This document shows positions 1-64,000 of a stretch of 64,000 nt of DNA, one piece after another. This DNA is from Ignavibacteria bacterium (lineage in GTDB: Bacteria > Bacteroidota > Ignavibacteria > Kapaibacteriales > UBA2268): NCBI GenBank assembly GCA_016844745.1, contig JAERMQ010000003.1, positions 90,496 through 154,495 of the forward strand. The letters are read 5' to 3'. Under the pieces are notes generated by a model. It did no database searches, was not told the DNA's origin, and saw only the letters and a list, made by a program, of their open reading frames with translations. Position numbers and translations under genes: made by a program. How positions within the stretch are numbered: position 1 is the first letter of the stretch; each line of letters begins with the position of its first letter.

Positions 1-633
1 GGTGCAATCGATATTGAGGATATTTATTACGATGAAGAAACAGTCTCTTTACGTCCTAAGGTTTTCGAACCGAAGTTTCTCGGATTTCTGCTTGTTGCTA
101 TTTTGATAACAGCAGGAGCAACATATTTTACATTAAATAAACTACTTTTTATGCCGCCTTTCGATTGGATGTCTTTCCAGTCGAGAGTAAATGCTCAATC
201 ATTATCGACATTTTTCCCGGATAAACACGGAATGCGTATGCCGCCTTCAGGAACGATTGCACGCGGTTTTATGCCATTCCCTTATGAAGGCGACCCGGAC
301 AAAGCCGGGAAAATGTTAGTTAATCCTATGACTAACACTCAGGAAAATATCGAGCAGGGAAGAAAACAATATGATATATTCTGCAGTCCATGCCACGACT
401 GGCATGGAACCGGAAATTCAAGACTGCGTGGTCAGTTCCCGAATCCCCCAAGTCTCCACTCCCAAAAAGTTCGTAATTGGAGCGACGGTATGATATATTA
501 TATTATTACGATGGGGCAGAATACAATGCCGTCTTATGCATACCAGGTTTCCCGTGAAGACCGGTGGGCTATTATTTTATATGTGCGTACTTTGCAAAGA
601 GCTATGAATGCTAAACCGGAGGATATAAAATGA
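1..633 (+). CDS. Alternative complex III ActE-like monoheme cytochrome c, apparently fused to the C-terminus of ActD (5' partial)
   Basis: Frame 1 is open from base 1 (GAIDIEDIYYDEETVSLRPKVFEPKFLGFLLVAILITAGATYF...), so the TTG at 103 is unlikely to be the true start. Heme motif CSPCH and the ActE-like string GMRMPPSGTIARG; followed directly by ActF. Confidence 0.75.
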   Translation, partial: GAIDIEDIYYDEETVSLRPKVFEPKFLGFLLVAILITAGATYFTLNKLLFMPPFDWMSFQSRVNAQSLSTFFPDKHGMRMPPSGTIARGFMPFPYEGDPDKAGKMLVNPMTNTQENIEQGRKQYDIFCSPCHDWHGTGNSRLRGQFPNPPSLHSQKVRNWSDGMIYYIITMGQNTMPSYAYQVSREDRWAIILYVRTLQRAMNAKPEDIK

Positions 634-1817
634 GTACTCAGGAATTTCAAGTTAATTATGAAAAGAAAGGACTGCCTTCGACCTGGCTGCGCAACGGCTT
701 AATCTTTCTTGTATTGGGTATTGGTTTATCCGCTGCGGCGTATTTCATTGAACCACAAAGAGCACTAATCAACGGAGTTGTTGCATATATGTTCGTTTTT
801 GGATGTGGCATAGCTTCATTGTTTTTAATTGCTCTGGAATATATTGTCGGCGCAGTTTGGAGTGTTCCTTTCAGACGTATCAGCGAGTTTTTGGCAGCTC
901 TTTTATTTATTGCACCTGTACTTGCACTGCCTGCATTTTTCAATTTCCATCAGGTTTTCCATTGGAGCGCTCCGGAAGCCGCTTCGGATGCAATTCTCAA
1001 AGCAAAAGCGCCTTATCTGAACGTAAGCTTTTTCGTTATTCGTTTTATTGGAATATTTATCATTTCCTGGCTCTTTTACTTTTTTATAATAAGAAATTCA
1101 AGGAAACAGGATGTGTCAAGAGAGCAGTTCCTTACAAAGCGGAATATAACTCTATCAGGCGCATTTATACCGGTTTTTGCAATTTTGATTTCGATTATGT
1201 CATTGGATTGGCTAATGAGTCTCGAGCCGCATTGGTTTTCGACAATTTTCTGCGTGTACTATTTTGCAGGCTCATTATTAGCAGCCATTGCAGCTCTGAC
1301 ATTTATTGTTGTTTCTTTGAACGAGCGCGGTTATTTAATTAAAGGTTTGACTGAAGACCATTATTACAGTCTTGGCGGATTAATGTTTGCCTTTACAAAT
1401 TTCTGGGCATATATTGCTTTCAGTCAGTTTCTTCTGATATGGTACGCTAATTTGCCGGAAGAGAATTTCTGGTTCATTAACCGAATGAATGATACTTGGT
1501 CTTATATTTCGGTTGGTTTGATTGTACTGAAATTTGTAATGCCTTATGCTTTACTTGCTTCGCAGCCATCGAAGATGAATCCGGGAAGATTAAAACTTGC
1601 AGCTTTCTGGATATTAGGCGCTCAATATTATGATTTATTCTGGCTGGCAATCCCGAATTATTACAAGACGGGACCTGCCTTGCATTGGACTGATTTCGGA
1701 TTTCCATTATTGGCAATTGGTGTGATTATGACGGTATTTTGCATTGTAGCACGCGGCAAGAATCTCGTCCCGATTGGCGACCCCAAACTTAAGCGGAGTA
1801 TGGATTTTCATTTGTAA
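630..1817 (+). CDS. actF: Alternative complex III integral membrane subunit ActF (quinol:cytochrome c oxidoreductase)
   Basis: Polytopic membrane protein, ATGA overlap with the upstream ActE-like gene, ActF-like motifs (SLEPHWFSTIFCVYYFAGS). Confidence 0.85.
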   Translation: MSTQEFQVNYEKKGLPSTWLRNGLIFLVLGIGLSAAAYFIEPQRALINGVVAYMFVFGCGIASLFLIALEYIVGAVWSVPFRRISEFLAALLFIAPVLALPAFFNFHQVFHWSAPEAASDAILKAKAPYLNVSFFVIRFIGIFIISWLFYFFIIRNSRKQDVSREQFLTKRNITLSGAFIPVFAILISIMSLDWLMSLEPHWFSTIFCVYYFAGSLLAAIAALTFIVVSLNERGYLIKGLTEDHYYSLGGLMFAFTNFWAYIAFSQFLLIWYANLPEENFWFINRMNDTWSYISVGLIVLKFVMPYALLASQPSKMNPGRLKLAAFWILGAQYYDLFWLAIPNYYKTGPALHWTDFGFPLLAIGVIMTVFCIVARGKNLVPIGDPKLKRSMDFHL

Positions 1818-1844
1818 GAAGAATAATTCCGGAATATTTTTTTT

Positions 1845-2249
1845 ATGACAACAGAAAATAAATGGCAATTTAGATTTCAAAATTTTGAAAAAGCATTTCG
1901 AAAATTATCGGATATTGCCATTATAGAACAATTGAATGAAACTGAGAAAATGGCTCTTATTCAAGCATTTGAATTTACTTTTGAATTGGCATGGAAAACT
2001 TTAAAGGATTATTTAACAGAAAACGGCTTTGTTGTTGCAAGCCCGAAAGAGACTATCAGACAAGGTTATCAAAGTGGTTATATTAAAGATGGCGTTCTTT
2101 GGATGGAAGCTATTAAAGTTAGGAATGAATCAACTCATGCCTATAATGATGAAATTTTAGATTCTTCTACCGATTTTATTTTAAATAAATTTTATCCGGC
2201 AATTAAATGTTTTAACGAAGATTTTAAAAAGAAAATCGAAATTACATGA
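1845..2249 (+). CDS. HI0074-family nucleotidyltransferase substrate-binding protein (HEPN-like)
   Basis: 134 aa all-helical protein with FEFTFELAWKTLKDYL and RNESTH (Rx4H); ATGA overlap with a downstream MNT-family gene. Confidence 0.85.
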   Translation: MTTENKWQFRFQNFEKAFRKLSDIAIIEQLNETEKMALIQAFEFTFELAWKTLKDYLTENGFVVASPKETIRQGYQSGYIKDGVLWMEAIKVRNESTHAYNDEILDSSTDFILNKFYPAIKCFNEDFKKKIEIT

Positions 2250-2557
2250 GCTTTGGATTAGAAGATAATCAACTGCAGGAAATTCGCAGTATATTAGCAC
2301 GATTCAACGAAATCGAATCCGCAGTTATTTTCGGTTCGAGGGCAGAAGGAAGCAATCGGGAAGCATCTGATGTAGATATCGCTGTTAAAGGTTCGCGAAT
2401 TACATATTCGATTACTCTGGAAATCAAGGATTCTTTCGAAGAAAGCTATCTACCTTACTTCTTCGATGTTGTCGATTACTTTAATTTGAAAAATGATAAA
2501 TTGAAAGGTAGAATCGACAAATATGGACAGGTTCTTTATATAAACTCAAATACTTAA
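2246..2557 (+). CDS. MNT-type minimal nucleotidyltransferase (HI0073/MntA-like)
   Basis: VIFGSRAEGSNREASDVDIAVKG matches the GSRAxGx(n)SDxD signature. Confidence 0.88.
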   Translation: MSFGLEDNQLQEIRSILARFNEIESAVIFGSRAEGSNREASDVDIAVKGSRITYSITLEIKDSFEESYLPYFFDVVDYFNLKNDKLKGRIDKYGQVLYINSNT

Positions 2558-2566
2558 TATTAATGG

Positions 2567-2648
2567 AAAAAACACACCCCTTAATCCCCTCTCAAGAGGG
2601 GAAAAATAAAATTCCCCTCATGAGAGGGGATTAAAAGGTGTGTTTTTT
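2567..2648. repeat. Nested inverted repeat (REPIN-like)
   Basis: Arms AAAAAACACACCCCTTAATCCCCTCTCAAGAGGGGAA / TTCCCCTCATGAGAGGGGATTAAAAGGTGTGTTTTTT; each arm also contains its own CCCCTC...GAGGGG palindrome. Confidence 0.85.
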
Positions 2649-2705
2649 TAAAATAAATAATAAAATGAAATAAAAAATTTAATATCAATAAAATAAAGAA
2701 AAAAA

Positions 2706-3653
2706 ATGCCTGAGAAAAAATATCAAGACGAAATCGACTTCCGGGAAGTCCTGCGTTCGCCTTCAAGGTGGAAAGGGGCAATCTTCATTATAGTTATTGC
2801 CCTTATCATTACAGGCGGCGAAATATACCTGAAAAATATTGATAAAATATTCGAGAACCGCATCCCGCCTCGCATCGGACCTGATACCCTCATGTTTAAT
2901 GAAATCGAGATGATGAAGGGTGTACATACTCCGGGGCAAAATATTGAAGATTTGGCAAAACCTACACCTGAAATAATTGAAAAAGGCAAACAACTTTATG
3001 CATCAACGTGTGCTTCGTGCCATGGCGCAGAAGGAAAAGGAGATGGAACCGCCGGAACATCATTGAATCCCAAACCGCGTAATTTTCATTCGAAAGAAGG
3101 ATGGAAAAACGGCATGGAGTTATCGAATTTATTCAGGACGGTTAATGATGGAATTCAGGGTTCGTCAATGGTAGCTTATGAATATATTCCCTTTACGGAT
3201 AGGTTTGCAATGATTCACTATATTCGTTCGCTTGCACCGGACTACCCGGCTCCTACACCGGCTGAATTAGCCAAGATGGAACAAACTTATAGATTTTCCG
3301 AAGGTACTACAACACCAAATAAAATTCCGGTATCTATTGCAATAGAAAACCTGGCAACTGAGAGTAAAAAAGATGTTGATACTATTTCTTCGGTTTTTGC
3401 GAAACTCTCGATGGACAGCACCTCTGAGGCGATTACTTTGATTAACAAGATTGCCTCTGATAAGAAAACATTGCTCAATTCGCTCAATAATATTAAACCT
3501 TCGAATTGGAATCATGATTATTTCTCAGAGTTTTTAATTTCTGCAAGTCGCGAAAACGGCTTGAAACCTGCGGCTTCCAATTTAAAGCCGGAACAAATTA
3601 GAAAGCTCTATGATTATTTTTCCCAGAACGGATATTATTTGAGTAGGCAGTAA
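2706..3653 (+). CDS. Membrane-anchored c-type cytochrome downstream of the ACIII genes
   Basis: N-terminal TM helix, CASCHG heme motif, GKGDGTAGTSLNPKPRNFHS, then a ~120 aa C-terminal extension. Confidence 0.8.
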   Translation: MPEKKYQDEIDFREVLRSPSRWKGAIFIIVIALIITGGEIYLKNIDKIFENRIPPRIGPDTLMFNEIEMMKGVHTPGQNIEDLAKPTPEIIEKGKQLYASTCASCHGAEGKGDGTAGTSLNPKPRNFHSKEGWKNGMELSNLFRTVNDGIQGSSMVAYEYIPFTDRFAMIHYIRSLAPDYPAPTPAELAKMEQTYRFSEGTTTPNKIPVSIAIENLATESKKDVDTISSVFAKLSMDSTSEAITLINKIASDKKTLLNSLNNIKPSNWNHDYFSEFLISASRENGLKPAASNLKPEQIRKLYDYFSQNGYYLSRQ

Positions 3654-3665
3654 TAAAAAATAAAT

Positions 3666-3736
3666 GTTATCCCTGCGAATGCAGGAATCCCCTCCTATGA
3701 GTGAAAAATGTCATTCCTGCGAATGCAGGAATCCCC
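3666..3736. repeat. Two direct copies of a short palindrome (CCTGCGAATGCAGGAATCCCC)
   Basis: tatccctgcgaatgcaggaatcccctcc ... gtcattcctgcgaatgcaggaatcccctt; each copy contains TTCCTGCgaatGCAGGAA or a near match. Confidence 0.75.
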
Positions 3737-3935
3737 TTACTGTAGCGGCTCTGTAGTTACAATATTCTTTCACTTGACTTTATGATAATATTTTTGTAGA
3801 TTTGTTTTTGATTATTAATTTTGAATCATAAGGAAAAGATATGCCTGATGATCACTTAATTTATAAACGCCAAGCAAAACAATTTTTCTTACTGTCTAAA
3901 TTCTTTCATTGTTTATAATTATTTAGGAATTTAAT

Positions 3936-5830
3936 ATGGCTGAAATGATACCCGAATCCATTAATTCAGTTTCGCTGACTACTGCCACACCTGGTGAAAA
4001 AAAATCTTTAGAATATTTCAAGATGCTTTAAGACCAGACGAAGACTATATTGTATGGTTTGAACCTCGTGTTTTAGAAAGATATACTGATTTTATAATTT
4101 GGTCTCAGAAGTATGGATTATTTGTTATTGAGGTCAAAGACTGGTTATTCAAACAAATTACTAAATTCGATCCAATTTATTTTGAAGGTAATTTTTATGA
4201 TAATGTTACAAAAGGACATAAAAATCCATTAGCTACGGCAAGAGAAGCTCATAATAGAATTAAAGATGTTTTAAAAAAAATACCCCAACTACTTAATAAA
4301 GATGGGCAATATGCTAATCAAATCAAATTTCCTATTGGTTATGCAGTTATCTATACAAATATTACCCGAAAAGAATTTGAAGAAAATGGATTAATTAATA
4401 ATCAAATATGTGGAAATAATCAAGTATTATTTTCTGATGATTTTAAATTTGATACTGAAGACTCTGTAAGAAGAAGAGAATTTGAGTCGAAATTTAGAAA
4501 AATCATTCAAACAAATATTAATTTTTATTTTGATCCTTTAAACTATGATGAACTAAAAGCCCTCCGTTTTGTAATTTTTCCTGAAATTAGAGTTAATACT
4601 GAACGAATTAGAAGATTGAGAACTGTAGAAGACGAAGAGAAAATGAAAGCATTGGATCTGGAGCAAGAAAGAACTGCAAAGAGTTTAGGTGAAGGTCACA
4701 GGATTTTAAAGGGTGTTGTTGGTAGTGGTAAGTCTTTAGTATTGTCGTGCAGAGCAAAATATTTGAAGCAATTAAATCCAAGTTGGAAAATATTAATTGT
4801 TTGTTATAATATCTCTTTAAGAAATTATCTAAGTAGTCTAATTAAATTTTCTGGTAACGATGCTTCACTTGAAGGAATATCTGTAAATCATTTTCATGGT
4901 TTAGTTAAAGAATTAACTGGGGTCAATTTATCAAAATTAGATGATGAAAATTCTAGTGATTATGATAAAAGAGTTGGTGACATCCTGAAGGGGAAGATTG
5001 CTGAAGGAGTGGTAAGAAAGGGTCAATATGATGCCATTCTTGTTGATGAAGGTCAAGACTTTACAATTGAATGGATGCAGGGTTTATCATTACTTCTAAA
5101 TGATAAAAGCGATAGCTTGCTTTTTTGCTATGACCCAGCTCAAAATGTGTTCAATAAACCTAAACCAATTTGGAAAGAAGCAGGATTTAAAGTACAAGGA
5201 AGGAGACCAACACTATTAAAAAAGAGTTATAGAAATACGGTTGAACTTTTATCAATAGCCAGAATTTTTAATAAAATGGAAAATGTAAAAACACAGGAAG
5301 ATGAAAATACTATTGATAATAAATTATTTCCAGAACTTGCAACAGATAGACATGGTGAAATACCACAATTAATTAAATCAGCTAGTCTTGAGGATATTTG
5401 TAAAAATATAATTTATCAAATTAAAAATTTAAAAGTGAATAGTAATATTCAAAATATGGATATCGGAATATTGTATGAGGGTGCTTTATTCAATGTTTCA
5501 GATTTGTTAAAGAATCAATATAATCTTAATGATTTTGATATTGATTTTTATATCATAAAATCTAATGATAGGAATTCAAAACTTAATTTAGATATATCCA
5601 AAAATACAATAAAAGTAATGCCAATTGAATCATGTAAGGGGTTGGAATTTAAAATAGTATTTTTTATTGGAATAGATGAGATGCCCAGATCTTATAGAGA
5701 TCCTGATTCAGAAAGGAGTTTGGCATTTGTTGCAATGACTAGAGCTCAGGATAAACTTTACATATATTATCAGCATGTGAATGAATTTGTAAAAGATTTA
5801 AAAGAAGCAATAAATAATTTTTCTAATTAG
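3936..5830 (+). CDS. NERD-domain / UvrD-like helicase protein, frame-split at an A8 tract (3997-4004)
   Basis: MAEMIPESINSVSLTTATPGEKK (frame of 3936) continues as IFRIFQDALRPDEDYIVWFEPRV...VIEVKDW in the -1 frame, open from 4004 to 5830. Walker A-like GVVGSGKS and DEGQDFTIEW in the helicase part. ORF track shows only 4616-5830. Confidence 0.8.
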
Positions 5831-6141
5831 TTATTTTGGTATTAATGGAAACCTTTTCCCGAGTGTTAGAAGAAACTCATTCTCTATTTGAAACCGCTTA
5901 AGATGGGGATTTCTGAATTCTCACTAATGAATAGTAAATAAAAAATAATTAATTAAAACCATATTTATCAACAATCAACCCCTGTAGAAAATTGCTGGCA
6001 ACATCCGACCAACCTAATACCTAATTTTTAATGAAACAGGAAAAATAAGGTTAATGGGGGGCTGAATTTGTTTTCTACTGAAGTTAATGGTTTGAATAAG
6101 GTTTATTATTTATTTTATCACTGAATACCATCATGAATACT

Positions 6142-6170
6142 GGATTCTTCACTTCGTTCAGAATGACATT
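6142..6170. repeat. Half copy of the GGATTCTTCACTTCGTTCAGAATGACATT repeat
   Basis: Identical to the right arm of the repeats near 49451, 60410 and 61014. Confidence 0.75.
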
Positions 6171-6212
6171 CTGTTTGCCTATTAATAATTCCTCAAATAA
6201 CTAAATTGAATA

Positions 6213-7256
6213 TTATAAGGTTACTTTCAATTTCATTATTCTATGATAAGACTCCTCAATTCTTTCAATTGTTATCTTTCCTTCATCAATCAGCCTCTTC
6301 ATTATTCCATGCGCCTTTTCAGCTATGTTCTCATCATAAATACTATTATTGGCAAAAACGAGTACGTCAACCCCGGCTGTAATCGCCCGCTCAATGGCAA
6401 GTTCAATTGAAAAGTGTGATGATATTGCTTTCATATTCATATCATCGGAAAAGACGACACCCTCGAATCCAAGCTGCTTACGAAGTATTCCACCGATTAT
6501 TTTTTCCGATAATGTTGCCGGATAATCAGGGTCCAATTTCGAATTAAAAATATGCGCTGTCATTACGCAATCTAATTTCCCGGAGGCAATTAGCGCTATA
6601 TATGGCTCCAACTCTCGCTCTGTCCAGGTATCGGTAACATCAGCAATACCGAAATGAGTATCTGTTTTTGCGCTTCCATGTCCGGGGAAATGCTTCGGAA
6701 CGCAGGCTATTTTATACCTTCTATGCTCATCGATAAAAATTGAGGAGTGTTTTATTACCATTTCAGGTTCGGATGAAAAGCTCCTTTCAAGTTTGCCGAT
6801 TACAGGACAATCGGGATTAATATTCAAATCGACAACCGGTGCAAAATTCAAATTGAATCCCGCATAATATAAAGCTCTCGCTATTATTGATGAATGATTA
6901 ACGGTAAGTTTAATCGAATTATAGTCGCCTATTCCTTGTTGTGAAATAGTAGCAGGGTAGCCGTATTCCCCTCTTAACCGGCAAACCTTGCCGCCTTCCT
7001 GGTCAACTGAAATAAACAACTTCGTCTTGGAAAAACGTTTCAAAGATTCATTTAAAACCTCGACTTGGTCAAACCTTTCAAAATTGCGCAGGTCTGTTCC
7101 AAGCTCTACATCCTTATCGAATAATATCACACCACCAATAATACCGCGCTGAATATCTTTAACAATAGGACTTGTTTCATCAACCTGCACGCCGCGGAAT
7201 CCGACAAGCAACATTTGTCCTAACATTTCATCGAGAGGGGGGAAGTGTATTTTCAT
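6213..7256 (-). CDS. nagZ: Glycoside hydrolase family 3 / beta-N-acetylhexosaminidase (NagZ-like)
   Basis: GQMLLVGFRG, SVDQEGGKVCRL, KHFPGHGSAKTDTH, VFSDDMNMKAI. Start placed at 7256 because the ORF-track extension to 7298 reads into an inverted repeat. Confidence 0.85.
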   Translation of the reverse strand: MKIHFPPLDEMLGQMLLVGFRGVQVDETSPIVKDIQRGIIGGVILFDKDVELGTDLRNFERFDQVEVLNESLKRFSKTKLFISVDQEGGKVCRLRGEYGYPATISQQGIGDYNSIKLTVNHSSIIARALYYAGFNLNFAPVVDLNINPDCPVIGKLERSFSSEPEMVIKHSSIFIDEHRRYKIACVPKHFPGHGSAKTDTHFGIADVTDTWTERELEPYIALIASGKLDCVMTAHIFNSKLDPDYPATLSEKIIGGILRKQLGFEGVVFSDDMNMKAISSHFSIELAIERAITAGVDVLVFANNSIYDENIAEKAHGIMKRLIDEGKITIERIEESYHRIMKLKVTL

Positions 7257-7287
7257 GGCTATTCTAAAATAATATAAATGTAAATCC

Positions 7288-7374
7288 TTTTTTACCACCC
7301 CCTACCCCCTCCTAAAATAGGAGGGGAAATTATTTCCCCTCCTATTTTAGGAGGGGGTAGGGGGTGGTAAAAAA
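7288..7374. repeat. Perfect 43-bp-arm nested inverted repeat (REPIN-like)
   Basis: Perfect arms around base 7331: TTTTTTACCACCCCCTACCCCCTCCTAAAATAGGAGGGGAAAT-t-reverse complement; each arm contains CCCCTCCtaaaataGGAGGGG. Confidence 0.92.
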
Positions 7375-7382
7375 GTGTTAAA

Positions 7383-8885
7383 TCAACCTTCCGGCTTCAT
7401 TTGCGGGAAGAATAATACATCCCTGATTGATGTTTCACCTGTAAACAGCATCGTTAAACGGTCGATACCGATTCCCAAACCTGCGGTAGGCGGCATTCCA
7501 ACTTCAATTGCATAAAGGAAATCTTCGTCTAATGTCATTGCCTCTTCGTCTCCTGCGGCACGGTTGCGGGATTGCTCTTCCAGACGCTGCCGCTGGTCAC
7601 GCGGGTCGTTCAATTCCGAAAATGCATTTGCTATTTCTGTGCCTGCTATAAACAATTCAAATCTTTCTACTAATCCTTCGTCGGTGCGGTGTTTTTTGGC
7701 AAGCGGAGACATTTCGAGTGGATAATCAATTACGAATGTCGGCTGAATCAGGTTTGGCTCTACCTTCTGGGAAAATATCTCATCCAATAGTTTCATGGAA
7801 TTAGACTGTGGGTCAACTTCAATATTTATCTTTTGGGAAATTGCCGAAAGTTCTTCACGGCTTTTTCCAAACAGGTCTTCACCTGTATATTCCCTGAATA
7901 AATCGAACATTTTTGCACGGCGGAATGGCTTCTGAACGTCGATTTTTGTTTCTCCGACAGACATTTGCTTTGTTCCCAGCGAATCAGCTATAGCACAGAT
8001 CAAATCCTCCACCATTTCCATCATCCAGATATAATCCTTGTATGCGACGTAAATCTCCATCATCGTAAATTCAGGATTATGCTTCTTATCCATGCCTTCG
8101 TTTCGGAAGTTTTTACTGATTTCATAAACACCTTCGAAGCCGCCAACAATCAGTCGTTTCAAATAAAGTTCGATTGCGATTCGGAGATATAAATCCACAT
8201 CCAAAGCATTGTGATGAGTTATGAAAGGTCGTGCAGAAGCGCCGCCGTAAAGTGGTTGTAGAATTGGAGTTTCAACTTCGAGCCAGCCCTGCTCATCGAA
8301 GAACCGGCGCATTGTGGTGATAATTTTTGAGCGCTTCTGAAATGTTTCCTTGATTTCAGGATTTACAATTAAATCGATATATCTCTTGCGGTAGCGCTGC
8401 TCTTTATCTGCAAAAGCGTCGTGAACGATTTTATTGCCTTCTTCATCGACTTCCTCTTTCGCAGTAGGAAGTACCCTAAGCGATTTGCAAAGGATTTCCA
8501 CAGAGTGAGAATGAACGGAGATTTCACCCATTCTTGTACGAAAAACAAATCCTTTAACTCCGATAATATCGCCAATATCTAATAATTTTAAATTTTCATA
8601 GAAATCAACCAAATCATCCCTTTTAAAGTAAATCTGCAATCTTCCGGCTTTATCCTGCAAATGTGCAAAGGTAGCCTTTCCCATACGGCGGATACTCATT
8701 ATCCTGCCGGCTATTGCAACGTTAGATAGCGGGGATGGGTCTTCGTCCTGAAAGGTTGAAAGAATTTCTCCGGTATTGTGGGTTAAATCATAAGAATAAG
8801 GATAAGGATTAATTCCGGCTTGTTCCAGCAGCTCCAATTCCTCAATTCGTCTTAATTCCTGGTCATTTCTAAGATTATCACTCAT
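7383..8885 (-). CDS. lysS: Lysyl-tRNA synthetase, class II
   Basis: Class II motifs: [24 protein letters not shown]-like, [40 protein letters not shown]. Confidence 0.97.
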
Positions 8886-9192
8886 ATTGATATTTAATAA
8901 TAAATAATACTAATTTGCAAAACTTCAAAAATAATAAATAATTGACTATAAACGTCATACACTACATCAGTACAAAAATTAACGGGTAGTAAATTTATAG
9001 CTTTAATACATTATTTCCTCTACATCCAAAGAATTTTCTTTGTTAATACTGAAATTATTTTTATTTTATATGAATTGTTTCTGCCAATTGATAAAATGGT
9101 ATGTCATAATTAATTTTGAATCCCGCAGTGGTATTAGGCTGAGGGATAGCAGGGTAAGTATTTAATTATTACTCACATAAATAAAAAAGAAG

Positions 9193-9894
9193 ATGAGCGA
9201 TACTTTAAGCATTATATTAATCATAGCTTTGAGCTACTTAGTCGGTTCTTTCCCGACCGCAATAATCGTTAGCAAACTATTTTTTAAGATGGATATTAGA
9301 AAGCATGGCAGCGGCAATATGGGCAGCACCAATGCTTTCAGGGTATTGGGCTGGAAATGGGGAATTGTTGTACAGGCAGTTGACGTTTTGAAAGGCTTAT
9401 TTGTCGTTCTGGTTATTGCTACTTATTTTGGAAAACAAATATCTTTCCCGAGTATAAATTACTTTGAAGACCTGACTATCGCGAAATTTATTGCAGGATT
9501 TGCTGCTGTAATCGGACACATTTGGTCTGTATTTGCAGGTTTTCGTGGTGGTAAGGGAGTTAATACTACTGCCGGCATGTTGTTTGGGATAGCGCCTATT
9601 GATACTACCATAGCTATCGGTGTTTTTGCTCTTGCTGTAATATTTTCAGGATATATCTCTCTTGGCTCAATCACCGGAGCTATAGCGCTGCCTTCCTCGA
9701 TGATAATCAGGTATAATCTGTTTAACGTCCAAATACCCGGATATAGTATATTGATATACTCACTTTGTGTTTTAACTTTGCTTCTTATTTTCGCACATAG
9801 AAAAAATATAATTCGTCTTGTAAAAGGCACAGAGAACAAATTTTCGAAACTTCAGCTTATAAAAATAAGAATGAAAAAATCTGTTAAAGATTAA
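9193..9894 (+). CDS. plsY: Glycerol-3-phosphate acyltransferase PlsY
   Basis: YLVGSFPTAIIVSKLF, HGSGNMGSTNAFRVLG, GFRGGKGVNTTAG. Confidence 0.95.
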   Translation: MSDTLSIILIIALSYLVGSFPTAIIVSKLFFKMDIRKHGSGNMGSTNAFRVLGWKWGIVVQAVDVLKGLFVVLVIATYFGKQISFPSINYFEDLTIAKFIAGFAAVIGHIWSVFAGFRGGKGVNTTAGMLFGIAPIDTTIAIGVFALAVIFSGYISLGSITGAIALPSSMIIRYNLFNVQIPGYSILIYSLCVLTLLLIFAHRKNIIRLVKGTENKFSKLQLIKIRMKKSVKD

Positions 9895-10905
9895 TTGAAC
9901 AGGGAAGAATTAAAAATTGGAATTATCGGAGCCGGCGGCTGGGGAACTGCATTAGCTACGGTGCTCTCTGAAAATGTCCGTGAAGTTTTAATCTGGGCAA
10001 AAGAAGTATCTGTCTGCGCTGAAATTAACAGTTATAATACAAATTCCGTTTTCCTTCCCGGTGTGCTTTTACCTGAAAAAATACGGGCTACAAACCATTG
10101 TTATGAATTAGAAGATAGTGATTTATTCGTACTGACTATACCTACTCAATTTATTCGTAAATTTTTTTCGGAACATAGATTTCAATTAGGTGATAAGCCG
10201 GTTATTAATGGCGCTAAAGGTATAGAAAGAAAAACCCTACTTTTAGTATCGGAAATATTGCTGGATTGCGCTGGTATTTCTCCTGACAGGCATGTTATAT
10301 TGACCGGACCGAGCCACGCAGAAGAAGTCGCCCGGCGGATGCCAACTACTGTCGTTTGTGCTTCTGAGAATATTATTTTAGCAAAAGAAGTACAAAACAT
10401 TTTCTCAAACAAATCATTCCGTGTTTATACTTCGGAAGATGTAGTCGGATGCGAGATTGGCGGCGCTTTGAAGAATGTTATAGCAATTGCTGCCGGAGCG
10501 GTTGATGGTCTCGGATTAGGCGATAATACAAAAGCAGCGCTTATTACTCGCGGATTAGCTGAAATATCCCGGCTTGGTATATCTATGGGAGCAAATCCTC
10601 TTACATTTTCGGGATTATCAGGATTAGGCGATTTAATAGTAACCTGCAACAGCAGGCATAGCCGCAACCGTTCAGTAGGCGAGCAAATCGGAAAAGGGAA
10701 GAGCATGGCGGAAATTACGGCAAATATGCAGTCTGTTGCCGAAGGAGTAACAACAACCGAATCTGCATACCATTTATCGCAGAAACACAACGTAGAGATG
10801 CCAATCGTCGAACAGATGTATTTTGTCATCAATGGCCAGAAAAAGCCTCCTGAAGCCCTTGAATGCCTTATGAACCGCCAAACAAAATACGAGTGGTGGT
10901 GGTAA
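9895..10905 (+). CDS. gpsA: NAD(P)-dependent glycerol-3-phosphate dehydrogenase (TTG start)
   Basis: GAGGWGTALATVL, TGPSHAEEVARRMPTTVV, ALKNVIAIAAGAVDGLGLGDNTKAALITRG; abuts plsY. Confidence 0.95.
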   Translation: MNREELKIGIIGAGGWGTALATVLSENVREVLIWAKEVSVCAEINSYNTNSVFLPGVLLPEKIRATNHCYELEDSDLFVLTIPTQFIRKFFSEHRFQLGDKPVINGAKGIERKTLLLVSEILLDCAGISPDRHVILTGPSHAEEVARRMPTTVVCASENIILAKEVQNIFSNKSFRVYTSEDVVGCEIGGALKNVIAIAAGAVDGLGLGDNTKAALITRGLAEISRLGISMGANPLTFSGLSGLGDLIVTCNSRHSRNRSVGEQIGKGKSMAEITANMQSVAEGVTTTESAYHLSQKHNVEMPIVEQMYFVINGQKKPPEALECLMNRQTKYEWWW

Positions 10906-11042
10906 ATGATTTTATTAATTTCTACTTTATTATACAGTTGTCTTTCTGTTTAAAACATTCATAAATTCATTTCACAATAAACAAATTCCCCATTTCGTTT
11001 CTAATACTGTTTTTTTTACAATTTTTTGAAGATGATAAAAAT

Positions 11043-11768
11043 ATGATTAATCTTAATGTTAATATCGACCATGTTGCTACCGTCCGGCAAGCACGAGGCG
11101 GCACCGAACCCGACCCTGTCACAGCAGCGCTGAATGCTGAAATAGCCGGCGCTACCGGTATTGTCTGCCATCTTCGCGAAGACCGCCGTCATGTTAATGA
11201 CAGGGATGTTCGTGTTCTTCGGGATACCATACAAACGAAATTGGATTTGGAAATGGCTGCTAATGAGGAAATTATTAAAATTGCCCTGGATGTTAAACCC
11301 GATATGGTTACTATTGTTCCCGAAAACCGCAATGAGCTAACAACCGAAGGGGGATTGGATGTTGCCAAAAATATCGATAAAATGAAGCGTCTAACCGATA
11401 GAATGCATGAACGCAACATTTATGTTAGTCTTTTCATTGAGCCGGATGAAGCGCAAATCGAAGCATCGCTGATTGCCGGAGTGGATATGGTCGAGCTTCA
11501 CACGGGAAAATACGCTAATTTGAATACGCCTGAGGATATCAGAATCGAATATAATCACATAGCACGTGCCTCTGATTTTGCTTTCAAAGCCGGTTTGGAA
11601 GTTGCAGCAGGTCATGGTTTGAATTACTATAATACTCAAATGATTTGCCGCATTTCATCGATAAAGGAATTGAGTATCGGACATTCGATTATATCGCGTT
11701 CAATTTATTGCGGTATAGATAGAGCCGTTCGCGATATGATTGCTCTCATGAATACTTATTCAATGTAG
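11043..11768 (+). CDS. pdxJ: Pyridoxine 5'-phosphate synthase
   Basis: NVNIDHVATVRQARGG, HLREDRRHVNDRDV, EVAAGHGLNYYNT. Confidence 0.96.
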   Translation: MINLNVNIDHVATVRQARGGTEPDPVTAALNAEIAGATGIVCHLREDRRHVNDRDVRVLRDTIQTKLDLEMAANEEIIKIALDVKPDMVTIVPENRNELTTEGGLDVAKNIDKMKRLTDRMHERNIYVSLFIEPDEAQIEASLIAGVDMVELHTGKYANLNTPEDIRIEYNHIARASDFAFKAGLEVAAGHGLNYYNTQMICRISSIKELSIGHSIISRSIYCGIDRAVRDMIALMNTYSM

Positions 11769-11779
11769 CGGATTTAAGT

Positions 11780-11815
11780 TAATTACTAATTACTAATTAC
11801 TAATTACTAATTAAC
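11780..11815. repeat. Heptanucleotide tandem repeat (TTACTAA)n
   Basis: aattactaattactaattactaattactaatta, period 7. Confidence 0.9.
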
Positions 11816-11831
11816 CTAATCCAATAATTAA

Positions 11832-11878
11832 ACCTATAATCCTCAAATCCTATTAATCCTAATTCAGACAATTAACCA
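11832..11878 (+). repeat. ~47 bp direct repeat, copy 1
   Basis: aacctataatcctcaaatcctattaatcctaattcagacaattaaccat resembles 13099-13146. Confidence 0.65.
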
Positions 11879-11998
11879 TTGACCATTGACCATTGACCAT
11901 TGACCATTGACCATTGACCATTGACCATTGACCATTGACCATTGACCATTGACCATTGACCATTCCATTGACCATTGACCATTGACCATTGACCATTC
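11873..11998. repeat. Heptanucleotide tandem repeat (CCATTGA)n with one interruption
   Basis: accattgaccattgacc..., period 7, broken once at cattccattg. Confidence 0.95.
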
Positions 11999-12033
11999 AA
12001 AATTATGCCTTATAATCCATGTTTCATAATTAA

Positions 12034-12897
12034 TTAGATGTGTGCTTTTCCCGTCTTTTTCGAAACAACCTTTTTTAATTTTAGTAATCTTTCTTTAAGC
12101 TGAATAATAGCTTTATCATTTTCATCGGTATCCATTGCTGTTGATTCCAACTCTTCAATTTTATTGATAATCTTTGTTATAGCTTCCTGAAGATTCCTGA
12201 TAACAATTTTAGACTTCCTTTCTTTCTCTTTCTTCTTTTTGCTGTCACCAAGAGCAGCTTTAAGTTTATCAAATATCCCAGCACCAATCAAGGGAGCTAC
12301 ACCAACACCCATTACTAATTCAGGTTCTAAACCTAATGCTACTAATCCATTTGTTATACCTGCAGCGCTTAAACTAATTATCGTACCGCTGAAATATACT
12401 GCTGAAATTGGAATGCCGGCTTCTTTCAATGCTAAGGCAACTTTTAGTAAAGCATTTCCGGCTGTTTCATCATCCATTTCCTCGTGAATTATGCGCTTAC
12501 TTTCCTCGATAAAGAAAATTACCGCATCCAATTGATTCCCTGCAATGTTAAGTTCCAAACATACAGTATCGAGGAATTGGTGCTCCTGAGTTACTATAAT
12601 TTCGTCAGCCAAAACTACTTCGACAACTCCAACCAAAACTGCAAAACGTAATTCATCCTTTCCTTCTGCAATTGTTCTGAGACACTCTTCAGGTTCAGGT
12701 GGATTCAGTACGAAATTACGAACAGTATCCTTGTTTTTTGCTGCAAGGATGTCTAAATCGATAAACTCATAGATAGTCTGAAGTTCTTCTTTTTCAAGAA
12801 TGGAGTCTGCTATTCCGGCAGAGAATAATAAACCGTAGAATGCTACCAATTGTTCTTGCGGTATAGACTTTAAATCAAAATGCTCCATTATCAACAA
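12034..12897 (-). CDS. TerB-like domain protein with Gly-rich hydrophobic segment and C-terminal coiled coil
   Basis: N-terminal helical/acidic TerB-like region (LVAFYGLLFSAGIADSILEKEELQTIYEFI), hydrophobic SAVYFSGTIISLSAAGITNGLVALGL, Lys/Glu-rich tail. Confidence 0.5.
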   Translation of the reverse strand: MLIMEHFDLKSIPQEQLVAFYGLLFSAGIADSILEKEELQTIYEFIDLDILAAKNKDTVRNFVLNPPEPEECLRTIAEGKDELRFAVLVGVVEVVLADEIIVTQEHQFLDTVCLELNIAGNQLDAVIFFIEESKRIIHEEMDDETAGNALLKVALALKEAGIPISAVYFSGTIISLSAAGITNGLVALGLEPELVMGVGVAPLIGAGIFDKLKAALGDSKKKKEKERKSKIVIRNLQEAITKIINKIEELESTAMDTDENDKAIIQLKERLLKLKKVVSKKTGKAHI

Positions 12898-13002
12898 CCC
12901 CGTAAGTTGAACATGTAAAAAACATTGATTACAATTTAATTAGTCTTTATGCTAATACAAAATAATAAAATTTCCTATCAAATCAAAATAACACTAAATA
13001 AT

Positions 13003-13094
13003 TGTCAATTGTCAATTGTCAATTGTCAATTGTCAATGGTTAATGGTTAATGGTTAGTGGTCAATGGTTAATTGTTAATGGTCAATGGTTAATG
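13003..13094. repeat. Heptanucleotide tandem repeat (TCAATTG/TCAATGG/TTAATGG)n
   Basis: Period-7 run in inverse orientation to the 11873-11998 tract. Confidence 0.9.
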
Positions 13095-13098
13095 AAAA

Positions 13099-13146
13099 AT
13101 CATATAATCCTTTAATCTTACAAATCCTAATTCAGACAACTAATCA
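13099..13146 (+). repeat. ~47 bp direct repeat, copy 2
   Basis: atcatataatcctttaatcttacaaatcctaattcagacaactaatcat. Confidence 0.65.
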
Positions 13147-13267
13147 TGGTTCAGACAATTTTTCCAATCCGTGAAACTTTTAACAAAATATTCCGTAATA
13201 CACTACGTCAGACGGTAAATCAATGTAAAGTAACTGACAGAGTGTTCAATTTATAACGGTAAATAAA

Positions 13268-13960
13268 ATGGGTGTAGTTGAAAGACGTGAACGTGAGAAA
13301 GAGCAAAGACGGCAGCAAATTATGGATGCCGGGGAGAAAGTATTTCTCGCTCACGGAATCAATATGACCACAATGGAGCAAATATCCAACGAATGTGAAA
13401 TCAGTCGTGGAACGATTTATCTTTACTTTAAAAATAAAGAAGAGATATTTCAAACCATTGTTATCAAAGCTCTCGATATTCTATATTCAATTATGTATGC
13501 CAAAGCCCATGAATGTAGTGATTCCGAATCAAAATTAAGAGCGATTGGCGAGGCATATCTGGAATTCCACGCTCAATATCCATCATATTTCAAACTTATC
13601 AATTTAATGGATAACCATAAAAATTTTGATTTTGAATCAGGTGGATTAATTCTTCAACTTTTGGAAAAATCAAACAAAGTATGGGGATTAATTGTAGAGG
13701 TTATAACTTCAGGAATCGAAGCAGGGGAGTTTACTAAAGATATAAAACCATTCGATTTTGCTATACTAATTTGGGCTTCGAGCAGCGGAGTGATTAACGT
13801 GATTGACCATTTTAAAAGCTCTCATATTAATTGTAATAATGACATGGAAGTCGAATCTCCGGAATATTGCAATCATTTGAATATAGTTAATTTGGATTTG
13901 GAGGAACTCTTTACTAATCTGATGGAAGCGCATATTAATTCAATAAAAATACATAAATAG
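13268..13960 (+). CDS. TetR/AcrR-family transcriptional regulator
   Basis: N-terminal HTH: IMDAGEKVFLAHGINMTTMEQISNECEISRGTIYLYFKNKEEIF; precedes RND efflux genes. Confidence 0.92.
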   Translation: MGVVERREREKEQRRQQIMDAGEKVFLAHGINMTTMEQISNECEISRGTIYLYFKNKEEIFQTIVIKALDILYSIMYAKAHECSDSESKLRAIGEAYLEFHAQYPSYFKLINLMDNHKNFDFESGGLILQLLEKSNKVWGLIVEVITSGIEAGEFTKDIKPFDFAILIWASSSGVINVIDHFKSSHINCNNDMEVESPEYCNHLNIVNLDLEELFTNLMEAHINSIKIHK

Positions 13961-13987
13961 TTTTTAATAATAATTTTATAAGGAAAA

Positions 13988-15373
13988 ATGAAAAAGTTGA
14001 TTTTGTTAATGTTTATTGTATCTATATTAGTAAGTATTATTTCTCCGCTTGGCGCTCAGGAAGTGGACTCGTATTTGAAAAGTTATATAAAGCTTGGATT
14101 AAATAAAAATCTTGAATTAGGCAGTGCAAAGCAGAATTTAATAGCATCGGCTGCAAGGGAAGACCAGGCATTTTCGAATTTTCTACCCAAGTTGGAAATA
14201 AATAGCCGTTACACGCGTGCAGGCGGTGGCAGGAGCTTTGTATTTCCTCTTGGTACAATGATGAATGCATTATATGATTCCGTAGGTATTGATATGAAAT
14301 TGAACGACGAAACTGTTCCATTCCTCCGCCCGGAAGAGCAGGATACAAAGCTCGAATTGGTGCAGCCGATTTTCAATTATGCTATTTTATATGCTTATGA
14401 TGCATCGAACCAGATGAAGAAGAGCGAACATTCGGGATATAGAGTCTCAGAACTTAATATTGCAGAGCAGATAATTACTCAATATTACAATTGTGCAAAA
14501 GCACGAAAATTAGTGGAAATCGGGAACTTTGTTATTGCATTAGTTAATGAAAATCTGTCTGTGGCTCAAAAGCTGTACAATGTTGGAAAAGCGCCGAAAA
14601 CGGATGTCCTAAGGGCAGAAGTCCAGGTATCATCGGCAAATCAGGAACTTTCCACAGCAAAAAATATGGCAACATTGAGTCGTGGCGCTTTTAACACTAC
14701 GCTAAACAGACCGCATGAGACCGAAGTATTATTTGATTCGGTTACGGCAGAAATGCTCCTGAATCCTGAATTCAAAAGAAATCTTGAATTCGGAAAAACC
14801 ATGGATGAGGCAATTGCGGCAGGCATGCAGGTAAGACCGGAATTTGATAAACTGAATTATGATATTGGTACATTGAAATCCATTAAAAAGGGCTACTATT
14901 CCGATTATCTGCCGTCTTTAACGTTAGTTGCAGACTATGGTATTCAAGGAGAAAAATACAAGTGGGATAAGGAAAGCCGCTATTGGATGGTATCCGGCAT
15001 GTTCAAATGGAATTTATTTTCCGGATTTGCATCGAATGCCAAGCAGCAGGAAACAGAGGCTCAGATTAACTCCCTGAATATGATGAATGAAAATGTGAAG
15101 CAATTAATCACTCTGGAAATAAAGAACAATTATTTGAACTATACATCGGCATTCAGTCAATACGATGTTGCAGTGAAGACGTACCGTTCGGCAGAAGAGA
15201 ATTACAGGTTGACAAAGAAAAGTTATGAGCAGGGAATGGCGCCGTTCATCAGCTTATTAGATGCTGAAACAACTTTGAATGTATCGATGGAGAATTTATT
15301 TGTCACTTACTACGAAATTTTAACGACTAAATGGAAATTGAAGAAAAGTATTGGTTTGATAAATAATGAATAA
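13988..15373 (+). CDS. TolC-family outer membrane efflux protein
   Basis: Signal peptide, OEP-like helices, operon position before RND adaptor and pump. Confidence 0.88.
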   Translation: MKKLILLMFIVSILVSIISPLGAQEVDSYLKSYIKLGLNKNLELGSAKQNLIASAAREDQAFSNFLPKLEINSRYTRAGGGRSFVFPLGTMMNALYDSVGIDMKLNDETVPFLRPEEQDTKLELVQPIFNYAILYAYDASNQMKKSEHSGYRVSELNIAEQIITQYYNCAKARKLVEIGNFVIALVNENLSVAQKLYNVGKAPKTDVLRAEVQVSSANQELSTAKNMATLSRGAFNTTLNRPHETEVLFDSVTAEMLLNPEFKRNLEFGKTMDEAIAAGMQVRPEFDKLNYDIGTLKSIKKGYYSDYLPSLTLVADYGIQGEKYKWDKESRYWMVSGMFKWNLFSGFASNAKQQETEAQINSLNMMNENVKQLITLEIKNNYLNYTSAFSQYDVAVKTYRSAEENYRLTKKSYEQGMAPFISLLDAETTLNVSMENLFVTYYEILTTKWKLKKSIGLINNE

Positions 15374-15374
15374 C

Positions 15375-15550
15375 GAAAAGTGAAAGTGAAAAGTGAAAGT
15401 GAAAAGTGAAAAGTGAAAGTGAAAAGTGAAAAGTGAAAGTGAAAAGTGAATGTGAAAGTGAATGTGAAAGTGAATGTGAAAAGTGAATGTGAAAAGTGAA
15501 TGTGAAAAGTGAATGTGAAAGTGAAAGTGAAAGTGAAAGTGAAAAGTGAA
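15375..15550. repeat. Mixed 6/7-bp tandem repeat (GTGAAA(A))n inside an efflux operon
   Basis: gaaaagtgaaagtgaaaagtgaaagtg... starting right after the tolC-like stop codon. Confidence 0.93.
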
Positions 15551-15609
15551 TATGACTAATGAAGAATAAAAATAATCAAAAATAAAATAATTTTAATTGG
15601 GAGAAAAAA

Positions 15610-16701
15610 ATGAAAAAAGGTAAATTAATCTTATGGACAGTAGTCTTAGGATTCATCGCAATATTCGTCATCAAAGTTTTGTCGAAAACATCAGACGGCA
15701 AAGCTGCGCCGGAAGCACCGGTATTTGCCGTAACGACACAGCAGGTGCAGGTCGGTAAGATTGATGGTATTATGAATTACACAGGTACAGTCGAAGGTAT
15801 CGCAGAAGCTGCAATTATTTCGCAAACTGCAGGTGTAATCGAAAAAGTAAATTTCAATGTTGGGCAGAGGGTAGCAGCAGGCTCTGTATTGGCAGTAATT
15901 GAGAATGTTCAACAGAAAGCAGCCACTGAACAAGCCGGCGCTGCTGTATTGGCAGCAGAAACGGGATACGAAAAAGCAAAGAATGATTTAGCGAGGATTG
16001 AATCATTATTCAGCCAGAACGTAGCAACAAAGGATAACCTTGAAATGTCACAACTTGGCGTTAAGTCGGCACTGGCTCAATTAAAAGGAGCGCAGGCAGC
16101 ACAAAAAGTCGCTGAAAAACAATTAGCTGATACTTATATTAAAGCAACAATATCAGGCGCAGCAGCTACCAAGGATATCAATGTTGGTGGCACGATTGCA
16201 CCCGGTATGAGAGTTACCCAGGTTGTCGATTTATCGAAGCTTAAAATTAAAATCAATGTTAATGAAAACGATGTTGCAAAAATTATTGTCGGGAAACGTG
16301 TTGATGTACGTATCGATGCATATCCCGATAAAATATTCGAAGGAAAAATCGCAACCATAGGGCTGTTTGCAGGAATAAATGTACGTACATATCAGGTTGA
16401 GGTTCTGCTTGATAATCGTAATACTCACGAAATCAAATCGGGAATGTTCGCACGGTGCCAAATTATGACTCAATCTAATGAAAACGCATTAATCGTTCCG
16501 GAAACGGCTGTGACACTGAATAATGACGGCAGCGCCAATGTGTTTGTAATTGATAACGGAAAAGCTTTCTTGAAAAAAGTAATAGTTGGATTAAAGAATG
16601 CCGGGAAGTATGAAATTACTTCTGGTATCGCACCGGGTGCTAAGGTAGCCGTACTTGGTAAAGAGCGTTTAGCCGACGGAATGATAGTCAGGGAGAAGTA
16701 G
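15610..16701 (+). CDS. RND efflux periplasmic adaptor subunit (HlyD/MFP family)
   Basis: Barrel-sandwich/lipoyl-like AGVIEKVNFNVGQRVAAGSVLAVIE, helical hairpin, C-terminal MFP region. Confidence 0.92.
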   Translation: MKKGKLILWTVVLGFIAIFVIKVLSKTSDGKAAPEAPVFAVTTQQVQVGKIDGIMNYTGTVEGIAEAAIISQTAGVIEKVNFNVGQRVAAGSVLAVIENVQQKAATEQAGAAVLAAETGYEKAKNDLARIESLFSQNVATKDNLEMSQLGVKSALAQLKGAQAAQKVAEKQLADTYIKATISGAAATKDINVGGTIAPGMRVTQVVDLSKLKIKINVNENDVAKIIVGKRVDVRIDAYPDKIFEGKIATIGLFAGINVRTYQVEVLLDNRNTHEIKSGMFARCQIMTQSNENALIVPETAVTLNNDGSANVFVIDNGKAFLKKVIVGLKNAGKYEITSGIAPGAKVAVLGKERLADGMIVREK

Positions 16702-16702
16702 A

Positions 16703-19700
16703 ATGAAATTGACGGAAATAGCAATTAAACGCCCAGCGTTTATGACGATGATATTTGTTGGTTTGGCAGTAATCGGATTATACAGTTATTTAAAAATGGG
16801 TGTTGACCTTCTGCCGAAAATGGATTTCCCGATGGTATTAGTCAATATCATTTACCCGGGGGCAGGACCAAAGGAAGTCGAATCGCAAGTGGCTAAGCCT
16901 GTAGAGGAGATATTAGCATCGGTTAATGGTATGAAGGCTCTCAGGACATTTTCAAATGAAAACGTTGCATTTGTTCTTTGTGAATTTACTATGTCAACCA
17001 ATGCAGATGTGGCATTGAATGATGTTGAAAGAAAAATCAACTCGATTAAAGGTCAATTACCGAAGGAAATTTTGCAGCCTCAGGTATTTAAAAGCGATAT
17101 GAATGATTTGCCTATTATTCGTTTAGCAATAACTGCGAATATGCAGCCAATACAATTATTCCAATTTATTAAGGATAAAATCAAGCCGCGAATCGAGCAG
17201 GTAGAAGGAGTTTCGATAGTCAATATAGTAGGTGGGAAAGAAAGGGAAATCCGCGTCGAAGTTGATAATGACAAGCTGCGTGCAAATAATCTGTCAATTT
17301 CACAAGTCACCCAGGTTATCGGCTCGGAAAATATCGATTTCCCGACGGGTAAAGTTTTGGAAGAGAAGCGTGATTTCACCGTTCGATTGGAAGGAAAATA
17401 CAAGGATATCGAAACAATTAAAAACACTATTCTATATTCATCCCCTCAGGGAAATGTAATGGTGAAGGATGTTGCAAATGTTATCGATACATATAAAGAA
17501 AATTATACTATGAGTCGCCTGAACGGCACATCCGGAATTGGTATGATTATCCAGAAAGCATCGGATGCAAATGCTGTTAAAACAAGCGAAAGAATCAATG
17601 AAACGATAAAGAAATTAACAGAGGAGTTTAAGGAAAACAACCTGAAATTTACAATATCTGTTGATGTAACACAATTTACAAAGGATTCCAGGAACGATGT
17701 TTTGAAGGATTTGGGAATAGCTATTTTGATGGTTGCTTTGGTACTTTTCTTTTTCCTTCATAATATAAAAAATGCGTTTATTGTGATTTTATCGATACCT
17801 ACATCACTCCTATCGGCAATTATCATGATGTATGTTTTTGGATTTACAGTAAATTTAATTACGTTAATGGCTCTGACTCTTGTTATAGGAATCCTTGTTG
17901 ATGATTCGATAGTTGTATTGGAAAATATTCACCGGCATCTTCAAATGGGGGAAGACCCAAAAACCGCTGCTATCAATGGAAGAAGCGAAATCGGGTTGGC
18001 TGCTATTGCTATAACACTTGTCGATGTAGTGGTATTCCTGCCAATAGCAATGTTAACCGGAATTGTAGGAATGATATTTCGTGAATTCGGATTGACAGTG
18101 GTTGTAGCAACGTTATTTTCATTGTTTGTTTCATTTACCTTGACACCTTTATTAGCCTCCCGCTGGTCAAAAGTCGTTGATTACTCAAATGAATCATTAA
18201 TGGGAAGATTTATTTTAAAGTTCAATGAATACGAGCAAAAGATAATAAACAAATACCGTATTCTGCTTGCGTGGGCGCTGGGACACAGGAAAACAGTTGT
18301 AATAGTTAGCATCTTACTTTTTGTATCAAGTTTGACCTTTATTCCATTGGGTTTGATTGGTAACGAATTTATGCCGGAAATAGACCGCGGTGAATTTGCA
18401 TTAAACCTGGAAATGCCGCAAGGAACAAATATAATTGAAAACGATAAAGCTACGAAAAAAATTGAACAACTTGTTATGAGTACAGGCGAGGTAGAACGCT
18501 GCTATACTGTTGTAGGAAGAAATGAAGGAGCATGGGGGGATATTAACCGGGCAAATAACAGCCAGCTTCAAATCAAACTTTACCCGAAGAAAAAACGAAG
18601 ACCAACTCAAATTGTTATTAATAATTATTTGGCAATGGCACATTCCGTACCGGGAATAAAAGCTACGGCACAGCTCATAGGGCTGTTCGGCACTACAGAT
18701 GAAACTCCTATTTGGATTGAAGTCAAAGGAGTCGAACTTGAAAAAATCATTCCTGTTTCTGAAGAAGTTCAGAAAATAGTCGAGAAAACCCGAGGAGCAA
18801 GAGATGTTAAATCTTCGTGGGAAGAAGGACAGCCGGAAGTGAAAGTTGTTGTTGACCGGATAAAATGTGCGACTTATAATCTGTCCCTTGGAGAAGTTGC
18901 ATATTCTCTTCGTAATGCTTTCGAAGGTGATAATCAAAGTAAATTCAAGGAAGGCGATACCGAATATGACCTACGTGTTATGATGTCCCGGAAGAATAGG
19001 GATAATCCCGATGATGTAGCCAATACAAATATCATGAACAGATTCGGTCAAATGGTTAAACTTTCGGATGTAGCACATATATACTTTGGCAAAGGTCCTT
19101 CACAGATACAAAGAAAGGACAGGTCAAGAGTTATCAGTATTCTCGCTAATCTTGATAATACAAGACCACTCAGCGAAGTAACCCAGGAAATCGAGAGCAA
19201 ATTCAACAAAATCAATAAACCGGTTGGAGTAACAATTAAGTTATCCGGTCAGGCGGAAGATATGGGCACAATGTTTACTGATATGTTGATTGCAATCGCT
19301 TTCGCAGTGTTGTTTGTATATATGATTATGGTCAGCCTTTTTGAATCCTTCTCTTTGCCGTTCATAATTATGTTTTCATTGCCGGTAGCTTTATTCGGAG
19401 CGATGATGGGATTGTTCTTCTCGAATTTAAATATGAATATGTTCTCGATGATTGGAGTACTTCTATCGATGGGACTTGTTACGAAGAACGGTATTCTTCT
19501 TGTAGATTATACCAATACGCTTCGTTCGAGAGGTCTTTCCGTTAAGGATGCATTAATAGAAGCCGGGGCAACACGCTTGCGTCCAATCGTTATGACAACA
19601 TTAACTATGGTATTCGGAATGATGCCTCTTCTTTTGGCTCGTGGTGGAGCCGGGGACATGAGGAGTGGAATAGCAGCAGTTGTGATAGGAGCTTTGATTA

Positions 19701-19864
19701 GCTCAACATTGTTAACACTTGCTTTAGTTCCGGTAGTATATTCATTGGTTGATAGTTGGAAGGAACGTATTCCCGCTTTCCTCAGGAAAGTCCTGTTCTT
19801 AGGGGAAAAGAAACCGAAAATAGAGCCGTCATATACACGCAGTATAGCAGATGAAACAATTTAG
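16703..19864 (+). CDS. RND efflux transporter permease (AcrB/HAE1-like)
   Basis: 1053 aa; KRPAFMTMIFVGLAVIGLYSYLKMGVDLLPKMDFP, GNEFMPEIDRGEF, two sets of TM helices. Confidence 0.95.
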   Translation: MKLTEIAIKRPAFMTMIFVGLAVIGLYSYLKMGVDLLPKMDFPMVLVNIIYPGAGPKEVESQVAKPVEEILASVNGMKALRTFSNENVAFVLCEFTMSTNADVALNDVERKINSIKGQLPKEILQPQVFKSDMNDLPIIRLAITANMQPIQLFQFIKDKIKPRIEQVEGVSIVNIVGGKEREIRVEVDNDKLRANNLSISQVTQVIGSENIDFPTGKVLEEKRDFTVRLEGKYKDIETIKNTILYSSPQGNVMVKDVANVIDTYKENYTMSRLNGTSGIGMIIQKASDANAVKTSERINETIKKLTEEFKENNLKFTISVDVTQFTKDSRNDVLKDLGIAILMVALVLFFFLHNIKNAFIVILSIPTSLLSAIIMMYVFGFTVNLITLMALTLVIGILVDDSIVVLENIHRHLQMGEDPKTAAINGRSEIGLAAIAITLVDVVVFLPIAMLTGIVGMIFREFGLTVVVATLFSLFVSFTLTPLLASRWSKVVDYSNESLMGRFILKFNEYEQKIINKYRILLAWALGHRKTVVIVSILLFVSSLTFIPLGLIGNEFMPEIDRGEFALNLEMPQGTNIIENDKATKKIEQLVMSTGEVERCYTVVGRNEGAWGDINRANNSQLQIKLYPKKKRRPTQIVINNYLAMAHSVPGIKATAQLIGLFGTTDETPIWIEVKGVELEKIIPVSEEVQKIVEKTRGARDVKSSWEEGQPEVKVVVDRIKCATYNLSLGEVAYSLRNAFEGDNQSKFKEGDTEYDLRVMMSRKNRDNPDDVANTNIMNRFGQMVKLSDVAHIYFGKGPSQIQRKDRSRVISILANLDNTRPLSEVTQEIESKFNKINKPVGVTIKLSGQAEDMGTMFTDMLIAIAFAVLFVYMIMVSLFESFSLPFIIMFSLPVALFGAMMGLFFSNLNMNMFSMIGVLLSMGLVTKNGILLVDYTNTLRSRGLSVKDALIEAGATRLRPIVMTTLTMVFGMMPLLLARGGAGDMRSGIAAVVIGALISSTLLTLALVPVVYSLVDSWKERIPAFLRKVLFLGEKKPKIEPSYTRSIADETI

Positions 19865-19913
19865 AGAAAATAATTAATTACTTTTTCATAGTAAATGATT
19901 ATATAAAAATAAA

Positions 19914-19950
19914 AATCCGGTTGCCTTTTTGGGACCGGATTGTTTATTTT
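19914..19950 (+). terminator. Putative intrinsic terminator after the RND operon
   Basis: AATCCGG...CCGGATT stem followed by tgtttatttt. Confidence 0.6.
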
Positions 19951-20027
19951 AAACTCTAAAAAGTATTTTTAGTGAAAATTATCTTCCAAAATCGGAATTT
20001 TAAAATGAGAAATATCAAGGATTTACT

Positions 20028-20051
20028 AATTCCAAAGTGTACTTTGGAATT
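20028..20051. repeat. Perfect 11-bp inverted repeat
   Basis: AATTCCAAAGT-gt-ACTTTGGAATT, followed by T-rich sequence. Confidence 0.7.
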
Positions 20052-20242
20052 CAATTTTTTGTTTTTTTGATAAGACTCAAGAAATTTTTTTTTCTTAAAA
20101 TTTGGAAAATAAAAATTTTCTTTTTATATTTGCTATTATACTAATTTGATGTATAATTTAAATTTCTTTTTTTTCTCTAAATTGATAAAAGTGTTGATTG
20201 AAGCTATTATAAAAATAGAATAAATCCCTGAATAAGAAAAAA

Positions 20243-20274
20243 AATATCTTATTCTTTAGGGAGAATAAGATATT
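20243..20274. repeat. Perfect 13-bp inverted repeat hairpin
   Basis: AATATCTTATTCT-ttaggg-AGAATAAGATATT. Confidence 0.75.
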
Positions 20275-20354
20275 CGTAGTAGATGAAAGACCGTTCTTTG
20301 ACAATTAGTCGAAAACCGGAAATCAAAAATAACTCAGCAATAATCTTGCCATGT

Positions 20355-22514
20355 TTAAATTTTCTTAAATCTTAGTTTTACGGTTGTTCCCTGATTAATC
20401 TCGCTAATGATTTCTATTTTTCCATCGGCAGAATCGAGCGCTCGTTTAACGATTGATAGTCCCAATCCTGTTCCCTGTTTTGATAACCCATTTGAAAAGC
20501 GGTGGAACGGTTCATACAGATGACTTATCTCGGAAGAGGGAATGCCGATACCTTGGTCGGTTATATCGCAGAATATCTCGGAAGCATCTTCCCTTAATGA
20601 TATTTCTATGGTTGATTCCTCCGGCGAATATTTGACGGCATTGCTTATCAGGTTCGAGAAAATATGATTCAATACGAGGTAATCAATAAAAATGAAGATT
20701 TGCTCAGGATTACAATTAACGATAAACCTGTGATTACCTTTATCTATTAATTTCAGGTTGGTTACTTGTTCATTAATATAATCAGTCAAATCGACTTTAA
20801 TTTTTTTCAGGTTTAGTCTGCTGGAATCAGGTCTGCCTATAAAAAGCACTTCATCCAGAATGGAAGTCATTGAATTAACACATTGCTGAATTCTTATTAT
20901 TTGTCTATCAAAAAGTCTGGTCTCATCTTTGATTAAATAATATTTTATAATATCCGATGCAGATTGAATGACCGTAAGTGGTGTTCTGTACTCGTGCGAA
21001 ACCATTGAGATAAAATTGGATTTTAGTTTGTTCAGTTCCTTTTCCTTTTCGTAAGCAGCCTTCAATTCGTATTGTGTTGTTATCAGTTCTTCGTTTTTAT
21101 CAATCAGCTTTTTCTGGAAGCGGCTTTTCATACGAAGCTGATATAATGAAATTGTGATTATTCCTATTAAAAGAACAATTATTATTACTAATAACAGCCC
21201 TACGGACTTTTGCCTGTCTAATTCAAGGTCGCGAATAGAACCTTCCTTTTTGGCAAGTTCAAGATCCTTATCCTTTTGCTCGATGGAAAATTTAAGAAAG
21301 AGTTCATTTAATCGGCGGGTTCTTTCCAAATCCATGATTGAGTCTTTGATTGCAATAAATTTATCCTTAAATTCATTCGATTTTTTGTAATCGCCTGTCA
21401 TTGCATAATATTTTGCATAATTCTCGAAAAGGTCTTTCCTAATACCTTCGCATCCCTTTTCATAAGCAAATAATAAAGTTTCATCGAGATTACTTTTTGC
21501 TTCTTTTAATTTATTCCTTTTCAGATTTAAAATTCCAATTTTTAAATTTACTGTAGCTATTCCTTTTTGGTCATTCAATTCTTTCTTTAATTCAAGGGCT
21601 GTATTGAAACAATTAGCAGACTTTTCAAACATACCTTTTTCCTGATAAACTTCTCCCAGATTGGAAGTTGCTATTGCTTTACCAGGTTTATCACCTAATT
21701 TCTCTTTAATTTCCAATGAGAGTTGCAATAATTCCAAAGCTCTATCATAATTTTTTAATTTTTGATGTACGTTACCTAAGTTATTTAAAATTATTGATTT
21801 TAAACTTTTATCATTTATTTTTTCAACACCTTTTAAAGCTTTCTCATAAAAATCCAATGCTTGCCGGTTATTTTCAAGCATACCATAAATATTACCAATG
21901 TTATTTAAAATTCGTGGAATACTTTTAAGAAATTTCTGCTCATTAGCAATTCTTAGAGCATCTAACAGGTATTTAAGTGCATTATCATAATCACCAATCT
22001 GACGATAAGTATTAGACAAGTTGTTTTTTATATCACTTAAGTCCTGTTTATTACCAAATTTATTAATGTAATATTCAGATTTTTTTAGCGCTTCTAAAGA
22101 TTTATCAATTTGATTCAACTTTCTATAATTTATACCGATATTATTATAGATTTCTATAAGAAGGGTATCACATTTAGTTATTTGAGCTAATGTGATGGAA
22201 TATTGAAAATAACGAATTGATTCGGCATATTTATAACTGCTTTTATAAGCATAGCCAATCATATTGTTAGCGTCGAGTTTTAATGAATTGTCATTTTGTT
22301 CCATGGCAATATCGTATGCCTCAAGTGCATACTGCAAAGCTTGGCTATTGTTCAGATTCAGTAATGAATCCGATGCTTGAATTAATAATTTAAATCGTTC
22401 TTTGCCTTTGACTGACTGCAGCTTTTGTTCGAACTTTGCGTCGTTTTGACTATACAGACTATTGTTGCAAATAAAGTAAAAGAACAAATAAAATGTAACA
22501 TATTTTATGTTCAT
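20355..22514 (-). CDS. TPR-repeat sensor histidine kinase
   Basis: Multiple TPR repeats, one TM, HisKA (SHEYRTPLTVIQSASDII), HATPase (GTGLGLSIVKR). Confidence 0.95.
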   Translation of the reverse strand: MNIKYVTFYLFFYFICNNSLYSQNDAKFEQKLQSVKGKERFKLLIQASDSLLNLNNSQALQYALEAYDIAMEQNDNSLKLDANNMIGYAYKSSYKYAESIRYFQYSITLAQITKCDTLLIEIYNNIGINYRKLNQIDKSLEALKKSEYYINKFGNKQDLSDIKNNLSNTYRQIGDYDNALKYLLDALRIANEQKFLKSIPRILNNIGNIYGMLENNRQALDFYEKALKGVEKINDKSLKSIILNNLGNVHQKLKNYDRALELLQLSLEIKEKLGDKPGKAIATSNLGEVYQEKGMFEKSANCFNTALELKKELNDQKGIATVNLKIGILNLKRNKLKEAKSNLDETLLFAYEKGCEGIRKDLFENYAKYYAMTGDYKKSNEFKDKFIAIKDSIMDLERTRRLNELFLKFSIEQKDKDLELAKKEGSIRDLELDRQKSVGLLLVIIIVLLIGIITISLYQLRMKSRFQKKLIDKNEELITTQYELKAAYEKEKELNKLKSNFISMVSHEYRTPLTVIQSASDIIKYYLIKDETRLFDRQIIRIQQCVNSMTSILDEVLFIGRPDSSRLNLKKIKVDLTDYINEQVTNLKLIDKGNHRFIVNCNPEQIFIFIDYLVLNHIFSNLISNAVKYSPEESTIEISLREDASEIFCDITDQGIGIPSSEISHLYEPFHRFSNGLSKQGTGLGLSIVKRALDSADGKIEIISEINQGTTVKLRFKKI

Positions 22515-22678
22515 TGAAATATCCTCTTGTGAACAAATTACTCTATCCTAAATCAACTTTTTTTGTTCATAAGTTGAAAAATATTTTTATACTTTATTAA
22601 AATAGTAAAATTATTTTTAATTACAAAATATTTTTAATTAAAATTTTTATTTATAATTATTTATTTCGAGGTGTTCAA

Positions 22679-23197
22679 ATGAAAAAAAACTTAACCTATC
22701 GCATTTTCGCAAGTGTATTATTCACACTTTTTGCATTATCATGCAGCGACAATTCTAAAATGCTAAGTCCGGTCGAATCAAACAATTCAAAAAACATTCC
22801 GATTATTGAACAAAGCTATCCGAATGATAGATTATATACTACAACTCATGAGTGGGTTAAAGTTGGGGAAGACCAAATTGCCGTAGTTGGTATTACGGAA
22901 TATGCAGTCAATGCTATAGGACTTCCTACAACTCTCGATGAGTATGAAGAAGCTGATGCTCCTATAAAAAAGGGTGGTAAAGTATGCTCTGTTTCCAATT
23001 CCCAGCAATCAAAAGATGTTTATACTCCAGTTAGCGGCACTCTAATGGGTTATAACCCAACTGTACAGCAGAACCCCGGTATTTTATATGACTATCCTTA
23101 TTCGACCGGTTGGATATTCAAAGTTACCGATTTTGATCCAAACGATTTAAATGATTTGATGACCTCAGCTCAATATCAAGCTTATATAGGTCTGTAA
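22679..23197 (+). CDS. Lipoprotein with a GcvH-like (glycine cleavage H protein) domain, lipoyl-Lys replaced
   Basis: Signal peptide with lipobox FALSC; RLYTTTHEWVKV, ITEYAVNAIG, DVYTPVSGTLMGYN and STGWIFKVTDFDPNDLNDLMTSAQYQAYI match H-protein landmarks. Confidence 0.88.
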   Translation: MKKNLTYRIFASVLFTLFALSCSDNSKMLSPVESNNSKNIPIIEQSYPNDRLYTTTHEWVKVGEDQIAVVGITEYAVNAIGLPTTLDEYEEADAPIKKGGKVCSVSNSQQSKDVYTPVSGTLMGYNPTVQQNPGILYDYPYSTGWIFKVTDFDPNDLNDLMTSAQYQAYIGL

Positions 23198-23342
23198 TTC
23201 AACAAAAATGCTATCGCTATGATTAATTTCAAGCAATAGTATCGTGATGAAATCTACCGATAATTCCAAAAAAGATGTTCGGGAAGGAGAGGTGTGCTTT
23301 TGCATACTTCTCCTTACCTTTTATTTTTAAATACAAAGTTGC

Positions 23343-23408
23343 GTTCAAACAGACAAGGATGTCTGTTCTACCAATAACAGTAGAACAGACATCCTTGTCT
23401 GTTTGAAC
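23343..23408. repeat. Perfect 29-bp inverted repeat, nested
   Basis: GTTCAAACAGACAAGGATGTCTGTTCTAC-caataaca-reverse complement; each arm contains AGACAaggaTGTCT. Confidence 0.93.
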
Positions 23409-23446
23409 TCTACCTCCGACTATTACTATCAACGAGCAGTTTTAAA

Positions 23447-23557
23447 GGGGGCTTCTAAAAATTGTCATTCTGAGCGAAGCGAAGAATCCAGTCTTCTTTA
23501 AAATCAACAAGATAGATTCTTCGCTTCGCTCAGAATGACAGTTTTTAGAACCCACCT
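23447..23557. repeat. MITE/REPIN-like element, GAAGCGAAGAATCC core with GGGCTTCTAAAA-type ends
   Basis: ggggcttctaaaaattGTCATTCTGAGCGAAGCGAAGAATCC...GATTCTTCGCTTCGCTCAGAATGACagtttttagaacccacc. Confidence 0.88.
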
Positions 23558-23745
23558 AAAGATAGTTCCTCATCGTTTTATTGGTTGAAATACCTTATTG
23601 GGATTCAATTTTATATCAAACCAAAATTACTTTTGAAAAATGAAAAATAACTAATTTTGAAATGGTCGAAATTTTTCCTAAATTATATTGTTTTGTTGAG
23701 ATTTATAAAAAATACAGCTTTTCCTAACAAATAAAAAGGTGCGAT

Positions 23746-24156
23746 ATGTTTAAAAAACTTCTACTTCCCATAATTATTGTTTTCGTATGTATTCAGGTCC
23801 TGGATGGACTTTTTCATGGTGTAATTCTATCAGGATTATATCAGCAATCAGCAGCAATCTGGCGACCCAAGGCTGATATGGATAGGATGATGTGGATAAT
23901 TTACCTCTCTACCTTTCTCCAGACGATTGGATTTGTCTATATCTATTACAAACTGATTAATGAGAAGTCACCTTTCCGCGGATTGTGGTTTGGTTTAACG
24001 TTTGGATTTACCGTTGGCGTTGGTATGGGTTATTCAACTTATGCAATGCTTCCAATGCCTTATGCATTAGCATTCTCATGGTTTATCGGTTGTATAATAA
24101 TATATGGTATTGCAGGCTTAGTTTTAGGACTGATAATGAAGGAGAAGAAAGCTTAG
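23746..24156 (+). CDS. Small polytopic membrane protein of unknown function
   Basis: 136 aa with about four hydrophobic helices; intact ORF with plausible upstream AAAAAGGTG. Confidence 0.65.
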   Translation: MFKKLLLPIIIVFVCIQVLDGLFHGVILSGLYQQSAAIWRPKADMDRMMWIIYLSTFLQTIGFVYIYYKLINEKSPFRGLWFGLTFGFTVGVGMGYSTYAMLPMPYALAFSWFIGCIIIYGIAGLVLGLIMKEKKA

Positions 24157-24159
24157 AAT

Positions 24160-24260
24160 CTGGGGTCGGGGGACTGGGGTCGGGGGTCGGGGAATTGATC
24201 CCGGTTCCCAGACCCCCGTTCCCCGACCCCCGTTCCCCGACCCCCGTTCCCCGACCCCTA
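24160..24260. repeat. G/C-rich heptamer repeats in inverted arrangement between convergent genes
   Basis: ggggtcgggggtcgggg ... ccccgttccccgacccccgttccccgacccc. Confidence 0.9.
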
Positions 24261-24264
24261 TATT

Positions 24265-25827
24265 TTACTTCGCTAAAGCAACGCTGCGGCGCTCGCGAAT
24301 AACAGTAACCTTAATCTGTCCAGGATACTCCATTTCACCTTCAATACGCTTTGCAATTTCTGCTGCCATTAAATCGGAATTGGCATCATCGACCCGTTCA
24401 GGTTCGACTATTACGCGAATTTCACGTCCAGCCTGTATGGCAAATGTTTTTGCAACACCCTCGAAGTTTTTGGCAAGGTTTTCCAATTTCTCCAAACGCT
24501 TTACGTAATTTTCGAGTGATTCTCTTCGGGCGCCGGGGCGTGCTCCGCTAATGCTGTCGGCTGCCTGCACGAGTACGGCAATAGGAGTTTCCATCTCGAT
24601 GTCTTCATGGTGTGCGCCAATTGCATTGCAGACAGTATTGTTTTCTTTGTATTTTTTTGCAAGCTCGAATCCGATTAATGCATGGGGACCTTCCGTTTCG
24701 CGGTCAACGCATTTACCAACGTCATGCAGCAATGCAGCTCGTTTGGCAAGATGTGTATCGAGTCCGAGTTCTGCAGCCATTATGCCGGATAAATATGCAA
24801 CTTCAATGGAGTGGTTCAATAGATTCTGACCGTAACTGGAACGGTATTTCATTTTTCCTAACATTTTGACAAGTTCCGGATGCATTCCGTGAATCCCTAA
24901 TTCCAATAATGCAGATTCACCGATTCTAATCATATCGTCATTAAGTTCTGTTTTGGTCTTATTAACAACTTCTTCGATACGTGTGGGATGAATTCGACCA
25001 TCGAGCATAAGTTTTTCAAGAGATAGTTTTGCAACTTCCCTGCGGAATGGGTCGAAACCTGATATGACGACGGCTTCGGGAGTATCGTCAATAATTAAAT
25101 CAATACCGGTTGCAGCTTCAAATGCGCGGATATTCCTGCCTTCACGACCAATTATTCTGCCTTTCATTTCATCGCTATCGAGCGAAACAACAGAAACAGT
25201 TGTTTCAACACTATGGTCGGATGCAGTACGTTGAATAGCCTGAACAATTACATTCTTAGCATCGCGTTGTGCGGTAAGTTTAGCTTCTTCACGAATTTTA
25301 TTAATATATTGAGCAGCTTCGCTTTTTGCTTCATTTATATGCTGAGTCATCAACTCCCGTTTAGCATCATCACGTGAAAATTGAGCAATCTCTTCTAACC
25401 GGCGTACCTGTTGCTCAATAATTTTATCAGCATCTAAAAATTTATCTTTTAGTCCTTCTTCTTTTTTCTGTAATTGTTCTTCTTGTCCCTGGAGTTGCTT
25501 TTCTTTTTTCTGAAAAAGTTCGAGCTTGCTTTCAACTCCTTCTTCTCTTGATTTTATTTGTTTTTCTAAATTTTGAATTTTTTGTCGTTTGGATTGTGCC
25601 TCGTTCTCGAATTCTTGTTTGCGTTTATGCCATTCTTCCTTGACTTCGAGTAGTTTTTCTTTTTTTATGTTGTTGGATTCTTTTTCCGCATCTTCGATAA
25701 TTTTTTTTGCTCTTTCATCAGCAGCGGCGATTTTTGCGGTTTGGAGTTTGCTGTTCGAATAATATGCAACAATAAATCCTAAAAAAAGACCAACAACACA
25801 TAATATTAAAATCATAATTTCACTCAT
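24265..25827 (-). CDS. rny: Ribonuclease Y
   Basis: N-terminal TM, long coiled coil, KH (GRIIGREGRNIRAFEAATGIDLIIDDTPEAVVISGFDP), HD (AALLHDVGKCVDRETEGPHALIG). Confidence 0.97.
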   Translation of the reverse strand: MSEIMILILCVVGLFLGFIVAYYSNSKLQTAKIAAADERAKKIIEDAEKESNNIKKEKLLEVKEEWHKRKQEFENEAQSKRQKIQNLEKQIKSREEGVESKLELFQKKEKQLQGQEEQLQKKEEGLKDKFLDADKIIEQQVRRLEEIAQFSRDDAKRELMTQHINEAKSEAAQYINKIREEAKLTAQRDAKNVIVQAIQRTASDHSVETTVSVVSLDSDEMKGRIIGREGRNIRAFEAATGIDLIIDDTPEAVVISGFDPFRREVAKLSLEKLMLDGRIHPTRIEEVVNKTKTELNDDMIRIGESALLELGIHGMHPELVKMLGKMKYRSSYGQNLLNHSIEVAYLSGIMAAELGLDTHLAKRAALLHDVGKCVDRETEGPHALIGFELAKKYKENNTVCNAIGAHHEDIEMETPIAVLVQAADSISGARPGARRESLENYVKRLEKLENLAKNFEGVAKTFAIQAGREIRVIVEPERVDDANSDLMAAEIAKRIEGEMEYPGQIKVTVIRERRSVALAK

Positions 25828-26142
25828 TTACGTTTTCCCTTTCAAATCTAAATATATAACTATCAAATGATTTAATTAATCAAAATAGGCTAATCTTTGT
25901 CAACTTGCGATTTAATCATTATGCATGTTGTTTACCAGCTCTGACGGGCTCAAATCTAACCGGTAAAATCAAATTTAACCTTTACTCCCGGATTTGGTAA
26001 TCTAACAAAATGGGATATTAACTTTATACATTTCCCATTGCTCATTCTGCAATCTGAATGATTGCTGTACCCCGGAAGATTATCAAATATAAATAAGGTG
26101 ATTTTATAAATTATTTGCCAAATTATATTTAATAAAAAAAAC

Positions 26143-26394
26143 GCCGCAATTAACTATCTACGGCAGATTTGCGCATAAGTAAAACACGCGTAAAAGAACT
26201 CAGCAAACACGGTGGGTGACTACCTATTTATCTCTTACTTCCAATGAATCAGGCTAAAGTCCCGTCGAACCTTTCCTGATTACCTAAGACACAAAGTGCT
26301 TAAGTTAAGGCCTGTATTGCTTAAACAGAGCTTATCTCCCTATTTTTTATAAAATATTAGTTCTTTTCCGTGAATTTTTGATAGTAATTGCGGC
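26143..26394 (-). ncRNA. ssrS: Putative 6S RNA between zapA and rny
   Basis: Closing stem gccgcaattaactatc / gatagtaattgcggc; inner pairing cacggaaaagaact / agttcttttacgcgtg; minus strand ends GCGGCGTTTTTTTT; location adjacent to zapA. Confidence 0.62.
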
Positions 26395-26428
26395 TTAATA
26401 TCTTATATTCAAAGAACGGTCTTTAGTG

Positions 26429-26722
26429 CTACATTTCAGCTTCCGCAAGATTCATTTCTTCTATGGTCTTAGTCATTTTAGTTAACTGTACTGCAACATA
26501 CTTTGTATTTATTTCATTTTGAATTTCCGACCTGATATACTTTTCCGCTATGTTCAAAGCCGCTAAAACAGTAAGCGTAGTCGTTTCTTCATTCGAATAA
26601 CGCCGCCGTAGCTCTTCATATTGAGTATTCAATTCTTCGGCAGCTTTTTGGATAATATCGTCTTCTTCGCCAACCAATCTATACTGACGACCAGCTATCC
26701 ATACATTGATTGGTTTTTCCAT
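26429..26722 (-). CDS. zapA: Cell division protein ZapA
   Basis: 97 aa, INVWIAGRQYRLVGEEDDIIQKAAEELN plus coiled coil. Confidence 0.85.
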   Translation of the reverse strand: MEKPINVWIAGRQYRLVGEEDDIIQKAAEELNTQYEELRRRYSNEETTTLTVLAALNIAEKYIRSEIQNEINTKYVAVQLTKMTKTIEEMNLAEAEM

Positions 26723-26874
26723 TTTCTTTTTTAAGTTAACCTAAATTCTTTTTTAATATAATTTTATCTTTTTTATTTTAACTTGTCAATAATATTTTTG
26801 TTTTATGAAAATCTCCTGATTTTCATAACATAAATTTAACTATAATTATCTTTAATGCAAAAAAATATTTTTGT

Positions 26875-28434
26875 TTATTGCCGGATTGATTTAACAACGG
26901 GTTCGAGAAGCGCCATATATTTTTTTATTTCATTTTGCAAATCACTCTTTTCGGAGTCACTTAATTTTTTTTGAGAAGTAATTTTTTCCATCGTATCGCC
27001 TAACTCATCGACGTTTATTCCTATCTTAAATAAATTACCAGTATCCGGATCTGAATGCGTTTTATTGAGTTCTGATTTTTTTCTTTCAAGGGCATAATTT
27101 TCATTTTGTAACTCTTTAATTTGACGGGTAAGCTTCAAAGAAGTTTCACGCTCCTTTTGAATATTATCACTTATCAAAAGCATTTCGTTTTTCATATCCT
27201 GAATAACTCTGTTTAATTCGATAATTGATTTATTAGCAGTCGATAGTGATGCGCTAAGAGTTGTGGATTTTTCGAGTAGCTCTGATTTTGTTTGCTCTGA
27301 ATCGTTTAATTGTAATTCCAATACCGAAATTTTTATATTCGAGCTTTCAAGTTCATTCGTTCTTGTTTTAATGATATCATTAAGACTTTCAACCTGTTTC
27401 GAAAATTCACCGGATTGGTTATCAATTAAAGATAGTCCTTGTCGTACTAAGCTCAATTCATCTGTCAGACTTTGATTTAATCTGCTTAAATCGGTAATTT
27501 TTTTATTTAAATTTGTGATCTGATTTTCATAATTCTCTTTGAGTTTATCAGCATTATTTCGGATTTCTGAAATCTCTTTATTAAGATTTTCTATTTGATT
27601 ATAAGCGGATTTTAATTCTGCCTGCTTAGAATCCAACTCTGTTTTGATATTACTGAATTGGTCGTTAAGTGCAGAAATTTTATTATCGGAATCTTGCCTA
27701 TATTCAGCTTCAAATCTTTCTTTTTCTGCCGTTAAGTTTTCATATTCAATTATTTTATCATTGAGGGTTTTAATTGAAAAGTCTGCAGTTTTGAGGGATT
27801 CTATAGTATTACTATATTTTATCTGGAAACTTTCCAACTCTGCAACTCTTTCACGTAGCTTGGTTATAGTGTCATTATTTTCGTGAAGCTGGAAATTCCT
27901 CCGCGTGAGTTCTTTTTGAGTAAATGAATGTTCTTCTTTGAGCTTTTCCATATCTATCAGGCGTTGCCTGATAAGAGTATTTTCCTCCGATAATTCTTTA
28001 TCCCGCTCATTAACTTTCTTTAAATCTGCTTCTAAAGAATCAATATATTCTACTTGCAATTTGTTGCCGGTTGGTGATATAAGCAGGGTTTCAAAGGATG
28101 CAATTTTATCTTCGGAATCCTTAAGGGTACTTGTTATCTCATATATTTTTAAATTAGCGGCGGCAAGCTTTGTTTCAATCTCAGCAGTATAATTCCGGGT
28201 CTCTTTACTTATCAGTTCAAATCCGGATTTTTCCAATCGGAGGCTTTCGAGTTGAGAATCCTTTTCCTTTAAGAACTGCTCCAACTCTATGTTTTTGCCG
28301 AGAGTGCGTAAATATTTATCCTTCCTGAATTTCAAAATTTCCGAATTTGCTTCGACTACTTTTTCTAATTTATCGAGCGCTTCGGCTATTTCACGATTCC
28401 GGAAAACCGCATCAGTTGTTGGATTATTGCTCAT
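26875..28434 (-). CDS. Long coiled-coil protein of unknown function
   Basis: 519 aa almost entirely heptad-like, between zapA and pheT. Confidence 0.75.
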   Translation of the reverse strand: MSNNPTTDAVFRNREIAEALDKLEKVVEANSEILKFRKDKYLRTLGKNIELEQFLKEKDSQLESLRLEKSGFELISKETRNYTAEIETKLAAANLKIYEITSTLKDSEDKIASFETLLISPTGNKLQVEYIDSLEADLKKVNERDKELSEENTLIRQRLIDMEKLKEEHSFTQKELTRRNFQLHENNDTITKLRERVAELESFQIKYSNTIESLKTADFSIKTLNDKIIEYENLTAEKERFEAEYRQDSDNKISALNDQFSNIKTELDSKQAELKSAYNQIENLNKEISEIRNNADKLKENYENQITNLNKKITDLSRLNQSLTDELSLVRQGLSLIDNQSGEFSKQVESLNDIIKTRTNELESSNIKISVLELQLNDSEQTKSELLEKSTTLSASLSTANKSIIELNRVIQDMKNEMLLISDNIQKERETSLKLTRQIKELQNENYALERKKSELNKTHSDPDTGNLFKIGINVDELGDTMEKITSQKKLSDSEKSDLQNEIKKYMALLEPVVKSIRQ

Positions 28435-28579
28435 AAAGAATTAATTCAAAATATCAAATTAAATATCTATACAAAATCTCCTGGATTCCGGTTTATTTAA
28501 ATTTGAATATGAGTTGCAAAGCAGCATTGCCGCTAAATCAATTTTGAAATCATATTTCAAAGAAATTACTAAATTTCAC

Positions 28580-30997
28580 TCAGGCTTTTCTAATTTCGCC
28601 GGAAAATTTATCATCAATCACAGATAAAATTTTATTGATGGCAGTATCGACCTCCTCATCAACCAAAGTGCGCTCAGCCGAGCCAAAAACCAGTGAGAAT
28701 GCAATACTTCGCTTTCCTTCCGGGATATTGCCTCCATCGAATACATCAAATATCTCTACCTTTTGAAGAAGTACGCCTCCGGATTTAATAATTTCGTCAT
28801 ATATTGATTGTGCCGGGATTGTCTTATCGAATATAAATGCCAAATCCCGCATTGATGCCGGATAAGGAGAAACCTTCTTAAATTTCTCATTGATGGGAGG
28901 CAACTCGTAAATTGAACTTAAATCAATGATTGCAAAATAAACTGCAGTTTCCAAGCCGAACAGCTTACCCATTTTCGGAGCTAATTCACCAAGAAATCCT
29001 ATTCGAGTGGCTCCTGCATTAATCTGTAAACCGTTTTGTGAAGAACCATTATTATTTTCATCTATTGTAAATCCCAAATCGGACAATTTCAAAAAAGATA
29101 ATAAATCAGTAACAATACCTTTAATATCAAAGAAATCCAATTCCCTGACAGGTGCAGACCACTGCTTCTGAGCAGAATTGCCCGTTACTGCAATTATAAT
29201 TTCTTCTTTTTCAAAAATACCTTCGATAAAGGTTTTTTGATTCTTTTCCGGAACAACGAAGGAATGACCTATTTCGAATAATCTCAGGTTCTGCTCTCCG
29301 AAACGTATATTTCTTTCTATTGTCCTCAGCATCGCCGGTAAGAGAGATGGACGCATAGTAGAAAGCTCGTCGCCAAGTGGATTCGAAATTGTAAAAACAT
29401 TTTCTGCAAATAGCGATGAGCTTGCCGGGTCTAACATATTCTGTGTAATTGTTTCATTGAAACCGCGGTGAACCATGTAATTCCTAAGTTTACGTCTTAG
29501 AGGCGGAACACCTAATATCTTTGGTACACTATCACCGCTGTAATCAATTGAAGATACGAAGTCGGGTTCAAGATTGTCATAATTATAAAGTCTGGCGATT
29601 TCCTCGATTAAATCAATTTCGGATTCAATATCGACCCTGTAGCTTGGCACTGAAAATGAGGCTGAATCATCGCTTTGAGAAATTAATTCAAAATTCAGGG
29701 CTGTCAGCAATCTTATTATTTCTGCTTTTGCGAGCTGAGTTCCGATAATATCATTTACACGTTTGAAACGCACATTAATAACCGGCTTGTCGTTGGGAGA
29801 TGGATAAATATCTATAGCATTTCCTTTAATTGTACCACCCGTTATTTTAGCAATTAGATTTGCTGCTCGTTGGGCAGCGAAAAGGGCATTATTGGGGTCT
29901 GTGCCTCGTTCGAATCGGTAAGATGATTCGCTTTGAAGGGCTAATTTTTTTGAGGTTCTACGTATTGAAGAAGGAACAAAATGAGCCGATTCAATCAGAA
30001 TATTCGTAGTTGAATCATTTATTTCACTATTCTGACCACCCATAACGCCGGCAATAGCAACAGGTTTTTCACCATCACAAATCATAAGCATTTGGGAATC
30101 GAGGTTTCTTTCTTTATTGTCTAAAGTAGTAAACTGAGTATTGTCATCAGCATTTTTTACGATAATTTTTCTTCCGGAGAGCAAGTCCGAATCAAAAGCG
30201 TGCAATGGTTGTCCGCACTCTAACATTACAAAATTCGTAACATCTACGATTGCATTTATTGGGCGCATACCAAGCAAATTAAGCCGTGAACGAAGCCAAA
30301 GAGGTGATTCAATAGCTTTCACGTTTTCAACTAAATAACCGACATACCGAGTGCATTTATCGGATGCTTCAATAATAATTTCAAATTTATCCAGACATTT
30401 TTGTTGAACAGGTTCATTCAATTGGGTCATCTTTAATGGATCGCCGGAATATGCAGATATTTCGCGAGCTATTCCAAGATGACTCAAACAATCGGCGCGG
30501 TTCGGGGTAATACCAATCTCAAACACGATATCGTTTAAATTTATGTATTCTGCAAGGGTGGTGCCTATCGGTGCATCATTTGGAAGTACCCAGATACCGC
30601 TTTTATCATCTCCAAGTTCAAGCTCAAATTGGCTGCAAATCATACCTTGCGACTCAACTCCTCGTATTTTTCGCTTTGCTATTTCAATTGAATTTTGCGG
30701 AACAATAGCGCCTTCGATCCCCAGAACAACTTTTTGCCCGGCAGCAGCATTAGGAGCGCCGCATATAACACTGCGCGGTTTATTTTCACCCGTTGAAACA
30801 GTGCAAATACTTAATTTATCGGCATCGGGATGTTTTTCCCAGTTATCAATATGAGCAATTATAAAATTTTGGTATTTTTTGCCGTAATCAATTACAGAAT
30901 CAACTTCAATGCCGAGCATAGTAAGGATTTTTTCCAACTCAGCAGGGGTGTAGCTGAACTCGATAAATTCGTGCAACCAATTCAATGATATGTACAT
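28580..30997 (-). CDS. pheT: Phenylalanyl-tRNA synthetase beta subunit
   Basis: MYISLNWLHEFIEF, tRNA-binding domain, B5 region, SPYPASMRDLAFIFD anticodon-binding domain. Confidence 0.97.
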   Translation of the reverse strand: MYISLNWLHEFIEFSYTPAELEKILTMLGIEVDSVIDYGKKYQNFIIAHIDNWEKHPDADKLSICTVSTGENKPRSVICGAPNAAAGQKVVLGIEGAIVPQNSIEIAKRKIRGVESQGMICSQFELELGDDKSGIWVLPNDAPIGTTLAEYINLNDIVFEIGITPNRADCLSHLGIAREISAYSGDPLKMTQLNEPVQQKCLDKFEIIIEASDKCTRYVGYLVENVKAIESPLWLRSRLNLLGMRPINAIVDVTNFVMLECGQPLHAFDSDLLSGRKIIVKNADDNTQFTTLDNKERNLDSQMLMICDGEKPVAIAGVMGGQNSEINDSTTNILIESAHFVPSSIRRTSKKLALQSESSYRFERGTDPNNALFAAQRAANLIAKITGGTIKGNAIDIYPSPNDKPVINVRFKRVNDIIGTQLAKAEIIRLLTALNFELISQSDDSASFSVPSYRVDIESEIDLIEEIARLYNYDNLEPDFVSSIDYSGDSVPKILGVPPLRRKLRNYMVHRGFNETITQNMLDPASSSLFAENVFTISNPLGDELSTMRPSLLPAMLRTIERNIRFGEQNLRLFEIGHSFVVPEKNQKTFIEGIFEKEEIIIAVTGNSAQKQWSAPVRELDFFDIKGIVTDLLSFLKLSDLGFTIDENNNGSSQNGLQINAGATRIGFLGELAPKMGKLFGLETAVYFAIIDLSSIYELPPINEKFKKVSPYPASMRDLAFIFDKTIPAQSIYDEIIKSGGVLLQKVEIFDVFDGGNIPEGKRSIAFSLVFGSAERTLVDEEVDTAINKILSVIDDKFSGEIRKA

Positions 30998-31202
30998 ATT
31001 TTATTCTTCTAAGTCAGTTTCTAAGGTTGTCACTTCAAAACATGCAAATTAATCAATTTATATTCAATTTGAAAAATAATATAAAAATTACCTCATACAT
31101 GTAATCTTTTGTAAAAGTACATGAATACATCGTATTTAGCCCAACTTTTTTTAATTAATACATTGTTCAAAACATAATAATAAAAATCATATTTTTGCAG
31201 TA

Positions 31203-31328
31203 GAGACTGTCGCAAAAATCCGGAAATGGGAAGAATGTCATTCAGAGCGAAGCGAAGAATCCGGTCCCATTATTGCTTTTGGATTCTTCGCTCCGCTCTG
31301 AATGACTTTTTTTGACTTTTGAGACAGC
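31203..31328. repeat. MITE-like element with GACTGTCNCAAAA-type terminal inverted repeats and GAAGCGAAGAATCC core
   Basis: gagactgtcgcaaaaatc ... gtcattcagagcgaagcgaagaatcc ... ggattcttcgctccgctctgaatgac ... gacttttgagacagc. Confidence 0.85.
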
Positions 31329-31353
31329 TAAAGCAATAATTTTAAATTTTGAA

Positions 31354-32235
31354 ATGGACTATCAAACCTCGAAATTGGATTTACTTATTCACAACATTAA
31401 GGAATGTTCTCTCTGTCCGCATGAATGCAGGATTGACAGGACATCGAGCCGGGATGGTAAATGCGGAATGGGGGATATTGTCAGGATTGCAAGTTACGGA
31501 CCCCATTTCGGTGAAGAGCCTGAACTGGTAGGTAGGGGTGGTTCAGGTACGATTTTTCTTTCAGGGTGCAATTTATTATGCCGTTTCTGCCAGAATTTTG
31601 AAATAAGTCATTATAAGGAAGGATTTGAAATAACCATTGAAGAACTTGCTGAAATAATACTGAAACTTCAGGCACAAGGTTGTTCGAATATAAATTTCGT
31701 TACACCGACCCATTTTGCAGCACAAATAGCACAGGCAATAATCCAATCAAGGAATAATGGATTATCCATTCCCATAGTGTATAATTGCGGAGGCTATGAA
31801 AACGTTGAGACAATCAAGCTTATGGATGGTCTGATTGATATTTATATGCCCGATTTCAAGTTTTTTGATAATTATTTATCAGGCAAGTTTACAAATGCAA
31901 AAGATTATTTTGAACATGCTTCGAATGCAATAATCGAGATGCATCGTCAGGTGGGCGATTTGGTGATTAAAAATGGAACTGCCCGTCGCGGATTGTTGAT
32001 AAGGCACCTTGTCATGCCTCAATGCGCAGGTGACAGTAGGGAAATAATAAATTTCATAGTCCAAAATTTTGGTAAGGATACTTATTTGAATCTGATGGAC
32101 CAGTACTATCCACGCTTTAGGGCGTACGAATTTCCTGAAATTTCTGAACTAATATCAAAATCAGATTATGAACAAGTTGTAAGTTATGCACGTAAACTGG
32201 GATTTCATCGTCCAAAATATATATTTGGAGAATAA
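31354..32235 (+). CDS. Radical SAM protein, pyruvate formate-lyase activating enzyme-like (PflX type)
   Basis: SGCNLLCRFCQNFEIS (CxxxCxxC), N-terminal CSLCPHECRIDR cysteines. ATG at 31354 preferred over 31312, which lies in a repeat. Confidence 0.9.
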   Translation: MDYQTSKLDLLIHNIKECSLCPHECRIDRTSSRDGKCGMGDIVRIASYGPHFGEEPELVGRGGSGTIFLSGCNLLCRFCQNFEISHYKEGFEITIEELAEIILKLQAQGCSNINFVTPTHFAAQIAQAIIQSRNNGLSIPIVYNCGGYENVETIKLMDGLIDIYMPDFKFFDNYLSGKFTNAKDYFEHASNAIIEMHRQVGDLVIKNGTARRGLLIRHLVMPQCAGDSREIINFIVQNFGKDTYLNLMDQYYPRFRAYEFPEISELISKSDYEQVVSYARKLGFHRPKYIFGE

Positions 32236-32238
32236 TAA

Positions 32239-32568
32239 ATGGATTCAAAATCAATAAATGAAGATTTTTTCAATAAGGTATATGATATAGTGGAGAGAAT
32301 ACCTTCGGGTAAGGTCACTACTTATGGAGCAATCGGTAAAGCAATTGGCATGATATCCTCGGCAAGAATGGTTGGTTGGGCGTTGAATGCAGTTGCAGGG
32401 GATTCTTCATTACCATGCCACAGGGTTGTAAATAGGGTCGGCGAGTTATCCGGCAAGATGTACTTCTCTACACCGCATCTGATGAAGGAATTGTTAATTT
32501 CCGAAGGGATAACTTTCAAAGGCGATGCGGTTGATATGAAGAAACATTTTTGGGAGCCTACGGATTAA
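32239..32568 (+). CDS. MGMT/Atl-family (6-O-methylguanine-DNA methyltransferase-like) protein
   Basis: IPSGKVTTYGAIGKAIG, SLPCHRVVNRVGELSG; 109 aa. Confidence 0.9.
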   Translation: MDSKSINEDFFNKVYDIVERIPSGKVTTYGAIGKAIGMISSARMVGWALNAVAGDSSLPCHRVVNRVGELSGKMYFSTPHLMKELLISEGITFKGDAVDMKKHFWEPTD

Positions 32569-32576
32569 TAAAGCAG

Positions 32577-32610
32577 AGATGTCCAACATCTGCCAGATGT
32601 TGGACATCTA
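32577..32610. repeat. Perfect 16-bp inverted repeat (nested), possible terminator
   Basis: AGATGTCCAACATCTG-c-CAGATGTTGGACATCT; arm contains AGATGTccaACATCT. Confidence 0.8.
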
Positions 32611-32630
32611 AAATTTTTAAGTATAATAAT

Positions 32631-34448
32631 CTAATCAGAAATATAAACTTTACTTTTTATTCTTCGCACCCAGCGCGGCACTGCATCGATGAATACGATG
32701 AATACGCTTATTAAAATAAATCCTGTCAGGAAGAAATTAATCCAACCCTGAACTTCAAAACCTGGCTTGTGAGCAAGAGGCCAGTAAATATTAAACATAT
32801 TCATGAATCCTGCCGTCACAGTTGTTATTCCAACAAAAATAAGCGGAATAATAGTAATCCATGCGTATTTGGATTTACCCCTATTTATAATAAATGATGT
32901 TCCTATCACAAGAGCTATTGTGGCAAGCAATTGGTTTGCAGCGCCAAACATGGGCCAGATAGTCGCCACGCTCCCTGAATAAATAAAATATGCCCAGCAA
33001 AACACAATTACTACTGTTGATATTATCGTTCCCGGCAGCCAATTAGTTCTGCCGAATGGCTTCCAAACCCGTCCAAGTCCTTCCTGAAGCACAAAACGTG
33101 CTATTCTTGTTCCGGCATCGATAGTAGTTAAAATAAAAAGCGCTTCGAACATAATTGCAAAATGATACCAATAGGACATTAATTTTGTTAAACCCGGAAT
33201 CGATGAAAATATTTGAGCCATTCCTACTGCAAGTGATACGGCGCCTCCGGTTCGACCGGCAATTTTTTCTCCAACTTCCCGGCTAAGTTCAGCTAAATTT
33301 GTTTCGGTAAAGCCCATAGCTCGAAGTTGTGGAGCAATTTCTGCAAATTTATCTGCGGGAACATTGATTTGGAAATAATCATAAGGAAACAGGCTTGTGG
33401 CTGCAATCAATGCAAGTATGCTGACGAATCCTTCGGCAAGCATGGCGCCCACTGCAATTGGCTTTATGTGGGATTCACGCATAACCATTTTCGGGGAAGT
33501 GCCTGAACTGACCAAAGCATGGAATCCCGAAATAGCACCACAAGCTATTGTGATAAATAAGTAAGGATAAAGCTTCCCGGGGATTATCGGACCTCCTCCG
33601 GCACCATAAATAGTAAAAGCAGGCATTTTCATTTGAGGGGCTACATATATGATTCCAATACCGAGCGCGAACACCACTGCTAATTTCATAATTGAACTTA
33701 AATAATCCCGTGGTGAAAGGAGCATCCAAACAGGCAGTACGGAAGCAAAGAATCCATAAGCCGCAAGTAATAGGGTTAATGTTTGATGGTCGAATGAGAA
33801 ATATGGAGCGAATACGGAATCAGGTATATATTTCCCATAAATGACTGCTAAGGATAATAATATGACACCTATTATTGTTGCTTCGACTGTTTTTCCTTTC
33901 CGGAAACGATACATCCAAAAACCCATTAGAAAAGCAATAGGGATTGTCATGGCGATTGTAAATGTTCCCCATGAACTTTCGGCAAGAGCATTGACAACAA
34001 CTATTCCAAGACCGGCAAGAGCAATAATCAGGATAAATAAAATCGCAAAGGTAGATGTGTAACCGCTGAATTTACCTATTTCCTGAACAGCTATTTCCGG
34101 GAGTGACTTTCCGTCATGCCGTACGGATGCAACGAAAATAATGAAATCATGAACACCTCCTGCTAAAACAACTCCGATTAACATCCAGAGAAATCCGGGC
34201 ATGAATCCGAATTGCGCTGCCAGAACGGGACCTACAAGCGGTCCGGCGCCGGCAATAGCTGCAAAATGGTGACCGAACAGCACCCATTTATTTGTAGGGA
34301 AATAATTATGTCCGTCGAAGTTTGCTTCCGATGGAACTTGTCGCATATCATTTATGACAGCAACCTTAGCTGCTATGAAGCTGTAATAATATCTATAGGC
34401 AATTACAAAAACGATTACCGTTAAAATTATATATGGCATTGCGCTCAT
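32631..34448 (-). CDS. cstA: Carbon starvation protein CstA
   Basis: [60 protein letters not shown]. Confidence 0.96.
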
Positions 34449-35704
34449 AAAGTCTCCGATAGGTTTTGTTCCTGAATAGTATTTTTTTTGTTTTTAATAT
34501 TGAAATATATGATGGATAATCCCGATGCAGCAAAAGGTAGAAGCGCTATCTTCATCATTGTCTGGTAACGTGGGAGGACGAAGTATAGGACAGAAATAAT
34601 TGTATGAAATGTCAAAAATAAATACGAGAAAATATGTCGTCTAATCGAGAAATTCTTATATAATCCATAGATTGAAAAAGTTAAGATAAAGAACCAGGGA
34701 ACTATGTAGAAAATGCTTATAGCTCTTTTATCATAAGGATATAAAAACCAAAGATATCCGATTTTATAAACAACTCTTTTTATTTCTCCGTATGGGTCTG
34801 ATTCTATATCATGAATAGCCCGGTTGAAAAGAAAATTATTTATTCTAAGTTCTGCATCGAAATGCCCCTCAAACTCATCACTGTTCATTGTCAGAAGATT
34901 TTCAATTGTATAAATCTCATTATTCGTATGTCCCAAATAAAAATTCCATCCGTTGGTTGTTGTCATTGGAACAATGGATTTAAAAGCTACGTAATTTCTA
35001 ATTTGCCAGGGAAGGAGCAAACAAAATATTATTCCTGAAATTGCAATAAATTGCTTAAATTTTTTATTTAATAAATAAAATCCTGCAATCATCAAGGCAA
35101 ACAATGCTACTTCAGACCTGAAATTGATAAGGATACCGAGAATTAATGATAAGGCAATAACATTTTTCCATTCATATCGTTTATTATTATCGTAAAGCAT
35201 GTATAATAGAGCTATTATGGCAAGATGATATATTATCGTTACACCGTATAAGTTAGAAACATAAATAAACTCCGGTATTAGCGCATAGAACAATGCAGCA
35301 AGTATAGCTGCCGGTTTTGAGAAATATTTTTTGGTAAATTTAAAAAGGTAATATATAACAAACAAGCTAAGTATGTTTTGAATAGTTAAGATTAAAATAT
35401 TTCGCAAAATAATATTTTTAATTAGTAAAAAAGGAAGCAAAAAGATTACATACCCCGGAGGCATGTGAGCTGAAATATATACAGGCAACTCAGTTTGGTA
35501 ACCATGGCAGTATTTATGGTTCTCGAAAAAAACAAATGAATATCCTTTTCCGTCTAAAATGTATTTTGCTATATCTCCGTATTCCCAGTAATAATCGTTG
35601 TTAAGGTTTATGAACAAGAACATTACGAGCATTCTAAGAACAAAACCGGCAATAAGGAAAGTTTTTATCTTTGAATTCAACCGTCGCCAGAAAAGTAATC
35701 TCAT
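34445..35704 (-). CDS. Polytopic membrane protein, glycosyltransferase family 39-like
   Basis: Multiple TMs, [41 protein letters not shown]; 4-bp overlap with cstA. Confidence 0.75.
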
Positions 35705-35783
35705 ATAAAAAATATTTTTTTTCGACTAAAATAAAAATATAATTTCGGCAAAAAAAAATAAAAAGCCAAACATATAACTTATA

Positions 35784-35892
35784 AGGGCTCCTAAAATTTC
35801 AATTTTGTCATTCCCGCGAAAGCGGGAATCCACTCCCAAAGTGGCTTTATGGATTTCCGCTTTCGCGGGAATGACAATTTTTAGAACTACCC
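35784..35892. repeat. MITE/REPIN-like element, GTCATTCCCGCGAAAGCGGGAATCC core with GGGCTCCTAAAA-type ends
   Basis: agggctcctaaaatttcaattttGTCATTCCCGCGAAAGCGGGAATCC...GGATTTCCGCTTTCGCGGGAATGACaatttttagaactaccc. Confidence 0.88.
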
Positions 35893-35921
35893 AAATGTTA
35901 GATAGAAAAGAAACAAGTAAA

Positions 35922-37037
35922 TTAAGTTACTTTACCACGTGCTTCTATTTGAAATATTTCAAGGACTTCCTGTCCATCGACCAAAAAAGCATAATCAAAT
36001 AAATTGCATACCGTGCATGCATGGTTAGGAATTATTCGCACTCTTTCACCGAATTTGAAGTTACAAGTATCGAATTCAATAATTCCATGCTCTTCGGATA
36101 ATCGAACTAAATTTGCCCCTGTTTTTCCAATAATTTTTCCATAAGCATAGTTGCTTTTATCTAATGCTAATGCCTTACTTCCGGCATCTATTATTGCCCT
36201 GTTTTCGGAGGGTATGCTGATTACAGTTGCGAGAATCGTTAAAGCACACCTTTCTTCAGGGACAACACCAAGAGATACTTGTATCATATCATTGAATATG
36301 TAATTCCCGGCTCTTATTTCCGTTATACCTTTTATTGATGATGAAAATTGAGCCCCGGGAGTCGAGCCACAGCTTATTTCCTTAATTTCAACTCCTTCAG
36401 CCCGCGAATGGTTAGCAATTTCAATCATTTGCTCCCCTTCGGATTTACCAATTTCTTTGACTTTTTCAGCCGAATCAGAATTGTAAATATGTCCGGCATG
36501 AGTTGCAATTCCCCGGAGTGAAATTCCAGAAAGCTTATCAATAAATAATGCAAGATTAAGGATTTCATTATAGCTATTTATTCCTGAGCGGTTGTGTCCG
36601 GTATTAATCTCGATATAAACATAGCAAATTTTACCGAACTTATAGAAAACTTCCGAAATTAGTTTGGCAGCTTCCTGGGAATCCACAAAGCATGAGATTT
36701 TTATTTCCGGTGATAACGCAGCCATTCGTTCAATTTTTCCGGGTGATGCAAGAATATTAGCTATTTGTATATCACGAAATCCACGTTGAGCAAAAACTTC
36801 TGCTTCAGATACCTTTGCAACGGCAATTCCATGACCACTCCTTGCGATTTGCATTTCAGCCAATGCAGGCATTTTATGAGTTTTTGTATGAGCCCGAAGT
36901 TTTACTCCATTTCTGTCGGCTATGTTCTGCATTTCGTTAAGATTTTGCTCCAGCTTTGATATTTCAATTATCAATGCAGGTGTATCTAATTCATTTAAAT
37001 TTTTAATCATATTTTCAATCTGGTTATTATTGAACAT
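35922..37037 (-). CDS. Alanine racemase N-terminal domain / D-threonine aldolase-like (DSD1 family) PLP enzyme
   Basis: LDTPALIIEISKLEQNLNEMQ, LRAHTKTHKMPALAEMQ, GIATHAGHIY, FGERVRIIPNHACTVCNLFD. Confidence 0.88.
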   Translation of the reverse strand: MFNNNQIENMIKNLNELDTPALIIEISKLEQNLNEMQNIADRNGVKLRAHTKTHKMPALAEMQIARSGHGIAVAKVSEAEVFAQRGFRDIQIANILASPGKIERMAALSPEIKISCFVDSQEAAKLISEVFYKFGKICYVYIEINTGHNRSGINSYNEILNLALFIDKLSGISLRGIATHAGHIYNSDSAEKVKEIGKSEGEQMIEIANHSRAEGVEIKEISCGSTPGAQFSSSIKGITEIRAGNYIFNDMIQVSLGVVPEERCALTILATVISIPSENRAIIDAGSKALALDKSNYAYGKIIGKTGANLVRLSEEHGIIEFDTCNFKFGERVRIIPNHACTVCNLFDYAFLVDGQEVLEIFQIEARGKVT

Positions 37038-37219
37038 GTAAAATTATCCAATGTTCAATATTAATACAAAATAAAAATTTCCCTTATACTTCAAAATATT
37101 TGTAAAATGAGTAAAAGATATTGTAAGTTTGATATAAATAATGATGTAATACTGATTGGCAGTTATAGAAAAAACTTTGGCTTTAATTTTGCTCTTTGCG
37201 ATTTTGAGTATAATAAATT

Positions 37220-37969
37220 ATGAGCATAAATATGAATAAAATCATCTTATTTATGATAATATCGGCAGTAATGCTTGGTATGAACGGGTGCGGTATTTCC
37301 AATAAAGGTGTATCCAAAAACTCTACTTTTGCTACAGATGGAACAGGGAAATTGCCTTCTGAAGACAAGAAATCAACTCCTAAAAAAGCCGATGCAGGGG
37401 ATAAAAAGCTTGATGAAGCTGCAAAGAAACGCGATTTGAAAACACCTATCCTGAAAAATGGAGATACAAAACTTAAACCTGAAGAAAAGGTTGCACCAAA
37501 GAAGAAAAAGAGATTTTCTGATACAACTGTAATTGAATATTCGTCGAAAACAGTAGAAAAATCAATGCCTTTAACAGGTGAACTACCTGAGCAATATGAA
37601 AAAAGCGCTTTCGAAAAAGCAGTAGAACTTTTCGATGGAGAGCAGTATAATGAGGCTTGTTCAAAGTTTCAGGAACTGTCGACACAGTTCAGACCACCTG
37701 ATTCAATGTTCTACGAAATTGCCTTTTACGTAGCAGATTGCTTCATATATAAAGAAGATTACAGGACAGCGGAAATCAGCTTGAAGAAGATTTTAATCGA
37801 TAGAAAAGCGCCTTCGACTGTATTGGAGAAAGTATTTGTCCGGCTTGGTCAATTATTCTGTGTCCTGAAACGAACCAAGGATGCCAATTTGATGTTTTCA
37901 AAGTTGAAGAGGGATTTCCCACATTCAGATTATTTAAAATTGGCAAACTGCGAATCCATTAAAAAGTAG
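37220..37969 (+). CDS. Lipoprotein with TPR-like C-terminal region
   Basis: Lipobox LGMNGC; Lys-rich linker; YbgF/TPR-like FEKAVELFDGEQYNEACSKFQELSTQF. Confidence 0.7.
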   Translation: MSINMNKIILFMIISAVMLGMNGCGISNKGVSKNSTFATDGTGKLPSEDKKSTPKKADAGDKKLDEAAKKRDLKTPILKNGDTKLKPEEKVAPKKKKRFSDTTVIEYSSKTVEKSMPLTGELPEQYEKSAFEKAVELFDGEQYNEACSKFQELSTQFRPPDSMFYEIAFYVADCFIYKEDYRTAEISLKKILIDRKAPSTVLEKVFVRLGQLFCVLKRTKDANLMFSKLKRDFPHSDYLKLANCESIKK

Positions 37970-38296
37970 AAGGGCAAGTGTATTAAGTTGATAATTTTAA
38001 GATAATTTTTTTAACTTTAAATTGTTATTTGAATAATGTTATATAGGAATAATTTTGTTTTATTTTAATCTCAAAGTAACCTTAGTATGGCTCTTGGCTT
38101 GAAAAGGTTTTTGCATTTTTGAAGAGATGAAATTAAATGTAAAATAAAATGAATTCCAGATAATAACGCCCTGCCGATAAGTAATAACAGGATGAAATTT
38201 ACTTCGGGCAGCTTGTACGATTTTAGTTTTTGGTTTAATTGTCGAAAATTAAATCGGCGCAAGATTATTTAAAACAAAGGATTGTGGTCATAAATA

Positions 38297-41200
38297 ATGT
38301 GCGGAAAAATTAAACAGGGATGTTATATAATAACGTTTCTGCATTTACTTTTGAGCTTCAATAGCTTGAATGCGGAAACTACTACAGGCGGAGTTATTAA
38401 TTCCGATACCAGGTGGAGTGTATCTTCTTCTCCCTATATCGTTACCACAGACCTGACAATATATTCAGATGTAACCCTGACAATCGAACCTGGAGTAATA
38501 ATACTCTTCGGTTATAATACATCAATGTATATTAAGGGAAATCTATCGGCAATTGGAACCAATGAGCTGCCAATTGTTTTTTCTGCCAATCTTAAAAATC
38601 CCAATAACCCTTTCTGGGGATGCATCGGCATAATGAATTCAATAGATAATAAAGCGGAATTCGAAAATTGCCGTATTGAGTATGCAGGTAAAAACAATAA
38701 AGGAGCTGTGCTGATTTATTCATCTTCAAAATACAGCTTTAAAAATACTTCGCTTAAAAACAATAAAGTCAATGCTATTGAATTGGCACCGGGGAAATAT
38801 GATGGTACGACGGTCTTGAATTATTTCGGTTTGCCTTATGTGATTCAATCAACAATCGATATTCAAACAAATTCAAAATTAATAATTAAACCGGGAACTA
38901 TACTCAAATTTGGGAACTCAGCCAAAATCTTATGTCGCGGAAATATTTCTGCAGAAGGTTTGAAAGATGCAAAAATAATATTTACTTCAATTAATGATGA
39001 CTATTGCGATAATAATGATGTCAATAATGATGGAATGAGTGTACAGCCCAAGCCTGGAGATTGGTGCGGAGTATTTTTAATTGCCTCGACAATGGTTAAT
39101 TCAAAATTCGATTTTGTTGTATTTCGCTATGGAGGCTCGAACTACTTAGGAAATAATTCTTTGTTTGGTGTAGAAGCAGGCTCACCGGTTATCGAAGGAT
39201 GTACTTTCTCAAATTCAGCAGGTTCTGCTATTCGAATTACAGGAACAGGAAATCCGGATTTTGGCGGGGGAGTCAGGAACTCTGCAGGATATAACTCCTT
39301 CATCGGATTTTCCCGGAATAATCCTGCTGTTATAAATCAAACTTCAAGAAATATTTCTGCTAAAAATAATTGCTGGGCGACCCAGGATACATTAGAAGTC
39401 ATGAAATTAATTTCGGATGGAAGAACAGATGCCGCTTTTGGTATAATTCAATTTTTTCCGGTGAAAACCAATTGCTCTGTGCCTGTTCCGGATTCTCCAA
39501 TATTAACCTATCCACAAAATGGTTTAGGTGGCTTAGAACTTGAGTTTTCAGCTCATTGGAATAAGGTATTCGGAGCAACTACATATAGATTCACAGTAGC
39601 TCTCTCGCAGGATATGAAGATTAATTTCTTAGATAAGGAAGGAATTTCCGATACAATATTTAAAATTTCCGGATTGAGTTCCAACACTGATTATTATGCA
39701 CAAATATCCGCACAGAATAGTAATGGAAGCAGTCCTTTATCGGCAATGTATTATTTCAGGACTATTGATACAAATAGACCTGATGTGCCGGTTCTTGTCT
39801 ATCCGGATGATTTATTACAGAATGTTGATTGTGATGTTGGTTTTGAATGGAGTAGGTCCCTGACAGCCCAGAAATACAGGCTTCAGGTATCTGTTGATAG
39901 TCTCTTTTCAGAATTAGAATTTGACAGTGATGAAATTACAAATCTTAATAGAATTGTTGAAGGTTTTGATAATAATTTGATGTATTATTGGCGTGTAGCA
40001 GCATGGAATGTCAATGGCTGGAGCAATTGGAGCCAGCCAAGAAGTTTTGTAACTGAAAAAATATTTACTCCGTTCCAAACCAATATTCAACCATTATCAA
40101 ATGGGAAGGCAGTATGGGCAGACTTTAACGGTGATTTGAAACTTGATTTAATAATTTCTGGTATAGCTGAAAATGGAATTCCCATTTCGAAAATATATAA
40201 AAATGATATTACTTCTTTTACTGAAATACTTTCAAATATCGCAGGAGCAGCTTACCCATGCATTGCTGTTACGGATATTGATGGTAACGGAACGGTTGAT
40301 TTATTCATTGCGGGATTCAATGCAAATGGAAATTGGTTCGCAAAAATTTATAAGAATCAGGATGAACATTTCACAGAAATACAAACTGATATTGAACCGG
40401 TAGAATATCCCGCCGCAGCATTTGCTGATTTCGACGGAAACGGCAGTCCTGACCTCGTTATAAGCGGTAAAAATGTCAGCGGCAAGCCGGTCACAAATAT
40501 CTATTATAATTATAACGGAAATTTCACAAACGGATTCGTAACTCTTCCCGGCGCATCTAATGCTGCTTTGGCAGTAAGTGATGCCGATAATGATGGTTAT
40601 AATGATTTAATAATATCAGGAATAGGGCTTCAATCGGAAACATTTGCAAGGCTTCTTGTGAATAACAGCGAGGATTTTAAAGATGCCGGTATTACTTTCA
40701 ATGGTGTTGCAAATGGGACAATAGCGGCTTTTGACTTTTTCGGTTCCGGTAAATCCGATATCTTTATTTCCGGGAAAAATCCTGAATCCATGGACAGGAC
40801 TGAGATTTATTTAAACGATTCTTCCAAATTCCGGAATATCTTAGTTGGACTACCCTCTTTACAGAATCCTAATATTGCAGTAGGGGACTATGATTCCGAC
40901 GGCTATTCTGATATATTTTTTACTGGCGAGTTATATGCCTTGCCAAAAACACAAGTCTTTAGAAATTCCAACGGTGGTTTCTACGAGGTACAATTAGATC
41001 TGGAAAATTTAAAGAATTCAGCAGCACAATTTGCTGACTACAACATGGATGGAACTCTTGACCTATTCATAATGGGGGAAGATGAAAACGGCAAACTTAT
41101 TTCAAAACTTTATCAGAATAATTTGAAAAGGAAAAATACTCCGCCTTCGACTCCTACAGACCTTTCATCAAACTACAAGGATGGCAACCTGACTCTATCC

Positions 41201-43036
41201 TGGAATCAGTCATCCGATACGGAAACACCTATCAAGTCAATTTCATATAATGTTAGGGTTGGACTCAGCCCCGGCGGCAATGAAGTCCTTTCGGGTCTTG
41301 CGGATGCTAATACTGGAATAAGAAAGACTCCCGGATATGGTAATACCGGTATGAAAAAATCAATAACTCTAAACAGCATTCAATCAGGTAAATATTATTG
41401 GAGTGTTCAGGCTATCGACAATTCTTATGCAAGTTCCACTTTTGCACAGCAGGAGCTATTCTTAACACCTGATTTGGCACAATCACTGCCGTCAAGCTGG
41501 AGTCACGAATATTTAACCGGCGAAAATTCGACAATATTAATTCGTAGTAATGTTGAACAGAACTTTGGTCAGCACTTGCTCAATGCAGGGGATGGAATTG
41601 GAATATTTTATCCTGATGGAAATAATTTAAAATGTGCCGGTTATTCGGTGTGGGATGGTAATAAGAATATTGCCATAACAGTTTGGGGTGATAATAAGCA
41701 AACAGTTGATAAGGATGGATTCAGTTTTTATGAGCCTTATCGATTCAAAATTTGGAATTCGGGAAAACAAACGGAATACCCTGTAACAGTGCAATGGGAG
41801 AGTGGCTCAACAAACTTTGTTCCCGATATCCTGAGTATTGTTAAATCCATAGATTTGCTTGATTCAATGTCTTTACCCATTCAAAAAAATGAATGGAGAA
41901 TGCTCTCCGCACACATCAGTCATTATTATGGACAGATTGATTCCATTCTTAATAACAAACCTGACATACTTCGAAATAAGAGCGGAAAGCTATTCTGGTC
42001 AAATAAAAATATTGTGGATTTTGAGAATTGGAACTATAGTGAAGGCTATTATGCTTATGCTTTAAATACTGATTCAATAATAGTCAGGGGTAATAAAATT
42101 GATATTGATAAATTCAAACTACCATTAACAAAAAAGCAATGGTATATTGTCCCATATCTACCTTCGATTGCTCAAACACCTGAAGAAGCGCTGAGTTCAA
42201 TAGAAAATAATTTATTATTAGCAGCTAATTCAAAAGGTGAGATTTATTTGCCAACACTTGGGTTTAATACAATTGATAGTATTAAATCCGGTGAAGGATT
42301 AAAGCTGATTCTAAGCTCTGATGACACCCTCCAATATAATGCTTATATTGAGAGTGACACTCACAAGATAGATAAACATAATTATATCTTTTATAAAAAT
42401 GGAATTAATCCAAGCTGCTTTTCATCTTTTTTGATTTTAAATTGTCAAAATCTTTTAGATGGTGATGAAATTGCTGTATTCATGCCTCAATTGAAGCTTG
42501 CAGGTAAAGGTTTTGCAAAAAAAGGAAAAGCATTTATTACCGTTTTTGGAACTACTATATTCGGAGACAAAACAGTAATGAACATTGATGAATCGAAGCC
42601 ATTCACAGTGAAATACTGGTCAAAATTGGAAAAGAGGGAATATAACCTGAATATTGCATCAATCAGGGATTACGTCTCGGATACAGCAGTAGCTCTGCCT
42701 TTGACATTTAATAATGACAGGATATTTAATGTCAAAGCAATTAAAGGAAAGATATCTTCTGTTGAAAGCGATGATGATTTGAATTTTGCAATTTCAGCAG
42801 AACCAAATCCATTTTCAGATTTAACAAAGATAACCATTTCAACCAATAAGGCAAATAATATAGTAGTCAATCTCTACAATTATCTCGGAGCAAAAGTAGA
42901 AAACTTAATAAATGAAAAAATTGAAGCCGGGAGTTTTACTATAAACCTTCATAAGAATGATTTGCCTGTTGGAATCTATTATCTTTCGGCTCGATGTGGA
43001 AATGATTATTCATCTATAAAATTGTTCATTTACTAA
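38297..43036 (+). CDS. Giant secreted T9SS protein: right-handed beta-helix-like N-terminus, FnIII-like, FG-GAP/VCBS-like repeats, repeated GDxIGxF/ITVWGD tail modules
   Basis: Signal peptide; VLVYPDDLLQNVDCDVGFEWS FnIII-like; FADFDGNGSPDLVISG repeats; C-terminal EPNPFSDLTKITI...GIYYLSARCGNDYSSIKLFIY. Confidence 0.85.
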   Translation: MCGKIKQGCYIITFLHLLLSFNSLNAETTTGGVINSDTRWSVSSSPYIVTTDLTIYSDVTLTIEPGVIILFGYNTSMYIKGNLSAIGTNELPIVFSANLKNPNNPFWGCIGIMNSIDNKAEFENCRIEYAGKNNKGAVLIYSSSKYSFKNTSLKNNKVNAIELAPGKYDGTTVLNYFGLPYVIQSTIDIQTNSKLIIKPGTILKFGNSAKILCRGNISAEGLKDAKIIFTSINDDYCDNNDVNNDGMSVQPKPGDWCGVFLIASTMVNSKFDFVVFRYGGSNYLGNNSLFGVEAGSPVIEGCTFSNSAGSAIRITGTGNPDFGGGVRNSAGYNSFIGFSRNNPAVINQTSRNISAKNNCWATQDTLEVMKLISDGRTDAAFGIIQFFPVKTNCSVPVPDSPILTYPQNGLGGLELEFSAHWNKVFGATTYRFTVALSQDMKINFLDKEGISDTIFKISGLSSNTDYYAQISAQNSNGSSPLSAMYYFRTIDTNRPDVPVLVYPDDLLQNVDCDVGFEWSRSLTAQKYRLQVSVDSLFSELEFDSDEITNLNRIVEGFDNNLMYYWRVAAWNVNGWSNWSQPRSFVTEKIFTPFQTNIQPLSNGKAVWADFNGDLKLDLIISGIAENGIPISKIYKNDITSFTEILSNIAGAAYPCIAVTDIDGNGTVDLFIAGFNANGNWFAKIYKNQDEHFTEIQTDIEPVEYPAAAFADFDGNGSPDLVISGKNVSGKPVTNIYYNYNGNFTNGFVTLPGASNAALAVSDADNDGYNDLIISGIGLQSETFARLLVNNSEDFKDAGITFNGVANGTIAAFDFFGSGKSDIFISGKNPESMDRTEIYLNDSSKFRNILVGLPSLQNPNIAVGDYDSDGYSDIFFTGELYALPKTQVFRNSNGGFYEVQLDLENLKNSAAQFADYNMDGTLDLFIMGEDENGKLISKLYQNNLKRKNTPPSTPTDLSSNYKDGNLTLSWNQSSDTETPIKSISYNVRVGLSPGGNEVLSGLADANTGIRKTPGYGNTGMKKSITLNSIQSGKYYWSVQAIDNSYASSTFAQQELFLTPDLAQSLPSSWSHEYLTGENSTILIRSNVEQNFGQHLLNAGDGIGIFYPDGNNLKCAGYSVWDGNKNIAITVWGDNKQTVDKDGFSFYEPYRFKIWNSGKQTEYPVTVQWESGSTNFVPDILSIVKSIDLLDSMSLPIQKNEWRMLSAHISHYYGQIDSILNNKPDILRNKSGKLFWSNKNIVDFENWNYSEGYYAYALNTDSIIVRGNKIDIDKFKLPLTKKQWYIVPYLPSIAQTPEEALSSIENNLLLAANSKGEIYLPTLGFNTIDSIKSGEGLKLILSSDDTLQYNAYIESDTHKIDKHNYIFYKNGINPSCFSSFLILNCQNLLDGDEIAVFMPQLKLAGKGFAKKGKAFITVFGTTIFGDKTVMNIDESKPFTVKYWSKLEKREYNLNIASIRDYVSDTAVALPLTFNNDRIFNVKAIKGKISSVESDDDLNFAISAEPNPFSDLTKITISTNKANNIVVNLYNYLGAKVENLINEKIEAGSFTINLHKNDLPVGIYYLSARCGNDYSSIKLFIY

Positions 43037-43061
43037 TGAAAATAAATTAAAAAGTAAAAAT

Positions 43062-43229
43062 ATGGAAAACAAAGATTATAACAGATTTATACTCGAGGCT
43101 GCAATGTTCGACCTGACAGCCAAATCCCTGACGCTCGATTTTCTGTTTACCGAGCTGATGAATAATGTGTTTAATCTTCAAATAAAAGAACATATAAATA
43201 ATGAAAAAAATAATTTCAATGATAACTAA
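43062..43229 (+). CDS. Possible small protein between the two giant T9SS genes (55 aa)
   Basis: Clean ATG-to-TAA ORF: MENKDYNRFILEAAMFDLTAKSLTLDFLFTELMNNVFNLQIKEHINNEKNNFNDN; absent from ORF track. Confidence 0.4.
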   Translation: MENKDYNRFILEAAMFDLTAKSLTLDFLFTELMNNVFNLQIKEHINNEKNNFNDN

Positions 43230-43240
43230 TAGGTGATACT

Positions 43241-46200
43241 ATGAAAAAATTAAGGACAATAATTTTTGTTGTGCTTTGTATCTTAGCCATTAATCCGGCG
43301 ATAGAGGAATTGCGGGCAGGTTGGGTAGGATTAAATTCCGGGATGTCAACCGTAAATTTCAATGGTGTATATTTCTTCAATGCCGCCACAGGTATTGTTG
43401 TTGGCTCAGGTGGAACAATCCTGAAAACGACTGATGGTGGTGCGAATTGGTCCCAAAGAAGTTCCGGAGTAACGAGCGACCTTAATTCCATTAATTTTAT
43501 CAGCTCCTCAGTTGGATATATTATGGGTAATGGCGGTGTCGGACTCAGAACTAATGATGCTGGAGAAACTTGGACAATAATAAGTACAATGGGAACGACC
43601 AATAATTTAATGTCCGTGCATTTTGCCGACCAAAGCTGGGGTATGGCTGTTGGTGCCAATGGAACAATTAAATACACTTATAACGGCGGTTTGGGATGGT
43701 ACTCCCCAAATTCCATCAGCCCAACTACGAATGCACAATTCAATAGCGCATATTTTGTGAATAATCAAACCGGTTTATCGGTCGGAACAGGCGGAGTTAT
43801 CTATAGAACAACTGATGGCGGCATTTCCTGGTTAAAAGTAGATGTGCTGAATACCAATACACTGCTTGATATTAATTTCTGGAATACACAGGAAGGTGTT
43901 GCTACGGGCGCTGACGGCAAAATATTGAAAACAACGGATGCCGGCTTGACCTGGAATACAAGTATTATCTCCGGAACAACTGATTATTTATATGGCATAC
44001 ATTCATTAGCTAACTCTAATATTGGTTATGCAGTAGGTTCAATGGGACGTATCTTGATAACGACTAATCGCGGTGCAACCTGGAATTCTCAATGCTCCGG
44101 ATATACGGAACTATTTAAAGCGGTATATTTTTGCGACCAGAATACTGGTTATGTTGTAGGTGCAAATGGATTAATAATCAAAACTACGGATGGAGGAGCC
44201 GGTTGTATTTATATTGGGAATGTGACAGGTTCATACTGTCCCGGAGCGGTTATCACCGTTCCTTATACCATTACGGGAACATTTCAATCAAACAATGTAT
44301 TTACGGTTCAATTATCCAATTCAAGCGGGAATTTCAGCGGTACATGGTTCTCGAATGTAGGTACTGTCCAAAGTGCAAATGGCGGGTCAGTAATGGTAAC
44401 AATTCCCCAAAGCGCTGCTGCAGGTGGTAATTATAGAATGAGAATAGTGAGCAGTAATCCCGTTGTAACAGGTGGGGATAATGGCTCGGATATTACAATC
44501 AATTCTGTTCCGACGCCATCGATTACCGGCTCGACCCAGGTATGTACATTAGGCTCAAGCGTGTTCTCATCAAATCCTCCCGGCGGCACAATTTGTATTT
44601 GGACAATTAGTGGAGGAACGCCTTCAACCGCAACCGGCAATTCCGTTTCAATAACATGGGGAGCAGCCGGCACTGGTTCTGTTTCACTTTTGCAGACAAA
44701 TTCTACAAGCTGTTCTGCTTCAATTACTCAAAATGTCGTTATTGCACCATTCCCTGCACCGGCAATTTCCGGTAAATCATCGGTATGTGCTAATTCAAAT
44801 GAAAATTATCTTTCCAATTCACCTCAAAATACGACTAATCTATGGTCGGTTAATGGTGGCGTAATATCAGGCTCTTCGACCGACAACAACGTTTCGATTA
44901 TTTGGGGTAGCAGCCCGAGCGGCACTTTATCGCTGGTACAGACAAATACATCGACCGGTTGCATGAATAGTATTTCGAGAGTAGTTACTATAAATCCTTT
45001 ACCAACACCTGTGATATCCGGTAATAATTCTTCTTGTGAATTCTCAACTGAAAGATATTCGACTGTTGGAGTTGCCGGAGTTTCCAATAGCTGGACAGTT
45101 ACCGGGGGAACAATTTCAGGTTCTCGAACAGGTTTGGATGTAAGCGTAATTTGGGGTGCAACTGGTAGTGGCTTGGTTAGATTAGACCAGACAATACAAT
45201 CCACAGGTTGCAAAAATTCTTCAGACTACCAGGTAATGTTAAATCCATTACCTACTCCGAATATAACCGGCAATAATTCGGTTTGTTCAAGCACCATCGA
45301 ACAATATTCAATTAATTCTCAAACGAATGTAACAAGCACATGGACTGTAATTGGAGGAACAATTACAAGCTCGAATATTGGTGGTTCGGTTAATGTTCAA
45401 TGGGGAGCAGCAGGAGCTGGTTCTGTCAAAGCCGATTTATTAAATAATGTAACGGGATGCCGTAATTCATCTACTATCGGTATAGTTGTAAATTTCTTAC
45501 CTACACCGGCAATAACGGGTTCATCGCTTGTTAATGCCAATCACACAGTTACCTATTCAACCTCTACTGCAACTAATCTGATGAATAGCTGGTCTGTCCC
45601 GAGCGGAGGAACGGCTGCATCATCTTCCACGGGTAGTGATTTTCAGGTAACATGGGGAGGAATCGGTACCGGAACCGTAAGGCTTGCGCAGACTAATTCA
45701 TCCGGTTGTATAGCTATTTCTAACTTAAATGTAAATATTATTTCTCTCGTTCTTTCTCAACCAATTGGTGGAGAGCATTGGCAGGCAGGCAGCAGCAGGA
45801 CTATTACCTGGGCTGCAACTCCGGGTTTGCAGTATTTGAAAATCGAATTTAAAACCGAAGGAAATAATTATTCCGTAATTAATGATAGGGTTCCGGCAAA
45901 CTTGGGCAGCTATGTCTGGACTGTACCGAATACAATTTCCCAGACTTGCAGGATACGAATATCAAGTGTAGAAAATCCGACAATTTATACGGAAAGCCCT
46001 GCAGATTTTATCATATCGAATATTGCAATTACTTCACCAACGGATAATTGCTGCCAGTTTGTGACTTGTGCCGATTATGAAATCAAATGGATTTACTCGA
46101 ATGTCACCAATATACAAGTGGGTTATTCAAGTTCAACGGCAGGTCCCTGGACTCCGGCTAATCCGCCGAGTATTGCTGCTTCACAAGGGTCATACACATT

Positions 46201-49200
46201 TACATTACCTCAAACATTTGGTTCTAACAGATTGTATTTAAAAGTCTCGGATGCCCAGAATCCATCAGTTTATTCTGTTGTTACGGTTCCGGTCATTCAA
46301 CCGATTTTATCTGTATCGGTTCCTGCAGAAGGAGCATGGCTCAGGGCTGGAAGCGTCGATACGATTAAATGGATAAGCAAATTTATAGATAATGTTAAAG
46401 TAGAATATTCTTCCAATGGCGGTTCATTTATAGAAATTGCCAATCTACCGGCTATTAAAGGCTCAACTACCTGGACGGTTCCTGCAACAATCGGAAATAA
46501 TTATTTAATAAGGATTAGCAACGGTAATTCAAACTGTCCTGTCATTGCCTACAGTAGTACCTTCACGGTAACCGATAAATACATAACAATTAACACTCCC
46601 AATGGAGGAGAAAAATTTGAAATTGGTTCGGTTCACCAGATAAAATGGGAGAGTAACGGAATTAACCAGGAAACACTTGAATTCTCAACCAATGGAGGTT
46701 CAAGTTTCCAGCCTATCACCAGCCCTTATATTCAGGGCTCTAAAACATGTAATTGGACTATTCCCGAACAGCCAGGTACTTCATGCCTGATTAAAATTAA
46801 AGATAGCGCCGTGGATCAAGTTAAAGATGTTACTGACAGTTTGTTTACAATAGTCGGAATAAGCTTATTGTATCCAACAGATAATAATATCAAGGTGCTG
46901 GTTGGCTCTACTCAAACTTTGACATGGGTAAGCGCAGATGTTGATAAAGTTACATTGAAATTTTCCACCGATGGCGGAATAAACTGGTCAACAATAGCGA
47001 CCAACTACAATGCAAGAGCCGGCGCATTAACATGGAAGGTACCCTATATTCCATCGAATAATTGCTTAATTAAAATTATTGATACCAAGAAATCCAACTT
47101 GAATGATGTAAGTCAATTTCCATTTACCATTACCGGACTATTATTAACATATCCGGTTGGCGGAGAAAGCTGGCTGGCAGCATCGACCCGGACTATCAGG
47201 TGGCAATCAACAAATATTAATAAAATAAAAATCGAATATTCAACCGATAACGGTAATAACTGGATGACCGTAATTTCAAGCGTCGATGCTTCGCTTGGTT
47301 CATATTCGTGGAAGGTGGAGAAAAATCCGTCGGCTCAGTGTAAAGTAAAAATTACCGCCATTGAAGATAAATCTTTTACTGACCAGAGTGCGAGTAACTT
47401 CTCAATTATGGGTGATGGTATCCTTGTAACTTCCCCGAATATTAACGAAAACTGGACTATCGGAGATACAAAGACCATTTCGTGGTCAAGTGCCAATGTA
47501 GTTAATGTAAAAATCGAATACACTTTGGATAACTGGGTTACATCATCAATATTATTAGATGTTTCGGCACCTTCAAACGGTTCTTATGATTTTGTCGTTT
47601 CGGAAACTCCAACGACTGAATTACGTGTAAGGCTCACAGATGCTGATAATCCGGATATTTCCGATGAGAGTGACGGGAATAATAAAATTTCGGGAACGAA
47701 TTATTGTTTTCCACCTCCATCCACATGGAATGTAGTACGAACGGCTGATAATGCAACATTGGTGATTCCTTCGATAGTTGACCCGAAATCCCTCGGTTCG
47801 CGTGATTTCCAGGAATGTGATTATATAGGAGCATTCTTTGCTAACGGTGGAAAATTAATGTGTGCAGGGAAAGTAGCCTGGCAGCTTTCATCAGGAATGG
47901 CTCTATCAATATGGGGAGATAATCCACGCACAACGGCTAAAGATGGTTTTGCTTTAAACGAAAAATATCAATTTAAAGCCTGGGACGGGACTCTTGGAGA
48001 GGAATATTTCGTTTATGCGGATTATTTCGCAGGCTTTACTGATAATTACTTAATTGATAACTACAGCGTTGCCAAATCAATCATAGCTTATGAAAAGCAA
48101 AATATCAGTTTGCGTCAAGGCTGGAGTATGATTTCATCATATTTAGCGCCATATAATCAGAAAATTGAAACAATTATGGCGCCAGTAAAAAATTCATTGG
48201 ATTATGTTAAAAATGATACGGGTCAGGTCTATATTCCCGACCCTCAGAATTTTGTTAATTCAATACAAAATTGGGATGTACGCAATGGCTATCAAGTCAA
48301 TATGTTTACTGAAAATACACTGCAATTTCTTGGTTTCTATAACACATCGGTAACATATTCAAGGCAGTTACAGGCAAATAAATGGTATATAGTTTCGAAC
48401 CGGAACAAAGACAGCAGACCCATTGCAACAGCTTTCTCATCGATTTACAGCAATCTGGTTATGATTAAAAATACCGACGGAGATGTCTTCTATCAATATG
48501 TACCGTCATCATCGACATCTTCAACTACGATATCGTCAACATCATTTACCGTTGACCAGATAGGTCAATTAATGGCTGGTGAGGGATATAAATTACTTGT
48601 GAACGCTTTGAGCACACTTCAGTATGTAGCAGAGGCAAGTACATTTACGCAACCTTCACCGGTTATCCAGCCGAATTTACCAAGACCGTTCAAATATATA
48701 CCGGAATTTACCCATACCGGAGTTAATGCCGTATTAATACTTCATTCGGAGGATTTATCGGATGGGGATGAAATTGGCGTTTTGGATATGAATGATAACG
48801 TTGTCGGCAGTGGTGTATTTCTGTCGGGAAGGGCAATAATCACTGTTTGGGGAGATGACCCATCCACCGATTATCTTACTGAAGGTCCTAAAGAAAATGA
48901 CCCATTAACAATCCGGATATGGGCTAAGGGAACACAAAAAGAATACCTCTGTGAAATTCATTCAATAATCAATGCCTTAACTCAAATGGAGGTTACCAAG
49001 CTTCGGTTCATTTCCGATGGCGCATGGATAGCCAGCGTTAAAAAAGGTGTTGTTCTTGGTATTGACGGATTTCCGGAACCAAAGCAATCCATTATTTCTC
49101 AGCCGAATCCAACTTCCGGAAAAACTTCTTTCCGGTATGAGTTATCATCCGATGGTGAAATTGAAATCTCAATTTATAATTTAATGGGTGAAAAAGTTGC

Positions 49201-49339
49201 TGAAATTGAAAAGGGATGGATGCAGGCAGGCATACATACAGCTGTATTCGACTGCTCCCAACTTGAAAGTGGAGTATATATCTTCAAATTAAATACCGCA
49301 CATTCGCAATTAACAGGGAAGCTGATGAAAATAAAATAG
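43241..49339 (+). CDS. Giant secreted T9SS protein: Ycf48-like beta-propeller repeats, PKD-like repeats, Kre9/KNH-like repeats, repeated GDxIGxF/ITVWGD tail modules
   Basis: GTILKTTDGGANW-type repeats; five to six ITGNNSVCSSTIEQYSI...W.V.GGTI...WG.AG.G repeats; about seven PNGGEKFEIGSVHQIKWESN-type repeats; C-terminal QPNPTSGKTSFRYEL...GVYIFKLNT. Confidence 0.88.
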   Translation: MKKLRTIIFVVLCILAINPAIEELRAGWVGLNSGMSTVNFNGVYFFNAATGIVVGSGGTILKTTDGGANWSQRSSGVTSDLNSINFISSSVGYIMGNGGVGLRTNDAGETWTIISTMGTTNNLMSVHFADQSWGMAVGANGTIKYTYNGGLGWYSPNSISPTTNAQFNSAYFVNNQTGLSVGTGGVIYRTTDGGISWLKVDVLNTNTLLDINFWNTQEGVATGADGKILKTTDAGLTWNTSIISGTTDYLYGIHSLANSNIGYAVGSMGRILITTNRGATWNSQCSGYTELFKAVYFCDQNTGYVVGANGLIIKTTDGGAGCIYIGNVTGSYCPGAVITVPYTITGTFQSNNVFTVQLSNSSGNFSGTWFSNVGTVQSANGGSVMVTIPQSAAAGGNYRMRIVSSNPVVTGGDNGSDITINSVPTPSITGSTQVCTLGSSVFSSNPPGGTICIWTISGGTPSTATGNSVSITWGAAGTGSVSLLQTNSTSCSASITQNVVIAPFPAPAISGKSSVCANSNENYLSNSPQNTTNLWSVNGGVISGSSTDNNVSIIWGSSPSGTLSLVQTNTSTGCMNSISRVVTINPLPTPVISGNNSSCEFSTERYSTVGVAGVSNSWTVTGGTISGSRTGLDVSVIWGATGSGLVRLDQTIQSTGCKNSSDYQVMLNPLPTPNITGNNSVCSSTIEQYSINSQTNVTSTWTVIGGTITSSNIGGSVNVQWGAAGAGSVKADLLNNVTGCRNSSTIGIVVNFLPTPAITGSSLVNANHTVTYSTSTATNLMNSWSVPSGGTAASSSTGSDFQVTWGGIGTGTVRLAQTNSSGCIAISNLNVNIISLVLSQPIGGEHWQAGSSRTITWAATPGLQYLKIEFKTEGNNYSVINDRVPANLGSYVWTVPNTISQTCRIRISSVENPTIYTESPADFIISNIAITSPTDNCCQFVTCADYEIKWIYSNVTNIQVGYSSSTAGPWTPANPPSIAASQGSYTFTLPQTFGSNRLYLKVSDAQNPSVYSVVTVPVIQPILSVSVPAEGAWLRAGSVDTIKWISKFIDNVKVEYSSNGGSFIEIANLPAIKGSTTWTVPATIGNNYLIRISNGNSNCPVIAYSSTFTVTDKYITINTPNGGEKFEIGSVHQIKWESNGINQETLEFSTNGGSSFQPITSPYIQGSKTCNWTIPEQPGTSCLIKIKDSAVDQVKDVTDSLFTIVGISLLYPTDNNIKVLVGSTQTLTWVSADVDKVTLKFSTDGGINWSTIATNYNARAGALTWKVPYIPSNNCLIKIIDTKKSNLNDVSQFPFTITGLLLTYPVGGESWLAASTRTIRWQSTNINKIKIEYSTDNGNNWMTVISSVDASLGSYSWKVEKNPSAQCKVKITAIEDKSFTDQSASNFSIMGDGILVTSPNINENWTIGDTKTISWSSANVVNVKIEYTLDNWVTSSILLDVSAPSNGSYDFVVSETPTTELRVRLTDADNPDISDESDGNNKISGTNYCFPPPSTWNVVRTADNATLVIPSIVDPKSLGSRDFQECDYIGAFFANGGKLMCAGKVAWQLSSGMALSIWGDNPRTTAKDGFALNEKYQFKAWDGTLGEEYFVYADYFAGFTDNYLIDNYSVAKSIIAYEKQNISLRQGWSMISSYLAPYNQKIETIMAPVKNSLDYVKNDTGQVYIPDPQNFVNSIQNWDVRNGYQVNMFTENTLQFLGFYNTSVTYSRQLQANKWYIVSNRNKDSRPIATAFSSIYSNLVMIKNTDGDVFYQYVPSSSTSSTTISSTSFTVDQIGQLMAGEGYKLLVNALSTLQYVAEASTFTQPSPVIQPNLPRPFKYIPEFTHTGVNAVLILHSEDLSDGDEIGVLDMNDNVVGSGVFLSGRAIITVWGDDPSTDYLTEGPKENDPLTIRIWAKGTQKEYLCEIHSIINALTQMEVTKLRFISDGAWIASVKKGVVLGIDGFPEPKQSIISQPNPTSGKTSFRYELSSDGEIEISIYNLMGEKVAEIEKGWMQAGIHTAVFDCSQLESGVYIFKLNTAHSQLTGKLMKIK

Positions 49340-49399
49340 AATTATCTTGTTTAGATATAGATTGCAATTTTCGAACTGTATGATTATAAATTATTAGGA

Positions 49400-49503
49400 A
49401 GAATGGCATTCGTAAGCGAAGTGAAGAATCCAGTAGTAGCATTGGGACAGGATTCTTCACTTCGTTCAGAATGACAGCCAAAATTGAATTTATAGAACCC
49501 ACC
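49400..49503. repeat. MITE/REPIN-like element (GAAGTGAAGAATCC core)
   Basis: ggcattcgtaagcgaagtgaagaatcc...ggattcttcacttcgttcagaatgac...tagaacccacc. Confidence 0.85.
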
Positions 49504-50598
49504 TTAATAAATCGGCAATTTAATTGATATTGTCGTAAATTTATTTGTCTGGCTTGTAATTAAAAATTCTCCGGAATGTAGCTCAACTAATTTTTTGACT
49601 ATAAAGATTCCCAAACCTGCTCCCTGCTGCTCATGAATTTTCCTCTCGAATTGCATGTAAGCGCCGATATTATCAATATGGTCCTGTGTCATTCCCCTGC
49701 CGTAATCTGTAAAATCAATATGGAAGGTCATATCAACTTTTTTTGAGTTGATTTCAATCTTTGTGCCTGGTTCTGAAAATTTTACGCAATTATCTATGAT
49801 TTCCTCGACTAATTTGGCAAAATAGTCATTCGACATTTTAAGCGAAGCATCCTCCAGATTCAACATAAAATCATCCTTTCGAGCTGCTCTTTCGGAATAC
49901 ACGTTAACCGTATCTCTAAGCAAAAGTTCAGCGGAAAAGGTTTTCTTTTTAGTAAGATTATTAATATCAACCGGACTTGCCGATAGATTTTCGAGATTTG
50001 CATAGAAAAGATAATTCTCGAAAATCCTGTTCAGCCTTTTGCCTGAATCATAAATGTTATTCAACATTTCAAGGGCATCCTTGGGCTGGGTTGTATCGTA
50101 ATGCTTAATCAGGTAATCGGAGAATCCCAGAATTAAGCTTAAAGGTGTTCTTAGCTCATGAGGAAGGGAACGGCTAATGGTAGAGCGCAGGTCTTCGATT
50201 CTTTTTTTAAACTGATGTTCTGTAGCTGACTTCTTCTTTAACCGTGCTTCCACAGCAGCAATCAAATCCTGAATGTCGAATGGTTTTGTCAGATAATCAT
50301 CGGCGCCGAATTTCATTCCTTCCCGCACGTCGGTTCTTTCGGATTTTGCCGATAGAAACAGGAATGGGATAGAAGCAAATTCTGTTTCCTTCTGCAATTC
50401 TTTCAGCAAACCGAATCCATCCAATTCCGGCATCATAATATCGGAAATAATAAGGTCAGGTTTATGTTTTTTTGCCATATTTAAACCTACGGCTCCGTTG
50501 GGAGCATCATAAACCTGGTAATCATTGAATTCAAGAACTCTTTTAATATTTTTCCTGATGTCAACTTCGTCTTCTACAACCAAAATTGTTGATTTCAT
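49504..50598 (-). CDS. Response regulator receiver - histidine kinase hybrid (REC-HisKA-HATPase)
   Basis: REC: VVEDEVDIRKNI...LIISDIMMPELDG...KPFDIQDL; HisKA: LPHELRTPLSLILGFSDYL; HATPase: GAGLGIFIVKKL. Confidence 0.95.
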   Translation of the reverse strand: MKSTILVVEDEVDIRKNIKRVLEFNDYQVYDAPNGAVGLNMAKKHKPDLIISDIMMPELDGFGLLKELQKETEFASIPFLFLSAKSERTDVREGMKFGADDYLTKPFDIQDLIAAVEARLKKKSATEHQFKKRIEDLRSTISRSLPHELRTPLSLILGFSDYLIKHYDTTQPKDALEMLNNIYDSGKRLNRIFENYLFYANLENLSASPVDINNLTKKKTFSAELLLRDTVNVYSERAARKDDFMLNLEDASLKMSNDYFAKLVEEIIDNCVKFSEPGTKIEINSKKVDMTFHIDFTDYGRGMTQDHIDNIGAYMQFERKIHEQQGAGLGIFIVKKLVELHSGEFLITSQTNKFTTISIKLPIY

Positions 50599-50603
50599 CC
50601 TTT

Positions 50604-52376
50604 TTAATCCTTTTGAATTAATGATGGAATTGTTAATCGGAAAGTACTTCCTTCGTTAACTTTACTGGTAAAGTCCAATTTCCCTGATAACAGTTGTGCG
50701 CTATTTATAGCTACGGATAATCCTAATCCGGTTCCGGCTACAGAACCAACATTTTTACCCCTGTAAAATACGTCGAAAATTTTTTCATGGTCCAGCTCCG
50801 GGATTCCTATTCCATAATCTTTTACGCAAATAATAGCTTGTGAATCTTTGTATTTAATATCTATATCGACAGGCTTGCCATCGTTTGAGTATTTAATTGC
50901 ATTGATAAGCAGGTTTATAATTATGAGGCGAAGAACTTTGGAATCCGAATTGATATTTTCGCTCGCAGCATCTATGTTAATGTTAATAATTCTTTTATGA
51001 GCGGATGTAAGCTGAATTTCATTTATTATTGAAGTGCATAAATCTTTCAAGTTTATTTGAGTAATAACCAGTTTCGGTCTCTCGGTATCAGAACGTCCGA
51101 TAAATATGACATTCTCAATCAAATCCTGCATGTAATCGACTGTGTTTATTATTTTAAGCAGATATTCGACCTTTTCTTCCGATGTTAATTTATCCTGATA
51201 TTGCTCCATCATCTGAGCGGAACTTCGAATAACTGTCAATGGAGTCCTGAATTCATGGGAAACCATTGTAACGAAGTTGGTTTTAAATTCATTGAGTTCG
51301 ATTTCCTTTTCAAGCATCTTCCGGACTTCTTGTTCGGCTTTATTACGTTCAATAACTTCTAATTGCAGTTTTTCAACAATATTCTGCAAATCGACTGTTC
51401 TTTCCTGCACCTTTAATTCGAGTTGGGTATTAGCTTCTTTCAAAGCGATTTCAGCTTTTTTAATGTCGCTAATATCGTTAAAACTTTCAATTCTGTATCT
51501 TGAATTTCCTACACTGATGATAGTAATTGTTCGGAGGATTGGAATAATTTGACCATCGGACCTTTTTAATTCGGATTCAAAATTTTTCTTGAAGAAAATA
51601 TTGCTTTCAGAAGATGAATGATGGATTTCATTAAAATCAAGATAATTGTAATATCTGATACCGATTAAATAATCTTCCGGCTCACCGATTATTTCTGCTG
51701 ATAAAGGATTTGCCTTAACAATTTTATTTGATTCAGCATCTATTACAAGAATACCGGTTAAAACGGAATCGAATATTGCATCCATTTCCCGCTTGCTTTG
51801 GGCTAAACTCATCGTACGGGAAGCGACTTCCTGTTCCAAAAATTCCTTCGATTGGTTCAGGTTCTTGAATAATAATATATTTTCAATTGCACCGCCGTAA
51901 ATCGTGCCGAAAAGAGAGCAAATCTTTTGGAACATCAAGCCGAAGTTAAGCTGTGGAGTATCGAATAAAACAAGAACAATTCCGAACACTCCCCAGGATA
52001 TAATTAAAGGCACAATCATTGTATGGTAAGATTTAGTATCGCCTTGTTCGGAAGTATTCAGTACCACGGAACCGGATTGCATAGCAAAACCTAAAGCGCC
52101 CTGCTCGATTAATGTTGATAAATGCTGCTCGCTGATTTCCTTGAAATCTTCCGGGAAGCTGATTCTATGCTCGAATTCGAAAGATTCTTCATTTAATATA
52201 TAAAGAGAAGCAGAAACTGTATCGGAAGCCTGAAGGAATACCTCCAAGCCTTTATCGATGATGCTTTGCAGATTTTCGGCGGATTTATTCTGTGAAATAA
52301 ACTGTTCAATACCAATAAGGAAATTTTTCCATTCCTCCCTTATAACGTCCTTTTCGATATTGTTTGTTCCGAACAT
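50604..52376 (-). CDS. GAF-like/PAS sensor histidine kinase
   Basis: PAS: AIFDSVLTGILVIDAESNKIVKANPLSAEIIG; HisKA: SHEFRTPLTVIRSSAQMM; HATPase: GTGLGLSVAINSAQLL. Confidence 0.93.
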   Translation of the reverse strand: MFGTNNIEKDVIREEWKNFLIGIEQFISQNKSAENLQSIIDKGLEVFLQASDTVSASLYILNEESFEFEHRISFPEDFKEISEQHLSTLIEQGALGFAMQSGSVVLNTSEQGDTKSYHTMIVPLIISWGVFGIVLVLFDTPQLNFGLMFQKICSLFGTIYGGAIENILLFKNLNQSKEFLEQEVASRTMSLAQSKREMDAIFDSVLTGILVIDAESNKIVKANPLSAEIIGEPEDYLIGIRYYNYLDFNEIHHSSSESNIFFKKNFESELKRSDGQIIPILRTITIISVGNSRYRIESFNDISDIKKAEIALKEANTQLELKVQERTVDLQNIVEKLQLEVIERNKAEQEVRKMLEKEIELNEFKTNFVTMVSHEFRTPLTVIRSSAQMMEQYQDKLTSEEKVEYLLKIINTVDYMQDLIENVIFIGRSDTERPKLVITQINLKDLCTSIINEIQLTSAHKRIININIDAASENINSDSKVLRLIIINLLINAIKYSNDGKPVDIDIKYKDSQAIICVKDYGIGIPELDHEKIFDVFYRGKNVGSVAGTGLGLSVAINSAQLLSGKLDFTSKVNEGSTFRLTIPSLIQKD

Positions 52377-52400
52377 CGTTATATTAAGTAAAAAGATGTT

Positions 52401-53249
52401 TTAATTGGTGGTAAGAATATTAGCGGATTCTTCGTAATCCCGAAAGAAAACTTTATAAGATTTCGTAAAAAAATTGTCCGGCAGATTGAGTAATTCCCAT
52501 ATAGCAGGATTTGGCTGCTGTATTTGAAGGTCGGCAACACTACCCATATCAATAATATGGGATATTATATTTGCAAGGTGAACGCAAGCAGTTATCGGGT
52601 CGTTTTTATCATCGCCGGTTCCACTGAAGTGGCTGCCGATAACACCACGAAGAACTTTCGGTAATTTCCATTTTTCCGCTAACATTTCGCCAATAGTGGT
52701 GTGGGTAATTCCGAATTTCTGAAATTCTGCTTCCCGAATAGAGATTTTCTTTTCTAAAGCAAGTGCTATTACTTTTGAATAGTCCTCATTGAAATATTTA
52801 TAAAAAAATAATTTTCCAATATCATGAAGTATACCGGCAACAAAATAATTTTCAATATGCTTGATACCGAGGGCTTTGCCTATTATCCTTGTAATTACAC
52901 CAACGGCAATCGAATGTTTCCATAAATCAATCGGATTAAGCGATTCGGTAGATTTGGAAGAAGCAAATAATTTCATAACCGATAATGCAACTACGAGATT
53001 CTTGACTTCGTCGAATCCGATGAAAAAAATTGCCTGGGATATTGTTGTTATTTTACCTTTAATACCGTAAACCGAAGAATTTGCTACCTTTAAAATCTTT
53101 ACGGCAGCCGATTGGTCCCGTGATATAATTGCAGCAGCATCGTTGACGGTGGAACGCGGATTTGCCATGACATCAGACAAAGCCATATATATGGTCGGTA
53201 ATGTTGGGAACTCATCTACCCGCTGAATTATGCTGTCGATGGAATACAT
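52401..53249 (-). CDS. HDOD domain protein
   Basis: FPTLPTIYMALSDVMANPRSTVNDAAAIISRDQSAAVKILKVANSSVYG; AGILHDIGKLFFYKYF. Confidence 0.93.
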   Translation of the reverse strand: MYSIDSIIQRVDEFPTLPTIYMALSDVMANPRSTVNDAAAIISRDQSAAVKILKVANSSVYGIKGKITTISQAIFFIGFDEVKNLVVALSVMKLFASSKSTESLNPIDLWKHSIAVGVITRIIGKALGIKHIENYFVAGILHDIGKLFFYKYFNEDYSKVIALALEKKISIREAEFQKFGITHTTIGEMLAEKWKLPKVLRGVIGSHFSGTGDDKNDPITACVHLANIISHIIDMGSVADLQIQQPNPAIWELLNLPDNFFTKSYKVFFRDYEESANILTTN

Positions 53250-53585
53250 TTACATTTCCCTCTTTTTACCGAAATGTTTTCTTGCATTGAAAATTATACC
53301 AAGCATATACAAATCGCTTTCTAAAAGATTCTTTGGTTTCCAGGAAATCCTTTTTGAAAATATTTCTTCTGCTATACCTTTCATTTCTTCGCTTATTTCG
53401 GTTTCTTCATCATTATCGTCGCCTTTTACCGAAACGGTGAAAATATTCCAGGTTTTTAATGTCTTGACATGCTTGGTTCCCAAGGTAATGCCGGCAGGCA
53501 ATAATGTCTGACCAAAATTATTTATCAGCGGTTCGGCGAGTACCATACCGTCTTGAATATCTTCGGTTGAAATTACTTTTGACAT
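53250..53585 (-). CDS. Small protein resembling the N-terminal domain of HD-GYP proteins, coupled to the HDOD gene
   Basis: DIQDGMVLAEPLINNFGQTLLPAGITLGTKHVKTLKTWNIFTVSV. Confidence 0.6.
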   Translation of the reverse strand: MSKVISTEDIQDGMVLAEPLINNFGQTLLPAGITLGTKHVKTLKTWNIFTVSVKGDDNDEETEISEEMKGIAEEIFSKRISWKPKNLLESDLYMLGIIFNARKHFGKKREM

Positions 53586-53653
53586 ATATTTTCAAAAAAA
53601 TTCAAAATAAGAATATTCAATATAAAAAAATATTTTGAGATATATCAAACAAA

Positions 53654-54433
53654 TTAATAACCTAACTCTTCAATCGGTCTTAAAGACTTAATGTAATCGT
53701 AATTTGTTAAATCGTAATGAATAGGAGTTACCGAAACATAACCTGATTGAACTGCATGAATATCCGAATTTAATTCCGGGTCAACATCTATAAAATCTCC
53801 GGAAAACCAATAGTAATGTCTTCCGAGTGGGTCGGTTCGTTTTTCGTATTTATCATTCCAGACGCTATCGGAAAGGTGAGTAATTTTAATGCCCTTTATT
53901 TTTTCCTTTGTAAGAGCAGGAACATTAACATTAAGAAGTACCTCGCCCTTTGTTTTCATCTCAAGAAACCTTATGGCAATCATTAATGTAATATCTGCTG
54001 CAGTATGGCAATCAAAAGAATAATCATAAGAATCAATTGATACTGCAATTGAAGGAATCCCAAGAAGCATTCCTTCACATGCTGCAGCTACTGTACCCGA
54101 ATAAAGCACATTAACGGAGGTGTTCTGCCCATGATTGATGCCTGAAACAACCAAATCGGGTTTAGAATCCATCAGCGCAGAAATGGCAAGCTTTACACAA
54201 TCGGATGGTGTGCCGCTTATACCAAATCCAAATGCTTCCCCGTTCCGGTGAAATTGTGTTACCCTCAAAGGATTGTCAACGCTCATAGCATGACTCACTG
54301 CGCTTTGTTGTCTATCGGGGGCTGCCACAATGACATGACCGATTTTACTCATAGAACGCACTAAACTGTGGATTCCCGGAGAATCGATGCCATCGTCATT
54401 TGTAACCAATATATTGTAATCGGTTCTAACCAT
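53654..54433 (-). CDS. surE: 5'-nucleotidase SurE
   Basis: ILVTNDDGIDSPGIHSL, APDRQQSAVSHAMS, VVSGINHGQNTSVNVLYSGTVAAACEG. Confidence 0.96.
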   Translation of the reverse strand: MVRTDYNILVTNDDGIDSPGIHSLVRSMSKIGHVIVAAPDRQQSAVSHAMSVDNPLRVTQFHRNGEAFGFGISGTPSDCVKLAISALMDSKPDLVVSGINHGQNTSVNVLYSGTVAAACEGMLLGIPSIAVSIDSYDYSFDCHTAADITLMIAIRFLEMKTKGEVLLNVNVPALTKEKIKGIKITHLSDSVWNDKYEKRTDPLGRHYYWFSGDFIDVDPELNSDIHAVQSGYVSVTPIHYDLTNYDYIKSLRPIEELGY

Positions 54434-54451
54434 ATTTAAAGCCTCATTGTA

Positions 54452-55822
54452 TTAAAATAGTTTAAATCTGGTAAAGTCGTTATAAATTATATATGCCATT
54501 AAAATTAGAAGTAAAACCATTCCGGCTTGCTGAATTGCTACCTTAACTTTTACCGGAAGTTCCCGCCTGATTATTGCTTCTATAAAAATGATTATTAAAT
54601 GTCCGCCATCCAAAGCTGGAAAAGGCAGGATATTTATTATTGCCAAAGATAATGAAAGCATAGCTAAAAAGTTAAGGAAATTTGCAACTCCGAGATTAGC
54701 ATTTTCACGTGCTAAATTAGCTATCATTACCGGACCGCCGAAGGATTGCCGGAATGTAATATTTCCTTTGAAAATCTGTCCAATCGTACTGAAAAACAAG
54801 TCAACTGATTTGATTGTCTGATGCCATCCTCCTACAAATGATTCGGCAATCGAAAATTCTTTTACGGCATAGGGCTTATGGTCGAAACTGATACCGATTT
54901 TCCCTTCCTGGTTTACTTTAATTTTTACCTTTATAGGTTTCCCGTTTCTTGTCAATTCCAATACTGTTTCTTTATCTTTGTTTTCCCTTAAGATATCTAT
55001 AAATTGATAATTCGAATAAATACTCTTTTCATTCAAGGCAATAATCGAATCACCTGCAATTATTCCGGCATGGGATGCAGGAAATCCGGGCATAACGGAA
55101 AAAATTCTTAACAAATCATTATTATGGGATAACCCGAAATATTCCCTGTCAGCGAGCGCTTTTATCACGGCTTTTCCATCGGCATAAAGTAATGTTGTTT
55201 GATTATTTCTAATAACTTCAATTGACTTACTTTTACCAATATCACTCAAAGCAAGCTTTTCGAGAAAATCCTGCCAATTTTCAACTTTTTTATGATTTAC
55301 TTTAAGAATTTTATCCCCGGGCTGAAAACCAATTTGACTTGCAAGAGATTTACCTTTAACATATCCGACCGTAGTGGTTGTTATTACGCTTTCACCTGAA
55401 GAAAAAATCAAAAAAGAAAATACAAAATATGCTAATAAAAGATTCATAATGACACCACCGCTAATGGTCAGAGTCTTTTCCCAGGTCTTTTTCGAACGGA
55501 ATTCATAAGGCTGAGGTTCGGAAGTTGCATAGTTTGCATCCATGCTTTCGTCTATCATTCCTGAAATTTTTACGTATCCGCCTATTGGGAATAGCGAAAG
55601 CCGGTAATCCGTACATCCTTCGCCGTCGAAGTCCTTTGGAAGTGCAGAGAAAGAAAAGCCTGTTTTTTTGTTAAATCCAAGTATCCGATTGCCCATTCCT
55701 ACAGAGAAAATATCCGTTCTCATTCCGGTTAGCCGTGCTGTTATAAAATGTCCGAATTCGTGTATCAATACAAGAAGACCAATTACAATTATCAAATAGA
55801 ATATGCTGCTGAAAATTTCCAT
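54452..55822 (-). CDS. rseP: RIP metalloprotease RseP (M50, PDZ-containing)
   Basis: LVLIHEFGHFITARL, PDZ repeats, ALDGGHLIIIFIEAI. Start set at MEIFSS rather than the ORF-track 55897. Confidence 0.94.
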   Translation of the reverse strand: MEIFSSIFYLIIVIGLLVLIHEFGHFITARLTGMRTDIFSVGMGNRILGFNKKTGFSFSALPKDFDGEGCTDYRLSLFPIGGYVKISGMIDESMDANYATSEPQPYEFRSKKTWEKTLTISGGVIMNLLLAYFVFSFLIFSSGESVITTTTVGYVKGKSLASQIGFQPGDKILKVNHKKVENWQDFLEKLALSDIGKSKSIEVIRNNQTTLLYADGKAVIKALADREYFGLSHNNDLLRIFSVMPGFPASHAGIIAGDSIIALNEKSIYSNYQFIDILRENKDKETVLELTRNGKPIKVKIKVNQEGKIGISFDHKPYAVKEFSIAESFVGGWHQTIKSVDLFFSTIGQIFKGNITFRQSFGGPVMIANLARENANLGVANFLNFLAMLSLSLAIINILPFPALDGGHLIIIFIEAIIRRELPVKVKVAIQQAGMVLLLILMAYIIYNDFTRFKLF

Positions 55823-55841
55823 AATGCTCAAAAAAAAGTTA

Positions 55842-57008
55842 TCAATTAACAGGTGATTTAATATAATTTTCACAAATTTTTCGGGTTGCCGAATCACATT
55901 CGATAATATCTTCGAGTGACGGTTCGGATTTATAAGGAGCTTTTGCCATTGAATCAGCTATAAGCTCAGGAATTTTAGTAAAGGAAATCCTTTCATTTAG
56001 GAATGCTTCCACAGCAATTTCATTTGCTGCATTTAGCGCTGATGTTGCAGTGCCGCCTGTTTTTAATGCTTCGTAAGCAAGTGAAAGGCATGGGAATCGT
56101 GATTGGTCGGGATGATAAAAGCTCAAATTAACTATCTGGGTTAAATCCAATTTTGGGAAACTGAGTTCGAACCTTCCGGGATAGCTTAGCGCATACGCGA
56201 TTGGCAGCCGCATATCAGGTGGTCCTAATTGAGCTTTGACCGAGCCGTCAATAAATTGAACCATCGAATGTACAATACTTTGAGGATGGATAAGGACATC
56301 TATTTTATCGGATGGATAATCGAATAACCAACAGGCTTCGATTATTTCAAAGCCTTTATTCATCATTGTTGCCGAATCGATTGTAACTTTATTCCCCATC
56401 GACCAGTTAGGATGGTCTAAGGCATCGGATACGGTTAAATTAACGAATTCTTCAATTGAAGTTTTTAGAAATGGTCCGCCGGAAGCTGTGAGTATGATTT
56501 TCTCGACAGATTTTCTTTCCTCGCCGATTAAACACTGCAAAACTGCATTATGTTCACTATCAACAGGAATAATTGTAGCTGAGTGCCTGCGCGCTTCATT
56601 GGTTATGATTGAACCGGCACTTACAAGAGTTTCTTTATTGGCTAATGCAATCGTTTTGCCTGCCCTGATTGCAGCAAGTGTTGGATTGACACCGGAAAAT
56701 CCGACGAGCGATGAAATAACAATATCACATTCCGGGTAAGATGCAGCCTCGCAAAGCCCTTCCTCACCGCAGAGGATTTTTCCTTTAAAGGATGACTTAT
56801 GCTTAAATTCGGTATATGCCTTTTCATCTTTTATTGCAACACCATAAGGGTTAAACTTTTCAATCTGCTGAGCGAGCAAATCAATATTTTTGTTTACCGT
56901 TAAAAAGCCGAGTGAGTAATTTCCGGATATACTTGAAATCACTTCGAGTGATTGCATACCTATCGAACCGCTCGAACCTAATATTGATATTGTCTTTTGT
57001 TCCGGCAT
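55842..57008 (-). CDS. dxr: 1-deoxy-D-xylulose 5-phosphate reductoisomerase
   Basis: ILGSSGSIGMQSLEVI, ALANKETLVSAGSII, VDSEHNAVLQCL, IHPQSIVHSMVQF. Confidence 0.97.
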   Translation of the reverse strand: MPEQKTISILGSSGSIGMQSLEVISSISGNYSLGFLTVNKNIDLLAQQIEKFNPYGVAIKDEKAYTEFKHKSSFKGKILCGEEGLCEAASYPECDIVISSLVGFSGVNPTLAAIRAGKTIALANKETLVSAGSIITNEARRHSATIIPVDSEHNAVLQCLIGEERKSVEKIILTASGGPFLKTSIEEFVNLTVSDALDHPNWSMGNKVTIDSATMMNKGFEIIEACWLFDYPSDKIDVLIHPQSIVHSMVQFIDGSVKAQLGPPDMRLPIAYALSYPGRFELSFPKLDLTQIVNLSFYHPDQSRFPCLSLAYEALKTGGTATSALNAANEIAVEAFLNERISFTKIPELIADSMAKAPYKSEPSLEDIIECDSATRKICENYIKSPVN

Positions 57009-57022
57009 CTATTTAGTGAATT

Positions 57023-58669
57023 TTACAAATATTCGTTTGTTATATCTTTCTGTTGACGAACAGAAAAAACCCTGAAAGAATCCAGAGAAATATTATCGTT
57101 TCTCTGTACATTTATTTTGATGAAATATTTAATCATAAGGCGCGAAGCACGCGATAAAGTACCTTCGGTTAGGTAATCTGCAATCAGCGGATTGACGTAA
57201 ATAATAACACTAAACTCTCTTGTATGGGAACGGAAATTTTTAAGCCAGCGCTCGATTGCATTAATCAAAACTACTTTCGAAGTTACCCGCCCACGACCAT
57301 TGCATGTTGTGCAAATTTCGCTTGTTTTTTCATATATGTTCTGGTTGATTCTCTGCCTTGTAATTTGCATCAGGCAAAGCTGTGTCAAGGGATAGACAAT
57401 AGTTTTGGCTCTATCGCGAGCCATTTCTTTTTTCATAAGTAAAACTACCCGTTTTCTGGGTTGGTCTCCTCTCATATCAATCATATCGATTAAAATAATC
57501 CCGCTCAAATCGCGGATTCTAATTTGCCTGGCTATTTCACGAACAGCTTCAATATTAGTCCTGAATGCGCTTTTATCTACTTCCGTTTCCTTTGACTTGC
57601 CTGAATTAACATCGACAACGGTCATTGCTTCGGTCTGGTCAATTACAATCGAGCCACCTGACGGCAAATTTACTTTTCGTCTATAAGTTGAAGCAAGTTC
57701 TTTCTCTATTCCAAAATGGTCGAAAATCGGGGCTGAGCCTGAATATTGCTGAACTTTAGGGAGCAGCTCAGGAGAATTCTTCTTAACATAAGTAGAAATT
57801 TCTTTATAAATCTTTTTTGAATCGACCCATACACTATCGAAGTTAGATGTAAACAAATCCCGGATAATACTTGCAGCAAGCTGCATATCCTGATGAACTA
57901 TTGTCGGTGGTGTTGACTTTTTAACTTTCTTTTCAATTTCCTGCCATATTTCAATAACATACTGCCAGTCTTGCTTCAGTTCGTTTTCGGTTTGCCCCTG
58001 TGAGGCAGTCCTGATAATTCCGCCATATCCTTTTGGTAATGTCGACTTTGCCAATGCCCGCAATCGCCGGCTTTCCTGATGTGGAGTAATTTTCTTGGAT
58101 ACCCCAACTGTATCTTCGAAAGGAAGAAGAACTACGAATCTGCCCGGGATTCCTATCCTTGTTGTGACTTTTACCCCTTTTCCGGCATAGGCTTCGCGAA
58201 CTACCTGCACGATAACTTCCTGCTTAGCCTCAAGATTAATTTGTACCTTGCCTGAGCTTTTCGTATTGAAAAAAACTTTAGGTTCTTTATCACCTGAAGC
58301 CGGTTGATTTGATTTTTCTTTCTCAATTTCTTTTTTATCTGATGGCAGCTCTATTACGTCCAATTCATCAGGTTCGGAAGAAATATCCAAATCTAATTCT
58401 ATATCTTCGTTATCCCCATCGCTAAGCAAGGAATTTTCCAATGAATCGTCAATATCAGAGAAATGAAGAAATGCGTCCTGACGAAGACCAATATCAATGA
58501 ATGCAGCATTAATGCCATGAACGATTTTAGTAACCCTGCCGTAATAGATATTTCCGATGATCCGTTCTCTATCGGGAAGTTCGATATGGAATTCAGCAAG
58601 TTTATTATCCTCGGTGATTGCCACCCGGACTTCATTGAGCGTTGAATTGATTATTATATCTTTTTTCAT
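57023..58669 (-). CDS. rng: Ribonuclease E/G family protein with acidic insert in S1 domain
   Basis: GNIYYGRVTKIVHGINAAFIDIGLRQDAFLH, GGSIVIDQTEAMTVVDVNSGK, LSGIILIDMIDMR, CTTCNGRG. Confidence 0.94.
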   Translation of the reverse strand: MKKDIIINSTLNEVRVAITEDNKLAEFHIELPDRERIIGNIYYGRVTKIVHGINAAFIDIGLRQDAFLHFSDIDDSLENSLLSDGDNEDIELDLDISSEPDELDVIELPSDKKEIEKEKSNQPASGDKEPKVFFNTKSSGKVQINLEAKQEVIVQVVREAYAGKGVKVTTRIGIPGRFVVLLPFEDTVGVSKKITPHQESRRLRALAKSTLPKGYGGIIRTASQGQTENELKQDWQYVIEIWQEIEKKVKKSTPPTIVHQDMQLAASIIRDLFTSNFDSVWVDSKKIYKEISTYVKKNSPELLPKVQQYSGSAPIFDHFGIEKELASTYRRKVNLPSGGSIVIDQTEAMTVVDVNSGKSKETEVDKSAFRTNIEAVREIARQIRIRDLSGIILIDMIDMRGDQPRKRVVLLMKKEMARDRAKTIVYPLTQLCLMQITRQRINQNIYEKTSEICTTCNGRGRVTSKVVLINAIERWLKNFRSHTREFSVIIYVNPLIADYLTEGTLSRASRLMIKYFIKINVQRNDNISLDSFRVFSVRQQKDITNEYL

Positions 58670-58825
58670 TCGTTTCTTGTAGAGAGGTTGCTAGTAACGT
58701 CTCTATCCTAAGGCATTAATTTAAATACAACAATTTTTTATTGACGAAATTATGAAAAAAATAGTTCTTTATCATTGAAAATATTAGTTAATTTTGAATT
58801 TTCCGGAAATAAACAGGGCAAAAAA

Positions 58826-60352
58826 ATGAAATACATTCTTACTCCTGATGAAATGCGTTCTGCCGATACTTATGCTATAAATAATTTCGGAATACCATCT
58901 GCTTTATTAATGGAAAATGCTGCTCGTTCTGCTTCATTATACATTGAGGAATTATTATTTCCTGAATCAAGAATTACAATTTTCTGCGGCAGCGGGAACA
59001 ATGGGGGAGATGGATTTGCCCTTGCGAGGCATTTAGCAGATAAATTTCATGTAAAGATTTATTGGATTGGCACCGAAGACAAAATGAGCCCTGAAACGAA
59101 AACAAATTACCTTGCTGCAAAGAATATCGGTATTCCAACAATTTACTTATCGGATGAAAATGAGTTAACCAAAATAGATTGGGATACTGATTGCCTGATC
59201 GATGCATTAATTGGAGTGGGGGGTAGCGAAAACATTCGCGGATTAGCGTTGGATATTATCAGGTTTTGCAACGAACAGCCGGCTTTGAAAATAGCTATCG
59301 ATGCACCTACCGGATTGAATACCAAATCCGGGAAAGCACACCGGGACTGCTTCCAGGCAGATTATACAATTACGATGTTTGCAATAAAAACAGGAATGTT
59401 ATTGAATGATGGCGTTGATAAATGTGGTGAAATTCTGATTGCCAATTTGGGAGCCCCGTCAAAGATTGTCAAAGATATATCGAAAATAAGAATTATTGAG
59501 AAAGCTGATAAAGAAAATTTTTTGCAAAAGAGACCAAGAAAAAGCTCTAAATTCGATTATGGAAGAATTGTAATTGTTGCAGGTTCTCAAAATATGCCAG
59601 GCGCTGCCGCCCTTGCTTCGAATGCTGCTATCACAGCCGGTGCAGGACTTGTTTATTTATTTACTCCCAGCGTACATCCTGCTCTTCTTCCTGAAGTAAT
59701 TCCAAATGTTGTTCCGGTAACACCAGACGGAACAATATCCATTCATGCCTTGGATGCCGTTCTGCAGGCGATCGAAAAAGCAGATGTACTCGCAATAGGT
59801 CCAGGTTTTGGAAATAATACCGAAACAATTAAATTCACTAAAGAACTGTTAGCGAAAACTCCGGAAAGAGTCAGTATGATAATTGATGCTGATGGATTGC
59901 TGGCAATTTCACCGAAGTCTCAATTAAGAAAAAATATCATTTTGACTCCACACACCGGAGAATTTTCGAAAATCACAGGAATTACTAGAAGTGAAATTGA
60001 GATAAATTCAGTTACATTAGCAACTGAGTGGGCTGAGCGGCTCGGATGTATAATTCATTTAAAGTATTTTCCGAGTATTTCTACAGATGGCACTTATTCA
60101 TATTGGAATATTGCAGGTAATCCGGGAATGGCTACTGCAGGGAGTGGAGATGTGCTAACAGGGATTATTGCAGCGTTGTTAGGGCAGAAGTTACCGGCAT
60201 TGGATGCTGCCGGTTATGGAGCTTATTTACATGCCATAGCAGGAGATTATTATACAAGTACTTATCCTGAAGAAACATTAACAGCATCAAGCGTGATTGA
60301 ATGTTTGAAGGAAGTTATGATTTCTAAAAAGTTAGGTGTCTTAAAAGAATAA
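58826..60352 (+). CDS. nnrD: Bifunctional NAD(P)H-hydrate epimerase / ADP-dependent NAD(P)H-hydrate dehydratase
   Basis: FCGSGNNGGDGFALARHLA, IVAGSQNMPGAAALASNAAITAGAGLV, GNPGMATAGSGDVLTGIIAALLGQ. Confidence 0.95.
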   Translation: MKYILTPDEMRSADTYAINNFGIPSALLMENAARSASLYIEELLFPESRITIFCGSGNNGGDGFALARHLADKFHVKIYWIGTEDKMSPETKTNYLAAKNIGIPTIYLSDENELTKIDWDTDCLIDALIGVGGSENIRGLALDIIRFCNEQPALKIAIDAPTGLNTKSGKAHRDCFQADYTITMFAIKTGMLLNDGVDKCGEILIANLGAPSKIVKDISKIRIIEKADKENFLQKRPRKSSKFDYGRIVIVAGSQNMPGAAALASNAAITAGAGLVYLFTPSVHPALLPEVIPNVVPVTPDGTISIHALDAVLQAIEKADVLAIGPGFGNNTETIKFTKELLAKTPERVSMIIDADGLLAISPKSQLRKNIILTPHTGEFSKITGITRSEIEINSVTLATEWAERLGCIIHLKYFPSISTDGTYSYWNIAGNPGMATAGSGDVLTGIIAALLGQKLPALDAAGYGAYLHAIAGDYYTSTYPEETLTASSVIECLKEVMISKKLGVLKE

Positions 60353-60364
60353 AATCGAAGATTT

Positions 60365-60434
60365 GTCATTCTGAACGAAGTGAAGAATCCAGATGCGGTA
60401 ATGGGATTGGATTCTTCACTTCGTTCAGAATGAC
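60365..60434. repeat. REPIN-like element (GAAGTGAAGAATCC core)
   Basis: gtcattctgaacgaagtgaagaatcc...ggattcttcacttcgttcagaatgac; right flank matches 61041-61073. Confidence 0.88.
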
Positions 60435-60484
60435 ATTCTTCCATATAATTAGTTTTTCAAAAGGCTCTTAAATTACAAAACAGA

Positions 60485-60895
60485 ATGCAAATTAAAATTG
60501 AAAAAGAAAAATTAAGAAGAATAATATTTACATTACCCGTTATAATGATATCATCAGGAATCTTTTGGTTATCGAATCAAAGCAGACCACCCCTACCTGA
60601 TTTAGTATTTGAACTGAACGATAAATTTTTGCATTTTATTGCATATTTTATTTTTGGAATTTCAATTCTGCTTGCAGTACAGGCAAATGGTAAAAAATGG
60701 AATCAAAGGCAAATTATTATTACCGTTATCATTATTGGATTTATTTATGGAATCAGCGATGAAATTCATCAATATTATATTCCTGGAAGAAGCTTCGATT
60801 TTTTTGACTGGATTGCCGATGCTGCGGGTATCTGCATCTCATTGTTTTTTCTTAAGAATATTCGAAAAATAATATTTAAAAACAGTATATTATAA
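60485..60895 (+). CDS. VanZ-like family membrane protein
   Basis: SSGIFWLSNQSRPPLPDLVFELNDKFLHFIAYFIFGISILLA, YGISDEIHQYYIPGRSFDFFDWIADAAGI. Confidence 0.88.
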   Translation: MQIKIEKEKLRRIIFTLPVIMISSGIFWLSNQSRPPLPDLVFELNDKFLHFIAYFIFGISILLAVQANGKKWNQRQIIITVIIIGFIYGISDEIHQYYIPGRSFDFFDWIADAAGICISLFFLKNIRKIIFKNSIL

Positions 60896-60943
60896 AAAAA
60901 ATATTTTATAATCCTTTCCCAGCCGATTTAATAACTTGTTAAG

Positions 60944-61073
60944 AGGCTGTTGAAAAAGTAAGATGAATGTCATTCGTAAGCGAAGTGAAGAATCCAGAAG
61001 ACCCATTGGGACTGGATTCTTCACTTCGTTCAGAATGACATTTTTCCATTTAATTAGTTTTTCAACAGTCACT
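60944..61073. repeat. MITE-like element with GGCTGTTGAAAAA-type TIRs and GAAGTGAAGAATCC core
   Basis: aggctgttgaaaaag ... gtcattcgtaagcgaagtgaagaatcc...ggattcttcacttcgttcagaatgac...ctttttcaacagtcact-like right end. Confidence 0.87.
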
Positions 61074-61232
61074 TAAGTTATTAATTTCCATTGAAATATT
61101 CCATTTTATAAAATATCTTTTGTTTTTACTATTTATATTTTATATATTAGTATTATATTAATTAGTTAAGACTAAAATATTAATGTTATTAACCTAAATA
61201 TAAAAAAATTTATTAATAAATGGGATTAATAG

Positions 61233-63755
61233 GTGGAAATATTAACTGAATCTGCAACCAAACAAGAAACTGGAAAAAAAGTAATATTTAACAAAATTGA
61301 TGAGCTTAACAGGCACGCCTGGGAAATACATATAACCCAACCAAAACTTGGGCTTGAGTTGAGCAATGAAGCAAAAGAGCTTTCCGAGAAAAATAATTAT
61401 CAGGAAGGTATTGCATACGCTATTAGGAATATGGGAGTAAGCAACCGGTATCTGTCAAATCTTGAAACTGCCCTGTCTTTATCCCTTCAGGCATTGGAGA
61501 TGTTCATTGAGTTAGGTGACAGGTCCGGTGAAGCCCAGGCTTATGTATCAATTGGAGCTATATATTATTACATGGGTGATTTCGAAAGAGGGCTTGATTA
61601 TTTCTTGAAAGGTTTATACTATGCAGAAGGAATAGGAAATAAGGAAGCCGAAACTTATGGATACAATGGGGCAGGTTATATTTATGGGGTATTGGGAGAC
61701 AACAAGAGAGGATTAGAATTCCTTCATAAAGCATTGGAATTAAGCAAGGAAATTAAGAATGATGACCTGCAGGCTTCAATTCTTGATAGTTTGGCGGTTG
61801 GATTTCTTAAAGATAACCAAATTGAAAAGGCTTATGAAACATATATTGAATGTTTGAATTTCTCAATGAATAGGAATCAAATGCGGAATCAGGGTTATGC
61901 TTTGTCTGGTATAGGCCAAATCTTAGTAAAAAAGAACCGGATAGAAGATGCAAAGGTGTATTTCTTAAAAAGTTTGTCCATCCATGAGGAGATTGGTTAT
62001 AAAACCGGTCCTGCAGCTACTTTATTACATCTCGGTAAATTATTCCTTCAACAAAATAATTTTGAACAAGCCAAGGTGTATTTGGAAAAATCATTAGATG
62101 TTTCTGAAAGCATTAAAGCTATGGCAGTAATTTATCAGGCTCATGAAGCTTTAGCAGAATTATTTGAGCGTAGGGAGGATTTCAAATCATTTGTCGAACA
62201 TTATAAGCTTTATCACAAATATAAATCCGAATTCTTTAAAGTTGAACAGGAAAACAAGCAGAAATATCTTGCAGTGCAGCAGGAAATGGATAAACTCAAA
62301 CAGGATGCCGAAATAAACAGGTTAAAAAATGTTGTTCTTAAAGAAAAGAATGACGAGTTAGAGAATAAAACCAATGACCTTGAACAATCTTACAATAACG
62401 TCTCGGTTCTGAGTAAAATCGGACAGGACATCACATCAACTTTAAATTTGGATATTATTCTTAATACAGTCTATAAAAATGTTAATCAATTAATGGATGC
62501 AAGTATTTTTGGAATAGGCATATATAATCCACATGAGCAGACAATCGACTACCGTCTTGCAATTGAGAATGGAAAGAGATATAAACCTTACCGAAGAACA
62601 ATGGAAGATAAAAACCAATTACCCGTTTGGTGTATAGAAAATAAGAAAGAAGTTTTTATAAAAGATGTAGTAACTGAATTTTCTAATTATATTAAGGAGA
62701 ATACAGACAAGGAATTAATAAAAAAGATTATGCTTGAAGATGGGACTCAAGCTATAGACCCATTTTCATATATATACCTTCCATTATTAGTTAAAGACGA
62801 AGTTATTGGTTTAATTACCGTCCAATCATTTAAAAAAGATGCATATACACCTTATCAACTTGATATTCTGAAAACCCTTGCATCGTATACTGCTGCAGCG
62901 CTATTTAATGCACAATCTTATGAAACGATTCAAAATACCTTAAATGAACTGAAACATACCCAGGAACAATTGGTTCAGGCTGAAAAGTTGTCTTCTCTTG
63001 GTCAGCTTACTGCCGGTATTGCTCATGAAATCAATAATCCGATAAACTTTGTATCGTCAAATGTGGAGCCCTTAAAAATAGATTTATCTGAAATCATCGA
63101 GCTTATAACCAGATATGAAAAGGTAATTAAGGAAAATAAACTTGAAAGTATTTTCCGGGAGGTTGAAGAATTCCGAACGGAATTTAATTTTGAGTTCACT
63201 GTTAAAGAAGTTGAGGAACTTTTAAAAGGGATAGATGAGGGTGCAAAACGAACTTCCGAAATAGTAAAAGGACTGCGTAATTTCTCCAGACTTGACCAAA
63301 ACGTGTCTAAATTCGCCGACCTGAACGAGGGTTTGGAATCTACCTTGATATTGCTCCATAATTCCTACAAACACAATATAGAAATTACTAAGGATTATTG
63401 CGAAATTCCGGAAATTAATTGCTTTGCCGGACAAATCAACCAGGTATTTATGAATATTCTATCAAATGCCGTTCAGGCAATCGATGGTAATGGAAAAATA
63501 TTTATTAAAACCTGGACGGATGGGGATATTGTTAAAATTTCAATCAGGGATACAGGAAGTGGTATGAGTGAGGAAATCAGTAAAAAAATATTTGACCCCT
63601 TTTTTACAACTAAGGAAGTTGGGAAAGGTACTGGATTAGGCTTATCCATTACTTACGGAATTATAGAGAAGCATAAAGGAAAGATAGAAGTCTTTTCAGA
63701 GCTTGGTTCAGGAACAGAATTTATCATCAGTTTACCAATTAACCAGGATTTATAG
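61233..63755 (+). CDS. TPR-GAF sensor histidine kinase
   Basis: TPR repeats, GAF region, HisKA (SSLGQLTAGIAHEINNPINFVSSNVEPL), HATPase (GKGTGLGLSITYGII). GTG/ATG-proximal start. Confidence 0.94.
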   Translation: MEILTESATKQETGKKVIFNKIDELNRHAWEIHITQPKLGLELSNEAKELSEKNNYQEGIAYAIRNMGVSNRYLSNLETALSLSLQALEMFIELGDRSGEAQAYVSIGAIYYYMGDFERGLDYFLKGLYYAEGIGNKEAETYGYNGAGYIYGVLGDNKRGLEFLHKALELSKEIKNDDLQASILDSLAVGFLKDNQIEKAYETYIECLNFSMNRNQMRNQGYALSGIGQILVKKNRIEDAKVYFLKSLSIHEEIGYKTGPAATLLHLGKLFLQQNNFEQAKVYLEKSLDVSESIKAMAVIYQAHEALAELFERREDFKSFVEHYKLYHKYKSEFFKVEQENKQKYLAVQQEMDKLKQDAEINRLKNVVLKEKNDELENKTNDLEQSYNNVSVLSKIGQDITSTLNLDIILNTVYKNVNQLMDASIFGIGIYNPHEQTIDYRLAIENGKRYKPYRRTMEDKNQLPVWCIENKKEVFIKDVVTEFSNYIKENTDKELIKKIMLEDGTQAIDPFSYIYLPLLVKDEVIGLITVQSFKKDAYTPYQLDILKTLASYTAAALFNAQSYETIQNTLNELKHTQEQLVQAEKLSSLGQLTAGIAHEINNPINFVSSNVEPLKIDLSEIIELITRYEKVIKENKLESIFREVEEFRTEFNFEFTVKEVEELLKGIDEGAKRTSEIVKGLRNFSRLDQNVSKFADLNEGLESTLILLHNSYKHNIEITKDYCEIPEINCFAGQINQVFMNILSNAVQAIDGNGKIFIKTWTDGDIVKISIRDTGSGMSEEISKKIFDPFFTTKEVGKGTGLGLSITYGIIEKHKGKIEVFSELGSGTEFIISLPINQDL

Positions 63756-63756
63756 A

Positions 63757-63890
63757 TGTTTAGATTTATAGGTATTTAGGTATTTAGGAATTTAGGAGTT
63801 TAGGCGTTTAGAAGTTTAGGAGTTTAGGAATTTAGGAGTTTAGGAATTTAGGATATTAGGTGTTTAAGTGTTTAGATTATAGGGGTTTAA
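63757..63890. repeat. 8-bp-period tandem repeat (TTTAGGNN)n
   Basis: ggtatttaggaatttaggagtttaggcgtttagaagtttagg... Confidence 0.9.
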
Positions 63891-63920
63891 CATATTTTCA
63901 TTCATACCAAGAAAATAATA

Positions 63921-64000
63921 GCTAAAAGCCTAAAAGCCTAAAAGCCTAAAAGCCTAAAAGCCTAAAAGCCTAAAAGCCTAAAAGCCTAAAAGCCTAAAAG
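63921..64000. repeat. 8-bp tandem repeat (CTAAAAGC)n, running off window end
   Basis: gctaaaagcctaaaagcctaaaagcc... near-reverse complement of the TTTAGG tract. Confidence 0.95.

Follow-up and report, generated by a model that had tools for sequence, protein, structure and literature searches.

The glycine cleavage H-protein GcvH (PF01597; NCBI gcvH equivalog TIGR00527; structures 1onl and 3a7l) is a cytosolic protein without a signal peptide, carrying lipoate on the lysine of an ESVKAASD-type motif and encoded by a sole or linked gcvH gene. Two further proteins, LbpA and GcvH-L (PDB 5a35), are GcvH-derived, and we know of neither as an exported lipoprotein. In LbpA, the lipoate-binding protein of sulfur oxidation, whose role lies outside glycine cleavage, the lipoate lysine is strictly conserved (PMC6067878). 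Our literature search for an exported or kinase-linked GcvH found nothing relevant. With respect to signalling, the proteins of the NlpE-Cpx and RcsF-Rcs systems include accessory proteins, either lipoproteins or periplasmic, that regulate histidine kinases, and TPRs are protein-binding repeats. FimS of Porphyromonas gingivalis (NF053520) senses through TPRs in the periplasm; its ligand is not known, and a polypeptide has been proposed (PMC11053733).

An H-protein domain behind a lipobox

The locus described here lies in a window (the whole stretch of DNA that was analysed) of 64,000 nucleotides, from a genome of 5.0 Mb in 128 contigs, and its central gene has the following features.

22679..23197, + strand: GcvH-like lipoprotein, 172 aa (ORF, Pfam, AlphaFold, Foldseek)
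22679..22744, + strand: lipoprotein signal peptide with lipobox FALS-C (Cys22), then SDNSKM (PROSITE-type pattern match)
22832..23185, + strand: GCV_H domain, residues 52-169 (Pfam PF01597, 6.6e-24; AlphaFold/Foldseek TM 0.92 to 1onl, target-normalised)
23003..23005, + strand: CAG codon of Gln109, the residue aligned with the lipoyl lysine (alignment to H-proteins)
23012..23014, + strand: Lys112 codon, at +3 relative to the lipoyl site and within the beta strand that comes next (alignment; AlphaFold)

The preliminary description of this gene had proposed a lipobox signal peptide fused to an H-protein domain, and both parts hold: a scripted PROSITE-type pattern matches SVLFTLFALS-C22, and the GCV_H match is strong, with a score against TIGR00527 (85.6 bits) that nonetheless stays below the equivalog cut-off of 115.85. 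The domain was modelled at pLDDT ~97 (AlphaFold, 40-sequence alignment), and the top Foldseek match of the model is the Thermus H-protein 1onl (34% identity). Over about 120 residues the fold is that of GcvH, with target-normalised TM scores of 0.92-0.93 to the solved H-proteins and the same scaffold residues, whereas GcvH-L is a weaker structural match at 16% identity.

Searching 54 genomes of the family directly, we found two further members at 35-36% identity, G015 (recorded as Candidatus Kapaibacterium sp.) and G007 (a Bacteroidetes/Chlorobi group MAG), both from other genera and both with a lipobox and a GCV_H domain; the lipobox cysteine is thus present in all three (C22, C25 and C23, scripted pattern match). 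Among the matches listed, 396 genomes of the phylum and 198 relatives yielded no additional lipoprotein candidate. A single-sequence scan of genome contigs returned no relative, and an alignment-based scan returned the G015 and G007 orthologs again, plus canonical GcvH. In a maximum-likelihood tree, the GcvH domains have too little length and too much divergence for the lipoproteins to be placed, and the three do not come out as one group.

The alignment to solved H-proteins runs without gaps through the motif, placing VSNSQQSKDVYTPVSG under VESVKTASDIYAPVAG of 1onl, so that the lipoyl lysine corresponds to Gln109 and the Lys of SKD lies three residues further on, as first proposed. In the AlphaFold model, residues 101-106 and 111-115 form the hairpin strands and 107-110 the turn, which puts Gln109 in the turn. 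E106 and V108 of the canonical motif are both Ser in the window protein. We then compared the 29 alignment columns whose conservation across 37 canonical GcvH sequences reaches 85% or more (counted by script; the three lipoprotein rows are related to one another). The hairpin columns E106, V108 and K109, invariant in the 37, are kept in 0/9 cells of the three lipoproteins, and the other 26 columns in 56/78, among them Y53, W59, G71, P117, N126, P133, G144, W145 and Y166, which all three keep. This pattern is one in which, judged from sequence, the GcvH scaffold has been kept and the cofactor site lost; it supports the earlier proposal of a protein without canonical lipoylation, since the register of the lipoyl lysine is gone from all three members, and it separates the lipoprotein from LbpA with its strict lysine.

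The genome also encodes a canonical gcvH (L001, motif EAVKTVADI) and gcvT, both on other contigs, and its remaining GCV_H matches likewise lie on contigs other than that of the lipoprotein. The lipoprotein is therefore not the H-protein of this genome, and the early remark that no other glycine cleavage gene is nearby was correct. It appears to be a copy of the H-protein that has shed the cofactor lysine and gained a lipid-anchor export signal.

Two repeats lie downstream of the gene. At 23335-23410 of the window is a near-perfect inverted repeat of ~73 bp with AGACAAGGATGTCTGTTCTAC arms, REP/MITE-like, a few dozen copies of which are scattered through the genome (65 matches, both strands counted). 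A second inverted repeat at 23460-23545 (ATTCTGAGCGAAGCGAAGAATC vs. GATTCTTCGCTTCGCTCAGAAT) looks like a dispersed repeat or a terminator.

Divergent pairing with a TPR sensor kinase

Gene order and domain matches bear out the initial reading that the lipoprotein gene is divergent from a TPR histidine kinase gene.

22515..22678, no strand: AT-rich 164-bp intergenic region between the lipoprotein and kinase genes
20355..22514, - strand: TPR sensor histidine kinase, 719 aa, with signal peptide, TPRs, one transmembrane helix, HisKA and HATPase_c
21150..21206, - strand: transmembrane helix, residues 437-455, between the TPRs and the kinase core (hydropathy scan)
20823..21023, - strand: HisKA domain, residues 498-564, SHEYRTPLT (domain search)
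20364..20678, - strand: HATPase_c domain, residues 613-717 (domain search)

This kinase shares the layout of FimS (N-terminal signal or transmembrane segment, periplasmic TPRs, transmembrane helix, HisKA, HATPase_c), but it scores 178 bits against an NF053520 equivalog cut-off of 600, and no response regulator gene adjoins the lipoprotein/kinase pair. In G015, too, the lipoprotein gene diverges from that of a TPR histidine kinase (739 aa, 101-bp gap), and no protein of the 54 genomes matches the window kinase better than this one (36-37% over the full length, 384 bits; next best 27%, 233 bits). In G007 the divergent neighbour, across 91 bp, encodes a TPR protein with a signal peptide and is cut short by the end of a 4.3-kb contig; ranking this truncated fragment against the TPR kinases reflects generic repeat similarity. 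The co-occurrence of lipoprotein and kinase suggested at the outset is thus seen in the window and in G015, and in G007 takes the form of a truncated TPR protein.

The remaining flanks are unrelated (some names read from sequence): the window has an RND pump and RNase Y, G015 an SDR and an ASPIC/UnbV protein, and G007 a Der-like GTPase. In ten regions examined around the next-best and more distant TPR kinases, none has a GcvH-like lipoprotein beside the kinase. Across 294 genomes of the class, a draw outside which G015 falls, only one other match passed 1e-60. With ~46 HisKA matches in the genome and an estimated ~4000 genes, the chance of lying next to a kinase is ~1% per neighbour. By eye in the alignment, we saw no motif shared by the three intergenic regions.

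Because the gene stands back-to-back with a sensor-type gene in three related bacteria, with a complete kinase in two of them, its product is probably an envelope partner of the kinase. The shared expected periplasm, the protein-binding nature of TPRs and the polypeptide proposed for FimS point more specifically to a ligand or regulator. We consider it reasonably probable that the non-lipoylated GcvH-fold lipoprotein serves a FimS-like TPR kinase in this way, with the binding, its effect, the localisation and the signal all conjectural components of that reading. A duplicated H-protein scaffold, no longer able to carry lipoate, would be exported by Sec and lipidated at Cys22, most likely facing the periplasm from a presumed membrane and leaflet. 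The GcvH-fold domain would then probably dock on the TPR ectodomain that the kinase of the divergent gene exposes to the periplasm, acting as activator or brake, and an envelope state or small ligand might thereby be relayed through the lipoprotein to the cytoplasmic kinase core. The first suggestion of a binding or sensory partner gains from the G015 pairing as far as the gene link is concerned, with binding itself still inferred. The likeness to NlpE-Cpx and RcsF-Rcs lies in the proposal that a protein anchored in the envelope gives input to a sensor kinase; the folds are unrelated, and here the putative interaction would involve a repurposed metabolic carrier scaffold.

Divergent genes 91-164 bp apart are often co-regulated without contact between their products, and the lipoprotein could accordingly have an envelope role of its own, the kinase merely controlling its expression or the two genes simply sharing a divergent promoter region. 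We regard this as possible but rather unlikely, as the pairing is kept across genera while the remaining flanks differ, and as the TPRs of the kinase are of the protein-binding type and expected in the same compartment as the lipoprotein.

Residual lipoylation, decay and localisation

The other alternatives turn on the hairpin, the distribution and the sequence after the cysteine. Two of the three members have a lysine in the hairpin region (Lys112 in the window protein, Lys115 in G015), and an exported H-protein still lipoylated at such a nearby lysine might act as a periplasmic redox carrier. In the window protein, however, this lysine is out of register and sits in a strand. MAFFT places Asn at the lipoyl position of G015, with the lysine at the next residue of a loop lengthened by two residues; in the model of this ortholog the scaffold is confident, and Lys115 is placed at low confidence in hairpin blocks of pLDDT 54-60. 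In G007 the position is Leu and the hairpin holds no lysine at all, so that neither homolog has the canonical lysine in register, and E106 and V108 are gone as well. Lipoylation moreover acts on folded cytosolic domains, which is hard to square with export by Sec, since Sec takes the chain unfolded. Taken together, these observations make continued lipoylation very improbable.

We give equally little credence to a functionless gcvH duplicate in decay that acquired its signal peptide by an accidental fusion. Its occurrence in 3/54 genomes is very sparse and the identity is low, but open frames, lipobox and scaffold residues are kept in three genera even though the active loop has diverged, and the gene pair is conserved.

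The minimal Bacteroidetes surface-export motif, defined in Capnocytophaga, is K-(D/E)2 or Q-A-(D/E)2 (PMC5080379). It is absent after the cysteine in 3/3 lipoproteins (SDNSKM, SNDSKV and SENSIQ), although a Capnocytophaga signal may not be that of this lineage. Because the motif is missing from all three, a periplasm-facing position seems more likely than the cell surface, so that of the initial alternatives, cell-surface or periplasmic, the second is favoured. A surface-exposed lipoprotein unconnected with the periplasmic TPR domain is most unlikely, even though in all three the +3/+4 positions behind the cysteine hold acidic residues or Asn.

A possible role of lipoate-free GcvH domains in two-component signalling

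The third GcvH-like protein of the same genome is a response regulator in fusion with a domain of GcvH type that lacks the lysine motif (L003/L201, at L201:2839-5135 on contig C45); its gene comes after a PAS/HisKA kinase gene. Together with L184-L200, these fusions carry an SSDLRTQSxxSPLSG-type motif and lie directly after a HisKA kinase gene in 12/15 loci scanned; many genomes of the family have them, and frames of comparable length give matches in other families of the class. Like the lipoprotein, they have a GcvH-like domain that lacks the canonical lysine motif and are tied to two-component signalling, but they differ from it in being cytoplasmic, fused to a receiver domain and usually placed after a HisKA gene. 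In the tree of these short, divergent domains the fusions fall into a group of their own, and overall it can neither join nor separate the two sets. We also observed a divergent 374-aa protein (L197:1459-2583) that has a hydrophobic helix at its N terminus, regions resembling a receiver and GcvH, and a very long tree branch, as well as standalone GcvH-like proteins in Lentisphaeria/Victivallaceae MAGs (L042, L061 and L074) that have lost the motif lysine (IEADETIDIYSPISG, VEGSNEKMEIFSPLSG and LEADDAEYDLYSPISG).

As a tentative extension, somewhat less probable than not, a lipoate-free H-protein scaffold may in this Bacteroidota lineage have been recruited repeatedly into two-component signalling, beyond the inner membrane as the lipoprotein ligand of a TPR kinase and in the cytoplasm as the output domain of response regulators. 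TPR sensor kinases recur in this Bacteroidota family, and the signal of the studied FimS is unknown; the conserved neighbouring lipoprotein offers a concrete candidate for the protein ligand of one such kinase. If the proposed partnership is true, it would be a clear case of a carrier domain of central metabolism turned into a part of extracytoplasmic signalling, with its cofactor site lost.
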